This document shows, piece by piece, positions 1 through 64,000 of a DNA stretch of 64,000 nucleotides (position 1 is the first letter of the stretch; each line of letters starts with the position of its first letter). The stretch is from positions 558,001-622,000 of the forward strand of contig NZ_JAJCVJ010000001.1 in assembly GCF_020567425.1 (NCBI RefSeq), in the 5' to 3' direction. This DNA comes from Salinirubrum litoreum (GTDB taxonomy: Archaea > Halobacteriota > Halobacteria > Halobacteriales > Haloferacaceae). A program made the position numbers and the translations under genes. The notes beneath the pieces were generated by a model. That model was not told where the DNA came from. It worked only from the letters and a program-made list of their open reading frames with translations, and did no database searches.

Positions 1-1
1 T

Positions 2-892
2 CCGATCTACGTGGTGGACGTGTTCGCCCAGCGCCGGTACGCCGGCAACCAACTCGCGGTCGTCCTCGATAGCGGCGACCGGACAGACGAGGAGCGGTTG
101 GCACTGACACGCGAGACGAAGTTCTCGGAGGCGACGTTCGTCACCGACAGCGATCCGGCGACAGATCGCTACGACGTCCGCATCTTCGATCCGATCGAGG
201 AGATCCCGTTCGCGGGTCACCCGACGCTCGGGACCGCCTTCGTCCTCCGGGAGCACGTCGCACCCGACCGGCCGGACGAACTGACGCTGACCCTCGGAGT
301 CGGGGAGGTGCCCGTCTGGATCGAGACCGACGAGACTGGCGTGGAGACCTACTGGATGCGCCAGCCGGCCCCGACGTTCGGCGAGCGAGCCGACCCCGAC
401 AGCCTCGCCCGGATACTCGGACTGTCCACCGACGACATCGACTCGGCGTCTCCGATCCAACTGGTCTCGACCGGGCTACCGACACTGATCGTCCCACTCA
501 CCTCGCGCGACGCACTCCAGCGCGCAGCGACCCGACAGCCGGCCTACGATCGCGAGTTCCTCGACGGGTTCGGTCACACGAACCTCCTCGTCTTCGCGCC
601 GGAGGGATACGAGGAGGCCGATCTGAGTGTCCGCGTGTTCGCCGACTACGCCGGTGTACCGGAAGACCCCGCCACTGGCTCGTCGAACGGCTGTCTCGCC
701 GCGTACCTCGTCGAACACGACTACTTCGAGACCGACGAGATCGACTGTACGGTCGAACAGGGGGACGAGATCGACCGCCCGTCTCGGCTTCACCTCCGGG
801 CCGCACGCACTGCTCCCGACGGAGATCACGGGAGTATCGACGTTCGTGTCGGCGGCCGCGTCGTCCCGGTTCTGCACGGCCACCTTCACTGA
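2..892 (+). CDS. PhzF-family isomerase/epimerase-like protein (5' end cut by window)
   Basis: PhzF-like proteins share a two-lobed diaminopimelate-epimerase fold and catalyse isomerisation of small metabolites; the substrate here is unknown. The translation shows the family N-terminal pattern VDVFA...GNQLAVV, the FAGHPTLGTA segment around residue 70 and the late DPATGSSNGCLAAYL segment around residue 215, so both lobes are present. The frame is open to the left edge of the window (codons for Pro-Ile-Tyr precede the first GTG), and family members usually have a few residues before VDVFA. The true start is therefore probably just outside the window. The length is normal for the family. It converges with kynureninase, with 57 bases between them. 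Confidence 0.85.
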   Translation, partial: PIYVVDVFAQRRYAGNQLAVVLDSGDRTDEERLALTRETKFSEATFVTDSDPATDRYDVRIFDPIEEIPFAGHPTLGTAFVLREHVAPDRPDELTLTLGVGEVPVWIETDETGVETYWMRQPAPTFGERADPDSLARILGLSTDDIDSASPIQLVSTGLPTLIVPLTSRDALQRAATRQPAYDREFLDGFGHTNLLVFAPEGYEEADLSVRVFADYAGVPEDPATGSSNGCLAAYLVEHDYFETDEIDCTVEQGDEIDRPSRLHLRAARTAPDGDHGSIDVRVGGRVVPVLHGHLH

Positions 893-949
893 CTCGGAGG
901 GTCGCTCCTCGTCGTTCTCTCGGCACCGTCCTCTCGGGTCACCGTCTTC

Positions 950-2260
950 TCACGTCACGCCGCCACTGCTCGTCTCGTACTCCGCGAGTGCCCCCTCGGC
1001 AAGCACCGACCGTGCGATCTCCACCACATCCCACACGTCGGCGAACCCGGTGTAGAGCGGCGCGGGACAGAGCCGAACGACGTTCGGTGGCCGAAAGTCG
1101 ACGACGACACCACGATCCTTCAGCGCCTCGGCGAGTTTCTGCCCCTCGGGGTGTTCGACTGCGACGTGCCCGCCTCGCCGGTCCGCATCGCGCGGTGTGC
1201 CGACCGAACAGCCGAACTCGGCGAGTCGCTCGTCCACGAGGGCGATCAGGTAGTCGGTCAGTGCGACCGACTTCTCGCGGATCGTGTCGATCCCCGCGTC
1301 TCGAATGATCGACAGCGAGCCCTCCAGTGGCGCGAGGCTGAGGAGGTGCGGCGTCCCGATCTGCCACGCGCCGGCCGAGTCTGCCGGCGTGAACTCGAGG
1401 TTCATGTCGAACTGCGTGGACTTGTCGTGGCCCCACCAGCCCGCGAGTGCGGGCGTCGTCCCGAAGTGATCACGGTTCACGTACAGTCCCGCCAGCGCGC
1501 CGGGGCCCGCGTTGAGATACTTGTACGAACACCAGACCGCGAAGTCCACGCCGATGTCGGCGAGGTCGTGCGGGACGACGCCGACCGAGTGTGCGAGGTC
1601 GAATCCGGCCAGCGCGCCGTGATCGTGGGCGATCTCGGTCAGACGCTCGACGTCCAGCAGTTGGCCGCTCCGGTAGAACACCGAGGGCATGAACACCACC
1701 ACCACGTCGTCGTGCGATTCGAGCGCGTCGGCGACGTCGCGCTCCGCCAGCGTCCGGCCGTCCTCACTCTCGACGACGACCAGTCCTTCGTCGGGGTCGA
1801 TGCCGCGCTGGCGGAACTGCGCCCGGATGGCGTAGTGGTCGGTCGGGAAGTCGAGGTCGTTGACGACGACCTTCGTCCCGTCGGCCTCGTCGAGGAACGT
1901 GCCGATCAGGGTGTGGATGTTGACGGTCGTCGAGTTCGCCAACACGACCTCCTCGGCGTCCGCACCGAGGAGCGGCGCGAGGTCGTCGCCCAGTTCCTCG
2001 GCGTAGGTGAACCAGTCCTGCTCGGCGTCGGTCCAGCCCCGGATGCCGAGGTCGCGCCACTCCTCGACGATCCGGTCCAGCGAAGCCTCCGCCTCGGCCG
2101 AGATGGGTCCCAGCGAGTTGCCGTCCATGTAGTAGTCGTCGGGCACGTCGAACCGCTCCCGGAAGTCGGCGAGTGGGTCCCGCCGGTCGGCGGCGACCGC
2201 GCCTGCTCGCCCGTCGGTCGGATCGGGTCGCGCTCCCGCAGGCGGCGAATCGGTGTTCAT
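950..2260 (-). CDS. kynU: Kynureninase
   Basis: Kynureninase is a PLP enzyme that cleaves kynurenine to anthranilate and alanine in tryptophan breakdown. Family marks are YYMDGNSLGP near residue 44, the ANSTTVNIH segment that binds the cofactor phosphate, a FDLAHSVG segment containing the cofactor Asp, and SYKYLNAGPG, whose Lys should hold PLP. The 436-residue length is typical. No formamidase or tryptophan dioxygenase lies next to it here, so the pathway partners must be elsewhere. The start at 2260 leaves a roughly 25-residue polar N-terminal tail before the conserved DPLADFRERF; a shorter protein is possible. It is divergent from the esterase at 2372. Confidence 0.9.
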   Translation of the reverse strand: MNTDSPPAGARPDPTDGRAGAVAADRRDPLADFRERFDVPDDYYMDGNSLGPISAEAEASLDRIVEEWRDLGIRGWTDAEQDWFTYAEELGDDLAPLLGADAEEVVLANSTTVNIHTLIGTFLDEADGTKVVVNDLDFPTDHYAIRAQFRQRGIDPDEGLVVVESEDGRTLAERDVADALESHDDVVVVFMPSVFYRSGQLLDVERLTEIAHDHGALAGFDLAHSVGVVPHDLADIGVDFAVWCSYKYLNAGPGALAGLYVNRDHFGTTPALAGWWGHDKSTQFDMNLEFTPADSAGAWQIGTPHLLSLAPLEGSLSIIRDAGIDTIREKSVALTDYLIALVDERLAEFGCSVGTPRDADRRGGHVAVEHPEGQKLAEALKDRGVVVDFRPPNVVRLCPAPLYTGFADVWDVVEIARSVLAEGALAEYETSSGGVT

Positions 2261-2371
2261 ACCCCATCCTCGGACGCCTGCGGGTTGTCGGTTTCGCCGT
2301 GCGTGTCTCCGAGTCGGGACACCGCCTGCCGGAGCGTGTGGAACTTTACGCCCGGCGCGTCAGTCGGCGAC

Positions 2372-3328
2372 ATGGACAGGATGGACCCGGACGCGGCCGA
2401 CGCCGTCGCCGAGATCGAGGCGCTCGGCGTCCCCGAGTGGCACACGCTCTCGGTCGAGTCGGCCCGCCGGATCGAAGCCGAGGTGTTCACCCCCGAGTCG
2501 CTCCCGCCGGTTCCCTTCGTCCGCGACCTGGCGATCCCCGGCAGAGCCGGCGAGATCCCGATCCGCGTCTACCGACCGCGACCGCTCGATGCGGCCGACG
2601 CCGACTCCCGGTCTCTCCCGGTTCTCGTCTTCTACCACGGCGGCGGGTGGGTCCTCGGGACGCTCGACTCGGCGGGATCGATCTGTCGGGAACTGGCCCG
2701 ACGCGCCGGGTGTGCCGTCGTCTCGGTGGACTACCGACTCGCGCCGGAACACCCGTTCCCCGCCGGCGTCGAGGACGCGTTCACTGCGGTCTCGTGGGTC
2801 GCCCGGAACGCCGAGACGTTCGGCGGCGACCCGGATCGTATCGCGGTGGGTGGGACCAGCGCCGGCGGTGCGCTCGCGGCCGCGACCGCACTCAGGGCGC
2901 GGGACGCCGGCGGTCCCGTGATCGCTCACCAACTGCTCTGTTACCCGGCGACCGACCACGACTTCGACACCGACTCCTACCGCGAGAACGCCGACGGGCC
3001 ACTGCTCACGACGGCCGACATGGAGTGGTTCTGGGCGCAGTACCTCCGGAGTCCACTCGACACCGCCAACCCCTACGCCGTCCCGATGCAGGCCGACGAC
3101 GTGACCGGCCTCCCGTCGGCGACGGTCGCCACCGGCGGGTTCGACCCACTGCGCGACGACGGGTTCGCCTACGCCGACCGTCTCGACCACGGCGACGCGG
3201 ACGTGACCCGCGTCCACGCGCCGCGTCTGCCCCACGGCTTCCTCAGCCTAACCGACGAGGTGCCGAGAGCCGACGAGGCGATGTCGGCCGTGGCCGAGTC
3301 GCTGGCCGACGCACTCGACACGGCCTGA
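2372..3328 (+). CDS. Alpha/beta hydrolase, acetyl-esterase/HSL family
   Basis: Predicted cytosolic carboxylesterase of the hormone-sensitive-lipase group. The oxyanion-hole motif HGGGWVLG lies near residue 88, the nucleophile elbow GTSAGG near 158, the acid residue is probably in GGFDPLRDDG, and the catalytic His is in LPHGFLSL near the C-terminus. The ATG at 2372 gives 318 residues, the normal family length. The frame stays open much further upstream, but that part is antisense to kynU and lacks any family match. An AACTTTACG box about 30 bases before the ATG fits a leaderless transcript. The substrate is unknown. Being divergent from kynU makes a role in kynurenine-related hydrolysis imaginable but unproven. 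Confidence 0.85.
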   Translation: MDRMDPDAADAVAEIEALGVPEWHTLSVESARRIEAEVFTPESLPPVPFVRDLAIPGRAGEIPIRVYRPRPLDAADADSRSLPVLVFYHGGGWVLGTLDSAGSICRELARRAGCAVVSVDYRLAPEHPFPAGVEDAFTAVSWVARNAETFGGDPDRIAVGGTSAGGALAAATALRARDAGGPVIAHQLLCYPATDHDFDTDSYRENADGPLLTTADMEWFWAQYLRSPLDTANPYAVPMQADDVTGLPSATVATGGFDPLRDDGFAYADRLDHGDADVTRVHAPRLPHGFLSLTDEVPRADEAMSAVAESLADALDTA

Positions 3329-3373
3329 GTATTCCCGGTGAACGACTACTCTCCGAACGGTTCTAGGGAGCGT

Positions 3374-3988
3374 ATGGATCCCGACGAGACGACGACTTCT
3401 CGCAGAGGCTTCCTTCGTGGCGTCGGCACGGTCGGCGGTGGGAGTGCGGTCATCGCCGGGTCGGCCGAGTCGGCCAGCGCACAGGAGGCGACGACCCACC
3501 AGGTAGACATGACCGACGGTCTCGTCTTCGACCCGGACAGTCTGACCATCGCACCGGGTGACACCGTGGTCTGGGAGACGGTCGGGAGCGTCGGTCACTC
3601 GGTGACGGCCTACGAGGACGAACAACCGGAGGGCGTCGAGTTCTGGTCGTCCGGCGACCTCGACAGCGAACAGGCCGCGCGGAACGCCTACCCCGACCAG
3701 GGTGACGTGGCGTCCGGCGAGACCTACGAGCACACCTTCGAGACCGAGGGCGTCTACGACTACTTCTGCATCCCGCACGAGGCGGCCGGGATGATCGCCG
3801 AGTTGGAGGTCGTCGAAGGCGGCGCGGCGCCCGACGGGGGTGGCGGACCGGTCATCCCGCAGGTTCCGGACAGCGCGAAGTCGCTGGCGGTCGCCGCGAC
3901 GACCGCGATGCTGTCGGTGCTCGCACTGGCGTGGTTCTTCATCAAGTACGGCGGCGACTACGAGACGGTCGAGGACGGCGGAGAGTGA
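3374..3988 (+). CDS. Halocyanin-like cupredoxin, Tat-exported and C-terminally anchored
   Basis: Small blue-copper electron carrier on the outer face of the membrane. A twin-arginine signal (SRRGFLRG near residue 9, then a hydrophobic stretch ending in AESASA) is followed by one plastocyanin-like domain. Copper ligands are visible: His in SVGHSV and the Cys-x2-His-x4-Met set in YFCIPHEAAGM. A Gly/Pro-rich linker leads to a single transmembrane helix near residues 178-197 and a short acidic tail. I chose the ATG at 3374 because it places the RR motif correctly; a GTG at 3338 would add 12 unlikely residues. Its electron partners are not encoded nearby. Confidence 0.85.
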   Translation: MDPDETTTSRRGFLRGVGTVGGGSAVIAGSAESASAQEATTHQVDMTDGLVFDPDSLTIAPGDTVVWETVGSVGHSVTAYEDEQPEGVEFWSSGDLDSEQAARNAYPDQGDVASGETYEHTFETEGVYDYFCIPHEAAGMIAELEVVEGGAAPDGGGGPVIPQVPDSAKSLAVAATTAMLSVLALAWFFIKYGGDYETVEDGGE

Positions 3989-4027
3989 GGACGCGACCGC
4001 GACCACCAACAGCGAAGAAGGACCCGA

Positions 4028-5539
4028 TCAGGGTGCGACCAGATCCACCACGGTCTCGGCGTCCACGACGAGGTTGTACGCCCCCTCGTCGTCGTTCCAC
4101 AGCGCGAGCACGTTTTCGACCGCGACGACCGACCCGTAGTCGGCCCGGAACAGGTCACGGTTCAGCGCAGACTCCTTCGTCACGACCGCGTAGTGGTCGA
4201 CCGACTCGCTCCCGTCGCCGATCTTGAACACCGGGTTCGGCTCCGGGTCTGCCGGCCCTCGGTGGCCGTCACCGTCCTCGGCGTCGGGGCCGGTCCGCGA
4301 CAGGTCCCGACTCAGTTTCACCGCCAGCAGGTCGATGCGCTCGGTGACGTGTCGCTCCATGTCGGCCATCCGGGCGAACCGGGCGGCGTCGGCCCGAACC
4401 TCGACGCGGCGCTGACCGTCTGGTCGCAGGATGGCGTAGGCGAACTGCACCGTCTCGTTGGTGTAGGTGCCGTCGTCGGCACCCCCGGCGTCGAGGCGCG
4501 TCTGGAACGGCGGGGCCTCGACGTCGGGTCGCACGTCGAATGACCACCCGGTGTCGCTCGGGGCGTGACCGGGCCAGAGTCGGAGCGCCGGACTGTAGAC
4601 ACTCGCCGAGGAGTCGGCGGGCACGACCGCGCGTTCGACCTCCCGAAGGCCGATCGCGGTGTTCCTGTCGGCCGGTGCGAGTGCGACGACCGACCCGTCT
4701 GGCGTCACCCAGTCCATCGCGCGGGAGACGACCGCCGTCGGGTCGGCCAACTCCGAGAGGACGTTGCCGAACACCACGAGGTCGAAGGGACCGCTCGGCG
4801 AGTGCTCGGTGTCGTCGGCATCTCCGGTCGCGTCGGTCTCCGCCACCGCTTCGCTCGGATCGAACGCCTCCACGGTCGTCTCGTGGATCGTCGTCCGGAC
4901 GTTTCGGGGCGTCTCGCCGAGCATCGCCTCCAACACCTCGGCCGCCGGACTCGGCTCTATCGCGTGGTAGTCGACAAGCGCGTCGTCGGGGAGGTAGTCG
5001 AACAGGCCCAGTGCGGGACCGCCGGCACCCGCGCCGACGTCCAGGACGCGAAGGTTCGAGGGGAGCAGACCGTTCTCGGCGAGGTCGTCCAGCACGTACC
5101 CGATCGCGGCGTAGTAGTCCGGCAGGTGGTAGATCGCGTAGCCCAGTGCCGCCGTCTCGTCGTACTCCACGTCGTTCTCGTAGAAGTAGTCGGTCTTCAG
5201 GCGGCTGATCGCCTCCCGGAGTGCCTCGCCCGAGTCCCCCCGGTGCCAGTTCGCGCCGTACTCCCGGACGAGCAGATCTTCGAGGGCGAAGCTGTACTGC
5301 TCGGGAAACTCGGTCGGCCCCCAGTCTGCACGCGGTGCCGGGCCGTCCTCGAAGGGGACGAAGGTGCCGTCCTCGCGCTCCCAGAGGCCGAGGTCGAACG
5401 CCTCCTCGCGGAGCGTCTGCCGGACGACTGCGGGGTGTGGCGACCCGTCGACGTACTCGGCGATCTCTTCGGGATCGATCGGTCTGACCTGCCGGAGGTA
5501 CTTCGCGTTGTTCCGGATCGCCGTGCGCTGGTCGGTCAC
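4028..5539 (-). CDS. Rsm22-like SAM-dependent methyltransferase-fold protein
   Basis: The fold is a class I methyltransferase: LRVLDVGAGAGGPALGLF near residue 165 is motif I, followed by a DLVVFGNVLSEL motif. Overall it resembles the Rsm22 family, linked to assembly of the small ribosomal subunit. The proteins of that family that I know carry an iron-sulphur cluster held by cysteines; I find no cysteine anywhere in this 503-residue translation. The start is GTG and overlaps the stop of the upstream tyrA gene by four bases (GTGA), so the two genes are translationally coupled. The family name comes from overall resemblance and could be wrong; the methyltransferase fold is more secure. Confidence 0.62.
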   Translation of the reverse strand: MTDQRTAIRNNAKYLRQVRPIDPEEIAEYVDGSPHPAVVRQTLREEAFDLGLWEREDGTFVPFEDGPAPRADWGPTEFPEQYSFALEDLLVREYGANWHRGDSGEALREAISRLKTDYFYENDVEYDETAALGYAIYHLPDYYAAIGYVLDDLAENGLLPSNLRVLDVGAGAGGPALGLFDYLPDDALVDYHAIEPSPAAEVLEAMLGETPRNVRTTIHETTVEAFDPSEAVAETDATGDADDTEHSPSGPFDLVVFGNVLSELADPTAVVSRAMDWVTPDGSVVALAPADRNTAIGLREVERAVVPADSSASVYSPALRLWPGHAPSDTGWSFDVRPDVEAPPFQTRLDAGGADDGTYTNETVQFAYAILRPDGQRRVEVRADAARFARMADMERHVTERIDLLAVKLSRDLSRTGPDAEDGDGHRGPADPEPNPVFKIGDGSESVDHYAVVTKESALNRDLFRADYGSVVAVENVLALWNDDEGAYNLVVDAETVVDLVAP

Positions 5540-6351
5540 GACTCGTCACCTCGCTCGCCGGTGTCGGTCGGCGTACTCGTCGGACCGCCCGACTCGGACG
5601 ACTTCCGTGCCGACTCCCCGGCTTCGCGGTAGAGGTCGGCGAAGGTCGCGGCGTCTGCGTCCGCGATTCGGCGGGCCGCGTCCGCGACCGCCTCGCTCCC
5701 GTCGAAGGAGTCCTGTATCTCGGCGTAGACCCGCGGTTCGCCGCCGGTGACGGTCGCAACGAGATCGCCGAGGCCTGCCGAGACGGGCGTCGAGAACTCC
5801 GGGCGCGTCTCCTCGGCCGCGAGGGCGAAGGCGAGGATCGCGGTGTGTGCGGCGGCCTGGACCGTCTCCATCGCCCGGTCGTGTTCTTCGGCGGTCGTCT
5901 CGAACAGGTGGTTGCCGGCGTCGGCGAGGTCGGCCCGGAGCGTGTCGGTGACCGGGCCGGGCGCGTCTGCGACGACCGCGACGTTGCCGGGCGCGTTCTC
6001 CGGCGCGAACAGCGGGTGGAGACTCACACGCTCCAGATCGGGGGCGTGCTCTCGCATCGCCGCGACCGGGAGCGCCATGACGCCGGTCACGTCCAGCAGG
6101 GCGGACTCGGCGCGGTCGGCGTAGGCCGCGAACGCCGACTTCGTCGCGGAGATCGGGACCGCGAGCGCGACCCCAGCGAACGTCTCCTCGGTGTCCAGCG
6201 AGACGTGTCGGGTCTCGTGGCCGTCGGCGGCGAGCGACTCGACTGCGCGGCGTGCCGACGCGGGGTCGGCGTCGGCGAAGGCGACCGGGACCGTGACGGT
6301 CCGGGCGAGCCAGCGACCCATCGCTCCGGCACCGACGACCAGCAGTTCCAT
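5536..6351 (-). CDS. tyrA: Prephenate/arogenate dehydrogenase
   Basis: Oxidative decarboxylation of prephenate (or arogenate) in tyrosine biosynthesis. The N-terminus MELLVVGAGAMGRW is the dinucleotide-binding glycine motif, DVTGVMALPV follows at mid-protein, and SLHPLFAPE is the family HPxFGP-type signature. A helical dimerisation region comes after it. The ATG at 6351 gives 271 residues; the frame runs further upstream without homology. A CCTTTTGCC box lies about 27 bases upstream, as in other leaderless genes here. It is the first gene of a two-gene operon with the Rsm22-like gene, joined by a 4-base overlap. Confidence 0.85.
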   Translation of the reverse strand: MELLVVGAGAMGRWLARTVTVPVAFADADPASARRAVESLAADGHETRHVSLDTEETFAGVALAVPISATKSAFAAYADRAESALLDVTGVMALPVAAMREHAPDLERVSLHPLFAPENAPGNVAVVADAPGPVTDTLRADLADAGNHLFETTAEEHDRAMETVQAAAHTAILAFALAAEETRPEFSTPVSAGLGDLVATVTGGEPRVYAEIQDSFDGSEAVADAARRIADADAATFADLYREAGESARKSSESGGPTSTPTDTGERGDES

Positions 6352-6517
6352 CGGGCGGTCGTAGCCGGGGACGTGGCAAAAGGGGTTCGGTGCTGGGCGG
6401 TGGGTCGCCGGGACGCCGGCCGAACGGGTCGGCCACCCAACGACTCGATCGTAAACCGCCGGCCCGTCGTCGAGAGTGGAACAACAGTGAAGTGGTGGCC
6501 CCGGAAACCGACTGCGC

Positions 6518-7363
6518 ATGGCTGACACACCACTGGCTGGACAGGTCGCGTTCGTCACCGGCACCACCCGAGGGATCGGGAAGGCACTCGCGCTCTCGCT
6601 GGCGGAGGCGGGCGCGAGGGTCGTCTCGACCGGCAAGACGACCGAACCGCGCGACGACCTGCCGGGGACCATCTACGAGACGCGAGACGCGATCCGGGAG
6701 GCTGGCGGCGAGTCCATCGCCATCGAGTTGGACGTGCGCGACCCCGAGAACGTGCAGTCCGCCATCGACCGGACTGTCGAGGAGTGGGGCAGACTCGACA
6801 TCGTCGTCAACAACGCGGGCGCGATCCACTTCGCGCCCATCGCCGACACGCCGGCGAAGCGGTTCGACCTGCTGATGGACGTGAACGCTCGCGGGGCGTA
6901 CGTGACGACCAGAGCCGCCCTGCCGCATCTCCGCGAGGGAGACGGCGGGCACGCGATCATGATGTCGCCGCCGGTGGCGATGGACGCCGCACCCGGCAAA
7001 GCGCCCTACGCGCTCTCGAAACACGGGATGACCTTCATCGCCAAGTCGCTCGCCGCAGAGGAGACGAACGTCGGCGTCAACGCGCTCTGGCCGGTCACGG
7101 CCATCGAGTCGGAGGCGACCCGGCACTTCAACATGGGCACGCCGGAGGACTGGCGGACCCCCGACGTGGTCTGTGACGCGACGCTGGAGATTCTGACCAG
7201 CGACCCGACGGACTGCACCGGCAACGCCTTCTACGACGAGGAGGTGCTCTCGCAGGCCGGCGTCGATGACTTCTCGGAGTACGCAGTCGTCGAGGGGAAC
7301 GACCCCGGTCCGACCTCGGCCCAGTTGTTCGATCCGGACTTCGAGCGACCCGACGAGTGGTGA
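6518..7363 (+). CDS. Short-chain dehydrogenase/reductase, HSDL2-like
   Basis: NAD(P)-dependent oxidoreductase of the classical SDR type. TGTTRGIGKA at residues 14-23 binds the cofactor, NNAGAI near residue 95 is the NNAG motif, and the catalytic YALSK lies near residue 165 after an MSPPV segment in which the usual catalytic Ser is present. Its longer C-terminus (PDWRTPDVVCDATLEIL-type region) resembles hydroxysteroid-dehydrogenase-like 2 proteins, which often act on fatty-acyl or sterol-like substrates; the real substrate is unknown. 281 residues. It is divergent from tyrA, with a 166-base gap. Confidence 0.85.
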   Translation: MADTPLAGQVAFVTGTTRGIGKALALSLAEAGARVVSTGKTTEPRDDLPGTIYETRDAIREAGGESIAIELDVRDPENVQSAIDRTVEEWGRLDIVVNNAGAIHFAPIADTPAKRFDLLMDVNARGAYVTTRAALPHLREGDGGHAIMMSPPVAMDAAPGKAPYALSKHGMTFIAKSLAAEETNVGVNALWPVTAIESEATRHFNMGTPEDWRTPDVVCDATLEILTSDPTDCTGNAFYDEEVLSQAGVDDFSEYAVVEGNDPGPTSAQLFDPDFERPDEW

Positions 7364-7488
7364 ACTCCGACGGCACAGGACCAGTCGAACCGGCTGGCGC
7401 GACACCTCGGCGGCGTGGGGCCGCCTCGGGCGAACCCCGTGTCGCGCCGACGGTTCCAGGTAGGCCCACAGCGCCGACTGGTTCACCA

Positions 7489-7537
7489 CGAGTTGCGTGA
7501 CCTGTCACTCCCCACTGCGAGTTGCGTGACCTGTCAC
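7489..7537. repeat. Two 20-nt direct repeats, 29-nt period, in the SDR-lipoprotein gap
   Basis: The 20-base word CGAGTTGCGTGACCTGTCAC occurs exactly at 7489-7508 and 7518-7537, separated by nine bases. The surrounding gap, 7364-7695, holds no reading frame with family resemblance. The word contains GTGACCTGTCAC, which is close to a palindrome, so it could be a protein-binding site. It lies about 160 bases before the lipoprotein start. Two copies only, so this is not a CRISPR array. Confidence 0.75.
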
Positions 7538-7695
7538 CCCTCACCAAGAGTGGCGTACGCCTTCGCAGAAGCCATCGGGTGAGACTTTCATCTCTCGGTG
7601 TCCACGACTTCCCCGACAGAATCGACGCCACCCGAGTAGCGACTCCCTCTCGTCACGCCGTAAGCCATTTGACGTGACGGATTGACGACTCACGT

Positions 7696-8850
7696 ATGGA
7701 CCGCCGTACCTACCTCGCCCTCGCCGGGAGCAGTCTCCTCGCAGGCTGTTCCGGCTTCGATCTCCCCGGCGACGGCTCCCCGACCGCGACGCCCTCCCCG
7801 ACTGCCACGGACACGCCGACCGACACCGCGTCGCCGACAGCCACCGACACACCCACGGACACACCCTCCCCGACGCCGACCGAGACACCGACCGAGACGC
7901 CCACGGACACGGCCACGCCGACGCCCTCGGCACCGGGGGACTACATCCGACTCGCCGAGTCGGAACTGGAGGCCGCCATCGAGGCGTTCACCAACGCCGT
8001 CGGCACCGACGCGACCATCCTCGACGTGGACTCGACGGCCACCGACTTCCGGCGTGAGCCGATCTTCCGGCGGATCGCCGCCGCCCGCGACGATCTCGAT
8101 CGGGCGAAGGAGGACGCGACCGCGAGACAGGGTGGGCTGATCCGCGACCGGGAGGAGGTCGCCCAGTACGTCGAGGAACTGACGCGCGTCCAGTACAACC
8201 TCACGCAGACGTACGCGACACACGACGAGTTGGATCGACTGCTGTTCACCGACGAGGAGATCGAGGGCTTGGCGACACCCTACCGGGACACACTCGACAC
8301 CGCGGTCCTCTGGATCGACCGCGTGGGCGACATCGAGACGAACCGACTGGAGCGGTCGGGCTTCTTCACGCCCGAGACGGTCGACCGCAAGCAGAACCAG
8401 ATTCGACAGGAGCGGGACGCGTTCCAGGCGTTCTACGCCACCTTCGAGTCGCTGCCGGAGGCCCGCAGACAGCTCTACACCGCCGCGACGACCCACTTCG
8501 TCGAGGCCGAGTATCAGGAGGCCGACGAGGAGTTCGAGGACACCATCGACGCGTTCGAGACGGCCCAACGGGACTTCGAGCCGGATCGTATCCGGCCGGA
8601 CATCTTCGCCGAGTCGCGCGACCGCTTCGTCTGCTACTTCGACGCCGCACTCCGGGGGAGCGAGGCGATGGAACGCGCCGCCGAGAACGGCGACGACAAC
8701 GACGACAGGGAGCGCGAGGAGTTCGAGGCAGAGGCCGGGCGCATCTTCACAGAGTCGTGTGACCGGCCGATCGCAGGCCCGTGGGGCGACAGCGAGACAC
8801 CGACGCCCGGGAGTCTGCGCGGCGCGCTGACCCGGCTTCTGTTCGGCTGA
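7696..8850 (+). CDS. Tat lipoprotein with Thr/Pro-rich stalk, unknown function
   Basis: An exported surface lipoprotein. MDRRTYLALAGSSLLAGCSG is a twin-arginine signal with a lipobox whose Cys is residue 18. Residues 27-80 are a low-complexity Thr/Pro/Ser/Asp stalk built from repeats of the type TPTDTASPTATD, a spacer common in haloarchaeal surface proteins and a likely O-glycosylation region. From residue 85 onward the protein is mainly helical and charged, with no domain I recognise; an acidic NGDDNDDREREE stretch lies near residue 336. 384 residues. It stands alone. The role could be ligand binding or cell-surface structure; nothing in the sequence decides. Confidence 0.8.
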   Translation: MDRRTYLALAGSSLLAGCSGFDLPGDGSPTATPSPTATDTPTDTASPTATDTPTDTPSPTPTETPTETPTDTATPTPSAPGDYIRLAESELEAAIEAFTNAVGTDATILDVDSTATDFRREPIFRRIAAARDDLDRAKEDATARQGGLIRDREEVAQYVEELTRVQYNLTQTYATHDELDRLLFTDEEIEGLATPYRDTLDTAVLWIDRVGDIETNRLERSGFFTPETVDRKQNQIRQERDAFQAFYATFESLPEARRQLYTAATTHFVEAEYQEADEEFEDTIDAFETAQRDFEPDRIRPDIFAESRDRFVCYFDAALRGSEAMERAAENGDDNDDREREEFEAEAGRIFTESCDRPIAGPWGDSETPTPGSLRGALTRLLFG

Positions 8851-8912
8851 GCGGCGCGTGGCAGGCGCGAAATCGTCGACTCGGTCTCCGGTCGCCGGCG
8901 ATAGCTCGCTCC

Positions 8913-9944
8913 TCACTTGATCGTGACGTGCTCCGACTCCTCGTTCAGCGCCAGATTCGCCGCGATCTCGGCGTTCCGCATCGCGTACTGGGCCGTCTGC
9001 TGGAGGCTGACGAGCACCTCACGCACCTGCAGGAGGTCCTCGTTCGACAGTTCCGGCAGGTCGTTGAGAATCTCTTTCTCGCGGTCACTGATCTCCCGGA
9101 ACAGCGTCCGGACCTCGATCGTCTTGTCGTAGTCGCGCTCCACGACCGCCTGCACCGCCAGGGCCGTGATGTCGTCCACCTGATCCGTGAACTCCCGGAT
9201 GCGGCGCATCGTCGCCGAGTCGACGTTGAGGCTGTGGCCCTCGGCCTCCATGACGATCTCGGCGATGTCCTCGGCGTTGTCGGCCGTGAGTTCGAGGTTC
9301 TTCGCCACCGACCGGTAGCCGATCAACGGGAACCCCGACTCTAGCCCGACGGCCCGACAGAGGTTCGGGTTCTGGTAGGCCGTGAAGATCAGTCTGAGCA
9401 GGAGGACGAAGATCTTGTTCGCCTGCCGCTCCCGGTTCAGTGCGCGCTGTGCCAGATCGGGGTTGCCGTGAGCCAGCGACTTGATCGCCTCGCCGCGCAT
9501 CGTCGATCCGGTGTTCTCCAGTCGCTCCAGCAGGTTGTCCAGCGAGAAGTCCTCCGGGTCGACCGAACACCGGATGGCGATGCTCTCCGGCGTCTCCTCG
9601 ATCACGCCGAGGCCCATCAACTGCGTCTCGGCCTGGTACACCGCGTTGATCTGCTCCGAATCGAGCGCCCCGTCGGTCTTCTCGACGTGGATCACGCGCC
9701 GCCCAAGCACGTACTGCGCGAGGATCGACCGCTCCAGCGCACTCGCGTCGAGGTTGTCGGCCTTGATGATCGCCTCCGAGTCTTCGACGCTGGCCGACTC
9801 CGGCAGGACCGTCAGCGTCCCCTTTCCGCCCATCCGAAGCGACACCTCGTCACCTTTCTGCACGTCGTGTTCCTTCGCCCACTCTGCCGGCAACGTCATG
9901 GCTAACGTCGACGGTCCCAGCCGTTGCACCTTCCGCGTCTCCAT
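8913..9944 (-). CDS. PhoU-domain phosphate-uptake regulator with N-terminal AbrB-like domain
   Basis: Haloarchaeal PhoU-type protein. The N-terminal 50 residues (METRKVQRLGPSTLAMTLP, then a KGDEVSLR strand) form a SpoVT/AbrB-like DNA-binding swapped hairpin, followed by about 280 residues of helical PhoU bundles rich in EVVMEAEGHS-type amphipathic helices. Such proteins link phosphate transport to transcription. The ATG at 9944 matches the usual family N-terminus; a GTG at 9980 would add MKIKVIGCVQPF, and an AT-rich box near 9990 suits that longer form, so the start is not settled. No pst transporter genes are adjacent, which suggests it acts in trans. Confidence 0.82.
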   Translation of the reverse strand: METRKVQRLGPSTLAMTLPAEWAKEHDVQKGDEVSLRMGGKGTLTVLPESASVEDSEAIIKADNLDASALERSILAQYVLGRRVIHVEKTDGALDSEQINAVYQAETQLMGLGVIEETPESIAIRCSVDPEDFSLDNLLERLENTGSTMRGEAIKSLAHGNPDLAQRALNRERQANKIFVLLLRLIFTAYQNPNLCRAVGLESGFPLIGYRSVAKNLELTADNAEDIAEIVMEAEGHSLNVDSATMRRIREFTDQVDDITALAVQAVVERDYDKTIEVRTLFREISDREKEILNDLPELSNEDLLQVREVLVSLQQTAQYAMRNAEIAANLALNEESEHVTIK

Positions 9945-10114
9945 GAACGGTTGGACACATCCAATGACCTTAATCTTCACTGTATGCCAATAATACGGGA
10001 TAAATGAGGAAGAACGATCTACGGTAGTATTGATCGATCGAACTGTCCCGTGTTCAGGACAGTCACGCGATCCACGCTCGACGAGCGAGCAGGTAACTCA
10101 CGCCCGCCAGTCGG

Positions 10115-11206
10115 TCAGACAACTTCGAGGAGGCGACGCTCGAACCGACCGACCCGAACCCGCCGCCAGCCTCGAAGCTCCGCGTCCAGTTCCGGGTCGT
10201 CGGTGTCGACCCGCAGTTGCCCGATGTCGTCCAGTTTCGACCGGGAGGCGACGATCTCGATCTCACACTGCCGGATCACGGTCGGCGAGAGCTGTGGGTT
10301 CCCACGCCCGAAGACGAAGCCCTGTCCGCCGATCGGCGAGACGACGATCACGTTTCGATCACCCAGCGCGTCCAGGATCTCCGACTCGGTCGCGTCCCGG
10401 ACCAGTACCTCGCCGTCCCGCCACACGTCCACGCCCAGTGGTGAGCCGTCGAATCCGAGTTCCGATTTGATCGCCCCGACCGTGCTCCCCGGTCCCAGAA
10501 CGTAGGTCACACCCGACTCGGTGTCGTCGGCGAACCCTTCGGCCAGCGACTCGACGGTGCCGCCGCCGGTCTGTTTCGACGACTGGAGGTCGTCGGCGAC
10601 CGGCACTCGCGCCACGGCCCGGAGTTCCGGGTGGACCTCGCCCGCGCGGTAGTCGTCCTCGTCGATGTCCAGCACCTCCCGCGACTCGGTACGGGAGAAG
10701 GTCAGGGCGATCTCCCCGGCGTCCTCCGGAGAGACCGCGAACACCGACGAGTAGACCTTCACGCCGCCGGGACAGCCGAGCATCGGCACCTCGGTCCCCG
10801 AGAGCGTCTCGGCGACGTCCACCGCGGTCCCGTCGCCGCCGACGAACAGGACGAGGTCGACACCCGCCTCGACGAACGCCCGGACTGCCTCGCGAGTGTC
10901 CGCGGCGGTCGTCTCTACTTCGCTGGTGGACACCGACGCCGAGTCGACCACCGCCGCAGGCCGACCGACCACCTCGGGATCGAAGCCGGCTTCGCGGGCC
11001 AGCGACTCGCCCATCGGATCGCCGTAGGTGAGGAGTTCGACCGGTTCGCCGGCGTCGGCGAGGACGGTCAACATCCGGCGGGTGCGGTCCGGCGCGCGCG
11101 GTTCGGCACCGAGTGCCCGCGCCTCCGCGACCTTCCCGTCGGTGCCCTTCAGTCCCACCCGACCGCCCATCCCCGCGATGGGGTTGACGACGACGCCGAT
11201 TCGCAT
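10115..11206 (-). CDS. ATP-NAD kinase-family protein
   Basis: NAD-kinase-like fold. The first strand reads MRIGVVVNPIAGMGG, and LFVGGDGTAVDVAE near residue 107 carries the GGDGT phosphate-binding motif; a later GPGST segment is also conserved. The protein is 363 residues, longer than a plain NAD kinase, and belongs to the archaeal group with an N-terminal segment rich in RAPDRT-type residues and a C-terminal extension. It may phosphorylate NAD or a related diol substrate. The start at 11206 is set by MRIGVVVNP; the longer frame upstream lacks homology. Monocistronic. Confidence 0.82.
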   Translation of the reverse strand: MRIGVVVNPIAGMGGRVGLKGTDGKVAEARALGAEPRAPDRTRRMLTVLADAGEPVELLTYGDPMGESLAREAGFDPEVVGRPAAVVDSASVSTSEVETTAADTREAVRAFVEAGVDLVLFVGGDGTAVDVAETLSGTEVPMLGCPGGVKVYSSVFAVSPEDAGEIALTFSRTESREVLDIDEDDYRAGEVHPELRAVARVPVADDLQSSKQTGGGTVESLAEGFADDTESGVTYVLGPGSTVGAIKSELGFDGSPLGVDVWRDGEVLVRDATESEILDALGDRNVIVVSPIGGQGFVFGRGNPQLSPTVIRQCEIEIVASRSKLDDIGQLRVDTDDPELDAELRGWRRVRVGRFERRLLEVV

Positions 11207-11320
11207 GGCTGATCGGTCGGCCGGCGGCAGGAAAAGTCGTCCGACTCGGTGTCGGCCGTATCGGTCGTGACGCGTCGACCCGGTCACGGGGTCGGCGTCA
11301 CCGACCGGCGGTGACGACGC

Positions 11321-11683
11321 TCAGTACTCCTCGTACGCGAGGTTCATGATCCACTGTGAGATGGCGTCGCTGTTGGGGTCGACTTCCTCTTCGCCGACGA
11401 ACGGCGAGAGCATGTCGCCGGCCATCAACAGCGAGAAGTCGAGGTCGCGGGGGGCTGGCTGGAGGTAGTAGGTGTTGTGGCCCTCGTAGACCGTCTTCTC
11501 CCGGTCGATCAGTTCCATCTCGGCGAGGCGTTCGATGATCCGGCTCCCCTTCCGCGAGGAGATGTCGAGTTCCTTCCAGAAGTCGCTCTGGTGGATGCCG
11601 CCGGTCTCGCGGATGAGTTCGAGACCACGATACTCGTCCTCAGAGAGGTCGGCTTCCAGATCGGACACACTCACGCAGACCAC
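11321..11683 (-). CDS. Small winged-helix DNA-binding protein (MarR-like)
   Basis: A 117-120 residue single-domain regulator. ELIRETGGIHQSDFWKELDI followed by SSRKGSRIIERLAEMELI is a helix-turn-helix with its wing in the KTVYEGHNTYYL strands. The C-terminal half (LDFSLLMAGDMLSPF) is hydrophobic and probably dimerises. Start choice is uncertain: GTG codons at 11683, 11674 and 11668 all fit. A TTTAAAC box at about 11736-11742 would place transcription near 11715, leaving a short leader that also contains an ATG (11709) opening a 12-codon overlapping frame. The target is unknown; neighbours give no clue. Confidence 0.75.
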   Translation of the reverse strand: MVCVSVSDLEADLSEDEYRGLELIRETGGIHQSDFWKELDISSRKGSRIIERLAEMELIDREKTVYEGHNTYYLQPAPRDLDFSLLMAGDMLSPFVGEEEVDPNSDAISQWIMNLAYEEY

Positions 11684-11734
11684 CCCGAACTGTCGGTGAA
11701 CGCGGTCATACCACCTACTCGTCCCGCGAGTCGT

Positions 11735-12475
11735 TTAAACTTGGCTTTCGACCGGACGGTACTCGGTCTCGCAGGGTGGTCCGTCGGCGAAGCGGTAGCT
11801 GACGCCCTCCGCACCGATCGAGACGAGCGAGGACGACCGCGTGCCGAAGCCGTCGCCGTGGATGCAGACGCCGAAGTCGTGGTCTCGGATGGCGTCACGC
11901 GCGCGGTCCAGCCACCCACCGGACGACTCGCCCGGTTCCGGTTGGAGCGCATCGTAGAGTCGCCGGGCGTTGTCGGCCTGCTGGCGACCGATCTTCGGCC
12001 GTTCCTCCGGCACGAAGAAGTCGTCGTCCGCCCCAACGTTGACGACGACGTGGACGCCGGGGTCGAAGTTCCGGACCGCGAGCAAGCCGTCCCACTCCAG
12101 CAGGATGGCCGCGTTCGCGTCGGCGACGACCAGGTTGAACCCCTCGTAACTCCGCTCGCGTAACTCGCGCTCGACCAGTCGGGCGGCGTCCTCGGCGGAC
12201 TGCTGGCGGAGTGCGTCCCGGACCAGCAGGCCCCGCGAGCGCTGGCCGACCAACCCGTCGCCCACCCACCGGTTCGTGATCGCGACGAACAGACCGTGTT
12301 CGTTGTAGCCGATCCACGTCCCGCCGGCCTCGGCGTCCTGCGGCGCGACGACACCGGGGTCGCGCTCCAGTGTCGTCGGCGGGCGCGAGGGGCGGTCTAT
12401 CGCCTCGTCACGGTTCGCCGCGACGACCACGGGCGCGTCCGGAAACACCTGCCACGCGAGGGTGAGAGTGCACAC
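11735..12475 (-). CDS. NRDE/TANGO2-like Ntn-hydrolase-fold protein
   Basis: TANGO2-like proteins carry an Asn-Arg-Asp-Glu motif, seen here as VVAANRDEAIDRPS near residue 17, and GTWIGYNEHGLFVAITNR follows. The start is a GTG directly before a TGC codon, so the mature protein would begin with Cys, the position expected for an N-terminal nucleophile. The TTAAAT-type box at 12499-12506 lies 24-31 bases upstream, supporting this leaderless start over a 22-residue longer form. Eukaryotic relatives are tied to haem and lipid handling; the archaeal role is unknown. 246 residues. Confidence 0.8.
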   Translation of the reverse strand: MCTLTLAWQVFPDAPVVVAANRDEAIDRPSRPPTTLERDPGVVAPQDAEAGGTWIGYNEHGLFVAITNRWVGDGLVGQRSRGLLVRDALRQQSAEDAARLVERELRERSYEGFNLVVADANAAILLEWDGLLAVRNFDPGVHVVVNVGADDDFFVPEERPKIGRQQADNARRLYDALQPEPGESSGGWLDRARDAIRDHDFGVCIHGDGFGTRSSSLVSIGAEGVSYRFADGPPCETEYRPVESQV

Positions 12476-12498
12476 GACCCGTAGTAGGTGCGCCCCGG

Positions 12499-12506
12499 AT
12501 TTAACT
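12499..12506 (-). promoter_or_regulatory. TATA-like box of the TANGO2-like gene
   Basis: ATTTAACT on the plus strand (AGTTAAAT on the coding strand) lies 24-31 bases before the GTG start at 12475. The spacing is that of a leaderless archaeal promoter and decides the start codon of this gene. Confidence 0.6.
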
Positions 12507-12591
12507 CCTGTTCGGTGGGGCGTACCGCCTCGGCACCGCACTCTGTGAACCGGCGCACATCCTTAACACCGGTCCCGCCGAACCGCCGCGC

Positions 12592-13215
12592 ATGCCAGCA
12601 GACGACAGCGACTCGCGCACCCCTGACGACGACAGCGACTCGCCCACTCTCGACGACGACGCGATGCGTAACTTCCCGGTGCCGGACTTCGAAGACCTCC
12701 CCGACGACCTCCAGGCGCGGATCGCCGAGGAGACCGACCGCGCCGGCTTCACGCCGAACGTCTTCGCGGGGTTCGCCTACAAGCCGTCGCACTTCCGGGC
12801 GTTCTTCGACTACCACGACGCCCTCGTCGACGACACTGCACTGGACCGAGAGGAGGTCGAGATGATCGTCGTCGCGGTCTCCGGCGTCAACCACTGCTAC
12901 TACTGCAACGTCGCGCACGGCGCACTCGCCCGGATCTACGCTAAGTCACCGAAACTCGCGGACCAGTTGGTCGCCAACTACCGGACCGCCGACGTGAGCG
13001 AGCGGCGGAAGACCATGCTCGACGTGGCCGTCAAACTCACCGAGTCGCCCGCCGAAGTGACCGAAGCAGATCTGGACCGACTGGCAGACGCCGGCTACTC
13101 CGAGGAGGCGATGTGGGACATCGCGTCCGTGACGGCCTTCTTCAACCTCTCGAACCGGATGGCGATGTTCGCCGACATGCGCCCGAACGACGAGTTCCAC
13201 ACGATGGGGCGGTAG
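12592..13215 (+). CDS. AhpD-like peroxidase-related protein (carboxymuconolactone decarboxylase family)
   Basis: Member of the AhpD-like alkylhydroperoxidase group. The redox pair CYYC in VNHCYYCNVAH near residue 101 is the family CxxC plus downstream His. A LARIYAKSP segment and repeated helices complete the fold. The first 24 residues are an acidic, repetitive tail (DDSDSRTPDDDSDSPT) that looks like a halophilic decoration; a later ATG (MRNFPVPDF) would skip it. A CCTTAACAC box about 30 bases upstream fits the first ATG. The role is probably thiol-based peroxide or radical defence. It sits just upstream of the copper cluster, where redox stress would be relevant, though that link is only inferred. 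Confidence 0.82.
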   Translation: MPADDSDSRTPDDDSDSPTLDDDAMRNFPVPDFEDLPDDLQARIAEETDRAGFTPNVFAGFAYKPSHFRAFFDYHDALVDDTALDREEVEMIVVAVSGVNHCYYCNVAHGALARIYAKSPKLADQLVANYRTADVSERRKTMLDVAVKLTESPAEVTEADLDRLADAGYSEEAMWDIASVTAFFNLSNRMAMFADMRPNDEFHTMGR

Positions 13216-13235
13216 GCTCGCCGTCCGTTCCTTCG

Positions 13236-13430
13236 TCAGGCGCTCGCGTCGTAGCCAGCGTCCTGCACGGCGACGATCAGATCGAGTGGGTCGGCGTCTC
13301 CCTCGACGGTCGCGGCGTTCGACTCGTGATCTGCGGTCGCGCTCTCTACGCCCTCGACGCCTTCGAGTGCCTCGACCACGGCGGCTTCACAGGAGCCACA
13401 GCTCATCCCTTCGACGGTGAGTGACGTCAT
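13236..13430 (-). CDS. Heavy-metal-associated (CopZ-like) copper chaperone
   Basis: A 64-residue single HMA domain with the metal-binding motif MSCGSC at residues 9-14, predicted to carry Cu(I) to the ATPase CopA encoded just beyond. The length is that of free-standing chaperones. The acidic surface (EGVEGVESATADHES) is normal for halophiles. It is divergent from the Lrp/TRASH regulator; the 216-base shared upstream region may hold regulator sites. The start ATG at 13430 gives the complete beta-alpha-beta fold. Confidence 0.88.
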   Translation of the reverse strand: MTSLTVEGMSCGSCEAAVVEALEGVEGVESATADHESNAATVEGDADPLDLIVAVQDAGYDASA

Positions 13431-13600
13431 ACGACGGACTACGAAATCGACACCCAAATCGCTTTCTGCACCACCGCTCTGCCGCGAGCGACCGGTCGAT
13501 CCGGAGCGTGTTCGTGCGGAACCCACAACCGGGCGTCCGCCGGATCGGTGCCGATCCGCGAGTGAAACACACGAAACAATGTGACTGTAGTTAGACAGAG

Positions 13601-13621
13601 AGTCATAGCAAAAAAGTCATA
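13601..13621. promoter_or_regulatory. AGTCATA direct repeat before the Lrp/TRASH regulator
   Basis: AGTCATA occurs at 13601-13607 and 13615-13621, 14 bases apart with an A-rich spacer, at 26-46 bases before the regulator ATG (13647). This overlaps where TATA and BRE elements should sit, so it is a candidate autoregulatory operator. Visible only as a repeat; binding is inferred. Confidence 0.35.
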
Positions 13622-13646
13622 CACCAGAACGACCAAAGTGAGTCGT

Positions 13647-14231
13647 ATGCGTGACTTAGACGACACGGATCGACAGATCCTCCGACTCCTGCTGGAAGAC
13701 GGTCGCCGGCCGTTCAGCGGGATCGCTGAGGAAGTCGACCTGTCCCCGCCTGCGGTCTCCGACCGAGTCGACCGACTCCAATCGCTCGGTGTGATCGACC
13801 GGTTCACGGTCGATCTGGACCGCTCGAAGCTCTCCGAAGGTGTGCCGGTCCTCCTCGACTTGACGGTCGACCCCGGGTCCGCCGGCGAGATCAGAGCGGC
13901 CATCGCCGACCTCGACTGGGTCGAGCACGTCTTCGAGACCGCCGGTGCCCGGGTCCTCTGTAAGGGGATCGCCGCCGACCGGAGGATCGCCCCTCTCGTG
14001 GCCGAGGCGGTCGATCTCGACCTGATCGAGGAGTACGACGTCCACCTGCTCGCGGAGAGTTCGTGGACACCGACGCTCGGCGACGCCGAACTCGTGTTGT
14101 CGTGTACCGAGTGTGGCCGAACCGTCGGGGCCGAGGGCGAGTCGCTGACGCTGGACGGCGGCCGTCTCCACTTCTGTTCGGAGTCGTGTGCCTCCGAGCA
14201 CCGCGAGGAAGAAGCGCTCACCGCAGATTGA
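13647..14231 (+). CDS. Lrp/AsnC regulator with C-terminal TRASH metal-binding domain
   Basis: Residues 1-60 form the AsnC-type helix-turn-helix (LDDTDRQILRLLLEDGRRPF, then LSPPAVSDRVDRL), residues 65-145 a degenerate RAM-like sensor, and residues 155-185 a TRASH zinc-knuckle-like motif CTECG...HFCSESC with four Cys positioned to bind metal. In Halobacterium a regulator of this architecture is known to control a copper ATPase, and here it lies between the CopZ-like and CopA genes, so it is predicted to sense copper and regulate both. The ATG at 13647 starts the HTH domain directly. A paralogue lies at 50969. Confidence 0.88.
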   Translation: MRDLDDTDRQILRLLLEDGRRPFSGIAEEVDLSPPAVSDRVDRLQSLGVIDRFTVDLDRSKLSEGVPVLLDLTVDPGSAGEIRAAIADLDWVEHVFETAGARVLCKGIAADRRIAPLVAEAVDLDLIEEYDVHLLAESSWTPTLGDAELVLSCTECGRTVGAEGESLTLDGGRLHFCSESCASEHREEEALTAD

Positions 14232-14396
14232 TTCGCCGGACCCACACCCTCTTTGCGCGTTCGGTCTTCGGTCTCGGATCGAAAGATTCGACCGGTCTGG
14301 ACTTTCGACTCGGGCGTTTGCCTGCGCTACGACACTTGCTCTCGAAGGGACAAAGGGATTGAACGAGTAGTGCGTAGGAACGAGTAAGGTGAGATC

Positions 14397-16967
14397 GTGA
14401 CACGCGTCAGAATCGAGATCGGCGGGATGTCGTGTGCGAACTGCTCGACGACCGTCACGGAGGCGATAGAACGCCTCGACGGGATCGAGTCGGTGAACGT
14501 CAACTACGCGACCGACGAGGGGACGGTCGAGTACGACCCCGAACAGGTGTCGCTCCGGGAGATTCACGAGGCGGTCGAGTCGGCGGGGTACACCCCGATC
14601 TCGGCCGAACTGACGGTCGCCGTGACCGACATGTCCTGTGCGAACTGCGCGGAGACGATCCAGACGCGTCTGCTCGACACGGAGGGGGTCCTCTCGGCGG
14701 AGGTGAACTACGCGACCGACGAGGCGCAGGTCTCGTACGATCCCGGCGTCGCCTCCCGCGACGACATCTACGACGCTATCGAGAACGCCGGCTACAGTCC
14801 GGTCCGGGAGGAGAGCGACGACGGGACGGACGGAGCGAGTGCGGCCGACGCCGCACGCGACGCCGAGACCGCCCGCCAGCGGCGACTCGTCCTGTTCGGT
14901 GCGCTCCTCTCGATTCCGCTGTCGGTGCTGACGATGGGCGGACTGGTCGGGATTCCGGTCCCCGACGCCGTCTTCGGACTCGGGAAGGAGTGGATCGCGC
15001 TTCTGTTGGCCACGCCGGTCCAGGTCGTCCTCGGTCGGGAGTTCTACGAGAACTCCTACACCGCCCTCGTGAAGAACCGGACCGCGAACATGGACGTGCT
15101 GATCGCCATGGGGTCGACGACTGCGTACGTCTACTCCGTGGCGGTCCTGCTGGCCCTGATCCCCGGTGGACTCTACTTCGAGAGCGCCGCGCTGATCCTG
15201 ACGTTCATCACGCTCGGCAACTACCTCGAAGCCCGGTCGAAGAGTCGGGCCGGCGACGCCATCCGGCAACTGCTGGAGATGGAAGCCGACACCGCTCGCC
15301 TGGTCACCGAGACCGAGGACGGCTACGCAGACGAGCGTGAGGTGGACCGCGACGAGGTGCAGGTCGGCGACGTGATGAAGGTCAAGCCCGGCGAGCAGAT
15401 CCCGACCGACGGCGAGGTGATCGACGGGGAGTCGGCAGTCGACGAGTCGATGGTCACCGGCGAGTCGGTGCCGGTCGAGAAGGAACCGGGCGACGAGGTG
15501 GTCGGCTCCACGATCAACGAGAACGGCGTCCTGTACGTCCGGGCGACGAAGGTCGGGTCGGAGACCGCCATCCAGCAGATCGTCTCGATGGTCCGGGACG
15601 CCCAGAGCCGCCAGCCCGAGATCCAGACGCTGGCGGACCGCATCTCGGCGTACTTCGTCCCGGCCGTGATCGTCAACGCGCTGGCGTGGGGGACGCTCTG
15701 GTATCTGTTCCCCGAGACACTCTCCGGATTGGTCACGAGTCTCCCGCTGTGGGGGCTGGTCGGCGGCGGCCCGGCCGCCATCACGCCCTTCGAGTTCGGC
15801 GTGGTCGTCTTCGCCAGTGCGGTGCTGATCGCGTGTCCCTGTGCGCTCGGTCTCGCCACGCCGGCCGCGACGATGGTCGGCACCGCCATCGGTGCGACCC
15901 ACGGCATCCTGTTCAAGGGTGGCGACGTACTGGAGCGCGTCCGGGACGTGGACACCGTCGTCTTCGACAAGACCGGGACGTTGACCGAGGGCGAGATGGA
16001 ACTGACCGACGCGCAGGTCGTCGGGGCGCGGGCCGACGGTGCGGCCCCGGTCGAGGAGTCGGACGCCGAGGGCGTCAGCGAGGCGTTCCTGCTGGAAGTC
16101 GCCGCCTCTGCGGAGCGCGGCAGTGAACACCCCATCGCGCAGGCGGTCGTGGCCGGAGCCGAGGAGCGCGGCGTCGACGTCTCGGAGCCGACCGCGTTCA
16201 TGAACGTCGCGGGGAAGGGCGTCCGCGCCCGGACCGACCACGGCACGGTCCTCGTCGGGACGCCCGCACTCCTGCGGGACGACGACGTGGACCCCACGCC
16301 GGCAGACGAGGCTCGCGAGGAACTCGAGTCGCAGGGGAAGACGGCGATGCTGGTCGCACTCGACGGCGACCTGCTGGGGGTGCTCGCGGTCGCGGACACG
16401 GTGAAAGAGTCGGCACAGCAGGCGGTCGCGGACCTCCGGGGGCGCGGCAAGACGGTGATGCTGCTGACGGGCGACAACGAGCGCACCGCCCGCGCGGTGG
16501 CAGGGCAGGTCGGCATCGACCCCGAGAACGTCCGGGCGGAGGTGCTCCCGGACGAGAAGGCCGACACGGTGGAGTCGATCCAGTCGGACGGTTCGCGGGC
16601 GATGATGGTCGGCGACGGCGTGAACGACGCGCCCGCGCTGGCGGCCGCGTTCGTCGGCGTGGCCATCGGCTCCGGGACCGACGTGGCCATCGAGGCGGCG
16701 GACGTGACCCTGATGCGTGACGACCCGGCAGACGTGCTTCGGGCGATCAACGTCTCGGAGGGAACGCTGCGGAAGATCAAGCAGAACCTCTTCTGGGCGC
16801 TGGCGTACAACACGGCGATGATCCCACTCGCGTCGCTGGGCCTGCTCCAGCCGGTCTTCGCGGCCGGCGCGATGGCGTTCTCCTCGGTGTCGGTGCTGGC
16901 GAACAGTCTCGCCTTCCGCCGGTACGATCCGGACTCGCGGTACGAGGTGCTGGGCTTCCTGCGGTGA
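14397..16967 (+). CDS. copA: Copper-exporting P1B-type ATPase
   Basis: Pumps Cu(I)/Ag(I) out of the cell. Two N-terminal HMA domains each carry MSCANC (residues about 11 and 80). Eight membrane helices follow; the transport site CPC is in [12 protein letters not shown], the phosphorylated Asp in [10 protein letters not shown], the nucleotide-domain HP in SEHPIAQ, and the hinge in [10 protein letters not shown]. Length (856) and order are complete. The start is a GTG 165 bases after the Lrp/TRASH gene, so it may have its own promoter. The C-terminus ...YEVLGFLR is typical, yet the same frame stays open after the TGA for 49 more acidic codons. Confidence 0.93.
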
Positions 16968-17117
16968 GACTCGGGAGACGGATTTTACTGGTCGGTCGTG
17001 GATTCGGGTGGAGGTGTAGGTTCGGTGGGAGAGAACTCGTTCAGATACGTCGTGGAGAACTTTGCCGAGTCGGCCGCAGACGACTCTGCCGGATCGGTCG
17101 CAGACGACGAGAGCTGA
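16968..17117 (+). other. Open in-frame tail after the copA stop
   Basis: Directly after the copA TGA the same frame runs 49 codons to the next TGA at 17115. Its composition is haloarchaeal (YVVENFAESAADDSAGSVAD near the end), unlike the arginine-rich translations of other spacer frames. A GTG at 16998 could start a 39-residue protein, but the TTTTAC box at 16983 is too close for that. It may be a relic, a readthrough extension or chance. An imperfect 24-nt duplication (GCCGAGTCGGCCGCAGACGA and a variant) lies inside it. Confidence 0.3.
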
Positions 17118-17170
17118 AAGCCCCCGGCGTCTCGACCACTGTCAGAAGCACGCTCTGACGAACCTTCGTC

Positions 17171-17475
17171 ACCGGCGCTGTGCGCCGGTTGCTGGCGGGA
17201 CCTCCGGTCCCGGTCTGTCGTCGGCGCGCCGCGCCGACTGCCAGCGAGACCCTCGGTCTCGCCCTGTTCGCAGGCTCACGAAGACCGCCGCGACTCGGTG
17301 TCGTTCGAGAGAGCGAAGCTCTCTCGTGATGACGAGAGACGCCGAGGGCGTCTCTCGAACCACGCGCCTCAGTCGGCGAGTCAGCAAGCTGACTCGCCTC
17401 CGTCCGGTGCTTACGTCGTCGCGGCGGGGTCGAGATTCTGGAGAGCGAAGCTCTCCACCGTCTCGTTCACGAGAC
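17171..17475. repeat. Array of nine short perfect hairpins
   Basis: Within 305 bases there are nine inverted repeats with tiny loops. Arm pairs are 17171-17178/17182-17189, 17196-17202/17206-17212, 17220-17227/17231-17238, 17244-17251/17255-17262, 17306-17314/17318-17326, 17333-17343/17347-17357, 17375-17385/17388-17398, 17439-17446/17450-17457 and 17460-17466/17469-17475. Stems are 7-11 bp and all perfect. Loops are TGT, TCC, GCC, CTC, GAA, GAG, AA, GAA and TC. The stems differ in sequence, so this is repetition of shape and not of sequence. No gene is visible here. Confidence 0.85.
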
Positions 17476-17556
17476 CGCCGGCCCCTTCCAGTCCCACCCG
17501 AACTCTGCGACCCATCGTGTCGTCACTGGTGGTCACCCGGCGTGTCGTCTGGCGGA

Positions 17557-17690
17557 CTGGAATCCGGCAGTCGCAGTGATCCCCGAACCTCCCCGACTGC
17601 TGACGGCGCGCCCTGCGAGCAGACCACTCGCTGTCGCTCGGACACTGCTCGGGTCGGTTCGCCAGCAGATCGCGTCCTGTCGGATTCCGG
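17557..17690. ncRNA. Dispersed structured element 1, copy A
   Basis: About 135 bases, closely related to 50133-50265. An outer helix pairs 17559-17566 (GGAATCCG) with 17681-17688 and extends inward through GCAG/CTGT to 12 bp with one G-T pair. An inner hairpin pairs 17616-17622 (CGAGCAG) with 17645-17651 around a 22-base loop. A further pair, GCAGTCG/CGACTGC, lies in the left part. Copy B keeps the outer and inner helices while changing the paired bases. The conserved unpaired words include GTCGCTCGGACA and CGCCAGCAGATCGCGTCC. The transcribed strand is unknown. No promoter is obvious. Confidence 0.6.
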
Positions 17691-17742
17691 GCTGTCGTCG
17701 GCTGTTCGGGTGACTGGTGATGCGCGCGGTTTTACCGAAAGT

Positions 17743-17839
17743 CCGGCGCGTGCGAGGAGCGCGCGCGAGGGAGGAGACCGGGCGGTGCGGAGAGGTCCCC
17801 GAGGCTGGGGAGGACGAGGTGCGGATGCGGTCTGCGGTG
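17743..17839. repeat. Dispersed GC-rich element 2, copy A
   Basis: Related to 49292-49400. Shared features in order are CCGGCGCG, a GCGCG-type inverted arm pair, GCGCGCGAGGGA, and the core GAGGCTGGGGAGG followed by GAGGTGCGG. It starts 53 bases after element 1 and ends at a 24-nt tandem repeat. Its GGGGAGG is complementary to CCTCCCC in element 1, so the two could pair in one transcript. Confidence 0.55.
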
Positions 17840-17887
17840 CGCTGCTGTCGCGGGTGCGGTCGTGGCAGAGGTACGCTACGACGAGTA

Positions 17888-17959
17888 GCGGTGCTGGTGC
17901 GGTTGCAGTTTGCGGTGCTGTCGCGGTTGCAGTTTGCGGTGCTGTCGCGGGTCGCAGTC
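17888..17959. repeat. 24-nt tandem repeat, three units
   Basis: Unit GCGGTGCTGTCGCGGTTGCA plus GTTT. The unit at 17912-17935 is the reference, the one at 17888-17911 differs at two positions, and 17936-17959 matches over its first 15 bases and then diverges. It forms the tail of element 2 copy A. The rest of the spacer up to 18073 shows nothing else. Confidence 0.75.
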
Positions 17960-18073
17960 TGCTGTCCTGTCGCTGTTGGCTCCACCGAGTCCACGAACCC
18001 AACGTTCACCCGATCACCCCACAGTTCCGCCGTCACCCAAACGATTAGGCCGCGACCGCCCACACTCGGGGCC

Positions 18074-19381
18074 ATGACCGACTGGATCGGAGACACCTTC
18101 ACCAGCGACGTGGGATGGGACCACCTGGAGACACTCGTCGACATCGGAAACCGCATGGCCGGGTCGCCCGGCGAACGCGAGGGACTCGAAGCGACCCGCG
18201 ACGCACTGGAGGCGGTCGGCGCGCGGAACGCACACATCGACGACTTCGCGATTCAGGGCTGGGAACGCGGCACCAGCGCCATCGCCGTCGGCGACAGCCG
18301 CGAGTCCTGCATCGCGCTCCCGCGCAGTCCCGAGGGCTTCGCCGAGGGCGAACTCGTGGACATCGGCTACGGTCTCCCCGAGGACTTCGACGACGACCTC
18401 GCAGGAAAAGTCGTGATGGTCTCCTCGACCGTCCCGGATCACTTCGATCGGTTCATCCACCGACGCGAGAAGTACTACCACGCCGTCGAGGCCGGCGCAG
18501 CAGCGTTCGTCTTCCGGAACCACGTGCAGGGCCAACTCCCGCCGACCGGGAGCGTCGGCACCGAGGAGGCGCCGGTCGGCGACATCCCGGCCGTCGGCGT
18601 CTCCAGCGAGGTCGGCGCGCGACTCGCCCGCCGGTTCGAGGGCGAGACGGTCGACGTGGAGGTCGACTGCGAGACGCCCGACGCCACCAGCGGGAACGTC
18701 CACGCCGAACTCGGGCCCGACACCGACGAGGAGATTCTCGTCTCCAGCCACGTCGACGCCCACGACATCGCCGAGGGCGCGATGGACAACGGCGCGGGCA
18801 CGGCGACGGTCGTGGAGGTCGCCCGTGCGCTCGCCGCCCGCGAGGACGAACTCGACACGCGCGTCCGGTTCGTCTGCTACGGCTCCGAGGAGGTGGGGCT
18901 CGTCGGTTCTCACCACGAGGCCGACCGCGCCGACCACGACGCGATCAGGGCCATCGTCAACGTCGACAGCAACGTCTACGGTCGGACACTGTCGCTCGGG
19001 ACCCACGGCTTCCCCGAACTGCTCGACGCGGCCGAGACGGTCGCGGACCGGTTCGACCACCCGGTCGCGACGAACCCCGGTCTCGTCCCGCACAGCGACC
19101 ACTGGCCGTTCGTCCAGTGGGGTGTCCCCGGCTACATGGTCGCCGGCAAGTCCGAGGAGACCGGCCGAGGCTGGGGCCATACCGAGGCCGACACGCTCGA
19201 CAAACTCGAACCCCGGAACCTCCGCGAGCAGGCCATCCTCCTGACGGAACTCGTGGTCGAACTCGCCGACGAGGGGACCGAGGTCGCACACCGTGATCCC
19301 GACGCAATCGCCGAGCAGTTGGCCGACGAGGACCTCGCCGAGGGGATGCAGATCACCGGCGACTGGCCCTACGACGACTGA
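18074..19381 (+). CDS. M28-family zinc aminopeptidase-like protein
   Basis: Predicted cytosolic di-zinc peptidase of the PA-domain plus M28 type. Zinc ligands are visible as HVD in SSHVDAHDIAEG, Asp in AMDNGAGTAT, the acidic pair GSEEVGL, Asp in NVDSNVYG and His in VPHSDHWPF. The region around residues 95-200 (KVVMVSSTVPDHFD and RNHVQGQLPP) is the inserted PA-like domain. No signal peptide, so an intracellular peptide-processing role is likely. The ATG at 18074 gives 435 residues; the frame runs upstream into repeat sequence that is not protein-like. Confidence 0.88.
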   Translation: MTDWIGDTFTSDVGWDHLETLVDIGNRMAGSPGEREGLEATRDALEAVGARNAHIDDFAIQGWERGTSAIAVGDSRESCIALPRSPEGFAEGELVDIGYGLPEDFDDDLAGKVVMVSSTVPDHFDRFIHRREKYYHAVEAGAAAFVFRNHVQGQLPPTGSVGTEEAPVGDIPAVGVSSEVGARLARRFEGETVDVEVDCETPDATSGNVHAELGPDTDEEILVSSHVDAHDIAEGAMDNGAGTATVVEVARALAAREDELDTRVRFVCYGSEEVGLVGSHHEADRADHDAIRAIVNVDSNVYGRTLSLGTHGFPELLDAAETVADRFDHPVATNPGLVPHSDHWPFVQWGVPGYMVAGKSEETGRGWGHTEADTLDKLEPRNLREQAILLTELVVELADEGTEVAHRDPDAIAEQLADEDLAEGMQITGDWPYDD

Positions 19382-19468
19382 CGCGGCCGCCGAAGCGCAC
19401 GGCCGGCCGGGACCCGTCGCTGTGCCGACAGGGAAACCCTCAACACGGCGGTCGTCGTACCGCAGGCT

Positions 19469-19918
19469 ATGGCAGACTGGACAGATCGGATCGTCGGCGA
19501 CCGGATGCGCGTCGATCAGGAGTTCAACGACCGCGTGCAGGCCTCGGAGTTCTCCAGTCAGGAGTGGGGCCTGATCATGACCGCCGTGGAGTTCGAGATC
19601 GCAGACGCCGACGACCCGGAGTCGGCCCGGATCGTCGCCAACACCGAGAAACTCCCGCAGGTGATGCCGGAGTTGGACAACATCCAAGACCAGATGCAGG
19701 CGATGGGTGGTGCCGGCGGCGGCAAGTCGAACAGTTCGGGTGGGGTCCTCGACTCGATCAAGAACGCCATCGGTCTCGGGAACGGCACGGGTCGGGACAA
19801 ACAGCGGCTGGCGGCCGCAGAGAGTCTGACACAGGAGTACGCCGACACGCTCCAACAGCACCTCGAATCGAAGGGCAAGTGGGAGCAGGTTCGCGCGACC
19901 GCCGCCGAGGCGGAGTGA
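19469..19918 (+). CDS. DUF5799-like haloarchaeal protein
   Basis: 149 residues with a conserved haloarchaeal N-terminus MADWTDRIVGDRMRVDQEFN followed by an EFSSQEWGLIMTAVEFEI helix, a flexible Gly/Ser-rich loop (GGAGGGKSNSSGG) at residues 80-91 and a C-terminal helical segment. It matches my recollection of the DUF5799 family; no function is known to me. It is soluble and acidic. A box near CCCTCAACACG about 30 bases before the ATG suggests leaderless expression. It could be a scaffold or regulator; the neighbours (a peptidase, a 49-residue protein) do not say. Confidence 0.7.
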   Translation: MADWTDRIVGDRMRVDQEFNDRVQASEFSSQEWGLIMTAVEFEIADADDPESARIVANTEKLPQVMPELDNIQDQMQAMGGAGGGKSNSSGGVLDSIKNAIGLGNGTGRDKQRLAAAESLTQEYADTLQQHLESKGKWEQVRATAAEAE

Positions 19919-19960
19919 GAGTACGACTGCGACCGCAGACTGTCGTCGTCGACGACCGAC

Positions 19961-20110
19961 TTACACCTCGTCGCCGGTCCGGAACAGTGTCATCTCCTCG
20001 GCCTCGTAGATGTTGATGAGTTCGGTGATGATCTCGTCGTACTCCTCGTCTTCCTGCCGGAGGTCGTCGAGTCGTGCCACGGTCTCCTCGTCGAGGTGGA
20101 TCTGGGGCAT
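19961..20110 (-). CDS. 49-residue ribbon-helix-helix-like small protein
   Basis: A short gene reading MPQIHLDEETVARLDDLRQE and onward to a TAA stop. The pattern of one strand (QIHLD), a first helix (EETVARLDDLRQ), a polar turn and a second helix (YDEIITELINIY) is that of a ribbon-helix-helix antitoxin-like domain; small haloarchaeal proteins of this type are common. ACTTAAATC at 20134-20142 lies 24-32 bases before the ATG and supports leaderless expression. No toxin gene is adjacent. It is probably a DNA-binding dimer, but its target is unknown. Confidence 0.68.
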   Translation of the reverse strand: MPQIHLDEETVARLDDLRQEDEEYDEIITELINIYEAEEMTLFRTGDEV

Positions 20111-20230
20111 ACCCACGGATTCGACGCCTGAGAACTTAAATCACCGTTCGATTCCCGGTCCCAGACGACGGTGCGTGAATCACGCGCCGTCACTCGACGC
20201 CGACGCCCGAATCGCTCCCCGAATCTCTCG

Positions 20231-21973
20231 TCACTCGATACCGACGATCTCCCGGACTTCGGCCACCGTCTCGGCGGCCAGCGCCCGCTCTGCCAGCGCA
20301 CGCGCCGCCTCGCTGTCGGTCTCGCTGACACGCGCCTTCACGTCCGGGACCGTCACCACACTCGCCGAGAGTTCGTCCAGGCCGAGACCGATCAACAGTT
20401 CCGTCAGCGCCGGATCGCCGGCCATCTCGCCGCACATCCCGACCCAACAGTCGGTGCCGTCCGCCGCCCGCGTCGTCTGTCGGATCGTCCGCAGCACTGC
20501 GGGATAGAGTGGGTCGTGCAGTGCTGCGACACGTTCGTCGCCGCGCGAGGCCGCCATCACGTACTGCGTCAGGTCGTTGGTGCCGATAGAGAGGAAGTCG
20601 ACACGCTCGGCCAGATCACCGGCGAGCGTCGCGGCGGCCGGCGTCTCGACCATCACGCCGAACTCCGGCATCGCGTAGGGAACTCCCGCCGAATCGAGGT
20701 CGGACGCGACCGACTCCAGCACCGCGAGTACGGACTCGACCTCCTCGATCCGACTGACCATCGGGAGCATGACCGCGAGGTCGCCGAGTGCCGCGCCGGT
20801 CTCGTCGTCCGCGTCCTCGCCCCCGCCGTCGTCACCTGACTCGGCCCCAGCACGCAGGAGTGCCCGCAGTTGCGTCTCGAACAGGTCGGCGTCGGGACCG
20901 AGCGACCGCCGGATGCCGCGCTCGCCGAGGAAGGGGTTCTCGCTCTCTGGCAGATCGAGGTACGGGATCGGCTTGTCCCCGCCCACGTCCAGCGTCCGAC
21001 AGACCACGCGGCCCTCGGGAAACGCCGCGAGTGCGGACCGGTAGGCCGCCATCTGTTCGGCCTCGTCGGGCGGGGCGTCCCGGTCGAGAAACAGGAACTC
21101 GGTCCGGTAGAGACCGATGCCGTCCGCGCCGCGTTCGACCGCCGGATCGACCTCGACCGGCCGACCGACGTTCGCCGCCACCTCGACTGCGCGGCCGTCG
21201 GTCGTCGTCACGCGCCCCTCGCGGACGCTCGCACCGGCCGACTCGTCGGCGCTCGCTCGCCTGTTCTCACCGGGATCGACGACCACTTCGCCGGCCTCGC
21301 CGTCGACGAGAACCGCCGCACCCTCCGGCACGTCCGACAGTGCGTCACCGACGCCGACGACAGCCGGCAGTGCCAGCGCCCGGGCGAAGATGGCCGCGTG
21401 GGAGGTGCGCCCGCCGGTCTGGACCGCGACTCCCGCGACACGCTCCGGGTCGAGCGCGGCGGTGTCGCTCGGCGTGAGACGCTCCGCGAGGAGGACGGTC
21501 CCTTCGGGGACGGCCGCCAGATCGGTCGTCGTCGCGTCGGTCAGGATCCGGAGCAGGCGGTCCCGCAGGTCCCGCAGGTCGTCGGCACGCTCGGCCATCC
21601 GTCCCTCCATCCCGGCGAACTGCTCGACGAATCGGTCGAAGGTACGCTGGACGGCGTGTTCGGCGGGTAGCCCATCGCCGAGTGCCGACTCCACACCCTC
21701 CGAGATCTGCGGATCGTCGAGGAACTGACGGTGCGCGTCGAAGACGGCGGCCTCCTCCGCGCCGACGCGCTCCTCGGCGCGGTCGCGTTCGCGCTCGATC
21801 GCCTCGCGTGCCCGGTCGCGGGCGGTCTCGAACCGCGACCGTTCTGCCTCGGGATCGACCGTCTCGGGTGCCGGTGGGTCCGAGAGTTCGATCTCGGGTC
21901 GGTGCCACCGCGCCGTGCCGACGCCGACGCGGGGGGTGACCCCGATCCCGGAGAGGACGCGCTCGTCAGGCAT
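20231..21973 (-). CDS. ptsI: PTS phosphoenolpyruvate-protein phosphotransferase (enzyme I)
   Basis: First enzyme of the phosphotransferase system: takes phosphate from PEP and passes it to HPr. GGRTSHAAIFARAL near residue 190 holds the phosphorylated His. DGIGLYRTEFLFLDRD, GGDKPIPYL, a PMVSRIEEVE segment and GMCGEMAGDP make up the PEP-binding barrel, with the catalytic Cys in the last one. 580 residues, complete. The start at 21973 overlaps the upstream HPr gene by eight bases, so the pair is co-translated. No EII sugar component or DhaM lies in this window. Confidence 0.93.
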   Translation of the reverse strand: MPDERVLSGIGVTPRVGVGTARWHRPEIELSDPPAPETVDPEAERSRFETARDRAREAIERERDRAEERVGAEEAAVFDAHRQFLDDPQISEGVESALGDGLPAEHAVQRTFDRFVEQFAGMEGRMAERADDLRDLRDRLLRILTDATTTDLAAVPEGTVLLAERLTPSDTAALDPERVAGVAVQTGGRTSHAAIFARALALPAVVGVGDALSDVPEGAAVLVDGEAGEVVVDPGENRRASADESAGASVREGRVTTTDGRAVEVAANVGRPVEVDPAVERGADGIGLYRTEFLFLDRDAPPDEAEQMAAYRSALAAFPEGRVVCRTLDVGGDKPIPYLDLPESENPFLGERGIRRSLGPDADLFETQLRALLRAGAESGDDGGGEDADDETGAALGDLAVMLPMVSRIEEVESVLAVLESVASDLDSAGVPYAMPEFGVMVETPAAATLAGDLAERVDFLSIGTNDLTQYVMAASRGDERVAALHDPLYPAVLRTIRQTTRAADGTDCWVGMCGEMAGDPALTELLIGLGLDELSASVVTVPDVKARVSETDSEAARALAERALAAETVAEVREIVGIE

Positions 21974-22259
21974 CCTCGGACTCGCCGTCACCCGATTCGG
22001 GTGTCGAGAGAATCGCTTCGAGGGCGTCGAGTGCGGCCTCGGCGTCGTCACCTTCGGCGACGATCAGCACGTCCTCGTCCCTACGGACGTTCAAGCCGGT
22101 GACACCGAGCATACTGGCGGCGTTGACCAGTCCGTCGTCGCCCTCGTCGGCGCGGCCGACCTGTACCTCGGCGTCGAACTCGCCGGCGGTCTCGACGAAC
22201 TTCGCGGCCGGGCGGGCGTGGAGTCCGGCCTCGGGGACGACGGTGACGACGCGCCTCAT
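21966..22259 (-). CDS. ptsH: PTS phosphocarrier HPr
   Basis: Relays phosphate from enzyme I to an EIIA. Residues 12-18 GLHARPA contain the phosphorylated His; NAASMLGVTGL corresponds to the conserved helix near residue 47. No Ser-46-type regulatory kinase context is expected in archaea. 97 residues including an acidic C-terminal tail (STPESGDGESEDA). A GGAGG Shine-Dalgarno lies four bases before the ATG, unlike most leaderless genes here, implying a transcript with a 5' leader. First gene of the ptsH-ptsI pair. Confidence 0.92.
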   Translation of the reverse strand: MRRVVTVVPEAGLHARPAAKFVETAGEFDAEVQVGRADEGDDGLVNAASMLGVTGLNVRRDEDVLIVAEGDDAEAALDALEAILSTPESGDGESEDA

Positions 22260-22555
22260 CGTTCCTCCGTGGGTACTGTTCGGCGGTCGGATCGGCGGAC
22301 GAAAGACGAGTGTGTCGCTCGGGTGGATGCGGACTGGTGTCGCATGGGGTGGGATTGGTGCCCGAGGACGTTAGTCGCTCGGTGCCGGTGAACCGCGTCG
22401 ACTCTGGTCGTGTCGCGACCCTGCTGTCACGGGTCGCCATGCTCGAGTCGCCGGACGCTCGCAGTGGTGCCGTGCTCCGAGCCACCCGGACCCGCAGCGA
22501 GTCGGAACACGTCTCCGACACCACCAACTAAGCGACCCCCGGCCGACACGCCGGT

Positions 22556-24241
22556 ATGACACGCACCACCGCCGACCTGTTCACCGAGGCCCTCGAAGGC
22601 TACGGCGTCGAACACGTCTTCGGCAACCCCGGCACCACCGAACTCCCGGTGATGGACGCGCTGGCAGACAGCGACCTGGAGTACGTCCTCGGTCTCCACG
22701 AGGACGTGGCGGTCGGCATGGCCGCCGGCTACGCGCAGACCCGGCGGTATCACTCCCACCACGACGACTCGGTCTGCCCGCTCGGTGTCGTCAACCTGCA
22801 CATCACCCCCGGTCTCGCGCACGGACTCGGGAACCTCTACGGCGCGAGCGTCGCCGGGGCACCCCTGCTCGTCACCGCCGGGAACCACAGCACCGACTTC
22901 CGCCACGAGGAGCCGATTCTCTCGGGCGACCTGGAGGCGCTCGCGGACCAGTTCTGCAAGTGGTCCGCCGAGGTGCTCGACCCCGACGCGCTCCCGACGA
23001 TGCTCCGCCGGGCGGTTCGCGTCGCGCTCACCCCGCCGACCGGGCCGGTCTTCCTCGGCCTCCCACTCGACACGATGCTCGCCGAGACCGACGCGGAACC
23101 CGAGCGAGTGGGGCCGATCCCGACGGCCGGCCGGGGTGACGCCCGGCAGATCGCCCACGCCGCCGAGTTGCTGGCCGACGCCGAGAACCCGGTTCTGGTG
23201 GTCGGCGACGAGATCGCCCGCGCCGGCCACGGGGCAGTCGACGCCGCAGTCGCGTTCGCGGAGGCGACCGGCGCGCGCGTCCACGGCGAGATTCTCGCCT
23301 GCGAGATCGACTTCCCGACCGACCACGACCAGTGGGTGTCGTACGTCCCGCCGGACGAGCAACTCGCCGCGACGCTCATGAACACCGACACGCTCGTCTT
23401 CGCGGGCTGTTCGACGAACACGACGCTGACGCGCCACGAGGCCCCGCTGGTCCCCGCGGACGCGACCTGCATCCACCTCTCGCCGGACGCGTGGGAAGTC
23501 GGCAAGAACCAGCCAGCCGACGCGGCCGTGATCGGTGACCTCGAAGCGACGCTCTCGGAACTGGCCGATCTCGCGGGCGGGGCTATCAGCGACGAGGAGC
23601 GAGACGCCAGACTGGAGCGCGTCGACACGATGCAGACGATGGCGAGCCAGCAGATGGAGCAGATGGGCGACGACACCGACGACGCCCAGTCGGTCGCCTC
23701 GAAGGCCGAACTCGTGGACACGCTCCGCGAGGTCGCGCCCGACGCATACATCGTCGACGAGGGTGTCACCGCCAAGTACGCGATGTTGACGCGCTGGCCG
23801 ATGCAGGCCGAGCAGTACGTCTCGAACAAGGGCGGCGGACTGGGCTACGGCCTCCCGGCGTCGGTCGGCGCGGCCATCGCCGAGTCGATGCGGCCCGCCC
23901 CACGCGACGTCCTCGGCTTCGTCGGCGACGGCTCGTACCTCTACTACCCGCACGCGCTCTACTCGGCGGTCCGCCACGGCGTCGATCTGACGGTCGTGAT
24001 CCCGGACAACCGCAACTACCGCATCCTGAAAGACAACGCCGTGGAACTGTTCGGCGCGGACGAGTCCGATCTGGACTTCGTGGGGATGGACTTCCACCCG
24101 CCGGTCGACATCCCGGCGAACGCCGAGAGCCACGGCGCGAGGGGAGAACGAATCGAAGCCCCCGAGCGCATCGCCGGAGCGGTCGAGTCTGCGATGGCCC
24201 GCGACGGCCCCGACGTACTGGACGTGGCGGTCCACGACTGA
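22556..24241 (+). CDS. Thiamine-pyrophosphate enzyme, benzoylformate-decarboxylase-like
   Basis: A TPP enzyme of the acetolactate synthase/benzoylformate decarboxylase superfamily. VFGNPGTTELPVMDAL is the N-terminal motif, LGLHEDVAVGMAAGYAQ contains the catalytic Glu of the cofactor-activating contact, and GFVGDGSYLYYPHALYSAV (GDG...) binds the pyrophosphate and Mg. A middle FAD-type domain is present in shape. Candidate reactions are decarboxylation of a 2-oxo acid. 561 residues. CCAACTAAG about 28 bases upstream is the likely promoter. The 296-base gap before it (22260-22555) shows nothing else. Confidence 0.85.
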   Translation: MTRTTADLFTEALEGYGVEHVFGNPGTTELPVMDALADSDLEYVLGLHEDVAVGMAAGYAQTRRYHSHHDDSVCPLGVVNLHITPGLAHGLGNLYGASVAGAPLLVTAGNHSTDFRHEEPILSGDLEALADQFCKWSAEVLDPDALPTMLRRAVRVALTPPTGPVFLGLPLDTMLAETDAEPERVGPIPTAGRGDARQIAHAAELLADAENPVLVVGDEIARAGHGAVDAAVAFAEATGARVHGEILACEIDFPTDHDQWVSYVPPDEQLAATLMNTDTLVFAGCSTNTTLTRHEAPLVPADATCIHLSPDAWEVGKNQPADAAVIGDLEATLSELADLAGGAISDEERDARLERVDTMQTMASQQMEQMGDDTDDAQSVASKAELVDTLREVAPDAYIVDEGVTAKYAMLTRWPMQAEQYVSNKGGGLGYGLPASVGAAIAESMRPAPRDVLGFVGDGSYLYYPHALYSAVRHGVDLTVVIPDNRNYRILKDNAVELFGADESDLDFVGMDFHPPVDIPANAESHGARGERIEAPERIAGAVESAMARDGPDVLDVAVHD

Positions 24242-24313
24242 ACTGGCGTCGAACGAGAGAGCCTCGCCACTGACGAGTGGCGTCGAAAGAAGTCTGATCG
24301 AGTGGCTGGCCGA

Positions 24314-25612
24314 TCAGCCGCCGAAGTCGATGGTCCGCTGGGTCTCCACGCCGTCGGACGTGAAGCCGAAGATCTCGTAGGTGACGGCCTGCATGTCGCC
24401 GTTCTCGTCGAAGTCGACCGGACTCGACGCACCCACGTAGTTGATCTCCTCGCCGGCGGCCACCGCGGCGACCGCGTCCGCGAGGCTCTCGGGACCGTAC
24501 TGCTCGCCCTCGGGGTTGGCGACCGCACGCAGGTTGTCGCGGATCGCCGTGCCGGTGTTCTCGCCCGCCGCGACGTTGGCGAGGATCAACACGGCGGTCG
24601 CGTCGTACGCCTGCGAGGTGAACACGCCGGGTTCGGAGCCGTACTCCTCCTGGTAGAGGTTCGTGAAGAACTCTCGACCGGGACCGGCGGCGGTGGGCGC
24701 GGTGCCGATGACGTTCGACATGTTGCTCCCGACCTCGCCGGGCAGTTCGGGGTCCTTCAGGCCGTCCGTGACCACGATGTCGACACCGCTGTCGAAGTCG
24801 TTGTAGTAGTCGCGGAACAGTTGGATGCCGGACGCCGGGTAGCCGATGACGACCAGCATGTCGGGGTCGTTCTGGAGTGCCGTCTCCAGCCGCGAGGTGT
24901 ACGACGGCTGTTCCTTCTCGAAGGAGACCGCGTTGGCCACCTCGCCGGAGAAGGACTCGCCGAAGGCGTCGGACAGCGCCTGTCCGTAGTCGTTGTTGAC
25001 GTACATCGTCGCGGCCGTACTCGCGTCGAGTTCGTCGCTCCCGACCTGTGCGATGACCTGCCCCTGCAGGGCGTCACTCGGCGGGGTCCGGAAGATGAGG
25101 TCGTTGTCCTCGAGCGTCGTGACGTTCGGCGAGGTCGACGACGGCGAACAGCCGACGACACCGCTCGGGATGAGCACCTGCCGGGTCACCTGCAGGTTTA
25201 CACCCGAAGACGCCGGCCCGGTGATCGCCGGGAAGCCGGAGTTGACGAGGTTCTCCGCCGCGCTGATCCCCGCCTGCGGGTCCGTCTGGGTGTCTGCCAC
25301 CTGCGTCTCGATGGTGAAGTCCGTCTCGCCTTCCAACTGCACCGCCGGGAGGAGCGCGCCGTCACGGATCGGGACACCGACCGACGACAGGTCGCCGGTC
25401 TCGGGCATCAGGACGCCGACGCGGACCGGATTGTCGCGGGACATACCGCCGCCGCCGCTGTCGGTCTCGGTCATGTCGTCGCCACCGCCGCCGTCGGTGG
25501 GTGTACTCGTCTCCGTGCCGTCGCCACCGCCGCCGGTACAACCGGCCAGTCCGGCGATGCCTGCGACGCTGACTCCCTTCAGGAAGTCTCGGCGTTCGAT
25601 ATCACGTACCAT
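24314..25612 (-). CDS. ABC-transporter substrate-binding lipoprotein, LivK-like
   Basis: Extracellular receptor for a branched-chain-amino-acid-type (HAAT) importer. A twin-arginine signal (ERRDFLKG) precedes the lipobox LAGC at residues about 22-25. A Gly/Thr/Asp linker then leads into the type I periplasmic-binding fold, which begins VRVGVLMPETGDLSSVG. GPASSGVNLQVTRQV and a YDATAVLILANVA segment complete it. 432 residues. No permease or ATPase is adjacent, so it is an orphan receptor or belongs to components elsewhere (a LivG-like ATPase sits at the right window edge, far away). A strong TATA box lies upstream. Confidence 0.88.
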   Translation of the reverse strand: MVRDIERRDFLKGVSVAGIAGLAGCTGGGGDGTETSTPTDGGGGDDMTETDSGGGGMSRDNPVRVGVLMPETGDLSSVGVPIRDGALLPAVQLEGETDFTIETQVADTQTDPQAGISAAENLVNSGFPAITGPASSGVNLQVTRQVLIPSGVVGCSPSSTSPNVTTLEDNDLIFRTPPSDALQGQVIAQVGSDELDASTAATMYVNNDYGQALSDAFGESFSGEVANAVSFEKEQPSYTSRLETALQNDPDMLVVIGYPASGIQLFRDYYNDFDSGVDIVVTDGLKDPELPGEVGSNMSNVIGTAPTAAGPGREFFTNLYQEEYGSEPGVFTSQAYDATAVLILANVAAGENTGTAIRDNLRAVANPEGEQYGPESLADAVAAVAAGEEINYVGASSPVDFDENGDMQAVTYEIFGFTSDGVETQRTIDFGG

Positions 25613-25632
25613 ACGTGACGGATTGAGGTTCC

Positions 25633-25644
25633 GATTTATAAATC
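25633..25644 (-). promoter_or_regulatory. TATA box of the LivK-like gene
   Basis: GATTTATAAATC is a perfect palindrome centred about 27 bases before the ATG at 25612. It is the strongest TATA sequence seen in the window and indicates a leaderless, probably highly expressed transcript. Confidence 0.75.
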
Positions 25645-25780
25645 TACCTTTCGAATGACCGTTCGGGCTATTGGTTTCCTGTCCGGACCCCGCAAGAAAC
25701 TCGCGGGCACCGATTCGACGGTCCACGAGACGGGCCCTCGTCGACCGACGAGGCGGCACCGCCGAGGCGTGACCGCTGAC

Positions 25781-26317
25781 TCACACTTCACGACAGTCCG
25801 GACAGACGAGTTGTCCGTTGACGTTCGCCAGTTCACGAGCGAGCGTCCCGCAGACCTCACAGATGCTCTGGTCGGTGTACTCCGGGTCTCGGCTCTCGGT
25901 CTCCATCGCCAGCGCCTCGTTGGGGGATTCGGGCACCGACGTCGCCGTCGCGGCCATCACGTCGCGCTCGGACAGGACGCCGAGCAGGTCGTCGCCGTCC
26001 ATCACCAGCAGTCGTCGGGCCGGTTCCGTGACCATCCGCCTCGCCGCCTCGGAGAGCACGTCGGCGGGCGAGACGACCGGTCCGACCGGTCCCATCACCT
26101 CGGAGACGGGCGTCGAGTCGGGGTCGGCACCGTCGACCAGGAGGTCGAGCGCAGCGATGCTCGTCACCACGCCGACCGGGTCGTTCCCTCTGAGGACGAC
26201 GGCGCAGTCGGTTCCGTCTTCGAGCATCACACCGACTGCGCCCGCCACCGTATCGGACTCACTCACCCCGACGAACTCGCGACTCATGACATCACGCACC
26301 ATGACACTCGTATCCAT
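25781..26317 (-). CDS. CBS-domain pair with C-terminal zinc ribbon
   Basis: Two tandem CBS motifs: residues 8-62 (VRDVMSREFVGVSESDTVAG to GVVTSIAALDLLV) and 72-125 (VSEVMGPVGPVVSPADVLSE to GVLSERDVMAA), which together form an adenosyl-ligand-binding module. The tail holds CEVCG...LVCPDC, a four-Cys zinc ribbon. Such proteins sense adenylate energy state or act as partners for other enzymes; the partner is unknown. 178 residues. TTTTAG about 26 bases upstream suggests a leaderless start. The 168-base gap to the LivK gene shows only that gene's promoter. Confidence 0.85.
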   Translation of the reverse strand: MDTSVMVRDVMSREFVGVSESDTVAGAVGVMLEDGTDCAVVLRGNDPVGVVTSIAALDLLVDGADPDSTPVSEVMGPVGPVVSPADVLSEAARRMVTEPARRLLVMDGDDLLGVLSERDVMAATATSVPESPNEALAMETESRDPEYTDQSICEVCGTLARELANVNGQLVCPDCREV

Positions 26318-26491
26318 AGCGAAGCCTTCGGCGGGTTTCGGCTAAAAGCTACCCCCGCCAGCTTTATTCAGTCGAACATCCTACTGTGACGGTTAGACAG
26401 ACCGCATTCCGAACCGAACTGTCTCTCCGGTGCAATAGTCTTCACCAAAACCACGGGTAAAGGTTTTATCTGAGTAGTCGTATCTATCGAT

Positions 26492-27367
26492 ATGTCCGGG
26501 CAGATGCAGATCGACGACAGGAGTCGGTCACAGCGATACTATCGGCACGCGGTCGAGAACCACTGGGACCCACACGACATCGACCTCTCGGCGGACGCCG
26601 GGCCGCTGTCGGCGGTGGACGACGAGGTGTTCGACCAACTGCGACTGTTCCTCGCGCGGTTCGGTGCCGGTGAACAGGCCGTGACCGAGGACCTCTCACC
26701 GCTGGCGGTACGGGCCGACGACCCTGCGGACTCGATGTTCATCACGAGTCAGCTGTACGAGGAGGCGAAACATCTGGACTTCTTCGACCGCTACTGGCGC
26801 GAGGTGATCCACCCGGTCGAGGACGCACGCGGCGTCGAGCGAAGCTATCCGACCGAGGACCGCTGGTTCAACGACGACTACGTCGACCTGTTCGACCGCA
26901 ACGAGCAGGCGATGCACCGCCTGCTGGACGACGACAGCGCGGAGAACCGCGTCCGGGCGTTCTGTCACTACCACCTGACGATAGAGGGTATCCTCGCTCA
27001 GACCGGCTACTACATCATGAGCGCCTGCTACGACGACAGCGAGTACACGCGTCTCCCGACCCTACCGGGGTTGGTCGCGGGCGTCACCCAGATTCGTGGC
27101 GACGAGGGACGACACGTCGGCTTCGGCATGACGAAACTGAAGGACCTCCTCGAGGACGGGGCGGACCCACAGATCATCCACGACACGGTCAACGAACTGA
27201 TGCCGATGGTCCACGGTATCGTCACGACCGTCACGGGCGACTTCGGCCCGGCGGACTCCGAGTTCGTCGAGTACGCGACCGAGAAACACCTCCAGCGGAT
27301 GCAGCAGATCACGAACGCGACGGCCGAGATTCCGAACGTCGAGCGACTGGTGGCGCTGGACGACTGA
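26492..27367 (+). CDS. R2-like ligand-binding oxidase (ferritin-like, ribonucleotide-reductase-beta fold)
   Basis: Di-metal helical bundle. Metal ligands can be read as Glu in FGAGEQAVTE, ExxH in LYEEAKHLDF, Glu in TIEGILAQTGYY and ExxH in RGDEGRHVGFG. The length of 291 residues and lack of the typical radical-tyrosine context suit the R2-like ligand-binding oxidase group (Mn/Fe), though annotation as ribonucleotide reductase beta subunit would also be seen. No alpha subunit is near. Likely a single-gene unit with an upstream AT-rich region (GGTTTTATCTGAG near 26463). Followed by a tandem 30-nt repeat. Confidence 0.8.
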   Translation: MSGQMQIDDRSRSQRYYRHAVENHWDPHDIDLSADAGPLSAVDDEVFDQLRLFLARFGAGEQAVTEDLSPLAVRADDPADSMFITSQLYEEAKHLDFFDRYWREVIHPVEDARGVERSYPTEDRWFNDDYVDLFDRNEQAMHRLLDDDSAENRVRAFCHYHLTIEGILAQTGYYIMSACYDDSEYTRLPTLPGLVAGVTQIRGDEGRHVGFGMTKLKDLLEDGADPQIIHDTVNELMPMVHGIVTTVTGDFGPADSEFVEYATEKHLQRMQQITNATAEIPNVERLVALDD

Positions 27368-27390
27368 ACGACATCCTTCTCTCCGGTGTT

Positions 27391-27501
27391 CACCACCGGA
27401 CTGCCACGATGTTCCGTATTCACCACCGGACTGCCACGAAGTTCCGTATTCACCGCCGGACTGCCACGAAGTTCCGTATTCACCGCCGGACTCCCACGAA
27501 C
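27391..27501. repeat. 30-nt tandem repeat, 3.7 units
   Basis: The unit begins CACCACCGGACTGCCACGAA and ends GTTCCGTATT. Units are 27391-27420, 27421-27450, 27451-27480 and a partial one from 27481. They differ at one or two positions (CACCACC/CACCGCC, GAT/GAA). They start 24 bases after the R2-like gene stop. The rest of the gap to 27717 shows only a possible promoter (GGCTCAAGTC) for the next gene. With no variable spacers, this is not CRISPR. The reverse strand could encode a 10-residue repeat, which I think is chance. Confidence 0.85.
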
Positions 27502-27717
27502 TTTCTTAACCGAGTCCGCGACCACCGACGGCGTGCTCTGACTCTCGACCGTGGCGCGTCCCGCGATTGTACGACACAGCGCGTCACCTGCGTCCGTCCG
27601 GTCACCCGTCGCCGACCAGTCGGTGTCGTCTGTTCGCCCCAGTCATCCACGGCAGACTCGCCAGCCACTCGTCTCCACCGGCAGTAGGCTCAAGTCACTC
27701 GACCGACAGCGACTGCT

Positions 27718-28455
27718 ATGTACGAGACACTCGACGGCCGAACCGCACTCGTCACTGGCGCGACTGCCGGCATCGGCTCTGCGACCGCCGACGCCCTCGC
27801 AGGTGCCGGCGCGAACGTCGCGCTCGCGGCCCGAAGAGAAGATCGACTCGCCGAACTCGTCCGGCAGATCGAGTCCGACCACGGTGTCGACGCGCTCGCG
27901 GTCCCGACCGACGTGCGCGAGGAGCGCCAGGTCGAACACTGCGTCGAGACGGTCGGAGCGGAGTTCGGACGGCTCGATGCGGTCGTCGTCAACGCCGGAC
28001 TCGCCAGAGGTTCGTCGGTCGCGGACATGAGCACGGACGACTACCGGACGATGATGGAGACGAACGTCGACGGGGCGTTCTTCACCGCCAGCGAGTCGAT
28101 CTCGCACCTGCGCGAGACCGAGGGAAACCTCGTCTTCGTCGGCTCCTTCGCCGGGCAGTACCCCCGTCCGTTCAACCCGGTGTACGCCGCCAGCAAGTGG
28201 TGGCTCCGGGGCTTCGCGCACAGTCTCGAAGCCAGCGTCGGCCCGGACGGCATCGCCGTGACAGTCGTCAACCCCAGCGAGGTCCGGACCGAGTTCGGCA
28301 GTGACTACGGCGAGTCCTTCGCCGATCGGTTCGAGGAAGGCGAGGTGACGGAACCGGCGGAGATCGCCGACGCCATCGTCTTCGCCGTGAAACAGGACAA
28401 CTCGACCGTCAGCGAACTCGATCTGTATCGCCGCGACAAGTTCGAGGGGTGGTGA
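27718..28455 (+). CDS. Short-chain dehydrogenase/reductase
   Basis: Classical SDR of 245 residues. TGATAGIGSA at residues 14-23 binds NAD(P), an Arg-rich AARREDR follows strand 2 and suggests NADPH preference, NAG lies near residue 92, a catalytic Ser is in VGSFAGQ, and YAASK holds the Tyr-Lys pair. VVNPSEVRTEF is the usual PG-like loop. The substrate is unknown. It differs from the HSDL2-like SDR at 6518 and is not a recent duplicate. Convergent with the MOSC gene. Confidence 0.87.
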   Translation: MYETLDGRTALVTGATAGIGSATADALAGAGANVALAARREDRLAELVRQIESDHGVDALAVPTDVREERQVEHCVETVGAEFGRLDAVVVNAGLARGSSVADMSTDDYRTMMETNVDGAFFTASESISHLRETEGNLVFVGSFAGQYPRPFNPVYAASKWWLRGFAHSLEASVGPDGIAVTVVNPSEVRTEFGSDYGESFADRFEEGEVTEPAEIADAIVFAVKQDNSTVSELDLYRRDKFEGW

Positions 28456-28502
28456 CCGAGCCACGACTACTCGGCGAACCCTGACGCCGCGACCGCGCCT
28501 GC

Positions 28503-29321
28503 TCACCGCGGTTCGACGCCGCCGACTTCCACGGGGTCGCCGACCGCGATCGACGCACCGACCGACTCCTCGGGGACGACGGTGTTCACCATCAGTCGGA
28601 AGAAGTGGTCGAACCGCTCCGTCTCGGCCCACTCGGGGAGCGTCTCACGTCGGCGTTCGACGAACCGCTCGCGGAAGCCCGGCGTCTCCGCGCCGGTGTC
28701 CGGATCTCGTGTCGGGACGACACACCGCTGACACGGGTTGACGCCCCGGAACTCGATCCCGTCGACCGTGAACGCCACCGACTCGCCGCGACCGGCGTAG
28801 AGTCGGTCCTCCCAGAACGGTGGGAGGGACTCCTCGCCGGCCGACTCGTCGGCACCGATCTCGACGTTCGCCCGGAGGCGTCGCCGCATCTCGTCCGTGT
28901 CGACGTCCTCGTACCAGGAGGCGACCTCTCGAACCGTCGCCGTCGAGACGACGGTCGGCCCGGACAGCGTCGTGTCGTCCGGGAACCCACCCACCTGGTC
29001 GCGCCGGAGTTCGACAGGGTAGCCGAGGTACCGCTCGAACCACTCCGAGAGTGCGTCTCGTTCGCCGTCCGTCAACTCGAACGTCGCCGACTCGACCCCC
29101 GGTGCGTCGAGCGAGAGCGTGCCGGTGTCGGGATCGAACCCCGAGCGGACGCGGTGGATCGCTCGCTCGCGTTTCCCGTTGACGTAGTCGCCGTCTGCGT
29201 CGAACAGCGCGAACTCGCGGTCGCCCGCCAGGCCGCCGTTCGGGAGTAGTTCGGCACGCTCTCTGTCGGTTCCGTCGAGTGATTTCACCGGAAACGTGGT
29301 CAGTCGCCGGACACGTGGCAT
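28503..29321 (-). CDS. MOSC-domain protein
   Basis: Contains the N-terminal beta-barrel (VRRLTTFPVKSLDGTDRERA) and the MOSC domain typical of molybdenum-cofactor sulphurases and mARC-type reductases. NPCQRCVVPTRDPDTG near residue 217 carries the conserved Cys of mARC-type proteins that coordinates Mo. It is thus a candidate Mo-cofactor-dependent reductase, but no cofactor has been shown. 272 residues from the ATG at 29321; the frame goes on 47 codons upstream without homology. No cofactor-biosynthesis gene adjoins it. Confidence 0.83.
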   Translation of the reverse strand: MPRVRRLTTFPVKSLDGTDRERAELLPNGGLAGDREFALFDADGDYVNGKRERAIHRVRSGFDPDTGTLSLDAPGVESATFELTDGERDALSEWFERYLGYPVELRRDQVGGFPDDTTLSGPTVVSTATVREVASWYEDVDTDEMRRRLRANVEIGADESAGEESLPPFWEDRLYAGRGESVAFTVDGIEFRGVNPCQRCVVPTRDPDTGAETPGFRERFVERRRETLPEWAETERFDHFFRLMVNTVVPEESVGASIAVGDPVEVGGVEPR

Positions 29322-29367
29322 GGGGAGTCGAAGGACGTCGGCGTCGAAGAACGGTTCGGATCTGTCG

Positions 29368-30102
29368 TTACTCGTCGGCGGTGTCGAGTTCCGCGAGTCT
29401 CGACTCGATCTCGTCGGCCGACAGTGTGCGGTAGCCACCCTCGACGGCGACGGTGGTGACACTCACCGTGTCGGGGCCGAGGTCTTCGGCGTCGGTGCTC
29501 TCGGCGAGGGCTTCGAGTGCGAGCGAGACACCCTCGTCGAGTGTGAGGTCCTCGGCGTAGTGCTCCTCGAGGTACTCCTGGATCGTCTGCTGGTCGCCAC
29601 CGATGGCGACGGCCTTCCACTCGTTCGGCGTCCCGGAGGGATCGGTAGCGAACAGGCGCGGCTGGCCGCCGTTGTCGACACCGCCCAGGAGGAGCGACGC
29701 ACCGAAGGGTCGCGTCCCGCCGGTCTGGGTGTTCTCCTGGATCAGGTCCGTCACCTGCTTCGCCAGCGTCTCTACGTCGACCGTCTCGCCGTAGCGCAGA
29801 CGGTCCCCTTGTGCCACCCGACGAGCGTAGTCGACGAGTCGGCGGGCGTCGGCGACGTGGCCCGCGCTGGCCGCACCGAGGTGGTCGTCGAGTTTGTGGA
29901 GTTTCTCCACGCTCTCCGCTTCCATCAGCGGGGAGATCATCCGGTTCTGGCCGACGAGCACGACACCCTCGGTCGTCCGGACACCGATACTCGCCGCGCC
30001 ACGCGAGACCGCCTCGCGGGCGTACTCGACCTGGTAGATACGGCCGTCGGGTGAGAACAGCGACGTGCCTCGGTCGTAGGCCTGCTGGTCGTTCCGGTTC
30101 AT
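29368..30102 (-). CDS. psmA: 20S proteasome alpha subunit, alpha-2-like
   Basis: Structural alpha ring of the archaeal proteasome. The N-terminal gate YDRGTSLFSPDGRIYQVEYA at residues 9-28 is the alpha-subunit signature. It starts MNRNDQQ, unlike the longer N-terminus I recall for the main haloarchaeal alpha subunit, and it stands away from RNA-processing genes. This fits the second (alpha-2) subunit that many haloarchaea carry. A GGAGGG lies about five bases before the ATG, and a GTTTATAC box near 30158 puts the transcript start about 30 bases upstream, so it has a short leader. 244 residues. Confidence 0.93.
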   Translation of the reverse strand: MNRNDQQAYDRGTSLFSPDGRIYQVEYAREAVSRGAASIGVRTTEGVVLVGQNRMISPLMEAESVEKLHKLDDHLGAASAGHVADARRLVDYARRVAQGDRLRYGETVDVETLAKQVTDLIQENTQTGGTRPFGASLLLGGVDNGGQPRLFATDPSGTPNEWKAVAIGGDQQTIQEYLEEHYAEDLTLDEGVSLALEALAESTDAEDLGPDTVSVTTVAVEGGYRTLSADEIESRLAELDTADE

Positions 30103-30242
30103 CGACTCCCTCCGTCGGCACTCGTCTCGATCATATCACGCCGGAGGGGTCCCGGACGTATAAACGCTGGCGATGGGGACCCGACGCCCGCGACCGAAAG
30201 AGTGACCCGTCTCTGCGGGGCCGGCCACTGGTTCACCGGAGC

Positions 30243-30710
30243 CTACTCCACGGCCAGGATCTCGACCTCGAACACCAGCGTCTTCCCGGCGAGTTCGTGG
30301 TTGAAGTCCACCTCGACGGTCTCCTCGGTCACTGCGATCACGTCGCCGTGAAGCCCGTTCTCGGCGTGGACGTGCAGTCCGACTTCCGGTTCCTGGCCGA
30401 CCATCCCGGCGAACGTCTCGGTCTCGTACTCGCGGATACGAGCGTCGTCCACCGGGCCGTACGCCTCCTCGGGTGGAATCTCGAGGGTCGCCTCGTCGCC
30501 GACCGAGAGGTCGCGAACCCGACCGTCCAGTCCCTCGATGACCTGCTCCGCGCCGACGACGAACGTCAACGGTTCGAAACTCGTCTCTCTGTCCGTGTCG
30601 ACCAGTCCGTGCTCGACCGCGACCGACTCACGGGAGGTGTCGAAGACGGTGCCGTCCGGGAACCGGCCGACGTACTCCAGCGTCACGCGATCGTCCGCTT
30701 CGATACTCAT
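30243..30710 (-). CDS. FKBP-type peptidyl-prolyl isomerase, SlyD-like
   Basis: Folding catalyst and chaperone. The FKBP core is split by an inserted flap domain: VTLEYVGRFPDGTVFDTS, then FVVGAEQVIEGLDGRVRDLSV and IPPEEAYGPVDD, then the insert up to DFNHELAGKTLVFEVEIL. The pattern YGP...I and the HELAGKTL motif are typical of SlyD-like archaeal FKBPs. No His-rich metal tail. 155 residues from the ATG at 30710; the frame extends upstream but through spacer. It ends 243 bases before the proteasome gene region and is probably transcribed alone. Confidence 0.9.
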   Translation of the reverse strand: MSIEADDRVTLEYVGRFPDGTVFDTSRESVAVEHGLVDTDRETSFEPLTFVVGAEQVIEGLDGRVRDLSVGDEATLEIPPEEAYGPVDDARIREYETETFAGMVGQEPEVGLHVHAENGLHGDVIAVTEETVEVDFNHELAGKTLVFEVEILAVE

Positions 30711-31209
30711 ACCGTCTGGTCTGGCCGGCTCGACAAAAAGCGCGTGGACTCCGGCGTGGCGGAGCGGTCGTGCCGCTCGGTAGCACTTGTCTATCAATTC
30801 GCAAATACGCTTATTAGCTCGGCCGCCCTCGGTGAAGTGCGGATTCACGAGGACACACCGAGTGGCCCGTGCCCGAGGCAGGAATCTCGGGACCTCGGCG
30901 GTCATCGACAGTCGAGAACCGACACGGCGACGCCGAGTCGGACGGGTGCGGCGCAAGCACCGACGCTCCGTAAGACGAGTGGGAGGTTCACGCGCCGACG
31001 AGGAACCGCACCGATCCAGAACTCGTCCTTCGGGACGGGCGTGAAGACCAAGTACCGGACGACGCGCAAGTGACGTTCGCGAACTCGGGCAACCGACACG
31101 GTCGTACGGATCGCGGAAAACGTCCTCCGCTCGGGTCCAATTCGTGTGACCCGCATCTCGCTTCTCACGAGACTACTCCGACACCGCTAGACTGCTCGTC
31201 TTCCGACGG
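30711..31209. other. Gene-free interval with an AT-rich promoter-like patch
   Basis: No convincing gene in 499 bases. An AT-rich patch at about 30790-30820 (TCAATTCGCAAATACGCTTA) could drive rightward transcription from near 30838. Downstream frames are arginine-rich and unlike halophilic proteins. I compared the sequence with remembered RNase P and SRP RNA landmarks and saw none. A noncoding RNA of another kind stays possible. Confidence 0.35.
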
Positions 31210-31965
31210 CTACGCCTGGTCTGCGCACGCCGACTCGAACACTTCGCGGTGGAGTGCCGACGACACCGTGTCGGCCAGTCGCTCCAGGTTCACCGTGTCG
31301 TCGCGGTTGTACGACACCAGCGTCTCCAGTGCCGACTCGTCGCCGCGTTCGTACTCCCGCCAGAGGCGCACCGCGTCTCGGCCCGACAGATCTGGCCGGT
31401 CCCGGTCGATGCCGACCTCGCGCTCGATGGCCTTCAGGCCGCCCGACAGCCCGAGTTTCTTGCACGTGTACAGTAAGTCGAGATGTGGCTGGTCGAGCGT
31501 CAGGTCGAACGACTCCTCGAGGAAGGGCGCGTCGAACCGCTTCCCGTTGAACGTCACGAGCAGCGAGGCGTCGGCGACCTGCTCTCGGATCGCACCGGCA
31601 GTCAGGTCGTCCCCCTGCACGAGTGTCGTCGTCTCGTCCGCCCGGTGGAAGCTGACGGTCGTCACCCGGTCGCGGTGGTGGTCCAGCCCGGTCGTCTCGA
31701 TGTCGAAGAAACAGGCGTCGTCCCGGAAGTTCTCGTAGAGTCGCCAGCGTTCGGCGCTCGGAAACTCCCGGTCGAAGAATCGAGCGTCACCGTCGTCGAG
31801 GTGCGGTGCTGCCTCGGCGATGAACGACTCGATCCGGTCGGCGGTGGTCGGGCCGACGACCGAGGGATCGAACTCGTCCCAGTGCGTGACGCCCGCCCGC
31901 CAGAGTTTTCGCTCCGTCGCCTCCCCGACACCCCGAACCGGAATGAAACTGTTCTCGATTCGCAC
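31210..31965 (-). CDS. RNase H-like exonuclease-fold protein (YprB type)
   Basis: N-terminal residues 1-70 contain an HhH-like segment (FIPVRGVGEATERKLWRAGV), then an exonuclease fold: CFFDIETTGLDHHRDRVT carries the DxE catalytic pair, VTFNGKRFDAPFL and YNRDDTVNL the later Asp residues. Similar RNase_H_2 proteins act on DNA or RNA ends. The start is GTG at 31965, chosen because CCTAAAGC on the plus strand (31990-31997) sits 25-32 bases upstream. 251 residues. It is divergent from the SRAP gene, suggesting shared DNA-repair regulation. Confidence 0.82.
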   Translation of the reverse strand: MRIENSFIPVRGVGEATERKLWRAGVTHWDEFDPSVVGPTTADRIESFIAEAAPHLDDGDARFFDREFPSAERWRLYENFRDDACFFDIETTGLDHHRDRVTTVSFHRADETTTLVQGDDLTAGAIREQVADASLLVTFNGKRFDAPFLEESFDLTLDQPHLDLLYTCKKLGLSGGLKAIEREVGIDRDRPDLSGRDAVRLWREYERGDESALETLVSYNRDDTVNLERLADTVSSALHREVFESACADQA

Positions 31966-31989
31966 GTCCGAGAGAGTGGGCGGCGACCA

Positions 31990-31997
31990 CCTAAAGC
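31990..31997 (-). promoter_or_regulatory. TATA-like box of the RNase H-like gene
   Basis: CCTAAAGC (GCTTTAGG on the coding strand) 25-32 bases before the GTG at 31965. It supports that start over frame extensions further upstream. Confidence 0.55.
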
Positions 31998-32098
31998 TCT
32001 CGTCTGCCGACGGTCTCGGTCGGGGACGTCGGTCGGCACGATGACGCGACGCTCGCGTGGTCGGCGCACTCAAGAGGTACCCCGCCCTCACTTCTTGC

Positions 32099-32812
32099 AT
32101 GTGCGGTCGCTACAGCCTGTTCACTCCGCAGGCAGACCTCCGAGCACGGTTCGACGCAGCACCGACCCGACCACTGGAGCCCCGGTACAACTGCGCTCCC
32201 GGACAGGACCTCCCGGTGATCCGTGACGACGCACCCGACGAGATCGACTTCCTCCGGTGGGGGCTGATCCCGTCGTGGGCAGACGACGAGTCGATCGGGA
32301 ACCGACTCATCAACGCCCGGAGTGAGACGGTCCGGGAGAAACGCAGCTTCCGTGACGCCTACGAGTCCCGTCGGTGTCTCGTGCTCGCAGACGGGTTCTA
32401 CGAGTGGGTCCCGAAAGGCGACGGCGGCAAGCAACCGTACCGAGTTGCATTCGAGGACGACCGGCCGTTCGCCATGGCCGGTCTGTGGGAACGCTGGACG
32501 CCACCACAGAAACAGACGGGCCTCGGTGACTTCGGTGACGGTGGTCCCGACCGAGAGGCAGATCCGATCGAGTCGTTCACCGTCGTCACGACCGACCCGA
32601 ACGACCTGATCGCCGACCTCCACGACCGGATGGCGGTAGTGCTCGCCCCCGACGAGGAGGAGACGTGGCTCCACGGCGACCCGAACGAGGTGCACGAACT
32701 GCTCGATCCGTACCCGGACGACGAACTACACACCTACCCCGTCTCGACCCGCGTGAACAGCCCCGCGAACGACGCGCCGGACCTGATCGAGGAAGTCGAA
32801 CTCGCCGGCTGA
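32099..32812 (+). CDS. SRAP-domain (HMCES/YedK-type) DNA-abasic-site shielding protein
   Basis: SRAP proteins form a covalent link through Cys2 with abasic sites in single-stranded DNA. Here MCGRYSLF starts with the needed Met-Cys; PRYNCAPGQ, the INARSETV segment, GFYEW and the His in HDRMAVVL are the other family marks. 237 residues. The ATG at 32099 is the only start that puts Cys at position 2. It is adjacent to, and divergent from, an RNase H-like exonuclease, making a DNA-damage module plausible. It ends 100 bases before the left inverted repeat of the recombinase segment. Confidence 0.92.
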   Translation: MCGRYSLFTPQADLRARFDAAPTRPLEPRYNCAPGQDLPVIRDDAPDEIDFLRWGLIPSWADDESIGNRLINARSETVREKRSFRDAYESRRCLVLADGFYEWVPKGDGGKQPYRVAFEDDRPFAMAGLWERWTPPQKQTGLGDFGDGGPDREADPIESFTVVTTDPNDLIADLHDRMAVVLAPDEEETWLHGDPNEVHELLDPYPDDELHTYPVSTRVNSPANDAPDLIEEVELAG

Positions 32813-32911
32813 CGTCCCGAGGAACTGGACTCTCGACAGGGCACCGGTGCACTTCTCGCGATTCAAACTGTGACGAGATCGACTACGCTTCGTCGAATCT
32901 CCACGCGCCGT

Positions 32912-32939
32912 TTCGATATAGCGACATACGATATACGAG
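32912..32939. repeat. Left 28-bp inverted repeat of recombinase segment
   Basis: Starts TTCGATATAGCGACATACGA; its reverse complement matches 35753-35780 at 27 of 28 positions. It lies 31 bases before a perfect 7-bp hairpin at 32971-32987 (CGACACG/CGTGTCG). CGATATA occurs twice inside the site, 15 bases apart. A 28-bp length is usual for tyrosine-recombinase core sites. Confidence 0.8.
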
Positions 32940-34244
32940 TTCGACATCGAGCAGATCTACTCGGCAATATCGACACGTATCGTGTCGGAGCGAATCCAAC
33001 ACTGTTTCAGCGCGACGAGGAACAGACGCTGTCCCACTGTCTCGGTTCGACGTTCGACGCGTCGCTGGGTTGATTCGTCGTGAGAGCCGCACCACTACAC
33101 GGTTCGACGACACAGATCACTAATCTTCCCTCGGTGTCGGCAGCGCTGGTCGGGCAGTCGGAGCGCCTGCAGTCTCACGACCGGAGAGTCGGCCAGTCGG
33201 TGAGTGGCTCCGCCCGTTCGCGGAGAGTCGTCTCAGTCGAGACGCCGCGACCGGCCGTTCACGAGGCGGATGACTTCAGTCTCCGGTCTGTCGGGTCTGC
33301 CGGAGGCGGACCCTCGGACACCCCGGCTGTGCTGGTCTCGGCGGACTCACTCTCCGTGTGTAGGGCGTCTCGGTGGTGATCCTCGACTCGGACACCGGTA
33401 CCGGCCGGAGCCCGGAGTGCGCTTCGGGGTGTAGCGAGGGTACAGACGGGTCTCACGAGCGAACTACAGCGAGTGCGTTCTCTCCGCCCAGAACGTTCGC
33501 CAGTCTACGGGTCGGCCGAGAGGTAGCGTCACTCCGGCAGTTCGATCGAACCCGGCAGTTCACACGACACGTGCGTCCTGACCGTCCCTACCCGACGAGA
33601 CTGGCTTCGGTCGCTCGAGACGGTCCCCGAGCATGGTGTCGAGAGGGCGAGAGCCCCGGACACAGACCTATCAGGCAGTATGCTCGCAGGTTCTACCGCA
33701 TCACGACGAGAACGCCGTCTGTGGCCGTCTCACGAGTTTCTCCGCGGATTCGTCCTGTGGGCTCTATTGCTCGAGAGCCTTCGAGAGGCCACCCTCGGCG
33801 GCTATTGGTGGTCGTGTGGATCGGTCGGCCGTCGACTCGGGAGACAGCGGTTCGTCACGGGAGACTTCGAGTCACCGAGGTCCCGAGTCACCGAACACTT
33901 CACTGGCAGTGTACCAGAAACCGAGGTCCGGGTGTCGGGAAACTCGTCGGTCGGCGAGTACGACTGTCGTCGCGGGAGCCACGATCGTACCGAATCTCTG
34001 AGACGAAATCTACAGTTCGGTCGGTACGAATCGTGTCGCTCCGTGTCCAACAGTAGTTCGTTTCGTTGCTTCTACGGCGACAATAGTAATCACGTATTGT
34101 AGTGTTACAAGACGAAGTTAGCAGTACTAGATTATAAGATAAGTAGTAAATACGGGGGCAATTCTAGAGTCAGTTTCTACGATAAGTGAGTTTATCGCTA
34201 CTGGTAGGGATACTTTGATGTGGGCGGCGTGAGTCGCCCGAACC
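32940..34244. other. Gene-free interior of the inverted-repeat segment
   Basis: About 1.3 kb with no recognisable gene on either strand; the longest frames are arginine- and serine-rich and lack haloarchaeal acidity. The GC content drops sharply in 34080-34200, where the sequence is rich in A and T (for example ATTATAAGATAAGTAGTAAA near 34132). This is the likely promoter and control zone of the DUF5805-recombinase pair. I see no repeated recombination sites inside it. Confidence 0.5.
34180..34197. promoter_or_regulatory. Palindrome before DUF5805 gene
   Basis: CGATAAGTGAGTTTATCG: 6-base arms and a 6-base spacer, 48-65 bases before the ATG at 34245. The position and symmetry suit an operator for a ribbon-helix-helix dimer, possibly the product of the next gene acting on itself. 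ACTTTGATG at about 34212-34220 is a candidate TATA box. Confidence 0.4.
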
Positions 34245-34643
34245 ATGGAGGAGGACACCGAGCGAACCGCAGTTCGGACCTACGTGCCAGCCTACCAGAA
34301 GGAACGGTGGGCAGCACACGCCGAGGAACTCGACATGAGTCACAGCGAGTTCGTCCGAACGATGGTGCAGGCGGGCCGACGGGATTTCGACCTCGAACCA
34401 CCCGAATCGAGCGGTGGCGAGGAACCCCCTGAACCGCCCTCGAACCCCAGGGGTGACGGCCTCGAAGACCGGGTGCGGACAGTTCTCTCTACAGAGGGCG
34501 TCGTGGGATGGGAGGAACTGCTCGAAGCGGTCTCCGACGATCTCGAAGGGCGACTCGAATCTGCACTGGAGACACTTCAAGACGAGAACGCCGTTCGCTA
34601 CAAACCCCGACAGGGTGGGTACGCGCTGGTGGCCGATGAGTAG
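34245..34643 (+). CDS. DUF5805-like DNA-binding protein
   Basis: 132 residues in two parts. Residues 8-50 (VRTYVPAYQKERWAAHAEEL, then MSHSEFVRTMVQAGRR) form a ribbon-helix-helix-like domain; residues 74-130 (DRVRTVLSTEGVVGWEELLE to YKPRQGGYALV) form a winged helix. A Pro/Glu/Ser linker separates them. It matches my recollection of DUF5805, which accompanies tyrosine recombinases in haloarchaea. The stop overlaps the recombinase start by eight bases, so the two are made together. It is likely a recombination directionality factor, a recombinase accessory protein or a repressor; which one cannot be told from sequence. Confidence 0.78.
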   Translation: MEEDTERTAVRTYVPAYQKERWAAHAEELDMSHSEFVRTMVQAGRRDFDLEPPESSGGEEPPEPPSNPRGDGLEDRVRTVLSTEGVVGWEELLEAVSDDLEGRLESALETLQDENAVRYKPRQGGYALVADE

Positions 34644-35694
34644 CACCTCGACTCCCGACGACGACCTGCAGGACCCGATCAGCTACTTCCTGCAGGACCT
34701 CGTCTACCACGGGAAGACCGAGCGTACTCGGGACGCCTACGAGCGTGCACTCCGTGACTTCGAAGACTTCCTCCGCGATCCGGACCGGAACCCGACCGGT
34801 ACCACGACCGTCGCTGCCGATGCGACCCACCGCCACTGCATGGCGTGGGTGCACGGTCTCCGTGGTCGCGTGGCGTCGAGTACCGTCGCGACCTACGCGG
34901 CCTACCTCCACCGGTTCTACGCCTACATGACACAGGTCGGCGTCTTCGACGCGAACCCGATGACACTCGTGATGGAGGAGATGGACGAGCAGATCGACAC
35001 CGATCCGACGCGACGAGAGCTGTCGGTTCCGGAGATGCGGGGGTTCGTCGGCGACATCCGACACCCACTGGATCGGGCCATCGTCGTCACCCTCCTGAAG
35101 ACGGGGATGCGGGTCGGTGAACTCTGTAACCTCGATCTGCGCGACCTCCGACTGACGGACAGTCCGGTATCAGAGACCTACGAACTCGGCGGGCGAGCAC
35201 AGTTGGACGGAAAGCCCGACTCGCTATACGTTTCGAGCGACCCGGCTCGCGGGGCCGTGACGAACGACGAGGAACGAACCGCCTCGAACAAGCGCAAGCG
35301 CTCGACGGTGATCCCCGTCGACGAGGAACTGAAGTGGACGCTCGAACGGTGGCTGTCGGTACGGCCCGACGCGATTTCGCCCGCAGACCCGCTCTTTCTC
35401 GGAGTCTCGGACCACTGGGGTCGCCGGCTGACGACCAAGTCGGCTCGGCGGATCGTCACACGACACGCGAAGGACGCAGGGTGGCACCGGGCCGGCGGAG
35501 ACGCCAGCGAGAACGTCACACCCCACTACTTCCGGCACTTCTTCACGACTCACCTCCGGGACCGGACCGGTGACCGAGGGATCGTGAAGTATCTCCGCGG
35601 CGACGTGGCCGGAGACATCATCGACACGTACACCCACAACTGGGGCGACAGAGTCCGGGAGACCTACGAGGAGCACATCTACTCGCTGTTGTGA
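34636..35694 (+). CDS. Tyrosine recombinase/integrase (XerC-like)
   Basis: Site-specific recombinase. Residues 12-105 are the SAM-like core-binding domain (DLVYHGKTERTRDAYERALR...). The catalytic domain then shows LLKTGMRVGELCNL with the first Arg, PHYFRHFFTTHL with the His-x2-Arg, and DIIDTYTHNW with the nucleophilic Tyr followed closely by a His. The set R-H-R-Y is complete, so it should be active. 352 residues. The ATG at 34636 overlaps the DUF5805 stop. Its substrate may be the 28-bp inverted repeats on either side. Confidence 0.9.
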   Translation: MSSTSTPDDDLQDPISYFLQDLVYHGKTERTRDAYERALRDFEDFLRDPDRNPTGTTTVAADATHRHCMAWVHGLRGRVASSTVATYAAYLHRFYAYMTQVGVFDANPMTLVMEEMDEQIDTDPTRRELSVPEMRGFVGDIRHPLDRAIVVTLLKTGMRVGELCNLDLRDLRLTDSPVSETYELGGRAQLDGKPDSLYVSSDPARGAVTNDEERTASNKRKRSTVIPVDEELKWTLERWLSVRPDAISPADPLFLGVSDHWGRRLTTKSARRIVTRHAKDAGWHRAGGDASENVTPHYFRHFFTTHLRDRTGDRGIVKYLRGDVAGDIIDTYTHNWGDRVRETYEEHIYSLL

Positions 35695-35752
35695 ACCGGG
35701 GAAACTCGGCGATTTCGTCGAACACGACGCTTCGGCACTGTCGGAAGTGCGT

Positions 35753-35780
35753 CTCGTAAATCGTATGTCGCTATATCGAA
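35753..35780. repeat. Right 28-bp inverted repeat of recombinase segment
   Basis: Starts CTCGTAAATCGTATGTCGCT. It is the inverted partner of 32912-32939 with a single mismatch (A for T at the seventh base). It lies 58 bases after the recombinase stop and 76 bases before the F420-reductase-like gene. I see no duplicated target bases outside the two repeats. Confidence 0.8.
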
Positions 35781-35856
35781 TGTGCTGAGTGAGCCGGGGC
35801 AGGCACGTTCTGGAGACCAGCGAAGAATTACGCTCTCGGCCGGCGTAGACAGAGGG

Positions 35857-36501
35857 ATGACGACGACGATCGGAGTTATCGGGAGCGGAAACATCGGCCG
35901 AACCCTCGCCGAACTGTTCGTAGCGGCAGGCCACGAGGTAGTGATCAGCAACTCCCGTGGCCCGGAGTCGCTCGCCGATCTCGTCGCGGACCTCGGCGAG
36001 CGTGCCTGTGCGGGAACGGTCGCCGAGGCGGCCGAGTGCGGGGAGATCGTCGTGGAGGCGATCCCGTTCGGCGCGTACCGAGAACTCCCTGCCGAGGCAC
36101 TGGCCGGGAAGATCGTCGTCAGTGCGTCGAACTACTATCCGAACCGGGACGGTGAGATCGACTTCGGCGGACTGAGCCAGACCGAACTCGTCGCCGATCA
36201 CCTCGGCGAGAGTCGGATCGTCAAGGCGTTCAACACGATGTACTGGGAGACGCTGCGTGACGAAGGGAGACCGAGCGCGACAGCGTCCGAACGACTCGTC
36301 CTGTTTCTCGCGGGCGACGACCCGGAGGCGAAGGCGGTCGTCAGCGAACTGATCGCAGAGATCGGGTTCGCGCCGATCGACACGGGATCACTCGCCGTCG
36401 GCGGGCGGAAGCAAGAGCCGGGGAGTCCGATCTACAACGAACCGATGACCTCGGACGAAGCACGAGGGCGACTCGCAGCGATGGACGGCGAAGCAGTCTG
36501 A
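35857..36501 (+). CDS. NADPH-dependent F420 reductase-like oxidoreductase
   Basis: Rossmann protein of 214 residues. IGVIGSGNIGRTLAELFVAA at residues 5-24 is the NADP-binding motif, followed by VISNSRGPESL, whose Ser-Arg suits the NADP phosphate. VEAIPFGAYREL and VVSASNYYPNRDG are typical of F420-NADP oxidoreductase-like proteins, and VKAFNTMYW is a further family segment. Some relatives lack F420 activity. The ATG at 35857 starts at the Rossmann strand; AGAATTACG about 30 bases upstream is a likely promoter. It lies just outside the right inverted repeat. Confidence 0.82.
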   Translation: MTTTIGVIGSGNIGRTLAELFVAAGHEVVISNSRGPESLADLVADLGERACAGTVAEAAECGEIVVEAIPFGAYRELPAEALAGKIVVSASNYYPNRDGEIDFGGLSQTELVADHLGESRIVKAFNTMYWETLRDEGRPSATASERLVLFLAGDDPEAKAVVSELIAEIGFAPIDTGSLAVGGRKQEPGSPIYNEPMTSDEARGRLAAMDGEAV

Positions 36502-36535
36502 GGGGAGAGCGAGGCTGAAATCGGGAACTTCCGAG

Positions 36536-37438
36536 TCAGACGCTGATCGCCGTGTCGAGTTCGGCACCCGCGATCAGATCGGCGATGTGGTCTGCGGTGC
36601 CGTTCGTCTCGGCGCGGTTCTCCATCAGCACCGTCTCGCTCGGGAACAGGTGATCGCCGAGGACGAGTCCGTGATCGCGGGCGGTCGATCCAGTCACGGT
36701 GAGGTAGACACCGAGTCCGGTCCGGGCGATGGCGGCCTCCTCCTCCTCGCCGTTCTCCGGGTACGCGAACGAGACGTCCTCGATGGCACGCGTGCCGAGG
36801 ACCGCCTCGACCAGTCGCTCGTAGCGCGGGGAGATACAGAGGTCGCCCTCGTAGTCGGCGACGAACTCCCGGTCGACGTCCGCGCCCGGCGGGAGAATTT
36901 CGGGTTTCGCCATCAGCGTGTGGTACACCGTGTCGCCGAGTCCCGAGAGGACACGAACGTCGGTGTCGCGGGGGTCGATCCGGGCGTTCACGTCCGCGAG
37001 GTCGCCGACACCCTCCGGCGCGAGCGAGACGACCTCTTCGAGTACGAGGTCGGCGCTGTCGAAGCCGAGGCCGAACTCGTGAGTCCGGAGCGCACGAAAC
37101 GGTTCCTCTCTGCCGACGAGTCGTACGTCGCCGGTCTCCGTCGGGACGGTCACGCTGTCGAAGACGATGCGGCGGGGCATCCCCTCGCGGTCGTCGCGCA
37201 GCAGCGTGAACTCGGGGGCGGCCGGATCGTCGAGGTCGGAGTAGTCCGCGAGTCGGCTGTACGCGTCGAGGTCCGGATGTTTCGTCCCCTTCGTGACGGC
37301 CTTCTCGTAGCGGAGCGTCGAGGTGATCTGGTCGGCGACGGCTGCGACACCGTCGGAGCCGGTGGCGTCCGCGAGTCGTTCGAGTACGGCTTCGAGGGGT
37401 CTGCCCTTTCGGGGGACAGCGATCCGGACCTCTGTCAT
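36536..37438 (-). CDS. HisG-like (ATP-phosphoribosyltransferase-fold) protein
   Basis: The start MTEVRIAVPRKGRPLEAVLE resembles the HisG opening, and the later segment LGVYLTVTGSTARDHGLVLG resembles the TGxTLRxNGL phosphate-binding loop. The middle (DADLVLEEVVSL-type region, VLSGLGDTVYHTLMAK) does not match HisG proper. So it is probably a divergent relative using the type II periplasmic-binding fold, not the histidine pathway enzyme itself; true HisG would be expected elsewhere in the genome. 300 residues. Convergent with the F420-reductase-like gene, 34 bases apart. Its ligand or reaction is unknown. Confidence 0.55.
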   Translation of the reverse strand: MTEVRIAVPRKGRPLEAVLERLADATGSDGVAAVADQITSTLRYEKAVTKGTKHPDLDAYSRLADYSDLDDPAAPEFTLLRDDREGMPRRIVFDSVTVPTETGDVRLVGREEPFRALRTHEFGLGFDSADLVLEEVVSLAPEGVGDLADVNARIDPRDTDVRVLSGLGDTVYHTLMAKPEILPPGADVDREFVADYEGDLCISPRYERLVEAVLGTRAIEDVSFAYPENGEEEEAAIARTGLGVYLTVTGSTARDHGLVLGDHLFPSETVLMENRAETNGTADHIADLIAGAELDTAISV

Positions 37439-37544
37439 TGTCGGTCGAAGGACAGCGGGGGGTAAGGGAATTGCGTTTCACGCGAACCGACGAGGAGACC
37501 ACCACCGCCGACAGAGGTATCTCCTCTCCTGACGACTCTCTCCC

Positions 37545-37736
37545 GTGGTCGGTCTCCAACTCTCGGCGCTGGCGCTCCACTCGCTGTTACTGCTGGTGGC
37601 GCTCGTCGTCCTCCTCACGGGTGTCGCCAGCGTGCTGTTCGAGAGCCGAGCGGACGACCGGCGGTTCGGCGGCTATCTCCTGTTGTTGCTCGGCGCGATG
37701 GGCGTGCTGGCGGTCGGACTGCTCCGTCTCTTGTGA
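37545..37736 (+). CDS. Small two-helix membrane protein
   Basis: 63 residues from a GTG start. Two hydrophobic helices, residues 9-30 (LALHSLLLLVALVVLLTGVA) and 43-62 (YLLLLLGAMGVLAVGLLRLL), are joined by a charged loop FESRADDRRFGG. Haloarchaeal genomes hold many such proteins of unknown role. The composition is far more protein-like than chance frames nearby. No promoter is clear. Convergent with the large coiled-coil gene. Confidence 0.5.
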   Translation: MVGLQLSALALHSLLLLVALVVLLTGVASVLFESRADDRRFGGYLLLLLGAMGVLAVGLLRLL

Positions 37737-37790
37737 CGAAGCGAGAAGAACGAACAAAGAACCGCGAGAGGGACCGGTGGCTCGCGTCGG

Positions 37791-40316
37791 TCAGTTCGCG
37801 CCGAACACGTCGCTCAGACGGTCGCGGAACTGCTCGGCCTGTTCGAGTTCCTCGTGAATCTCGTCGAGTTCGGCCTCCAGGTCCGCGACTTCCTCGTCCA
37901 GATCCTCTTCGACGGCGGCGACTGCGGCGTCAACCTCGGCGATGTCGTTGCGCACGTCGCCCATCTCCTCGTCCAGCGACTCGACGCGTCCGGACACGTC
38001 CTCGACACGCGCGTCGGTCTCCTCGGCGTTCTCTTCGAGGTACTCCAGCCAGTCGGTGTGGTCGCTCAGCGTCTCGCGGGCCTCGGCCACGCCCGCTTCG
38101 GTCTCCTCGGTCCGCGAACCGAGGTCGTCGACGCGTGCTTCGGTCTCGGTGACTCTCCCCTCGACGCTCGCCACGTCCTCGGCGACGTCCGCGAGGTCCT
38201 CGTCGGTCTCCGCGAGGTCCCGTTCGACCTCCTCGACGGTCGACTCGACCGCCTCCACGTCACCCGCGACCGAGTCCACGTCGTCGGCGATCTCGGCGCG
38301 TTCCTCGCTCGCGGTCTCGACGGTCTCCTCCAGTGACTCGACGGTGTCGCTCACGTCGGCGACCTCCGCGCGGAACTCCTCGATGAGTTCCTGTCCGGTG
38401 CCCTCCTCGTCGATGAACTCCGAGAGCGCGTCGGAGTACGCGTCGAGGTCGTCGACCTGCGACTGGAGGCGGCGGATGCGCACGTCCACGCTCCGCGGGA
38501 CGCCGCCGACGTCGAGTTCCTCTTTCAACAGGTCGAGGTCCTCGTCGTCCACGTCGCCAGATCGAATCTCGTCGGCGAGCGCGCCCGCGATGCCGCCCGC
38601 CGCGACCGCCGCTGCGGGTTCGGCTTCGACAGCTTCGGCTTCTGGTTCGGCTTCGGCTTCTGGTTCGGCTTCGGCTCCCGGTTCGGCCCCGACGGTGTCC
38701 GCCTCAGCATCGTCGGCGTCGACCGCCTCGGGGTCTGCCTCCGGCGTGACGGCCGCGTCCGCCGCCTCGTCGGCGTACTCCTCGGTCGCCTCCGCGTCAG
38801 CAGCTTCGGGTTCCTCCTCTGCGACTGCTGCTGGTTCTGCTGGTTCTGCGTCGGCCTCGACCGCGTCCGCGTCCGCTTCGACTGCCCCGGATTCCGCGTC
38901 GGCCGCTTCCACGTCGGCCGACTCGGCCTCGACTCGTTCGGTCAGATCGAGTGCCCCGGCGTCTTCGGGTCGCGTGGAGACGGCCGGCGTGGTCTCGTCG
39001 TCCATCGCGCGTGGTTCCGGTGCCGGTTCTGGCTCGTCGGCCACGTCTGCCTCCCCAGGTGCGTCGGCCGCCCCTGCCTCGGCCGCCTCCGCCTCGACTG
39101 CTTCTGCCGGGTCCTCTGCGGGCTCCGCGTCCGCCTCGACCTCGTCGACCGCGTCGGCATCCGCTTCGACCGCGTCGGCTGGTTCTGCCGCCACAGACTC
39201 GTCGGCCTCGACGGCGTCGTCGTCCTCGCCACCCAGCGCGATGGGTTCCTCCTCCGCGTCGTCGACGTCGGCGGTCGCCTCGTCGCCGTCGAGGGCGATC
39301 GGCTCCTCCTCGGAGTCGTCGCCGAGGTCGAGTTCCGCCGGCTCCTCGTCCTCCGTGTCGGTCTCGGACGGGTCGTCCAAGCTGAGGTCGTCGTCGGCGT
39401 CGTCGCTGGCGTCGTCGAGCCCGCCGCCGAGGTCCAGTTCCGCCGCTTCCTCCTCGCTCTCGTCGCTCGGATCGTCCAGCGTGAAGTCGTCGTCAGCGTC
39501 CGCGTCCTCGCCGTCGTCGTCGAGTCCGCCGCCGAGATCCAGTTCCGCCGGCTCGTCGTCCGCGTCGTCGGTCGGATCGTCCAAGCTGAAGTCCTCGTCG
39601 GTGTCTTCGCCACCGTCGTCGAGTCCACCGCCGAGGTCGAGCTCCGCCTCCTCCTCGCTCTCGTCGCTCGGATCGTCCAGCGTGAAGTCGTCGCCAGTGT
39701 CGTCGGCGTCGTCGAGTCCGCCGCCGAGATCCAGTTCCGCCGGTTCGTCGTCTGCGTCGTCTGTGGGGTCGTCCAAGGTGAAGTCGCCTCCTGCGTCGCC
39801 AGTTTCCTCCTCGAGTCCGCCGCCGAGGTCCAGTTCCTCGGCTTCCTCGTCCGTCTCGTCCAGTCCGGGCATGTCGCCGTCGTCCGCGAGGGCGTCGCGG
39901 ACGACCTGGTTGTTGTCGTCCCCGATGATGTCCTCGATGGACTCGCCGTCGGGCGCGACGACCTCCGCGACGCTCGGTTCGTGGAGGAACGCGCGCGCCT
40001 CGTCCGGGTCGTCGATCCGGATACCGTACACGGTGACGACCTCCTCGCCGGCGTCGAGGGTGCGCTCGTACTCGACGCGGTTGTCCTTGTAGGCGGTCCA
40101 GTTGTCGCTCTCGTAGTCCGGGTGGAAGCCGACACCGTCCATCGGGAACTCCGTCGGAATCTCGTCTGTCAGTCGCACGTCGACCGGCTCCGTCGCCGAG
40201 GACGAGACGACGAACTTGATCGCGGGCACGGGGAACTCCTCCGCCGCGAAGGACTTCTCCACGCTGATGCCACGGTCCCTGACCGTGACCGACTCGTCGA
40301 GGTCTGGCCTGCTCAT
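37791..40316 (-). CDS. Large acidic tandem-repeat and coiled-coil protein, unknown function
   Basis: 841 residues. Residues 1-150 form a globular domain (VPAIKFVVSSSATEPVDVRL) I do not recognise. Residues 161-330 hold about five acidic repeats of 31-35 residues built on ELDLGGGLDD...DFTLDDPSD; two spacer types (DPTDDADDEPA and DPSDESEEEA) alternate in the first four. Residues 340-575 are Ala/Glu/Asp/Pro-rich and disordered. Residues 610-835 are a long heptad-rich coiled coil (for example VDDLGSRTEETEAGVAEARE). No signal peptide or membrane helix, so it is cytosolic and probably a scaffold or chromosome-linked protein. The ATG at 40316 follows an ACATAAAAC box. Confidence 0.82.
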   Translation of the reverse strand: MSRPDLDESVTVRDRGISVEKSFAAEEFPVPAIKFVVSSSATEPVDVRLTDEIPTEFPMDGVGFHPDYESDNWTAYKDNRVEYERTLDAGEEVVTVYGIRIDDPDEARAFLHEPSVAEVVAPDGESIEDIIGDDNNQVVRDALADDGDMPGLDETDEEAEELDLGGGLEEETGDAGGDFTLDDPTDDADDEPAELDLGGGLDDADDTGDDFTLDDPSDESEEEAELDLGGGLDDGGEDTDEDFSLDDPTDDADDEPAELDLGGGLDDDGEDADADDDFTLDDPSDESEEEAAELDLGGGLDDASDDADDDLSLDDPSETDTEDEEPAELDLGDDSEEEPIALDGDEATADVDDAEEEPIALGGEDDDAVEADESVAAEPADAVEADADAVDEVEADAEPAEDPAEAVEAEAAEAGAADAPGEADVADEPEPAPEPRAMDDETTPAVSTRPEDAGALDLTERVEAESADVEAADAESGAVEADADAVEADAEPAEPAAVAEEEPEAADAEATEEYADEAADAAVTPEADPEAVDADDAEADTVGAEPGAEAEPEAEAEPEAEAVEAEPAAAVAAGGIAGALADEIRSGDVDDEDLDLLKEELDVGGVPRSVDVRIRRLQSQVDDLDAYSDALSEFIDEEGTGQELIEEFRAEVADVSDTVESLEETVETASEERAEIADDVDSVAGDVEAVESTVEEVERDLAETDEDLADVAEDVASVEGRVTETEARVDDLGSRTEETEAGVAEARETLSDHTDWLEYLEENAEETDARVEDVSGRVESLDEEMGDVRNDIAEVDAAVAAVEEDLDEEVADLEAELDEIHEELEQAEQFRDRLSDVFGAN

Positions 40317-40339
40317 GTGAACCACATCCCGTACCCGAC

Positions 40340-40348
40340 ACATAAAAC
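40340..40348 (-). promoter_or_regulatory. TATA-like box of the coiled-coil gene
   Basis: ACATAAAAC (GTTTTATGT on the coding strand) lies 24-32 bases before the ATG at 40316. It marks that ATG as the start and shows a leaderless transcript. The rest of the gap to 40551 holds nothing recognisable. Confidence 0.6.
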
Positions 40349-40551
40349 AACCGGGGGGCTTCTGTCGCTGAAAAAACCCGTCTCCGCGTCCGGGCCGGAA
40401 GTCGACGCAGGCGACGAGAATTCCCCGTGATCGGGAGCTGTCGGCGATCCCGAACGCGCCCGTTCGTGTCGCCCGTACGTCATGCGATTCGACCGTCAGG
40501 TTCGACCGATCGGGTGGTCGCCACCGAGAAGACCGGCGGGTCCCGCCCGCC

Positions 40552-41385
40552 CTACAACTCGACGCGGTCGCCGATCTCCACGATCTCCAGATCGGCCGGA
40601 TACTCGAAGCTCCGCGCGTGGTGGTGGAGCACCGTCGGATCGGCGGTCATCCCCTTCCACATGTCCCAGTGGCTGGGCAGGAGTCGATCCAGTTGCAGGT
40701 CGCTCGCGGCCTTCACGATCTCGTTTTCGGTCGAGTACCACTTCGTGCGGACCGGTTCGCCGGTCTCCTTGTCGTCGACGTTCCCGATCGCACCGAACGC
40801 GAGGATGCCGAGGTCGATGTCGTACTCGCGGCCGATTCGCTCGAACGTCTCCGAGGGTTTGGTGTCGCCGCCGTGGAAGATGGTCCCGTGGTCGTTGTGG
40901 ATCACGAAGCTGACCGGATGTGTCGAGTCGGGGTCGTGGGCCTCCTCGACGTAGATGGTGAACTCGCCGACCTCGAAGCTGTCGCCCTCCTCGACTTCGT
41001 GGAACTGCGAGTCGGAGACGTCCCAGTGGTCGGTCCACCGTTCGTCTTCGCGCGCGACCGCGAGGCTGTCGTCGGTCGCGTAGAAGGGCGCGCCGGTGTT
41101 CGCCAGGATCGGTGCCTGACTCGGCCCGTGAACGTGATCGGTGTGCTCGTGGGTGGCGAGCATCGCGTCACAGTCGGTGACGTCCGCCGGATCGAACGGG
41201 ACCGGGATCATCCGAATCGTGCGCGGCGGGTCGCCGAGTCCGACGTAGGGGTCGATCCACAGCGTCGTCCCCTTCGCGCCCTTGATCACGAAGCCGTTAC
41301 AGCCGAGATACCAGACGGCGGCCGTCTCGGGGTCGGCGTCTGCGACCGCGGTCGGGAGCCAGTCGCCCCAGTCTGAGACTGTCAT
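40552..41385 (-). CDS. Metallo-beta-lactamase-fold hydrolase, UlaG-like
   Basis: The metal motif ATHEHTDHVHGP near residue 79 (HxHxDH), FHGGDTK near 167 (the bridging Asp) and the late LLPSHWDMWKG His give the metal set. WYLGCNGFVIKG at the start is typical of UlaG/L-ascorbate-6-phosphate-lactonase-like proteins. 277 residues, beginning with MTVSDWGDW at the ATG at 41385. ACGCTTAGC about 27 bases upstream is the likely promoter. The substrate could be a phosphorylated sugar lactone or a cyclic nucleotide; context does not decide. Confidence 0.85.
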   Translation of the reverse strand: MTVSDWGDWLPTAVADADPETAAVWYLGCNGFVIKGAKGTTLWIDPYVGLGDPPRTIRMIPVPFDPADVTDCDAMLATHEHTDHVHGPSQAPILANTGAPFYATDDSLAVAREDERWTDHWDVSDSQFHEVEEGDSFEVGEFTIYVEEAHDPDSTHPVSFVIHNDHGTIFHGGDTKPSETFERIGREYDIDLGILAFGAIGNVDDKETGEPVRTKWYSTENEIVKAASDLQLDRLLPSHWDMWKGMTADPTVLHHHARSFEYPADLEIVEIGDRVEL

Positions 41386-41524
41386 ATCAGAGCCTGCGAC
41401 GGGCAGGGGGCTAAGCGTTGTGGAGTCTCCGGGGCTGGCGCGGCCCCGATGAGCGGGTCGGAAGCGTGTGCCGCGTCCACACCCCGCCCGAAAGTATTCA
41501 AGGAGCGCGCCGTCACGTCGTGTC

Positions 41525-41626
41525 ATGCACAGTACACCGACGACCGCACGACGGCGGACGGCACAGTACGACGAGATGGCCGAGACGATGCTCGCCGTGG
41601 TGTTCGGAGAGACACGCTGTCGGTGA
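41525..41626 (+). CDS. Possible 33-residue protein
   Basis: Short frame MHSTPTTARRRTAQYDEMAE... ending in TGA. AAGTATTCAAGG, 24-36 bases upstream, is in the right place for a leaderless promoter. The protein has no recognisable motif and could be a relic of a longer gene or chance. The surrounding gap, 41386-41659, holds nothing else apart from the promoter of the MBL gene. Confidence 0.25.
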   Translation: MHSTPTTARRRTAQYDEMAETMLAVVFGETRCR

Positions 41627-41659
41627 CGGCGCGACGCTCGGGACGCTGTTTGCTGGGCC

Positions 41660-43426
41660 TCAGTCGAGGTGGTACACCCGCGCTTCCCACGGGCGGAGTC
41701 GCAGGTCTTCGAGGTCTGCGGCCGCGGGCGCGTCGTCCACGTCGTCGTAGTTGCCGACGAGGTGGTCGACGTCGTCCGTCGCATCGATCGACACCTCATC
41801 GGGCCGCGAGAACGCGGTTGGCGTGTCCGAGAAGTTGAGCGTCACGAGCAGGCGCTCGTCGCTGAGCGTCCGGGTGTAGACCCACAGCGACTCGTGGTCC
41901 GGCAGGTAGTTCTCGTACTCGCCGTAGACCACCACGTCGTAGTCGTCCCGCAGGGCGATCAGATCACGGTAGTAGTGCCAGACCGAGTCGGGATCGTCGC
42001 GTTCGCTCTCGGCGTTGATCTCCTCGTAGTTCGGGTTCACACCGATCCACGGGTCGCCGTCGGTGAACCCGGCGTGCTCGTCGGCCGACCACTGCATCGG
42101 CGTCCGGGCGTTGTCTCGCGAGTTGGCGTTCACCGCCTGGCGGACCGACGCGAAGTCCTCGATCTCGCCGGAGTCGATCGCGTTCCGCAGGGGGTTCAGA
42201 GTGTCCACGTCGCGGAAGTCGTCCAGCGACTCGAACGGGTAGTTCGTCATCCCCAGTTCCTCGCCCTGATAGACGTACGGCGTCCCCTGCAGGGTGTGGA
42301 GGAGCGTCCCGAGCAGTTTCGCGGACTCCCGGCGGTACTCGTCGTCGTTGCCGAACCGCGAGACCATCCGGGGCTGGTCGTGGTTGTTGAGGTACAGCGA
42401 GTTCCAGCCGTCCTCGGCCAGTCCTTCCTGCCAGCGCGTGAACACCGCCTTCAGGTCCGGGAGGTCCCAGTCCTCGTCCTCCCAGATGTGCTCGCCCCGA
42501 TCCAGCAGCATGTGCTCGAAGTGGAAGATCATGCTCAGGCCGTCGCCGTCCTCGCCGACGTACTGGCGGGCGGTCTCCATCGGCATGTCGTCGGCCAGCA
42601 TCTCGCCGACCGTCAGGAGGTCACGCCCCTCCAGCACCGCCTCGTTCATCTCGCCGAGGTACTCGTGGATTCTGGGGCCGTTCGCCACCAGATCCAACAT
42701 CCCGTTGTTCGGCAGGTCCGGATCGCCCGAGGGCAGGCCTTCGGGCTTCGAGAGCAGGTTCACCACGTCCATCCGGAAGCCGTCGATGCCCTTCTGGAGC
42801 CACCACTCCATCATGTCGAAGACCGCCTCGCGGACCTCGTCGTTCCGCCAGTTCAGGTCCGGTTGCTTGCGGTCGAACATGTGGAGGTACCACTCCTCGC
42901 TCGCCTCATCGTAGGCCCACGCCGGCCCCCCGAAGAACGACTCCCAGTTGTTCGGCGCGGCCTCGCCCGCGGGACCCTCGTCGGTGTCGTAGTCCACCGT
43001 GTCGGCGTCGACACCCTCGCGCCAGTAGTACCAGTCGCGCTTCTCGCTCGCGGGGTCGCGCGACTCGACGAACCACGCGTGTTCGTCGGAGGTGTGGTTG
43101 ACCACGAGGTCCATGATGAGTCGGATGTCGCGGTCGTGGAGTTCGTCGAGCAGTCGGTCCCACTCGGCCATCGTACCGAACTCTGCCATGATCGACTGGT
43201 AGTCGGCGATGTCGTACCCGTTGTCGGCGTTCGGCGACTCGTAGACCGGGTTGAGCCAGACGCAGTCGACGCCGAGGTCGTCGAGGTAGTCCACCTTCTC
43301 GATGACGCCCGCGATGTCGCCGACGCCGTTCCCGTCGGTGTCGTTGAACGAGCGCGGGTAGATCTGATAGACGACCGCCTCTTTCCACCACGCGCGGTCG
43401 ATCGCGTCGTTGTCTACGCCAGTCAT
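41660..43426 (-). CDS. GH13 alpha-glucosidase / oligo-1,6-glucosidase
   Basis: Cytosolic glycoside hydrolase. KEAVVYQIYPRSFNDTDGNG is the family opening, DLVVNHTSDEH conserved region I, GFRMDVVNLLSK holds the nucleophilic Asp, LLTVGEML the acid/base Glu, and LYLNNHDQPRMVSRFG the third acid. 588 residues, complete with a C-terminal beta domain. This set suits the alpha-glucosidase subgroup cleaving maltose or isomalto-oligosaccharides. No sugar transporter is beside it. CATTTAGGTG 23-32 bases upstream (coding strand CACCTAAATG) is its TATA region. Confidence 0.93.
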   Translation of the reverse strand: MTGVDNDAIDRAWWKEAVVYQIYPRSFNDTDGNGVGDIAGVIEKVDYLDDLGVDCVWLNPVYESPNADNGYDIADYQSIMAEFGTMAEWDRLLDELHDRDIRLIMDLVVNHTSDEHAWFVESRDPASEKRDWYYWREGVDADTVDYDTDEGPAGEAAPNNWESFFGGPAWAYDEASEEWYLHMFDRKQPDLNWRNDEVREAVFDMMEWWLQKGIDGFRMDVVNLLSKPEGLPSGDPDLPNNGMLDLVANGPRIHEYLGEMNEAVLEGRDLLTVGEMLADDMPMETARQYVGEDGDGLSMIFHFEHMLLDRGEHIWEDEDWDLPDLKAVFTRWQEGLAEDGWNSLYLNNHDQPRMVSRFGNDDEYRRESAKLLGTLLHTLQGTPYVYQGEELGMTNYPFESLDDFRDVDTLNPLRNAIDSGEIEDFASVRQAVNANSRDNARTPMQWSADEHAGFTDGDPWIGVNPNYEEINAESERDDPDSVWHYYRDLIALRDDYDVVVYGEYENYLPDHESLWVYTRTLSDERLLVTLNFSDTPTAFSRPDEVSIDATDDVDHLVGNYDDVDDAPAAADLEDLRLRPWEARVYHLD

Positions 43427-43448
43427 AATCGGCCCTCCACGCGCCTCA

Positions 43449-43470
43449 CATTTAGGTGTGCTTTTATGCG
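43449..43470. promoter_or_regulatory. Back-to-back leaderless promoters
   Basis: CATTTAGGTG (43449-43458, read on the minus strand as CACCTAAATG) serves the alpha-glucosidase starting at 43426. CTTTTATGCG (43461-43470) serves the small protein starting at 43491. Both sit 21-32 bases from their start codons and nearly touch, so their transcription is likely to interfere or be co-controlled. Confidence 0.6.
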
Positions 43471-43490
43471 ACGAGTTCGACGCGTCGCGT

Positions 43491-43673
43491 ATGAGCGATC
43501 ACGACGACCACGACGACGGGCACGGCCACGGTCACGAGGACTGGGCGAATCCCGGCCCCGACCGCGAGACATCCCCGATGCAGGACTTCTCGACGCGCGA
43601 CGTCGGCGTCGGCTTCGCGGTGATGCTCGTCGGTCTCGTCGTCGTCTTCGGTCTCCCACTGGTGTTGGCGTAG
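43491..43673 (+). CDS. DUF7550-like His-rich single-helix membrane protein
   Basis: 60 residues. The N-terminus MSDHDDHDDGHGHGHEDW is a His/Asp-rich patch that could bind metal. TSPMQDFSTRDVGVG follows, then a single membrane helix (FAVMLVGLVVVFGLPLVLA) to the end. The pattern matches a small haloarchaeal family recalled as DUF7550. Function unknown. The ATG is fixed by the TATA box at 43461-43470. Confidence 0.75.
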   Translation: MSDHDDHDDGHGHGHEDWANPGPDRETSPMQDFSTRDVGVGFAVMLVGLVVVFGLPLVLA

Positions 43674-43796
43674 AAGACGGACACGTCGGCTTCCTACCGA
43701 ACCGGCGGTTCCGCAGTCGTCCCCGGTGTGCTCTCTTGACGGTGGCCAACGATCACCGCGAGTAGCTTTATTGCCGTAGCGCCGGTATTCGACGGC

Positions 43797-44732
43797 ATGT
43801 CATCGAGGAAGAAGGTCGTGCTCTCGCTGGACGCGGAGCTGATCTGGGGGTTTCACGACCAGGATGACATTCCGGCAGAACAGGTGAGACACGCACGCGA
43901 CTCGTGGCTCTACACACTCGACCTGTTCGACCGATACGGTGTTCCAGCGACGTGGGCGGTCGTCGGCCACCTCTTCCTCGACAGTTGTGACGGTGTCCAC
44001 GCCGACCATCCCGCCGGTGCGGAGTGGTTCGCCCGTGACCCAGGGGGAACCGCTACACCCGACTCGGAGTGGTTCGGGGGGGAGCTGATCGACGCGATCC
44101 GTGACAGCGAGGTCGATCACGACGTCGGGTCACACACCTTCTCGCACGTCGAGTTCGGGAGGTCGGACGTTTCGAAGGAGGTCGCCCGGGCGGAACTCGA
44201 GTACAGCGTCGGGGTAGCAGACGAGTACGACCTCGAGTTCGCGTCGTTCGTCTTCCCGAGAAACAACGTCGGCCACCGTGAGTTGTTGGCTGACTACGGG
44301 TTCTCGTGTTACAGAGGGGTCGCACCGGAACGCTGGTACGACGGGACACCCGTCAGGCGGATGGGAAAGTTCGCCACCTTCGCGCTCGGAACGGGGAGTC
44401 CACCCATCGTCGACCCGGAACTCGACGAGTACGGACTGGTCGACGTTCCGGCGTCCATGTATCTGTTCTCGTTCGAAGGACTGGCGAGTGACATCGCCGG
44501 AGGAGTCACCGGCGACCCCGTCGTCAGCCAGGTGGAACTCGGTCTCGACAAACTGCGAGAGCGAGGAGACGGAACGTTGCACCTCTGGTTCCACCCGAAC
44601 AACCTCACGAGCGCTGAGGATCGTCGGCGACTCGAACAGATCGTCTCGCGCGTCGCCGAGTACCGCGACCAGTACGACGTCGCCGTCCAGACGATGTCCC
44701 GAGTCGCCGACGAGGTGAGAGCCCGTGGCTGA
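43797..44732 (+). CDS. Polysaccharide-deacetylase-family (NodB-like) protein
   Basis: LSLDAELIWGFHDQDD near residue 10 holds the catalytic/metal Asp, and VGSHTFSHVEFG near residue 108 the metal-binding His-x3-His. RYGVPATWAVVGHLFLD and LHLWFHPNNL are further family segments. It should remove N-acetyl groups from a surface glycan or glycan precursor. No signal peptide, so it acts in the cytosol. 311 residues. TAGCTTTATTG about 30 bases upstream is the promoter. It overlaps the acetyltransferase gene by eight bases. Confidence 0.87.
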   Translation: MSSRKKVVLSLDAELIWGFHDQDDIPAEQVRHARDSWLYTLDLFDRYGVPATWAVVGHLFLDSCDGVHADHPAGAEWFARDPGGTATPDSEWFGGELIDAIRDSEVDHDVGSHTFSHVEFGRSDVSKEVARAELEYSVGVADEYDLEFASFVFPRNNVGHRELLADYGFSCYRGVAPERWYDGTPVRRMGKFATFALGTGSPPIVDPELDEYGLVDVPASMYLFSFEGLASDIAGGVTGDPVVSQVELGLDKLRERGDGTLHLWFHPNNLTSAEDRRRLEQIVSRVAEYRDQYDVAVQTMSRVADEVRARG

Positions 44733-45804
44733 GTACACGATCCGTCCGTACCGACCCGAGGACGAGGACGGGTTCCTCGCGCTCTTCGAGGTCGTCATGG
44801 GAGAGGAGAAAGGCGAGGACTGGTTCGCGTGGAAGTACGAGCACAACCCGTATCTGGACCACGTCCCGATGATCGTCGCACTCGACGGGGGGACGGTCGT
44901 CGGGTCGAGACCGCTCTTTCCACTACCGGTAGTGAGCGACGGCGAACGCAGTATCGCCCTCCAACCCGGCGACGCGATGGTTCACCCAGCGCACAGACGC
45001 CGGGGTGTCTTCACGCGGATGATAGAGCAGATGATGGAGACGTACTCCGGTGACCATCCGTTCTACTTCAGTTTCCCGAATCACCTGTCCTTGCCCGGAC
45101 ACCTCAAACACGGTAGCGAGGTCGTCTCCGAGCGGTCGTCGTACTACAGGATCGAGAACCCCGCGAGCATGGTCGGCCCGCAGACCGACCGGACGGCGGT
45201 CCGCCTCGCGGCGACGGTCGGGACACCGGTGGCGAGTGGATACTATCGAGTCCGTGACTTCCTCGCGAGGGGAGGACCGGACGTGACCGTCCGAGAGGAG
45301 TCCGAGCCACCGGTGGCGGCTCTCGCGACCCTGTACCGATCTGCGGTCCCCGACGAGATCCACGTCGCCCGCGACGAGCAGTTCTATCGGTGGCGACTCG
45401 GAAACCCGGACTGGGAGTACACCACGTACGTCGCCGACGGCGACGCGGGCCCCGAAGCGGCTATCGTCACCGGAACGTCCGTCGACGCCGATCCGACAGT
45501 GACGAGGATCACGGACGTCGTTCCCCTCGAGAACGCACCGGAGGCAGCACTCTCGGGGTTGATCGGTCGAGCGGTGTCGGAGCACCCGGAGACCGATCTG
45601 TTCGTGGCACCGCCGCAGGGAATCCCGGCCGCTGTACTCGGCTCGTTCGGGTTCCACGCGGACACGACCCCTCCGCTCTCGTTTCTCACGTCGCAGACGA
45701 CACACGTCGTACGCACTCTCACCGAAGACTGGACGCACAACGGGGCGACTATCACGGACCCGAACAACTGGGTCATGACGTTCATCGAGGTGGACACGAA
45801 CTAG
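44725..45804 (+). CDS. GNAT-family acetyltransferase
   Basis: Residues 1-150 are a GNAT domain: YTIRPYRPEDEDGFLALFE at the start and MVHPAHRRRGVFTRMIEQMM as the acetyl-CoA motif (R/Q-x2-G-x-G/V). The second half resembles a degenerate further GNAT fold (LFVAPPQGIPAAVLGSFGFH). 359 residues from a GTG that overlaps the deacetylase stop, so the two are co-translated. A pair that removes and adds acyl groups points to remodelling of amino sugars on surface glycans. The gap after it to 45989 shows only a weak CCTCCGGGAGG hairpin. Confidence 0.83.
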   Translation: MAEYTIRPYRPEDEDGFLALFEVVMGEEKGEDWFAWKYEHNPYLDHVPMIVALDGGTVVGSRPLFPLPVVSDGERSIALQPGDAMVHPAHRRRGVFTRMIEQMMETYSGDHPFYFSFPNHLSLPGHLKHGSEVVSERSSYYRIENPASMVGPQTDRTAVRLAATVGTPVASGYYRVRDFLARGGPDVTVREESEPPVAALATLYRSAVPDEIHVARDEQFYRWRLGNPDWEYTTYVADGDAGPEAAIVTGTSVDADPTVTRITDVVPLENAPEAALSGLIGRAVSEHPETDLFVAPPQGIPAAVLGSFGFHADTTPPLSFLTSQTTHVVRTLTEDWTHNGATITDPNNWVMTFIEVDTN

Positions 45805-45989
45805 GCTCGACACCCTCCGGGAGGTTCGCGCACCACGAGAAGACGACCAGAAGTAGAGAGACCGACACGAGTACGGACGATGGATCGGGGCTACACAGTC
45901 CCGAGTACCGTCGACCGGTGGAAGCGCGGATAGTGAAGTTCGCACGACGAGCCAGGTCACGGCAGAGTCCATCGCACGCGCACCGACAA

Positions 45990-46151
45990 CTACGCCTCGC
46001 CGGCGAGAAACCGCCGCAACTCCTCGCCACACTTCCGACACAACAGCACCGAGAGGTCTCCCTCCGCGTCCAGTACGTCCACCACGGCGTAGGTACTCGA
46101 CGGTGGTGGGTCGAGTGTCCTGCCGCACCGGGTGCAGTCGTGTGGTCGCAT
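45990..46151 (-). CDS. 53-residue zinc-ribbon protein
   Basis: Short gene starting MRPHDCTRCGRTLDPPPSST and ending in LLCRKCGEELRRFLAGEA. Two CxxC knuckles (CTRCG, CRKCG) 33 residues apart form a zinc ribbon. It lies 20 bases downstream of the SHOCT gene on the same strand and is probably in its operon. Small zinc-finger proteins are abundant in haloarchaea; the role of this one is unknown. The start is the only ATG that includes the first knuckle. Confidence 0.75.
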   Translation of the reverse strand: MRPHDCTRCGRTLDPPPSSTYAVVDVLDAEGDLSVLLCRKCGEELRRFLAGEA

Positions 46152-46171
46152 ACGGTCTCTCCGTCGGACGA

Positions 46172-46672
46172 CTATCGCTCCCGTACCGGTTCGCGCTCGC
46201 CGGTGTCGGCGACGTCGGGGTCTGTGGCGTCGGTGACGACCGTTCCGTCCTCGGTCACCTCGGGGTCGAGCGTTGCCCCCGGTGGTAGTTCGATGTCTTC
46301 GGTCTCCAGCAGTCGTTCGAGTCGGCGTTCGAACTCGACTTCGCCGATCTCGCCGCGTGCGTAGCGGTCCCGCAGTGTCGCCAGCGGATCGTCGTCGGAG
46401 TCGGTCTCGGTCGGTTCCGAGAGGGCCTCGGTGCCTGCGCCGGAGACGTCCTCCGACGCGGCGTCGGGCACGACAGCCGATTCTTCGTCGGTGACACCGA
46501 GCACGTAGACGAGGAACGCCGACAGCGGGGTGAGCAACAGCCAGCCGACGATCACCGCGACCGGGACGAGACCGCCGAACCCGAGAACTGCGAGAAGTGC
46601 GACGACCGCGAGTGTCCCGACTGCGAACACCGCCGGGAGCGTCTCCACGAGTCGCGCGGTAGCAGGGCGCAT
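46172..46672 (-). CDS. SHOCT-domain membrane protein
   Basis: Two membrane helices, residues 12-32 (AVFAVGTLAVVALLAVLGFG) and 36-58, precede an acidic linker and the SHOCT motif near residue 97-123 (DPLATLRDRYARGEIGEVEF then ERRLERLLE). SHOCT is a short C-terminal oligomerisation motif. Then a 40-residue acidic tail follows. 166 residues. GTTTTGTAG about 27 bases upstream on the coding strand fits a leaderless promoter. The zinc-ribbon gene follows within 20 bases. Confidence 0.83.
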   Translation of the reverse strand: MRPATARLVETLPAVFAVGTLAVVALLAVLGFGGLVPVAVIVGWLLLTPLSAFLVYVLGVTDEESAVVPDAASEDVSGAGTEALSEPTETDSDDDPLATLRDRYARGEIGEVEFERRLERLLETEDIELPPGATLDPEVTEDGTVVTDATDPDVADTGEREPVRER

Positions 46673-46825
46673 GCGATATCGTGATACAGCCGACTACAAA
46701 ACGACACCGGCGTACGGCAGCGTTCGCGGACGGGACGCCGGCGATAGCTTCCCAGCGGGACAGCGCTGGCGTCGGTCTCGCCGCGGAACAGGCCGACGAC
46801 GGTTTCGCCGCGGGACGAACACCGA

Positions 46826-48598
46826 CTACAGTTCCTCGACGTGCCGCACCTGCACCGCCTCGCCGCGCGTACTCTCGGTCATCTCGCGGCCGAACATCTC
46901 GGCCCGACCGACGCCGAAGGCTCGCGGCCCTTCGACGATCACCTCGTCGCCGACCCGGATCTCCTCGTCGGCGTCGACGACACCCGGCGCGAGGACCGAC
47001 CCGTGTGGCACGAAGCCGTCTATCTCGACGCGCTTCGTCGGCGCGTCCGAGTCGCGCCAGACGCGACCGCCCGCGAGCGTGAACGAGAGCGTCCCGTAGT
47101 TCGGCACCATCGTCGCCAGTTGCTCGTCGTCGGCGTCGCGGAGTTGGAGTTTCGGGTATCGGCTGGTGGTCTGCAGGTCCACGTCGGCGAACAGGTCGTC
47201 GCCGGCACCGTCGCCGAACTGGAAGTCGGCGATGGCCTTGACCGTGTTGTGCTGGCGCTCCCGCCGGGAGAACTTCAGGCCGCCCTGCAGCGTCGACATC
47301 AGGTTCGCCAGCGAGTCGGTCGTCGTCGGGTGATCCTCGACGGTGTACTCGAACGGCACGTCGACGTCCTCGTGATTTTCGACGCGCTCACAGATGTCGC
47401 GGTAGCCCTCGTCCGGCACGTGCGCGATGACGCGCGGGTAGTCGTTGCGCTGGAGATACCGGCGCAGGACCTCGGTGACGAACTGCTTCTCGTCTTCGGA
47501 CCAGCGACCCGTGACCACGGTGTCGTAGTGCTGAGCCGGGTAGGTGAGTTCGAGTTCCTGCGGGACGACGCCGATGGGCGAGGTCATCGACGCGAGGTGG
47601 GCACGGTACTGGATGGCGTCGTGGAACTGGCTGTGGCTCTGTGACTCGCTGTACGGCTTGCGGGCCGAACAGGGGACGAGGACGAGTGGCTCGTCGAAGC
47701 GGCTCCGGTACCGGGTCGTCACGCGCTCGGCGAAGCGCTGGATCTCGACCCGGCGGAGGGTGTCGGAGGAGGCGGCCGACAGTTCGTTGTTCCGGAGGAC
47801 GGGCGTGCGTTCCTCGACGTAGCCGTACTGCTGGTCGAACTCGCGGAACGCGGCGGTGAGCCACTGCTCGTGGCGGGCCTGTCCTTCCACGTAGTCGCGC
47901 AGGCGACCGTCCCGGATTCGTCTGCGGACGGTGGCGAGTTCCGATTCGAGGACGGCGACGTTGTGGTCTGCGCAGTCGGCGCGGTCGAAGTCGGCCGGGT
48001 CGTCGCGGTGGTCGGCACAGACCGGACAGGAGCAGGGCAGTTCGGCGAGGTCTTCGAGGAAGTACTCCCCCTCTCGGGTGAGGTACTTGCCTTCTCGGCC
48101 CTTCACCTTCGCCAGTTTCGAGTCGAGGAGGTCGACACCGCTGTAGACCAGCGTGGCGGCGTTGCGCGGGGTGGCGACCCCCGAGAGGTAGAGTGCGGTG
48201 TCGGCCGGGATGGACTCCCGGATCGAGACGATGGACTCCCGGAAGGCGCTCGCGTGGCCGACGAAGCCCGGCGCGTCCGAGACGACGTAGGCGTCCGCGC
48301 CGTAGTCGGCGGCGGTGTCCGTCGAGACGACGACGGCGCTCGGGTAGTCCACGTCGGGGTAGTCCACCGCGAACGACTCGGCGACTCGCTCGTCGGTGCC
48401 GGCCGGGAAGGCTCGGTGGGGGAGGATCGTCAGTTCGGACTCGTTCCCCTCGGGCAGTTCGCGTTCCTCGGGCCAGAGGCTCCCGGCGTCGTGGACGCGG
48501 TCGTCCACCAGCGCGGGTGTCGTCAGCCCCGGATGGAGTCGGACCTCGCCGATCCGGGCGGGTCCGTCCCGCGAGAGGACTTCGAAGTAGTCGGTCAT
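46826..48598 (-). CDS. arcS: Archaeosine synthase (alpha subunit)
   Basis: Converts preQ0 at tRNA position 15 to the archaeosine precursor, an archaea-specific tRNA modification. The TGT-like N-terminal part (GVDLLDSKLAKVKGREGKYL) has lost normal catalytic residues. CSCPVC near residue 210 with CADH downstream is the zinc site. The ArcS-specific core LVLVPCSARKPYSESQSH lies near residue 305, and a C-terminal PUA domain (EIDGFVPHGSVLAPGVV) binds RNA. 590 residues. No tgtA or QueE-like gene is near. Monocistronic. Confidence 0.92.
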   Translation of the reverse strand: MTDYFEVLSRDGPARIGEVRLHPGLTTPALVDDRVHDAGSLWPEERELPEGNESELTILPHRAFPAGTDERVAESFAVDYPDVDYPSAVVVSTDTAADYGADAYVVSDAPGFVGHASAFRESIVSIRESIPADTALYLSGVATPRNAATLVYSGVDLLDSKLAKVKGREGKYLTREGEYFLEDLAELPCSCPVCADHRDDPADFDRADCADHNVAVLESELATVRRRIRDGRLRDYVEGQARHEQWLTAAFREFDQQYGYVEERTPVLRNNELSAASSDTLRRVEIQRFAERVTTRYRSRFDEPLVLVPCSARKPYSESQSHSQFHDAIQYRAHLASMTSPIGVVPQELELTYPAQHYDTVVTGRWSEDEKQFVTEVLRRYLQRNDYPRVIAHVPDEGYRDICERVENHEDVDVPFEYTVEDHPTTTDSLANLMSTLQGGLKFSRRERQHNTVKAIADFQFGDGAGDDLFADVDLQTTSRYPKLQLRDADDEQLATMVPNYGTLSFTLAGGRVWRDSDAPTKRVEIDGFVPHGSVLAPGVVDADEEIRVGDEVIVEGPRAFGVGRAEMFGREMTESTRGEAVQVRHVEEL

Positions 48599-48748
48599 GG
48601 CGTGGAGTCGGCAGTGAAGGGGGAACTATCTTGCTTTCTCGGTCGGCCGACGGCGCAGTCTCGTCCCGCCTCGTCCCGTTCCACTCGCTGGTTCTGGCGG
48701 TGTCGCCGCCACACCGGGCTTTTTCCTGCCGGCGTCCCTGGACAACCT

Positions 48749-49261
48749 ATGACACGCGAGGCGGGAGAGACCGCCGAGGAGAGCGGGAGACCCGAGTTCA
48801 CCGGCGCGTGGGACCGCGAGTCGGTCGCCGACTTCCTCGCCGAGCACGCCATCCCGGTTCGACTCGCCTGCCGGCGGCCGAGTGGCGACCTCTGGATGCT
48901 CTCGCTGTGGTTCGAGTACGACGCCGAGGCGGGGACCCTCCACTGCGCGACGAAGGCCGACGCGGACGTCGTGCGCTTCCTCCGGGCAGACGCGGGCGTC
49001 GCCTTCGAGATTTCGACGAACCGCCCGCCCTACCGGGGCGTTCGCGGGGCCGGGACCGCCACGCTCGCGCCCGACGCGGAGAAGACTCGCCTGCGCTCCC
49101 TGCTCGACCGCTATCTCGGCGGCACCGACTCGGACCTCGCCGAACAACTGCTCCGCCCGGAACGCGAGGAGGTCGAGATCACGATCCGCCCCACGAGCGT
49201 CTACAGTTGGGACTTCTCGGAGCGGATGGCGAGCGAGGACAGCGACGAAAGCGAGGAGTGA
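48749..49261 (+). CDS. Pyridoxamine-5'-phosphate-oxidase-like flavin-binding protein
   Basis: PPOX-type split beta-barrel. Residues 18-140 show the pattern VADFLAEHAIPVRLACRRP, SLWFEYDAEAGTLHCATKAD and FEISTNRPPYRGVRGAGTAT, typical of F420- or FMN-binding general-stress proteins of this fold. The acidic first 20 residues and last 10 (ASEDSDESEE) are tails. 170 residues. The ATG at 48749 is the only start near this conserved part; the frame upstream is antisense to arcS. Substrate unknown. Confidence 0.82.
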   Translation: MTREAGETAEESGRPEFTGAWDRESVADFLAEHAIPVRLACRRPSGDLWMLSLWFEYDAEAGTLHCATKADADVVRFLRADAGVAFEISTNRPPYRGVRGAGTATLAPDAEKTRLRSLLDRYLGGTDSDLAEQLLRPEREEVEITIRPTSVYSWDFSERMASEDSDESEE

Positions 49262-49291
49262 CCGCCGGCGCGCCACTCACGTCCGACGATT

Positions 49292-49400
49292 CCGGCGCGC
49301 GCGAGTCCGACGCGCGCGAGGGACGACCGAGACGCGCAACGAAGTGAGCATCGCAGGGAGGAGGCTGGGGAGGTTCGAGGTGCGGTCGCTGTCGGCGGTG
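49292..49400. repeat. Dispersed GC-rich element 2, copy B
   Basis: Related to 17743-17839. It keeps CCGGCGCG, GCGCGCGAGGGA, the core GAGGCTGGGGAGG and GAGGTGCGGT. A GCGCGCG/CGCGCGC arm pair brackets AGTCCGA. Relative to copy A it has extra bases in the middle (ACGCGCAACGAAGTGAGCAT region) and no 24-nt tandem tail. The rest of the 324-base gap to 49585 holds only the CAATCTTATTTCC promoter of the next gene. Confidence 0.55.
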
Positions 49401-49585
49401 TAGGTACCGTTGCCCTCACGCCCTGCGACGTGGTCGAAAGACCGAACGCGACCGACAGTGGCACCCTCGCTCGTAGCCACTCCCCCCCTGTGCAGTCACG
49501 ATAGCCGAGTCTGCATACTGACGCGTCGGAATCTGTCACCCGGCGAGCAACGCAATCTTATTTCCTCGCCCGGCGTAGTCTCGTC

Positions 49586-50038
49586 ATGCACCGAGTCACC
49601 CGGAGTAGCGACGCCGACCCGACGGAGCGCCTGATCGCGGACGCCGAGTCGTGGCCGGGCGTCGAGACGGCGCCGCACCGGTTCTCGGCGACCGAGTTCC
49701 GCCTGTTCGGTCGGGAGTTCGGCCACGTCCACCGGGGCGGCGTGCTGGACGTGAACTTCCCGAAACCGGTCCGCGATCACCTGATCGAGTCGAAGTACGC
49801 GACGAGACACCGCTTCGCACCCGACACCGGGTGGACGACCTACGACCTCCGGACCCCGGACGACCTCGACGGCGGACTGTGGCTCCTGCGCCTCGCGTAC
49901 ACCTACCGACTGGCGACGAAGCGCACCCGACCGGAGGCCGAGGACCTGCTGGAAGACGTCGACCTCGACGCCGAGATACGAGCGCTGGGGCTCGATTCGG
50001 AACTGTCCGGCGTCTTCGAGCGTCTGCTGGCCCGGTGA
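49586..50038 (+). CDS. DUF5519/luciferase-domain-like small protein
   Basis: 150 residues. WPGVETAPHRFSATEFRLFG and EFGHVHRGGVLDVNFPKPVR resemble the DUF5519 (so-called luciferase domain) family; the later part (YATRHRFAPDTGWTTYDLRT, then GGLWLLRLAYTYRLA) agrees. Despite the name, no light reaction is implied. Function unknown. The ATG at 49586 follows CAATCTTATTTCC at a leaderless spacing. It lies between the two dispersed elements of locus B. Confidence 0.72.
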   Translation: MHRVTRSSDADPTERLIADAESWPGVETAPHRFSATEFRLFGREFGHVHRGGVLDVNFPKPVRDHLIESKYATRHRFAPDTGWTTYDLRTPDDLDGGLWLLRLAYTYRLATKRTRPEAEDLLEDVDLDAEIRALGLDSELSGVFERLLAR

Positions 50039-50132
50039 GAACGCTCGCAGTCGAAGGTTCGGTGAACGGCATTACGTCTGGACCCTCCAGCGAGTGCCGT
50101 CTGTCAGTCCCGACGCCGGTCGTCGCCCCGGT

Positions 50133-50265
50133 CTGGACTCCGGCAGTCGCAGTGCGCCCCAGGCCTCCCCGACTACTGGCGAGGCGGGCTGCGAGGTGGT
50201 CCTCGCCGTCGCTCGGACACACCTCGGGGCCGGTCGCCAGCAGATCGCGTCCGCTCGGAGTCCGG
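50133..50265. ncRNA. Dispersed structured element 1, copy B
   Basis: Homologue of 17557-17690. The outer helix pairs 50135-50142 (GGACTCCG) with 50256-50263; the inner hairpin pairs 50192-50198 (CGAGGTG) with 50220-50226. Relative to copy A, the outer helix changes one A-T pair to C-G, and the inner helix changes C-G to G-C and A-T to T-A, always keeping pairing. The words GTCGCTCGGACA (loop) and CGCCAGCAGATCGCGTCC are unchanged. It is followed by four tandem GCGTCTC heptamers (50290-50317). No gene overlaps it. Confidence 0.6.
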
Positions 50266-50289
50266 GGCTGTCGGAGGGTCTCCTGCTCG

Positions 50290-50317
50290 GCGTCTCGCGT
50301 CTCGCGTCTCGCGTCTC
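50290..50317. repeat. Heptanucleotide repeat (GCGTCTC)x4
   Basis: Four perfect copies, ending six bases before the stop codon of the thioesterase gene. A 7-nt microsatellite in a 3' flank can vary in copy number without affecting a reading frame. Confidence 0.85.
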
Positions 50318-50322
50318 CAGGG

Positions 50323-50823
50323 TCAGACTTCGCTCCCGTCCCAGTCGTCCATGCGCTCCACGACCGCCTCCAGTTGTGCGGCGCGTTCGTCGATGGCCCG
50401 GTCCCGCAGGGCGGCCTCGTCGTCGGTCGGACACGACAGGCGCGGGACCGGAGTGGGTCGACCGTCGTCGTCCAGCGCGACGAAGGTGAAGAAGGAGGTG
50501 GTCGTCTGTCGTTCCTCGTCGGTCTTCGGGTTCTCGGCGCGCACGTCGACCTTCACGTCGATGCTCGTCCGGCCGACGTTGAACACGTAGGCTTCGATGA
50601 CCGCCACCTCGCCGAGGTCGATGGCGCTGATGAAGTCCACGTGGTCCATCGACGCGGTGACACACTGGCGGTTCGAGAAGCGCATCGCCGCGATGGCGCC
50701 GCAGATGTCCATCCAGTGGAGGACCGCACCCCCGAGCGCCCGCCCGAGGTTGTTCGTGTCGTTCGGCAAGATGAGTTCCGTCATCTCGGTGTGCGACTCC
50801 GCGAGGGTCGCTGTGTCAGACAT
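50323..50823 (-). CDS. Acyl-CoA thioesterase, hotdog fold (YciA/ACOT type)
   Basis: Hydrolyses acyl-CoA. LILPNDTNNLGRALGGAVLH with MDICGAIAAMRFS after it is the hotdog family motif (N-x-G-x2-GG and the Asp/Thr site). CVTASMDHVDFISAIDLGEV and VFNVGRTSIDVKVDVRAEN follow, and a C-terminal helical tail adds about 35 residues. 166 residues. GTGCTTATCAG about 27 bases upstream on the coding side suggests a leaderless promoter. It is divergent from the second Lrp/TRASH regulator. Confidence 0.88.
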   Translation of the reverse strand: MSDTATLAESHTEMTELILPNDTNNLGRALGGAVLHWMDICGAIAAMRFSNRQCVTASMDHVDFISAIDLGEVAVIEAYVFNVGRTSIDVKVDVRAENPKTDEERQTTTSFFTFVALDDDGRPTPVPRLSCPTDDEAALRDRAIDERAAQLEAVVERMDDWDGSEV

Positions 50824-50968
50824 GGCCCCGTCTTCGTCCGGCGCTCTGATAAGCACCTGCGGTCGGTGCGTCTCGCTCGCTTCGTCACCCTGCTCCTCGC
50901 TTTCGCTCGCGCTCGGTCGCTCCCGCCAGCGACCAAACCCTCTTGTCGGCTCACGAGCCACTCTCGGT

Positions 50969-51559
50969 ATGCGCACCCTCGACGAGACGGACCTCAAGAT
51001 CCTGCGCCTGCTCTCCGAGGACGGCCGGAAACCGTACAGCGAGATCGGCGACAGCGTCGGTCTCTCCGGGCCGGCGGTCTCCGATCGCGTCTCGCGTCTG
51101 CGAGAACTCGGCGTCATCCGGGGGTTCACCGTGGACGTGGATCGTTCGACGCTCCGGGACGGCACGCCGATGCTCCTCCGACTGTCGGTCGTCCCCGACG
51201 ACGTCGAGTCGGTCGTCGCGACACTCGGCGAGAGCGAGGAGACCGAGACGGTCTACACGACCGCGGCCGGCGACGTGGTGGCGCACGTGAACCTGCCGAC
51301 GACCGACGCCCGGTCGTGGCTCCTCGACACTGTCTCCGGAGACGCCGTCCGGTCGTTCGACGCCGACCTGTTGACGGACGTCGAGACGACAGACGCGGTC
51401 GCCGGGACCGACTTCGCGCTCTCCTGTGCGGAGTGTGGCAACACGGTCACCGAGGAGGGCGTGACGACGCGGGTCGGCGACGACCTCGTGAGCTTCTGTT
51501 GTTCGTCGTGTGAGTCACGCTACCAGGAGCGGTACGAGGAGTTGAAGCAGGGCGTCTGA
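50969..51559 (+). CDS. Second Lrp/AsnC regulator with TRASH domain
   Basis: Same architecture as the regulator at 13647: HTH (LDETDLKILRLLSEDGRKPY then LSGPAVSDRVSRLRELGVI), a mid sensor domain and a C-terminal TRASH motif CAECG...SFCCSSCE with four or more Cys. 196 residues from the ATG at 50969. No metal-transport gene is adjacent, so its regulon must be in trans or include its divergent neighbour, the acyl-CoA thioesterase. The extra Cys (FCCSSC) may alter metal preference. Confidence 0.87.
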   Translation: MRTLDETDLKILRLLSEDGRKPYSEIGDSVGLSGPAVSDRVSRLRELGVIRGFTVDVDRSTLRDGTPMLLRLSVVPDDVESVVATLGESEETETVYTTAAGDVVAHVNLPTTDARSWLLDTVSGDAVRSFDADLLTDVETTDAVAGTDFALSCAECGNTVTEEGVTTRVGDDLVSFCCSSCESRYQERYEELKQGV

Positions 51560-51580
51560 GTCGCCGACAGGGTTAGGCGG

Positions 51581-53119
51581 TTACTCCAGCAGGCGCACCA
51601 GCGCCAGTAGCGACACCAGCGTCAGCGTCAGCGCGAGTGTCGCCCGCCAGTCGCCGACGCTCGAGAAGCCGCCGACCGGGCCGAGCAGGTACACCGCGAC
51701 CAGTGCGACCGCGACACCGGCCCCGGCGACCAGCGTGGAGCCAGTCAGGTGAACCAACTCGGCGTCGCGCGTCTCGCCGTCACGACCGACAGACAGGCCC
51801 AGTCCGGTCGCGTGGTCGCCGAAGTCCCAGACCAGCATCGCACCTGCGACCCCCAGCACGACCACCAGCGGTGTGCCACCGAGCGCGCCGACACCCAGTG
51901 CGGCCGCGAACAGCGTCACCGCCGCGAGCGTGAAGCCGCGTGCCCGCGCCGACAGCCCCGGCGCGGCCGAGGCGAACAGGACACCACCCAGCGCGAGCAT
52001 CGCGCCGGTCACGGCGACCGTCAACCCACCGAGGACCATCACCGACGGCCCGAGCAACTCGGTACTCGCCCGCAGTTGCCCCGGCGGGAGTCGCGTCGTC
52101 ACCGCCCGCGCGACCGGCGGGATCGCCAGCGGAACACCGACGAACAGGGTGACGAGCAGGCCGGCTCCGGCCAGCGAGACGGTCTCGGCGGGGTCGGGAC
52201 CGGCGACCGATCGGACCGACCCGATCGTCGGTCCGGCGAGCGCGACCGTCCCGGCGGCCAGCGTCCCGACCACGAGTGGGACGTGGAGCACGCCAGACTG
52301 GAGCAGGAACCGAACCGCGTCGCCGACGACCGGCACGACCGAGAGAACCCACGCGAACGTCTCCGGTGCGTATGCCGCCAGCACCGCCTGTAGGCCGAGT
52401 GCGGTCCAGTACCCGCGCGGGACCGCCCACACGTCGAGCGCGAGCGTCTCCAGTGGCTCGGTCCCTCGGGCCACCGACTCGGGTGCGTATCGCTCGACCA
52501 CCGGGAGTGCCATCGCGGTCGCCACCCCGAAGGCGAGCGCGAACACCTGCACGAGCAGGAGGGCAGTGAGTTCGTTCAGCGCGACGAGCCACGCGAGCGA
52601 GTCGGCACCGAACCGGGCGACCGCGAGGACGGTCCCGGTCGTCACCCCCGCGAGAACCAGTACGCCGCCGACCAGTGCCAGTCCGGACCACCAGAACGAC
52701 CGGGTCAGCGATCCGGTCGCCTCGGTGTCGAAGCCGACCGACGCGTCGACAGCACTGGTCGCCACCGCGAGTCCGACCGCCGCACCGACCAGCGCGGCCG
52801 AGCCACCGGCCGCGACCGCCCCACCGACCAGCAGTCCCGATCCGAGCAGTCCGAACAGGCCGCCGCGCACGGTCGCCGCGTTCCCGCCGGTCTCGACGTC
52901 CGCCACCGCCACGCCGAGCAGGAGGCCCCCGAGTGCGCTCCCGGAGACAGCCAGCGGCGCGCCCACAGCCCAGCCGAGCACGACGCCGGCGACGACGGCG
53001 ACCGCGACCGCCAGTCGCCCGCCGACGTGTGTCGGCGCGTTCGGTAGTTCCGGGTCGGGCCCCTCGTCGGTCGTCGCCGTCTCCTCGGCCGACCCACGTG
53101 CCGCGTCGGTCGTCGTCAC
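51581..53119 (-). CDS. Multi-spanning membrane protein, DUF7519-like
   Basis: 512 residues with about 12 predicted membrane helices from residue 35 to the end (for example VVAGVVLGWAVGAPLAVSGS and VFALAFGVATAMALPV) and an acidic 30-residue cytosolic N-terminus. It is the last gene of a four-gene operon with DUF58 and is recalled as DUF7519. I chose the GTG at 53119, which overlaps the DUF58 stop as GTGA, rather than the GTG at 53128. It is probably a membrane partner of the DUF58 protein. Enzymatic motifs are absent. Confidence 0.72.
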   Translation of the reverse strand: MTTTDAARGSAEETATTDEGPDPELPNAPTHVGGRLAVAVAVVAGVVLGWAVGAPLAVSGSALGGLLLGVAVADVETGGNAATVRGGLFGLLGSGLLVGGAVAAGGSAALVGAAVGLAVATSAVDASVGFDTEATGSLTRSFWWSGLALVGGVLVLAGVTTGTVLAVARFGADSLAWLVALNELTALLLVQVFALAFGVATAMALPVVERYAPESVARGTEPLETLALDVWAVPRGYWTALGLQAVLAAYAPETFAWVLSVVPVVGDAVRFLLQSGVLHVPLVVGTLAAGTVALAGPTIGSVRSVAGPDPAETVSLAGAGLLVTLFVGVPLAIPPVARAVTTRLPPGQLRASTELLGPSVMVLGGLTVAVTGAMLALGGVLFASAAPGLSARARGFTLAAVTLFAAALGVGALGGTPLVVVLGVAGAMLVWDFGDHATGLGLSVGRDGETRDAELVHLTGSTLVAGAGVAVALVAVYLLGPVGGFSSVGDWRATLALTLTLVSLLALVRLLE

Positions 53120-54783
53120 GCGGACCACCGCCTGCGGGCCGCGTCGAGACTGCTGCGCAGCGGCCGGTCGGGCGACCAGTCCGCCACGCGGGAGCCGTGC
53201 TCCCGGAGCGATTCGAGTCGCCGCGCCCGATCGATTCCCGCGACCGTCCCGCCGGGACTGTCGCCGGTCACGTCCGGACTGACGACCGTGACCGCGTGAC
53301 CGTAAGCCGTGAATCGCCGGGCGACGTCGACCGCGTGCTCGTCGACCACCGGCGAGACGAACAGCACCTGCGCGTCGTCGGGGAGCGACCGCCGGAGTCG
53401 CCGGAAGGGCCGACTTCCGGACAGTCGCATCACGGCCGGGTCGTCGGTGTCGAGGTCGCCACCGAACAGTCTCGCCGCCCGGAGTGCGACCGTCTCGCCC
53501 GTGCCGGGCGCCAGGTAGCCGCCGTCCTCGCCGTAGGTCGCCACCCCGACCCGGTTCGTCTCCGCACAGAGTTCGTCGATCAATCGGACGGCGGCGTACT
53601 TTCCGAGTTCGACGCCGTCGAGACTCTCGTCGTCGGGCGCGACCTGTGCGTCCTCCCGGGTGTCCACGACCACGACGACCGTCGCCGCCCGGTTCTCGCG
53701 GAAGTCGATGGTCGTCAGTTCGTTCGACCGGGCGTACCGCTTCCAGTCGACCCGGCTCATCGGATCACCGGGCTGGTACTGGCGGGTCGAGTAGAACTCC
53801 ACACCCTCGCCGCCGGCGTCGGTCGGCACGCGGCCCGCGTACTGGATCGTCTGGCCGGTCAGCGGGACGCGGTCCACACCGGCACTGCACGTCACCTCGA
53901 TCCCGAGGTCTGCGGTGATCCGGCGCTCGCCGGTCCCGCTGACGTTCCGAGCGACGACCGCGAGGTCGCCGAACTCGTGGTCGCCGCGTCGGGCCGCCAG
54001 CCGATACGAGAACGTCGTCGACTCCCCCGGTCGCAGACTCGCCGAGTGGCGGGGCGTCCCCGACACGACCGGCATCCGGGCCGGCGCGCCGTCGGCGATC
54101 CGCACGTCCGCGAGGGGCCGAGACCCGACGTTCTCGACCGTCACGCTCACCGTGACCTCGCTACCCGGTTTCGGCGCGCCGGTGTCGATCCGACGCTCCA
54201 CGTCGAGTTCGACGGCCGGCGGGCGCGTCGCGTAGCCGTAGAGCGCGAACGCCAGCGGGACGACCCCGGCGACGAACGCGGCGGTCGTCCCCGTCAGGAC
54301 GCCGGCCGCACCGGCGACGAGTCCGGCGGTCAGGCCGATCCCCCAGCGATCCACGCCGACGGGAGTGCCGTCGTCCGGCCCGACCGAGACACTCGCCGCG
54401 ATCTCACCGTCGCCGTGTGCGCGCCGGTCGGCCAGCAGGCCGAGTTCGGCCGTGAGGTCCTCGCGCTCGGCGTCGGTGTCCCCGGACCCGACAGCCGCCG
54501 GTTCGGCGTCCGGTCCGGTCGAACCGCTCCCGGTTCCGCTACTCGGTGCCTGTCCCGTCGTCGTGCCTCCGGTCCGGGTCGCGTCCGGCGGGTCGTCGTC
54601 CTCCGTCACCCACTCCGGAGCCGCGACACCGGCATCGGTTGCCAGATCGGCCTCGGAAGTCGCGTCTGTGGATTCGGACTCGGTCACGGAGTTCTCGGGG
54701 TCGATATCGGCGACTGATTCCTCGGATTCCGTCCCGGAGGCCGACTCCTCGGCCGTCTCTCCCACGAGTTCGCGGTCGCTCAT
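53116..54783 (-). CDS. DUF58 (VWA-like) membrane protein
   Basis: Residues 1-135 are an acidic Ser/Thr-rich disordered region. Two membrane helices lie near residues 150-190, a DUF11-like beta segment (VTVSVTVENVGSRPLADVRI) follows, and the DUF58 signature YQPGDPMSRVDWKRYARS is near residue 340. After that a VWA-like fold begins VVVVDTRED. DUF58 proteins usually work with a MoxR AAA ATPase in cell-surface quality control. The MoxR gene is not in this window. 555 residues; ends overlap both neighbours by four bases. Confidence 0.88.
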   Translation of the reverse strand: MSDRELVGETAEESASGTESEESVADIDPENSVTESESTDATSEADLATDAGVAAPEWVTEDDDPPDATRTGGTTTGQAPSSGTGSGSTGPDAEPAAVGSGDTDAEREDLTAELGLLADRRAHGDGEIAASVSVGPDDGTPVGVDRWGIGLTAGLVAGAAGVLTGTTAAFVAGVVPLAFALYGYATRPPAVELDVERRIDTGAPKPGSEVTVSVTVENVGSRPLADVRIADGAPARMPVVSGTPRHSASLRPGESTTFSYRLAARRGDHEFGDLAVVARNVSGTGERRITADLGIEVTCSAGVDRVPLTGQTIQYAGRVPTDAGGEGVEFYSTRQYQPGDPMSRVDWKRYARSNELTTIDFRENRAATVVVVVDTREDAQVAPDDESLDGVELGKYAAVRLIDELCAETNRVGVATYGEDGGYLAPGTGETVALRAARLFGGDLDTDDPAVMRLSGSRPFRRLRRSLPDDAQVLFVSPVVDEHAVDVARRFTAYGHAVTVVSPDVTGDSPGGTVAGIDRARRLESLREHGSRVADWSPDRPLRSSLDAARRRWSA

Positions 54784-55631
54784 CGACTCACCTCACGAGC
54801 GTCGGCAGCGGACTCGGCCGGCGACGACGTATCGGAGTCCGGTTCCGTCGCGCTCCGTCCGCGCCGAGACTCACCGCGCAGGTCGCGAAGCGCGACGAGT
54901 TCGGCGACCGTCACCTCGACGTTCCGGTCGAACCCCTCGCCGGAGAGCCAGTCGCGGAGCCGCGTCCCGAGCGGGAGTTGCGGGGGCCGGACACCGTCAC
55001 TCCCGCGACCGGGGACGCCGGCGAGAAACGCGCCGGCTCGCTGTGCGTCGGTCCACTGGCCGGTGTTCACGAGTCGTTCTGCCGCCGAGCGGTCGATCCG
55101 TCTGGTGTCGATCAGCGTCTCGACGACCGCGCTCCTGAGCTGTCGGCGCGCCTCCCGACGGTTGTAGCGCCGCCGCCACGCGACGACCTCGTCGCGGTCG
55201 TCGTTCTCGGCCGCGAGCGTCACGTCGATCTCACGACCGGCGACGCTTCGCGCCCACGCGGTCTCCGTCGGCGTCACGCGGTCGAACCACTCGTCGTCCG
55301 GTTCGGTGGGGTCGTCGGGTCCGCCGGTCGGGACGACCGTCACGGCGGCGTACAGCACCGTGACGACGCCCAGCAGGACGACCGCGCCACGGTTCGCCAG
55401 CAGTCCGCGACCGACCGCTTCGAGCAGGCCGGTCGGGAGGAGCCACGGCGCGAAGACGAGCAGGCCGGCCAGCAGGAGTCCCCCGACGCCGATGCCGCCG
55501 AGTAGCGTCTCGCGGTTGGTCCCGAGTGCGTTGCGCACCCACCCGGTGAACCGACCGGCGAGTCGGGAGAGGGAGGGCGGAGTTCCCGCAGAGCCGCTCT
55601 CTCTGCCGGCACCCGGCGATCTGCGGCTCAC
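54780..55631 (-). CDS. DUF7269-like two-helix membrane protein
   Basis: 283 residues. Two membrane helices at about residues 46-68 (IGVGGLLLAGLLVFAPWLLP) and 82-101 lie between a basic-to-neutral N-terminus and a helical cytosolic domain (residues 115-240) with RRRYNRREARRQLRSAVVET. Recalled as DUF7269, which accompanies DUF58 genes in haloarchaea. GTG start at 55631 overlaps the DUF4129 stop as GTGA, and its own stop overlaps DUF58. It is likely a structural member of the same membrane complex. Confidence 0.7.
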   Translation of the reverse strand: MSRRSPGAGRESGSAGTPPSLSRLAGRFTGWVRNALGTNRETLLGGIGVGGLLLAGLLVFAPWLLPTGLLEAVGRGLLANRGAVVLLGVVTVLYAAVTVVPTGGPDDPTEPDDEWFDRVTPTETAWARSVAGREIDVTLAAENDDRDEVVAWRRRYNRREARRQLRSAVVETLIDTRRIDRSAAERLVNTGQWTDAQRAGAFLAGVPGRGSDGVRPPQLPLGTRLRDWLSGEGFDRNVEVTVAELVALRDLRGESRRGRSATEPDSDTSSPAESAADAREVSR

Positions 55632-56680
55632 GAGTCACGCACCTCCAGATGCTGGCGGATGGCCGCGATGGCCTCGCGGGCCGACTGGACCCGCAGTTCG
55701 GAGGAGGGGTAGTCCCCGTACCGCACTTCCCGGAAGACCGTCGTCAGGGTCTCGACCGCGTCCGCCGGGAAGCCCTGTTCGACTGCGGCGCGGGCGAAGT
55801 CGGCCGGCGTCGCGGCCCGGCGGTGGCGGACGCGGACCTCGTCTGTCATCGCGTCCCACGCCTCCTCGATGTCTGGCGGTCCCGGATCGACCGGCTCCTG
55901 ATCGGGGTCGGTCCCCGCACCCGCCGACGACCGCTCGTCGTCGTCCGACCCCCAGTTGCGACTCGTCACGCCACTGCCGATGCTCGCCAGCGCGCCCGAC
56001 AGGGAGAACAGTCCGTCGAGTCCCCGACCGAGACCGCCGAGTCCCTGCGCGAGTGCGCTCGGGACGCCGACGACCGCGACCTCTAAGCCGCGAGCGATCC
56101 CGCGCCCGCCGGCCGACAGCGCCGACCCGACCCCGTCGGCCAGTGAGGAGAGCGCGTCCACGGTCGGCGACAGCGAGGTCCCGACACCGAGGACGAACAG
56201 CATCGACTGGCGGGGGAGCTCCGCGAGCAGGGCGGGGAGTCCGCCGTCCGGCAGTCGAGCCTCGTCGATCGGAAGCAGACCGAGCAGTGGGTAGCGCCGA
56301 CCCCGGTGGTGTCGGACGCCGGCGAGGAGGAGGACACTGCCGCCGCCGAGGGCGAACAGCCAGAGGATCGCTCCCCAGTTCAGCGACGGTGCGTCGCCGG
56401 TGTCCGGCGGAATCGGCGTGTCTGTCGCCGTCGCGTTCGGCTCCGGCGTGTCGGTCGGCGTCGGGGTGTCGGTCGTCTCGTCGCCGGGGTCGGTCGGCGT
56501 CGGTGTCGGTGTCGATACGGGTGTCTCGGTGCCACCGGTCGGATCGCCCGGAAGCGTCGGTCCCCCGGCGTCCCGGCTGGGGTACGACCCGAAGCCGGTC
56601 GCGGGGAACAGCGAGGCCCCGAACAGGACCGCGACCACACAGAGGAGGGCGAGGGCGGCGCGCTGGCGGTCGTATGCCAC
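55628..56680 (-). CDS. DUF4129-domain membrane protein
   Basis: First gene of the DUF58 operon. Residues 8-28 form a membrane helix, followed by a Thr/Pro stalk (STPTPTPTDPGDETTDTPTP), so the N-terminal part faces outside. A second helix lies near residue 105 (LNWGAILWLFALGGGSVLLL), then a helical hairpin region. The C-terminal DUF4129 domain is EEAWDAMTDEVRVRHRRAAT to RYGDYPSSELRVQSAREAIA. GTG at 56680 is preferred to a TTG at 56710. 350 residues. DUF4129 occurs in transglutaminase-type and MoxR operons. Confidence 0.75.
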   Translation of the reverse strand: MAYDRQRAALALLCVVAVLFGASLFPATGFGSYPSRDAGGPTLPGDPTGGTETPVSTPTPTPTDPGDETTDTPTPTDTPEPNATATDTPIPPDTGDAPSLNWGAILWLFALGGGSVLLLAGVRHHRGRRYPLLGLLPIDEARLPDGGLPALLAELPRQSMLFVLGVGTSLSPTVDALSSLADGVGSALSAGGRGIARGLEVAVVGVPSALAQGLGGLGRGLDGLFSLSGALASIGSGVTSRNWGSDDDERSSAGAGTDPDQEPVDPGPPDIEEAWDAMTDEVRVRHRRAATPADFARAAVEQGFPADAVETLTTVFREVRYGDYPSSELRVQSAREAIAAIRQHLEVRDS

Positions 56681-56815
56681 GTTGCCAGGCCGTTTTCGGC
56701 GCGCAGGCAAATGCTTTTCCTACGTGGAGCGTGTCGGTGCGAAAGAAGCACTGTCGGTCGCGACGTCGACCGATCTTCGCCCTCGCCGACCCCCGCACAC
56801 CGACCCACACCGACA

Positions 56816-57964
56816 ATGTCGCCCGACGCACCTCCCACGACCGCCGACCCCTCCACCCGCGACCGCCACGCCGACGACGCGACCGACCTCCGGCGTCGTG
56901 TCGTCGTGACACTGCTCGCCGTGCTCGCTATCGACACCGCGTTCGTCCTCGTCGTCACGGCGCTTCTCTCGCCGTGGCTGCGACCCATCGGGGACGCGCT
57001 CGTCGCCGCACTCGGCGTGCCGGGGACCCCGACCGCAGTTCGCTGGCTGGCGGTCGTGGTCCCATGCGTCGCGCTGTTCGCGTGGGCACAGCTCCGATAC
57101 ACCCGGCGGGAACTGCTCGCCGAGGTCGACGCCGACCCGATCACCGCCGAGTCGCATCCCGCGCTCCACGACCGCGTGGCCCGACTCGCACAGCAGGGCG
57201 GAACGACCCCGCCGACGGTCGCGGTCGCCGACAGTCCGGTCCCGAACAGCCTCACGGTCGGTGGCCTCCGGGACGCGACACTCGTCGTCTCGACCGGCCT
57301 GCTGGAGACGCTGGACGACGAGCGACTCGACGCGGTGCTGGCGCACGAACTCGCACACGTCCGGAACCGGGACGCGGCCATCCTCACGCTGGCGACGTTC
57401 CTGCCGGCAGTGGCGGGCGGCGAGGCGTCGTTTCTCGGCGTCCTCTTTCCGGCGTCGTGGAGCGACGGCGCACGGAAGGCGACGGTCGTCGTGGGACTGC
57501 TCGCACTGTTCGTGGTCGGTGCGGTCGTCTTCGACGGACCAGTGGGGGCGGGCTACCTCGTCGGTGTCGCCGGCCTCGTCGGGTTCTCGCTGGTCTTCGG
57601 CGGTGTGGCACTCGGCGTGGCGGCCGCCCCGGTGGTCACGCTCGGCCGGCGACTCTCCCGGGCCAGGGAGTTACAGGCCGACCGCGCCGGGGCACTGCTG
57701 ACCGGGAACCCGAGCGCGCTGGCCGACGCGCTGGCGACGCTCGACGCCTCGGTCGCGGACACACCGGCCGACGACCTGCGGACGACCGCCTCGATCAGGG
57801 AGCTCTGTCTCCTCCCGCACGGCTTCGACGACGCAGTGTCGAGCGAGGGCGTCGGCGACTCACTCGCCGGCGGGGTACCGGTCTCGATCCGGAGCCACCC
57901 GCCGACCGAGGAGCGTATCGCGCGACTCCGCGACGTCGCGCGGGCACTCGAGTCGGGTGGGTGA
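56816..57964 (+). CDS. M48-family membrane zinc peptidase (HtpX-like)
   Basis: Integral-membrane protease for membrane-protein turnover. The zinc motif LAHELAHVRNRD (HExxH) is near residue 177, and the third ligand lies in ARELQADRAGALL near 286. Membrane helices flank it: about residues 28-50, 70-90, and a pair between 215 and 270. PVPNSLTVGGLRDATLVVS is the substrate-side strand. 382 residues. The ATG at 56816 is supported by the family N-terminus. It is divergent from the DUF4129 operon, and both act at the membrane, so shared control is possible. Confidence 0.9.
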   Translation: MSPDAPPTTADPSTRDRHADDATDLRRRVVVTLLAVLAIDTAFVLVVTALLSPWLRPIGDALVAALGVPGTPTAVRWLAVVVPCVALFAWAQLRYTRRELLAEVDADPITAESHPALHDRVARLAQQGGTTPPTVAVADSPVPNSLTVGGLRDATLVVSTGLLETLDDERLDAVLAHELAHVRNRDAAILTLATFLPAVAGGEASFLGVLFPASWSDGARKATVVVGLLALFVVGAVVFDGPVGAGYLVGVAGLVGFSLVFGGVALGVAAAPVVTLGRRLSRARELQADRAGALLTGNPSALADALATLDASVADTPADDLRTTASIRELCLLPHGFDDAVSSEGVGDSLAGGVPVSIRSHPPTEERIARLRDVARALESGG

Positions 57965-58034
57965 GACGCGCCACAAGACACAACTCTCGTGGCTCCGAAG
58001 ATCGACCGATGTACGCGAGTCTGGAGAGCCAGCC

Positions 58035-58217
58035 ATGATCACGAACCGCGAGATCAAGAGCGAGGCGCTGCTGGACGAGGCGCTGACCGAGATCGTCCAG
58101 AGCGCCCGCGAGAACGAGATCTCCGACCAGCGACTGGCCGAGACGCTGTTCGACACGGCCGAGGCGGTCGCCAACGGCGAGTTCGAGGCGAGCGAGCGAG
58201 CGCAGTCCGAAGAGTGA
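58035..58217 (+). CDS. Small acidic helical protein, unknown
   Basis: 60 residues, MITNREIKSEALLDEALTEI and so on to an Asp/Glu-rich end. Two amphipathic helices are predicted. A longer frame from 57957 has no family-like N-terminus. It follows the M48 gene by 70 bases and may be in its transcript. I do not recognise the family. Confidence 0.5.
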   Translation: MITNREIKSEALLDEALTEIVQSARENEISDQRLAETLFDTAEAVANGEFEASERAQSEE

Positions 58218-58293
58218 GTGACGCGGTGCCGGAGACTCGTCGACGTCTGCGCGAGAGAACCGTCCGTGTCGGTCGCAGTCGTTCTCGTCGGTG

Positions 58294-58767
58294 TCAGCGC
58301 CAGTCCTCGTCGTCGTGGTCGGTGCCGGTCGACCCCTCGAAGGAGATGGCGGAGGGGGGCCGCCCGGCGGCGTCGAGAATCTCGTCGGAGACTTCGATGG
58401 GACAGTCGACCCGCACTGCGAGTGCGATGGCGTCGCTCGGCCGGGCGTCGAAGACGAACCGCTCCACCTGACCGTCCTCGTAGCGTTCGGCGTCGACCTT
58501 GGCGAAGAAGGTCCCCTCGGAGAGGTCGTCGATCCGGACGCGGTCGACCGCGCCGCCGAACTCCGTCACCATGTCGACGAGCAGGTCGTGTGTGAGGGGG
58601 CGCTCGAACTGCTCGCCCTCCATCGCCAGTCGGATCGCGTTCGCCTGGTCCTCGGTGACGAAGATCGGGAGCAGTTCCTCGCGCGCCGAGAGGACCACCG
58701 CCGGGACGTTGTTGCCGTCCGCACCGATCCCCATGCCGATCCCTCGCACCTCGGCAGTGTGTGACAT
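58294..58767 (-). CDS. Bifunctional-nuclease-family protein (DUF151)
   Basis: 157 residues. PAVVLSAREELLPIFVTEDQANAIRLAMEG and the later FDARPSDAIALAVRVDCPIEVSDEILDAAG are the two blocks of the DUF151 fold; the second contains the RPSDAIALA signature. Plant relatives have DNase and RNase activity, but the archaeal function is untested. The ATG at 58767 begins at MSHTAEVRGIG. ACAACTATTCG about 33 bases upstream is a weak promoter candidate. Confidence 0.87.
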   Translation of the reverse strand: MSHTAEVRGIGMGIGADGNNVPAVVLSAREELLPIFVTEDQANAIRLAMEGEQFERPLTHDLLVDMVTEFGGAVDRVRIDDLSEGTFFAKVDAERYEDGQVERFVFDARPSDAIALAVRVDCPIEVSDEILDAAGRPPSAISFEGSTGTDHDDEDWR

Positions 58768-58924
58768 ACCCGTAGTTCGTCGTGCCGGTACGAATAGTTG
58801 TTCCCGGTCACGGTGGTCGACCCGGCGGAGTAGTCGCCTCTGTCTGAGTGGTCCTCGTCCCTCCGAGTCCACTCGGCGGGTCGGTGTCGAAAGAGCCGTA
58901 TCCCCGGCGCGAGAGTAGCCACCG

Positions 58925-59767
58925 ATGACACACCCGGTCGCGGAGTCGGCACCGATCCGCGTCATGAGCTTCAACGCCCGCGTCCACGTGCCGGAGGACG
59001 GGAAGGACACGTGGCCCGAACGCGCCGAGGGGGTCGTCCGCCTCGTCCGCTACCACGCGCCCGACGTGGTCTGCTTCCAGGAACTCGCACCCCACCAGTA
59101 CGACTTCGTCCGCGACCGACTCGACGGCTACGACTGGGTCGGTGCCGGCCGACGCGACGGAGCCGGCAACGGCGAACACGTCCCGGTCGGTGTCGATCCC
59201 GAGCGACTCCGCGTCACCGACCACGAGACCTTCTGGCTCTCCGAGACGCCGGACGAAGCGGGGAGCGTCGGCTGGGACGCGACCTACCCCCGGATCGTCA
59301 CCCGCGTCTCGCTGGTCGAGACAGAGTCGGACGACGCCGACGCGCCGCCCACCGACGCCGCCGCGACCGACCCCGTCCACGTCGCCAACACCCACTTCGA
59401 CCACGAAGGCGTCGAGGCCAGAGCCGAGAGCGCGCGGGTCGTCCGCGACCGACTCGCGGACCTCGACGGGCCGACCGTCCTGTTGGGCGACTTCAACTGC
59501 GAACCCGACAGCGTTCCGTACCGCCGACTCGTCGCGGACGAGGGAGAGACACCGGGGTTCGACGACGCTCGACGGCTCTCCCGCGAGGGCTGTCTCGGCC
59601 CGGAACACACGTTCCACGAGTTCACCGGCGACCCGACGATCCAGATCGACCACGTGTTCGTCCGGGACTGTTCGGTCCTCCGGCACGCGACCCTCGCGGA
59701 CCGGATCGACGACGACCGCTACCCCTCGGATCACTTCCCGCTGGTCGCCGACCTCCTGCCGGACTGA
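58925..59767 (+). CDS. Endonuclease/exonuclease/phosphatase-family hydrolase
   Basis: Cytosolic metal-dependent phosphodiesterase or phosphomonoesterase of 280 residues. RVMSFNARV near residue 12 carries the Asn, VVCFQELAPHQYDF the metal Glu, HVANTHFDHEG a His-Asp region, LLGDFNCEPDS the Asp-x-Asn, and YPSDHFPLVADL the terminal SDH. The catalytic set is complete. The substrate could be DNA, a lipid phosphate or an inositol phosphate. Divergent from the DUF151 gene. Confidence 0.87.
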   Translation: MTHPVAESAPIRVMSFNARVHVPEDGKDTWPERAEGVVRLVRYHAPDVVCFQELAPHQYDFVRDRLDGYDWVGAGRRDGAGNGEHVPVGVDPERLRVTDHETFWLSETPDEAGSVGWDATYPRIVTRVSLVETESDDADAPPTDAAATDPVHVANTHFDHEGVEARAESARVVRDRLADLDGPTVLLGDFNCEPDSVPYRRLVADEGETPGFDDARRLSREGCLGPEHTFHEFTGDPTIQIDHVFVRDCSVLRHATLADRIDDDRYPSDHFPLVADLLPD

Positions 59768-59814
59768 CGCCTCACAGGGGCGAGGCGGCGGTCACCGGTC
59801 GATTCGCCAGACGA

Positions 59815-60027
59815 TCACTTCTCGATGCGCCAGAGACCGAGTTTCTCGGCGACCGACCGCACGAACAGGTACGCGACCAGCAGCGCCGCCGCCGCGAACA
59901 GCGGGCCAGCGAGCAGTCGCGCAGTCCGGTACGGGAGCACGATCCGCGAGAAGCCGAGGACGACGAACCCCGCGAGGATCAACCCGAAGGCGAGTCCCGA
60001 GAGGCGGACGAAGCGGTCGGGTGTCAC
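59815..60027 (-). CDS. Small two-helix membrane protein
   Basis: 70 residues from GTG. Helices lie at residues 10-30 (GLAFGLILAGFVVLGFSRIV) and 38-58 (LLAGPLFAAAALLVAYLFVR). A basic tail ends the protein (AEKLGLWRIEK). It follows the geranylgeranyl-reductase-like gene by 28 bases and is likely cotranscribed. I know no function. Haloarchaeal small membrane proteins often accompany membrane-lipid enzymes. Confidence 0.6.
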   Translation of the reverse strand: MTPDRFVRLSGLAFGLILAGFVVLGFSRIVLPYRTARLLAGPLFAAAALLVAYLFVRSVAEKLGLWRIEK

Positions 60028-60055
60028 GGCTCGTCACCACCCGGTACGGACGACC

Positions 60056-61318
60056 TCACTGTGGTGCGGGCGTCCGGGTGTACTCCCACTGGTCGGTGTA
60101 CGCCCGGTAGAGCCGACCGACCATCGTGCGGTTCGTCGCCAGTCTCGCCAACAGTCCCGGCCGGCGCAGGAGGCGACCGAACGCCTGTCGCGGGTCGCGG
60201 TCCACTGCCTCCACGTCGATGCCCGACACCGCGTCCATCACGTCGCCGAGGATGTCCGGCCGGCCGTCCTCCAGCGCACCACGGACGACGTACGCGAGTC
60301 GGTACTCAGACCGCATCCGCGAGTAGAGCTGTTGCGGATACGACGCGAGGTCGTCGCGCGCGGCGAGCGAGGCCATCAGGTACGACGACTCGACCGCCTG
60401 CGAGATTCCCTTGCCGGTGAAGCGGTTGGCGATGCCGGCCGCGTCGCCGACTCGGACGATGGATCGGTCGGGATCGTAGACACGACTCGGGTCGAGCGAC
60501 GGGCCACGCGGGATGGTGTAGATGTTCGCCGCGCCTCGCTCGGGCACCGGCCAGTCGTTCCGCTCGCAGGCGTTCTCGAACGCTGCCATGTAGTCGTCCG
60601 GGAGTTTGTCCTCGGCCCACCCGATGCCGACGTTCGCGCGGTCGGGCGTCTTCGGGAACACCCACGAGTAGCCGAGGTAGTTCTCGAACAGGATGACGGA
60701 GCGAGGGTAGATGTGGGAGAAGTCGCCCGTCACGTCGGCGTTGATCGCGGTCATCCGGCCGCTGTACTCGGTGGTCGTCCCGTCCACCTTGCTCGTCAAC
60801 GCGGGCTGGCCGGTCGCGTCGACGACGAGGTCGGACTCCGCACAGAGCCGAGCGAAGTCGGCCTTCGAGATACCGGTGTTCTCGCGCACGTCGACACCGT
60901 TTGCGTCCAGTTCCCGCGCCCACGCTCGCTCGACGAGGTTCCGGTCGGTGATGTAGCCGTGTTCCGAGGGGAAGACGCCACTGCCAGCGAGTCGTCTCTC
61001 GCCCGTGTCGCCGGTGAACACCTGCACCTCGAACTCCGGCGTGTGGTTGACGAAGCCGTTCTCGGGAGTCTTCGCCAGCGGAATCGAGGACACGTCGGTC
61101 ATCGCCTCGCCGCAGTTCACGCGCTTCGTGTCGTAGGCCTGTCGCTCGTACAGCGTCGTCTCGTAGCCGAGGACGTTCAGCGCGTGGGCGGCCGCGAGTC
61201 CCGCCATCGCGCCGCCGATCACCGTCGCGGTCTGGCCCGCGTGCGAGCGGTCCGCCGGGAGACCGTCGGGCCTGCCGAGATAGCTGCGGAACGGGTCCTG
61301 CTCGGCGTCGGAAGTCAT
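60056..61318 (-). CDS. Geranylgeranyl-reductase-family FAD protein
   Basis: FAD-dependent reductase-like protein of 420 residues. TVIGGAMAGLAAAHALNVLG near residue 33 is the FAD-binding fold, although its glycine pattern is unusual. NCGEAMTD matches the GGR-family CG-E motif, and IVRVGDAAGIANRFTGKGIS is the second FAD motif. Such enzymes saturate isoprenoid chains of archaeal lipids, menaquinone or other polyprenols. ATG at 61318 preceded by CCTTTTGC. Next to a flavodoxin-like gene, which could supply electrons. Confidence 0.82.
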   Translation of the reverse strand: MTSDAEQDPFRSYLGRPDGLPADRSHAGQTATVIGGAMAGLAAAHALNVLGYETTLYERQAYDTKRVNCGEAMTDVSSIPLAKTPENGFVNHTPEFEVQVFTGDTGERRLAGSGVFPSEHGYITDRNLVERAWARELDANGVDVRENTGISKADFARLCAESDLVVDATGQPALTSKVDGTTTEYSGRMTAINADVTGDFSHIYPRSVILFENYLGYSWVFPKTPDRANVGIGWAEDKLPDDYMAAFENACERNDWPVPERGAANIYTIPRGPSLDPSRVYDPDRSIVRVGDAAGIANRFTGKGISQAVESSYLMASLAARDDLASYPQQLYSRMRSEYRLAYVVRGALEDGRPDILGDVMDAVSGIDVEAVDRDPRQAFGRLLRRPGLLARLATNRTMVGRLYRAYTDQWEYTRTPAPQ

Positions 61319-61349
61319 GACAACTGATACTGGAGATTCGCGCAAAAGG

Positions 61350-61982
61350 CTACCGTTCCGGGGACGCGGCCGGGGTGTCGTCTGCCGCACTCGTGGGCGT
61401 GGCGTCCGTGGCGACCGTGGCGTCGCCCGGGACACCGAGACGTTCGGCGACCAGGTCGGCGAAGTCGTCGGCGAAGGCGTCCACGGCGTCCCAGTCGGTG
61501 TACTCGTAGTCCCGCGAGGTGTCCGTGTCGCCGGTCGAGGACTTGGCGATGCGCTTCATCACGAACCGGAGCAGGAAGTTGTACTCCGAGTACCGGAGTG
61601 CGCCCGCGAAACTCCCGACCAGATCGGCCCGCCACCCGGTCTCCGCGAAGAACTCCTCGACGTAGCCGGCGGCCTCCCCGCGTCGCTCCGGGTCGTCGCT
61701 GGCCGCCGAGAGCGACACCTGCACGAAGCCGGAGGGCCGGGACGAGAGCGCCTCGCGTTGCTGTTCGGCGAACGCGACGATCTCCGGTTGGTGGCGACCG
61801 GTGTGGATCGAACAGGCGACGATCACGGCGTCGTAGTCTGCGGTCGACACGTCGGCCGGGTCGCGTTCGATCTGCACGAGTTCGACGGTGTGGCCGTGTT
61901 CACGGAGTCTGTCTGCGATACGGTCGACCACGCGGGCCGTCTGGCCCTCCGAGGTCGCGTAGGGGACGAGGATCGTTGACAT
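61350..61982 (-). CDS. Flavodoxin/HemG-like protein
   Basis: 210 residues with the flavodoxin phosphate loop LVPYATSEGQTARVVDRIAD at the start and an IHTGRHQPEIVAF flavin contact near 60. FVMKRIAKSSTGDTD matches the C-terminal region of HemG protoporphyrinogen oxidase-like flavodoxins. It probably moves electrons to a partner; the next gene (geranylgeranyl-reductase-like) is 31 bases away on the same strand. ATG at 61982 directly after a GTG; the ATG is preferred. The last 30 residues (VATDATPTSAADDTPAASPE) are low complexity. Confidence 0.85.
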   Translation of the reverse strand: MSTILVPYATSEGQTARVVDRIADRLREHGHTVELVQIERDPADVSTADYDAVIVACSIHTGRHQPEIVAFAEQQREALSSRPSGFVQVSLSAASDDPERRGEAAGYVEEFFAETGWRADLVGSFAGALRYSEYNFLLRFVMKRIAKSSTGDTDTSRDYEYTDWDAVDAFADDFADLVAERLGVPGDATVATDATPTSAADDTPAASPER

Positions 61983-62133
61983 CACTGCTCACCGGGTAGA
62001 GAGACGCGTCCCGAGGAGATAGTCGAGCGACCTGATTCTCGGGAGTCGAGAGCCGCACGCTCCGACGCGAGACGTGATGTCTGCTCCCGGCGAACGCTGG
62101 ACCCGCCGAAAAATCGAAACGAAGTGCTCGCGA

Positions 62134-63450
62134 CTACGGGCGGAGTCGCTCGCCGCGAGCGGGTGAGATACTCTCCCCCATCGGCGGGTAGTCGAAGTAG
62201 TCCTCGGGGTCCACATCGGCGATGCTCCCGTCGGCGATGGCCTCCAGCGTCACGTCGAAGCCGACGACCGTCGCTTGCAGGTAGCGGCCGAACGCCTTCT
62301 GGCCGATCTGGTCGGTCTGGAAGGAGGTCTCGTACAGCATCCCGGCCGCGTTCGTCTGCGGCGTCAGGGCGTCCAGATACGACCCCCACAGCGGGAAGTA
62401 GCCGTACCGGGTCGTGCTGTCGAAGACGCTGTTGCCCTTCTCGGCCAGCGCGTTGGCGACCAGCGCGTTCAACTGGAGCGACCGCGTGCTGGTCGCCTCG
62501 TCGAGGAACGGGTTGACGGCCTGCTGAATCGGTTCGTAGTCCGGCGGGTAGAACAGCGACCGGTCGCGGTACGCCGGGCCGAACGCGGCCATGATCGCCA
62601 GCAGGCTCTGTTTCTGTGGCCCCTTGCCACCGCTGTCGGGCACGAGGTTCCCGCCCCGGTGGTGGTGGGTGATCGCGTAGTCCGGATCGGCTTCGAGGTA
62701 CGACCGGGTGACTGCCCGGACCTCCGGCGTCAGACGGAGGCCGCTGCTGAACAGCGTGTACCCCTCGTACTCCAGATCGAAGAACCGGTTCGCGAACCAC
62801 GACCCCTGATCCTCGTCGTCGGGCGCGTCGAAGTCCGTGACGATGCTGAAGTCGCGGTTCATGTCGTAGCCGGACGGCGTGCCGGACGGCGAAGAGTAGT
62901 GATAGTACGGTTCGTACGTCGAGTCGGACGGGGACCACGGCTGGGTGTTGGTCCGCCGGCCGACGATCTCCTCGCGACCGTCGTCGTCGTAGTCGTAGGC
63001 GAACACCGCGCCGTCGGGGTTGACACGCGGGATCACGGTCAGCGTGATCTCGTCGAGGATGCGGTCGACCTGTCGCCCGTTGCCGAGTGCGAGTTTCCGG
63101 AGGAGTTTCAGCGCCACCTCTGTCCCGGAGGCTTCGTCGCCGTGGATCTGTGTGATGATGTGGACGTTCGTGTCGCCCTCACCCACCTGCATCTCCCAGA
63201 CGGTGCCGGCACCGCCGGCCGATTCGGTGAGCGCCCGAAGCGAGGTCCGGTCGCTCTGGCGGTGGATCTGCTGGAGCGCCGCCGCGAGTTGTTCGTTGTC
63301 GTGGAAGGCGTTGAGGTTGATCGCCTGTGGCGACCCCCGCCGGGGACCGCCGGGTCGATACACGTCGTCGTTCTGTCCTGCGACCGTCGTCGTCGCGCCG
63401 CCAGCGAGCGTCGTCAGGCCGGTCAGTTTGAGGAAGGTTCGTCGGTCCAT
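62134..63450 (-). CDS. M14-family zinc carboxypeptidase, Tat-exported
   Basis: Exported carboxypeptidase. A twin-arginine signal MDRRTFLKLTGLTTLAGGAT leads to a cleavage site near AGQN. Zinc ligands are HGDEASGTE near residue 104 (His and Glu) and a later His in AITHHHRGGNL; RNTQP and VNPDG are structural motifs. An insert YYHYSSPSGTPSGYDMNRDF surrounds the substrate Arg region. The catalytic Glu is probably in GMLYETSFQTD. 438 residues. It probably trims extracellular peptides. Its 5' region has a palindrome at 63559. Confidence 0.87.
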   Translation of the reverse strand: MDRRTFLKLTGLTTLAGGATTTVAGQNDDVYRPGGPRRGSPQAINLNAFHDNEQLAAALQQIHRQSDRTSLRALTESAGGAGTVWEMQVGEGDTNVHIITQIHGDEASGTEVALKLLRKLALGNGRQVDRILDEITLTVIPRVNPDGAVFAYDYDDDGREEIVGRRTNTQPWSPSDSTYEPYYHYSSPSGTPSGYDMNRDFSIVTDFDAPDDEDQGSWFANRFFDLEYEGYTLFSSGLRLTPEVRAVTRSYLEADPDYAITHHHRGGNLVPDSGGKGPQKQSLLAIMAAFGPAYRDRSLFYPPDYEPIQQAVNPFLDEATSTRSLQLNALVANALAEKGNSVFDSTTRYGYFPLWGSYLDALTPQTNAAGMLYETSFQTDQIGQKAFGRYLQATVVGFDVTLEAIADGSIADVDPEDYFDYPPMGESISPARGERLRP

Positions 63451-63558
63451 GGTGTACTGCGGGGGGCCATCGCCACAGACAGCCGTCGCTCGGCGTCTCC
63501 TGGGGCGACGAGACCACCCCCGCACGCCCTGACTTCACCGCCCACGGGCTTAAATTCG

Positions 63559-63573
63559 TGTGAACAGTTCACA
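63559..63573. promoter_or_regulatory. Palindrome TGTGAACAGTTCACA
   Basis: Perfect inverted repeat with 7-base arms around one A. It lies next to an AT-rich TTAAATTCG (63550-63557) that could be a TATA box for the M14 gene, giving a leader of about 75 bases. This is a likely regulator site. Otherwise the gap 63451-63698 shows only a 27-codon frame at 63582 that I judge unlikely to be a gene. Confidence 0.45.
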
Positions 63574-63698
63574 GGAGTAAAATGTCCGCTACCGGACTGG
63601 TCCCGGCGTGGACCTGTTCTCCCCGAGACAGCGGTCGGGAGCGACAGCCACCGCCGGGTCGGTGAGTGCGACAACCACCGACCCGGTCGCCGAGTCCC

Positions 63699-64000
63699 TC
63701 ACCCACCGAGGTAGGCGTCGATGACGCGCTCGTCGTTCAGCACTTCTTCTGGGGTGCCGGTCGTCAGCACCGACCCCTGATCGAGGACGACGATGCGCTC
63801 CACCAGGTCGGCCAGCGTCTCGATCTCGTGTTCGATGATCAGGAACGCCCGCCCCTCCTCGGCGTGGAGTCGCCGGACGTGTTCGACGATCCGTTTCTGG
63901 AGGGTGGGGTTGACGCCGGCGAAGGGTTCGTCCAGCATGAGTAGATCGGGATCGAGCATCAGCGCGCGAGCGACCTCCAGCAGCTTTCGCTGGCCGCCGG
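63699..64000 (-). CDS. ABC-transporter ATPase, LivG-like (5' end outside window)
   Basis: Only the C-terminal half is in the window. Reading inward from the edge: GGQRKLLEVARALMLDPDLL is the signature-to-Walker B region, LDEPFAGVNPTLQK is Walker B and the D-loop, and IIEHEIETLADLVERIVVLD contains the switch His. The ending DERVIDAYLGG is typical of LivG-type ATPases for branched-chain amino acids or urea. The partner LivF, LivH and LivM genes are expected further right. Confidence 0.88.
   Translation of the reverse strand, partial: GGQRKLLEVARALMLDPDLLMLDEPFAGVNPTLQKRIVEHVRRLHAEEGRAFLIIEHEIETLADLVERIVVLDQGSVLTTGTPEEVLNDERVIDAYLGG

Follow-up and report, generated by a model that had tools for sequence, protein, structure and literature searches.

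Mitochondrial double-hairpin elements and GC clusters are small, dispersed folding repeats that nest in one another. The HEARO and omega RNAs of IscB and TnpB elements are structured, linked to mobile elements, and present in many dispersed copies. To our knowledge, dispersed structured repeats have been little described in archaea. REP/REPIN sequences and their RAYTs form a multicopy, extragenic system with hairpins in single-stranded DNA or RNA, and clusters of these sequences also occur (PMC3116915). The candidate structured RNAs of comparative genomics are defined through covariation and conserved unpaired words (PMC2864571).

The element described here, core A, was found in a 64,000-nucleotide stretch of Salinirubrum litoreum (the window; C1:558001-622000 of the 4.06-Mb genome, designated G000). 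Like REP/REPIN sequences, it is multicopy, extragenic, and hairpin forming. In contrast to them, it is a single asymmetric series of helices lacking the inverted REP doublet, it conserves an internal loop where REPINs conserve palindromic ends, its copies are old and diverged, and no single-copy RAYT adjoining them was found. Core A shares the small, dispersed, and nested character of the mitochondrial elements, but it is larger, has an asymmetric loop with invariant words, is conserved across genera, and resides on an archaeal chromosome. It resembles HEARO and omega RNAs in being structured and present in many dispersed copies; however, no accompanying protein gene was recognized at the copies, and Rfam scans of the window and loci gave zero HEARO matches. 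Core A is defined in the same manner as candidate structured RNAs and Rfam families, but with tens of dispersed copies per genome. The size, divergence, and genus spread of the family reveal that the loop is constrained, whereas the arms are free to change. With core A, one can readily test whether an archaeon maintains a single folded site, of RNA or DNA, in tens of copies, and what binds it.

Table 1. Features of core A and associated sequences (window positions, or contig and position in G000)
Feature	Position	Strand	Details
Core A copy 1	17558-17693	- (proposed RNA strand)	R1, 138 bits; 62-copy alignment A2; ∼136-nt folding core
Core A copy 2	50134-50268	- (proposed RNA strand)	R1, 132 bits; solo core without M1 or M2
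Helix P1	17559-17566 / 17681-17688		Closes internal loop; both sides change in 6/6 modeled pairs; blind pair 17563-17684
Helix P2	17594-17604 / 17661-17672		Blind pairs 17601-17664, 17603-17662; swapped wholesale in other genera
Helix P3, apex	17616-17622 / 17645-17651		Blind pairs 17620-17647, 17621-17646
Helix P4, apex	17624-17631 / 17636-17642		Blind pairs 17625-17641, 17630-17637
Invariant internal-loop word	17580-17595		TCCCCGAACCTCCCCG, i.e., TCCCC..CCTCCCCG; kept in G000 copies and genera g17, g10, g3
Invariant internal-loop word, 3' side	17671-17677		CGCGTCC; CGCRTCC in g1, g10, g17
M1	17116-17499	-	Signature GTGGGACTGGAAGGG at 17483-17497 (-); order-wide family; nested hairpins inserted
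M2	17743-17824	+	CGCGCG..GAGGGAGG[stem]..[stem]CGAGGCTGGGGAGG; hypervariable paired stem
IS200-like Y1 transposase genes	C1:1707883-1708140; C2:1-345; C2:12904-13242		Two at contig ends

Size, location, and age of the family

The two stretches of the window that an earlier note had reported as homologous both match the covariance model R1 (Table 1). Across G000, R1 retrieved 62 matches at ≥89.9 bits, followed by a sharp gap and then a handful of truncated relics. The genome therefore holds ∼62 near-complete copies of ∼135 to 136 nucleotides (nt) each, plus ∼5 truncated ones, with two of the copies in the window. A sequence search of G000 with copy 1 gave at least 40 matches at 77 to 100% identity. 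The copies lie mainly on C1 and C2 (n = 4 on C4; n = 1 on C3) in both orientations, and all are intergenic except one that overlaps an open reading frame predicted by our simple gene caller. Pairwise identity averages 0.75, while nearest-neighbor identity has a median of 0.85 and a maximum of 0.91; core A thus lacks the groups of near-identical recent copies expected of a MITE. Because no pair is more than 91% identical, the family is old, with its fold maintained locus by locus and no recent burst.

The intergenic placement would suit a cis-regulatory RNA, such as a 3' untranslated region (UTR) or leader element of adjacent genes, for which a mild excess of loci between convergent genes (23/67) could also speak. 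We consider this reading highly improbable, as the 67 loci include all four neighbor-gene orientations (14, 23, 15, and 15), distances vary, and the right-hand gene would transcribe core A at 38 loci and the left-hand gene at 37, with no preferred orientation relative to neighboring genes in G000. A riboswitch or UTR element, which would show a fixed orientation and distance relative to a class of genes, was rejected on these grounds.

Plasmid and phage collections gave zero matches to the element, as did exact-pattern scans of genome and viral contig collections, which possibly do not include G000 itself. Rfam 15 scans of the window and of 16 loci returned nothing above the gathering score and nothing relevant at a relaxed threshold, and no description of the element was found in the literature searched. 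Relatives of the neighboring peptidase (from Natronocalculus, Haloferax, Halobaculum, Halorubrum, and others) are at most 76% identical and had no convincing core at their loci; thus, an empty site in a close relative was not found.

Compensatory change in the helices

Two helix blocks (P1, and P2 with a variable apex) enclose an internal loop, both sides of which are nearly invariant. Between the window copies, the P1 arms change from GGAATCCG/CGGATTCC to GGACTCCG/CGGAGTCC (50135-50142 / 50256-50263), and the P3 arms change from CGAGCAG/CTGCTCG to CGAGGTG/CACCTCG (50192-50198 / 50220-50226). These are the outer and inner helices with complementary changes that the earlier note had described. 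Both are real, but its two-helix picture omitted P2 and P4, and most of the loop words that it held to be unchanging proved to be arms of P2 (CGCCAGCAG) and P4 (CTCGGAC), which differ elsewhere in the family. On neither strand does the window copy have a better minimum free energy than shuffled sequences. In copies L079 and L069, the P2-P4 hairpin is mostly deleted, and P1 and the loop words remain.

In a model-fitted alignment of about 62 to 65 copies, standard pairs account for 93.3% of cells over 33 pairs, 19 of which change on both sides. The alignment contains 132 double-change cells, compared with 35 after column shuffling and 6 to 18 in slid controls, which bears out the compensatory maintenance proposed earlier. 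Because this alignment was fitted to the model, the covariation test was redone blind and free of structure on a MAFFT alignment of the copies and their flanks. In the core, the blind scan recovered the nested, antiparallel pairs of Watson-Crick type with z scores up to 18, the top pairs being those in Table 1 together with 17619-17648, 17624-17642, and 17627-17640. Inside the core, the scan also picked up the P3 double change as echoes across columns, along with a few adjacent-column links; the remaining strong signals come from the 3' flank and its border, where the copies split into subfamilies. At least 76 independent Watson-Crick pair-type switches were counted on a FastTree tree of the copies, which is only approximate owing to possible recombination between copies. 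Compensatory change in the core A helices thus exceeds both phylogenetic and sliding controls, as expected of a structured RNA. Comparison of the copies demonstrates that the fold is conserved and that pairing, rather than arm sequence, is what is kept, across genera too.

Template switching between hairpin arms, combined with gene conversion of hairpin blocks, could in principle generate such pairing with the fold unselected at each site. Arm alleles do recur blockwise (e.g., the ∼eight versions of the M1 helix), copies L092 and L111 have nearly identical flanks and different cores, and two adjacent P3 pairs change together. We nevertheless regard a mutational origin as unlikely, given the many pairs with differing pair types and the number of switches among them. 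In addition, the loop words are fixed across genera despite unrelated arms, and mutation alone keeps no unpaired words. In-place selection on the copies is the simplest account of their being old yet paired, possibly with a contribution from gene conversion of whole hairpins.

Homologues in other genera

A scan of 170 genomes with the pattern TCCCCRNNCCTCCCCG retrieved multiple copies in genera g17 (G016, G124, and G125), g10 (G009, with one in G180), and g3 (G002, G084, and G085), while the reversed control gave a handful of hits. In the g17 homologues, P1 is GACGGTCGGG/CCCGACCGTC, P2 is GGCGGGCGC/GCGCCCGCC, and the apex ranges from ∼18 to 91 nt. In those of g10, P1 is GACAGTC/GACTGTC and P2 is CGGCGGGCC/GGCCCGCCG; a distant match in G009 retains CAGTAC.TCCCCACACCTCCCCG and CGCGTCCTG, with P1 and P2 wholly different and still paired. 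The g3 copies resemble core A in having the loop word and a hairpin like P2; P1 was not found in them. Distant homologues of core A are therefore present in g17 and g10, and probably in g3, all genera of the taxonomic family that includes G000.

Between genera, TCCCCRNNCCTCCCCG and CGCRTCC are fixed, and all helices are replaced. In a cross-genus alignment of 32 sequences, with apices trimmed by us, 92.2% of cells are paired and double changes number 113, versus 9 to 33 when slid. The cross-genus model R3 is specific: of 392 genomes searched in the order, it matches only 3 (G000, G016, and G009). The occurrence of the same loop on entirely different arms in related genera suggests that something in the cell needs the fold, whether formed by RNA or by DNA. 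According to the earlier note, chance or a DNA relic would be favored if no other homologues turned up or if their helices were broken; the searches instead retrieved the 62 copies in G000 and more in other genera, with helices intact yet rewritten.

Several matches were rejected. R1 matches L131, L132, and L135, from other genomes, were judged nonhomologous, as they align mainly at a CTCGCTGTCGCTCGG hairpin, with tRNA-like ends in the alignment, while L134 and L136 each align to a single hairpin and were also judged nonhomologous. Lone TCCCC..CCTCCCCG hits in several genera fall within sequence that looks coding by eye. At L131, L132, and L135, which come from other genera of the family, the P4-like CTCGCTGTCGCTCGG hairpin adjoins tRNA-like sequence.

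Composite repeats and core B

Core A adjoins an order-wide haloarchaeal repeat, GTGGGACTGAAAGGGG...GGGGGCTTTC, and ∼41 of 60 copies are embedded in a composite of fixed order and orientation, with M1 on the left and M2 on the right. The earlier description as a structured RNA, or as a mobile element that folds as RNA or DNA, is strongly supported in its compensatory structure but overlooked this larger composite. Copy 2 of the window has flanks without similarity and no M1 signature nearby. The M1 signature (GTGGGACTGAAAGGG, minus strand) is present at up to 64 copies per genome in 89 of 195 genomes belonging to the order, and the reversed control was almost always 0. M1 is bracketed by a helix with arms in ∼eight versions; this order-wide dispersed folding repeat with hypervariable paired arms has zero matches in Rfam. 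The M2 stem likewise occurs in many perfectly paired versions, with rare wobble (4 G.U and 9 A.C). In many copies, P0 (GTCACCCG/CGGGTGAC) has the appearance of inverted ends; it is missing from solo cores.

The M2-M1 slot has an alternative occupant, core B, a 75-nt fold (CCAGTCGA..GGGCTGGCGCGA..CGACTGGT) that is more conserved than core A. At least 33 copies were found (L198-L212 and L343-L362), in G000 only among 146 genomes, and some carry nested 32-nt hairpin insertions. Core B was not accepted as a homologue of core A, as the slot is similar but sequence proof is absent.

Small nested hairpins (GTTCGAGAGAGCGAAGCTCTCTCGTGATGACGAGAG..CTCTCGAACCACG) are common to positions 17290-17480 of the window and to L178 of another genus. 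The outer ends of the composite (window 17890-17965; L211) carry degenerate short tandem arrays (GCGGTTGCAGTTTGCGGTGCTGTC; GACCGAGTTCTCTGCGACAGATTC). In G016 of g17, outward-facing pairs of M1 signatures occur at a spacing of 240 to 330 bp (C1:566114/566446, 924784/925025, 2077234/2077507, 3244853/3245164, and 3317951/3318233; C3:177532/177776).

Strand and nature of the folded molecule

In 12 of 62 copies (11 by word scan plus the degenerate L095, added by eye), the minus strand carries a conserved TATA-like block, CTCGGGGTTTATAAGC..TTTCGAACGTTTTTATACCCCTCACAGACGG, 38 to 66 nt ahead of the core, which we take to be of the haloarchaeal BRE/TATA kind; the plus strand gave 1 TATA-like hit. Because the 12 minus-strand blocks face the core, an RNA would probably be read from the minus strand, opposite to the strand assumed earlier. 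Folding also favors the minus strand (SCI, 0.495 versus 0.410; proposed structure, -42.5 versus -38.2 kcal/mol). Read in this direction, core A mismatches comprise 47 G.U versus 34 A.C, a weak wobble excess that is nearly strand-symmetric; in the distinct M1 arms of G000, the counts are 5 versus 6. Based on mismatch counts, promoter block, and folding energy, we dropped plus-strand RNA as the favored reading, and the strand of the earlier note is probably wrong. All 12 block-bearing copies have the exact M1 signature, versus 13 of the 50 others (Fisher P = 2.4e-6), an association that could also arise if the complete copies share descent. Both window copies are without the block, which was also absent from the g10 and g17 copies; core B has a TATA-like hit in 1 of 43 copies.

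With roughly even confidence, we infer that core A is an old multicopy noncoding element whose working form is one folded strand, most likely a minus-strand RNA. An asymmetric internal loop bearing fixed words is RNA-like, and we put the chance that the working molecule is RNA at about one-half. Counting against RNA are the weak wobble excess, the equally good pairing of promoter-free and flank-free copies, the missing block in g10 and g17, the absence of a preferred orientation toward adjacent genes, and the shuffle-like folding energy of the window copy. Such an RNA would begin with the core and reach M1 ∼59 nt further on. Its loop (GGAYGCG // CGGGGAGGNNYGGGGA, minus strand) would be a putative binding site for a host factor, which the helices may merely serve to present. 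A minority of copies would have their own promoter, the rest being transcribed from elsewhere or persisting as silent or DNA-level copies, and past spread may have occurred within composite haloarchaeal intergenic repeats. More tentatively, and with some doubt, core A may represent a structured RNA that lies outside Rfam and is shared by several genera of haloarchaea, with an invariant asymmetric loop on helices completely rewritten between genera and a few promoter-bearing copies feeding many silent, structure-constrained ones in the manner of SINEs.

The main rival to an RNA is a DNA-level hairpin, in which folded single-stranded DNA matters, either as an in-trans transposase substrate (REPIN/MITE-like) or as a site for a chromosomal protein, and transcription is incidental. 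We consider this possible, if somewhat doubtful. Helix pairing is as good in copies that lack the promoter block or the flanks as in the others, which a DNA hairpin would explain, as it would the near strand symmetry of mismatches, the almost wobble-free M2 stems, the nearly exclusively intergenic placement on four contigs in both orientations, and the outward-facing M1 signatures of g17. However, near-identical copies and signs of recent movement are absent, the loop asymmetry does not resemble a simple palindrome, and target duplications were not found. A RAYT reading was rejected because the three Y1 transposase matches of G000 (Table 1) have no tested M1, M2, or core A words within 1.5 kb. 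These genes lie at or near contig ends, and the two located at ends probably caused the assembly to break there.

Follow-up and report, generated by a model that had tools for sequence, protein, structure and literature searches.

The segment described here, part of the window (the whole 64-kb stretch of DNA that was analysed), holds a gene for a small DUF5805 protein and a gene for an Xer-type tyrosine recombinase (xer), placed between two 28-bp inverted repeats that resemble dif sites (Table 1). In a repeat search over a 6-kb stretch these repeats were the longest near-perfect inverted pair, with 27 of 28 nt matching (96% complementary) and 2,813 nt between the arms. At up to three mismatches the window contains only these two copies of the 28-mer, against a mean of 0.00 in dinucleotide shuffles (n = 100), and the pair with one mismatch reported by the first-pass annotation is thus confirmed, with none expected by chance. 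That annotation had also placed between the arms a DUF5805-like gene and an intact tyrosine recombinase gene, both borne out by Pfam matches, and a partly AT-rich stretch of about 1.3 kb, in which we found neither a convincing gene nor any remnant of another xer or duf. The DUF5805 and xer reading frames overlap by 5 bases, and the right (near) site begins 59 bp past the xer stop codon. As stated before, no target duplication was seen by eye at the segment; no tRNA was found in the window. The genome search for further copies of the 28-mer that had been suggested returned by BLAST no copy beyond these two, the sole extra being a 36-bp match to contig C4 that is unrelated; a covariance model of the degenerate site gave 11 related sites in this genome among the matches listed.

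Table 1. Features of the segment and its flanks (positions in the window).
Feature	Position	Strand	Remarks
RNaseH_2 exonuclease-like gene	31210..32100	-	Flank marker A; outside the segment
SRAP (SOS-response associated peptidase) gene	32099..32812	+	Flank marker A; outside the segment
Left dif-like 28-bp site (far site)	32912..32939	+	TTCGATATAGC-GACATAC-GATATACGAG; 42.3 bits with the site matrix; 1.3 kb before DUF5805; points towards xer
Stretch between left site and DUF5805	32940..34244	.	About 1.3 kb without convincing gene; AT-rich just before DUF5805
DUF5805 protein	34245..34643	+	132 aa; Pfam 92 bits against a cut-off of 28.5
Xer-type tyrosine recombinase	34639..35694	+	351 aa; Phage_integrase 59.4 bits; SAM-like N domain; intact
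Right dif-like 28-bp site (near site)	35753..35780	-	TTCGATATAGC-GACATAC-GATTTACGAG; 44.7 bits with the site matrix; points towards xer
F420_oxidored-domain gene	35857..36501	+	Adjoins the right site; lineage-specific neighbour
300-aa protein, weak HisG match	36536..37438	-	Flank marker B; outside the segment
850-aa acidic protein, SMC-like coiled-coil end	37791..40343	-	Flank marker B; outside the segment

An orthologue of the recombinase occurs in 56 of 60 haloarchaeal genomes, its own included. The best curated model for the protein is archaeal XerA (XerA_Arch), at 106 bits and so below the 220-bit cut-off of that model, and its relatives of solved structure are XerA (5hxy) and an archaeal Xer (4a8e). 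In 19 recombinase sequences R157, K217, H295, R298 and Y330 of the catalytic series R-K-H-R-H/W-Y never vary, and neither does Asp321 (the initial Met is left out of the numbering). Asp321 takes the place of the His-III/Trp residue of XerA, standing opposite the GH-motif His of 5hxy in the alignment, and an invariant Asp at this position could mean an altered chemistry. A site-specific integrating unit had been offered as one reading of the segment. Insertion elements are recognized by several copies, target duplications and varying location; this recombinase gene is present once in its own genome and is a near-universal, mostly syntenic orthologue, for which reason we rejected an integrating element or transposon, and by its sequence and distribution the enzyme is not a mobile integrase.

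The DUF5805 gene lies directly upstream of xer in 56 of 56 loci. A structure model of its product consists of two N-terminal helices and a C-terminal winged-helix fold, and a fold search against the PDB gave no match at E ≤ 0.001 and only weak winged-helix matches. DUF5805 is probably a DNA-binding helper of the recombinase. The F420-reductase-like gene, on which the first-pass annotation had centred its switch, does stand 76 bases past the right repeat in this genome but adjoins the segment in no other (1 of 136 loci, including the best 80 of 290), and it is not part of the system.

We followed the sites through two overlapping sets of loci, the 56 orthologue loci and the best 80 of 290 named loci. 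Degenerate relatives of the 28-mer bracket xer, leaving genes between oppositely oriented sites as in dif modules, in 122 of these 136 loci (sets partly overlapping, the best 80 of 290 included). Pairs facing inwards account for 50 of 56 loci in one set and 72 of 80 in the other (overlapping; best 80 of 290), counts that are partly built in because these very flanks of xer had served to train the site matrix. Site orientation, rio2 and nifU were outside the training. Sites face xer in 114 of 117 and 189 of 190 cases (overlapping sets, the second from the best 80 of 290), and the extra sites beyond the nearest ones do so in 37 of 38 and 11 of 12; the background of the matrix was 5 matches above 18 bits in 542,528 bp. 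The arrangement, a recombinase gene between its own presumed target sites that face each other, is kept across the whole group. Usually two or three sites are found near xer. The near site is at most 160 bp past the stop codon (42 of 50); the far site has no fixed distance and lies 0.8-5.5 kb ahead of the xer start. The sites travel with xer: among the 48 xer loci with other or unseen flanks, 38 retain the pair, and a second xer module with a site pair is carried by a Halomarina halobia plasmid (L144, from the best 80 of 290).

Alignment of 284 distinct sites shows conserved RTATAGC and TTTA arms, a variable centre and a best dyad at i+j=30. In length and build the repeats match the core sites of tyrosine recombinases, and they belong with the recombinase, as had been supposed. 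The central 7 bp of paired sites differ in 111 of 115 pairs and are identical in 4; in the window's genome both sites share the centre GACATAC, and the 27/28 match of this pair over the site is the highest among the 115. The covariance model gives 5-15 matches per genome at E ≤ 1 (among the 150 matches listed), whereas a dif site is normally single per chromosome.

To place the locus on the chromosome we took the orc1 family, by our own choice, as the reference. Across 18 chromosomes, which are related and therefore do not amount to 18 independent draws, xer lies opposite the conserved orc1, at a mean of 0.88 of the maximal distance and at 0.8 or more in 14 of the 18, which puts it, relative to orc1, in the replication-terminus region where dif is expected. 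The corresponding means are 0.39 for rio2 and 0.17 for nifU. The test covered 18 of 20 genomes, two with a split chromosome being omitted, and took contigs as complete.

The automatic caller yields many antisense reading frames in this GC-rich DNA, and the conclusions on orientation rest on the marker proteins instead. Relative to these markers the segment has the order AB in 42 and BA in 46 of 136 loci (including the best 80 of 290), the flanks of the other 48 being other or unseen, and between Halorussus litoreus and H. halobius the breakpoints of the inversion coincide with the sites. Comparing flanks among 12 Haloferax, 16 Halorubrum, 5 Halobellus and 5 Haladaptatus species showed no change of orientation within a genus, the single exception being one additional reversed block in one Halorubrum pair. 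On the recombinase tree, from which L071 and L086 were dropped as too short, orientation follows the branching, with only 5-6 changes in 56 rows, and none of 200 bootstrap trees groups either orientation as a single clade. The earlier suggestion that the segment may flip thus holds for the two orientations across genera and the Halorussus breakpoints, but not for frequent flipping, given the constancy within four genera. Two xer types occupy one locus in Halorussus, and H. ruber carries both, one of them broken by a frameshift. This two-copy genome raised the possibility of ancient divergent twin recombinases with reciprocal loss, which we set aside, the deep past excepted; profile searches of the tree loci, reaching as far as 8 kb ahead of xer, found remnants only in H. 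ruber (the frameshifted copy), and a second, same-strand xer-like match at L083.

Inward-facing pairs are not confined to xer. In the 30 of 60 genomes scanned for each of rio2 and nifU, they bracket the core gene rio2 in 15 of 30 loci, again with genes between oppositely oriented sites, and further pairs occur at nifU and elsewhere. The upstream neighbours of rio2 stay on the same side in 15 of the 15 regions where they were seen, of 20, and no inversion of rio2 was seen in the regions examined. In many loci the 5' site of rio2 stops some 53-57 bp short of the start codon and lies upstream of a TTTTA promoter.

We propose, with a probability of roughly 60%, that Halobacteria have in this segment, at the replication terminus, their chromosomal Xer/dif-type locus, with the layout of a dif module enclosing the recombinase gene itself. 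The recombinase would bind the 28-bp sites and, whenever the number of crossovers had been odd, would exchange strands between each site and the identical site of the sister or dimer chromosome, so that the dimer would be resolved. Differing site centres should block inversion by tyrosine recombinases. We therefore propose that near and far sites of one chromosome normally would not recombine together, because their central 7 bp differ, and that the segment would invert rarely, on an evolutionary scale. Occasional inversion would be possible in the window's genome, where, since the two centres are identical, it appears chemically the most plausible of all pairs.

This reading can be set beside known systems. 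Archaeal XerA/dif of Pyrococcus and Sulfolobus (PMC2958812) likewise combines a single Xer-type recombinase with a site of about 28 bp made of two arms and a short centre; in Thermococcales (PMC2958812) it shares the terminus position of the halobacterial locus, and in Sulfolobales the site is close to xerA, with two copies at one place in S. solfataricus (Cortez et al. 2010, PMC2958812). Unlike these, the haloarchaeal locus has a DUF5805 partner and sites that number two or three and nearly all point at the gene; its dyad fits a 7-bp rather than a 6-bp centre, an Asp stands at the His-III/Trp position, and there are extra inward pairs at other core genes. A term search in PMC2958812 found no words beginning with 'halo' or 'halobacteri'. 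The single-recombinase systems XerS/difSL and XerH/difH (PMC2731167) resemble the haloarchaeal locus in the genetic linkage of recombinase gene and site in one module; they have one dif site, whereas in haloarchaea a second, inverted site lies on the opposite side of the gene. Against the Xer/dif reading counts Haloferax volcanii, with 12 xerC/D-like genes, four of which can be deleted without effect on viability (PMC7776575).

We consider a self-inverting switch, in which the recombinase would flip the segment often and alter the expression of a neighbour, very improbable. The matched sites of the window's genome, at the top of the 115 pairs, would suit it, as would the two orientations across genera and the Halorussus breakpoints. 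Invertible segments with their own tyrosine recombinase are known from phiCh1 and from Ureaplasma XerC, and share with the present locus inverted core sites around or near the recombinase and inversion as a possible outcome. In haloarchaea, however, no flip was seen within the four genera compared, orientation has changed a handful of times on the xer tree, the centres are mismatched in nearly all pairs, and there is no conserved controlled gene, the F420 neighbour being unique to one genome. On these grounds we rejected a fast switch acting on the F420 gene as a general reading, and the finding is most likely a chromosome-maintenance locus rather than a fast genetic switch. The RNA-level alternative, in which sites inverted around genes let the 5' and 3' ends of a transcript pair as a processing stem, is most improbable and was rejected, since mismatches between partner sites are G.U-incompatible as often as compatible (270 against 268 in the 115 xer pairs) and no Rfam family was found at the pairs, the one tRNA in 12 loci lying outside the pair.

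Two other explanations were considered. Acinetobacter dif/pdif modules (PMC12907356) also consist of genes between oppositely oriented 28-bp Xer sites (C/D and D/C) with differing centres, and the unit here might be a similar mobile cassette that Xer moves, replaces or inverts, with xer, rio2 and others inside. The xer module does occur in differing contexts and on a plasmid, and the two Halorussus types at one locus would suit it; no recent transfer was seen among the loci compared. The Acinetobacter modules carry accessory genes and are shared between plasmids and chromosome at >99% identity (PMC12907356), unlike the haloarchaeal ones, which hold the recombinase itself or enclose the core gene rio2, whose neighbours are conserved. 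We think a mobile cassette unlikely: at 88 of 136 xer loci (including the best 80 of 290) xer keeps one of two syntenic orientations, the rio2 neighbours are retained, and no empty site was seen among the loci compared. We also doubt that the 28-mers are operator pairs that bind Xer, DUF5805 or another factor and, without recombining, set up a loop or boundary around the gene between them. The promoter-proximal rio2 site and the winged-helix end in the DUF5805 model agree with operators, which would need no matching centres, and rio2 was not seen inverted; yet the far site of xer is at a variable distance, the near site follows the gene, xer has been inverted at its own sites in Halorussus, and site anatomy and terminus position fit Xer/dif.

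Dimer resolution itself does not explain the two or three sites at xer together with the inward pairs at rio2, nifU and elsewhere. We entertain, tentatively and as a rather doubtful reading, that Halobacteria have a genome-wide set of inward-facing Xer sites with mismatched centres. Besides the recombinase gene at the terminus, these would bracket rio2, the neighbourhood of nifU and further chosen core genes, and would serve as loop or boundary anchors or in natural cassette exchange. As anchors, partner sites would synapse and exchange would not be completed; in the exchange version each site would recombine with its own sister copy, and whole cassettes would be swapped between the many chromosome copies of the polyploid cell. 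Either would be a new use of an Xer recombinase, and we found no description of inward-facing mismatched site pairs, including those at rio2, in the literature searched.

A 2020 review of H. volcanii replication (PMC7776575) regards the role of its XerC/D-like enzymes as still to be determined, the many homologues only suggesting dif sites. A near-universal recombinase, candidate sites and a candidate partner are now named for Halobacteria, which makes dimer resolution without FtsK in polyploid haloarchaea directly testable and opens to testing the question of how haloarchaea separate their chromosomes. A strict site pattern also matches 24 viral contigs, of which only three are GC-rich (L288, L291 and L293), each of these with single sites.

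The inverted pair of 28-mers and the genes between them, as described in the first-pass annotation, were confirmed. The two copies differ at one position, with a chance expectation of nil, and enclose a DUF5805 gene, an intact tyrosine recombinase gene (xer), whose open reading frame overlaps at its start the end of the DUF5805 frame, and 1.3 kb without a convincing gene. The stretch behind xer matches a coding-looking stretch of contig C4 in the same genome (36 bp, 92%), which looks like chance similarity.

Coordinates of the features discussed (G, genome; C, contig; L, extracted locus; G000, own genome)
Feature	Location	Strand or direction	Remark
Far (left) site	window 32912-32939	+	
DUF5805 gene	window 34245-34643	+	
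xer	window 34639-35694	+	
Stretch behind xer	window 35706-35741		matches G000 C4:55018-55053
Near (right) site	window 35753-35780	-	
F420-reductase-like gene	window 35857-36501	+	beside the near site
rio2 site pair	G000 C1:1527925-1529063 (L171 5925-7063)	inward	same 28-bp motif
Site pair	G000 C2:1092819-1093426 (L172)	inward	
Site pair	G000 C2:249382-250323 (L170)	inward	
Site pair	G046 C2 (L187 5948-6326)	inward	at start of a phage-type tyrosine recombinase gene
Two duf5805-xer copies	Halorussus ruber L121 7800-11050		divergent, between the sites

With a site matrix derived from xer flanks, a plus-strand site upstream and a minus-strand site downstream of xer were found in 50 of the 56 orthologue loci. 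A set of 80 named loci (the best 80 of 290) shows this arrangement in 72, giving 122/136 for the two partly overlapping sets. Sites are directed at xer in 114/117 and 189/190 cases, respectively, and extra, more distant sites likewise point inward (37/38 and 11/12); the matrix background is 5 matches above 18 bits in 542,528 bp. Judged by sequence, these candidate sites are class-wide and face xer. The gap between the xer stop and the near site is at most 160 bp in 42 of 50 loci, with a median of 59, and the far site precedes the xer start by 0.8-5.5 kb. The consensus of 284 distinct sites, approximately TTyrrTATAGC-GAyATAy-rrTTTAyrnG, combines conserved arms with a variable centre; its best dyad (i+j=30) gives arms of about 10-11 bp flanking a 7-bp centre. 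Halorubrum loci such as L135 have a third site, which lies some 4.7 kb further upstream in the far-site direction and encloses the two genes of the flank on one side (HisG-like and an acidic 850-aa protein family).

The recombinase was matched by protein search in 57 of 60 genomes, with an orthologue in 56, own genome included; relatives' orthologues are about 43-74% identical to it. It is thus a core gene. The nearest curated model is archaeal XerA, although the score falls under that model's cut-off, and relatives of solved structure (XerA, 5hxy; archaeal Xer, 4a8e) were found both by sequence and by fold, the latter with an AlphaFold2 model of mean pLDDT 84. R157, K217, H295, R298 and Y330 (first Met not counted) are invariant across 19 aligned sequences. 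So is Asp321 (19/19), which faces the His of the GH motif in 5hxy and stands where tyrosine recombinases, by the usual assignment of catalytic residues in the family, have their second catalytic histidine (His-III/Trp). A DUF5805 gene lies directly upstream of xer in 56/56 loci; its predicted model shows a winged helix at the C-terminal end and two N-terminal helices, in a part that may resemble ribbon-helix-helix proteins.

How far xer lies from the conserved orc1/cdc6 gene, relative to half the chromosome length, was measured for 18 chromosomes; of the 20 genomes considered, two were omitted because their chromosome is split (G059 has two such orc1 genes, of which the first listed was taken). 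The mean is 0.88 and the minimum 0.64, with values of at least 0.8 in 14/18, against control means of 0.39 for rio2 (18 chromosomes) and 0.17 for nifU (17 chromosomes); because the chromosomes are related, the p value (2.9e-8) implies more independence than there is. Such a position fits the expectation for a dif locus and is unexpected for an integrase.

The segment had also been proposed to be a self-inverting switch, and this was upheld only in part. Across genera its orientation relative to the flanks is split (42 loci one way, 46 the other, 48 unassigned, out of 136), and on the recombinase tree it requires 5-6 changes among 56 rows, at least two of them forced by well-supported branches. 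Between Halorussus litoreus and H. halobius the segment is inverted with both flanks exchanged; outer alignments stop about 30 to 260 bp from the sites, and homology within the segment starts only near DUF5805. Two recombinase types occupy this locus in Halorussus, and H. ruber carries both, as two divergent duf5805-xer copies between its sites. The second copy is frameshifted, and its DUF5805 was traced only in the C-terminal part; a weak site comes after the stop of the first. However, a single orientation was seen in all matched flanks within Haloferax (12 species), Halorubrum (16), Halobellus (5) and Haladaptatus (5), judged from flank alignments, which a number of pairs lacked; the exception is one Halorubrum pair with an extra reversed block next to same-sense matches. 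Given the few tree changes, the constancy within genera and the Halorussus cases, inversions or module replacements occur, but rarely. Strand exchange by tyrosine recombinases requires matching centres, and those of partner sites (positions 12-18) coincide in only 4 of the 115 distinct pairs, the other 111 being mismatched; they are slightly more alike within than between genomes (z 3.9, to which base composition may contribute). Among the 115 pairs the one in the window has the highest similarity (27/28), which makes this genome the first choice for seeking ongoing inversion. The F420-reductase-like gene adjoins the near site in 1 of 136 loci, that of this genome only.

The simplest account takes the xer locus for an Xer/dif system located at the terminus, with a pair of inward dif-like sites. 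Either site would recombine with the corresponding site of the sister, and mismatched centres would hold the segment against inversion. The strict inward rule may arise because a site facing the other way across xer could let exchange between partners delete xer. Sites next to their recombinase gene have precedents in XerS/difSL and XerH (excerpts of PMC2731167) and in Sulfolobales XerA, with two copies of the site in S. solfataricus (excerpts of PMC2958812). Acinetobacter dif modules, as excerpted in PMC12907356, similarly have opposed sites with differing centres; unlike them, the haloarchaeal segment holds the recombinase itself and is conserved class-wide. Within the literature excerpts searched, no description of a dif site or of paired inward Xer sites in Halobacteria and no mention of DUF5805 was found, and a review (PMC7776575) leaves open what the XerC/D-like proteins of Haloferax do.

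With a covariance model built for the site, each of 20 genomes gave 5-15 matches, among the matches listed, and many of those away from xer pair up inward, 0.3-5 kb apart. Four pairs among those first inspected enclose a gene that we take from its sequence to encode a RIO2-type kinase. In relatives, 30 rio2 loci contained 39 sites, of which 36 face inward, and 15/30 loci hold a pair; in many loci the 5' site keeps a near-constant distance from the start codon, ending some 53-57 bp ahead of it. Presumed endonuclease IV and lipoate ligase genes lie upstream of rio2 in all 15 regions where seen (of 20), in one with their own order and strands reversed; since these neighbours never change sides, no flipping of rio2 is seen. 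A pair surrounds nifU in 4 of 30 loci and is adjacent to it in 4 more. Of two further pairs in own genome, one is beside nifU-like and conserved small protein genes and the other encloses a small zinc-ribbon-like ORF. The rio2, nifU and other candidate pairs are not explained by dimer resolution alone.

Halomarina halobia has, besides its chromosomal xer module (L134), another one complete with both sites on the 1.16-Mb plasmid unnamed1 (L144); perhaps there is one Xer/dif module per large replicon. Three GC-rich sequences in the viral contig set (L288, L291 and L293) carry a single site each (31-38 bits) and are possibly viruses or plasmids exploiting the host Xer.
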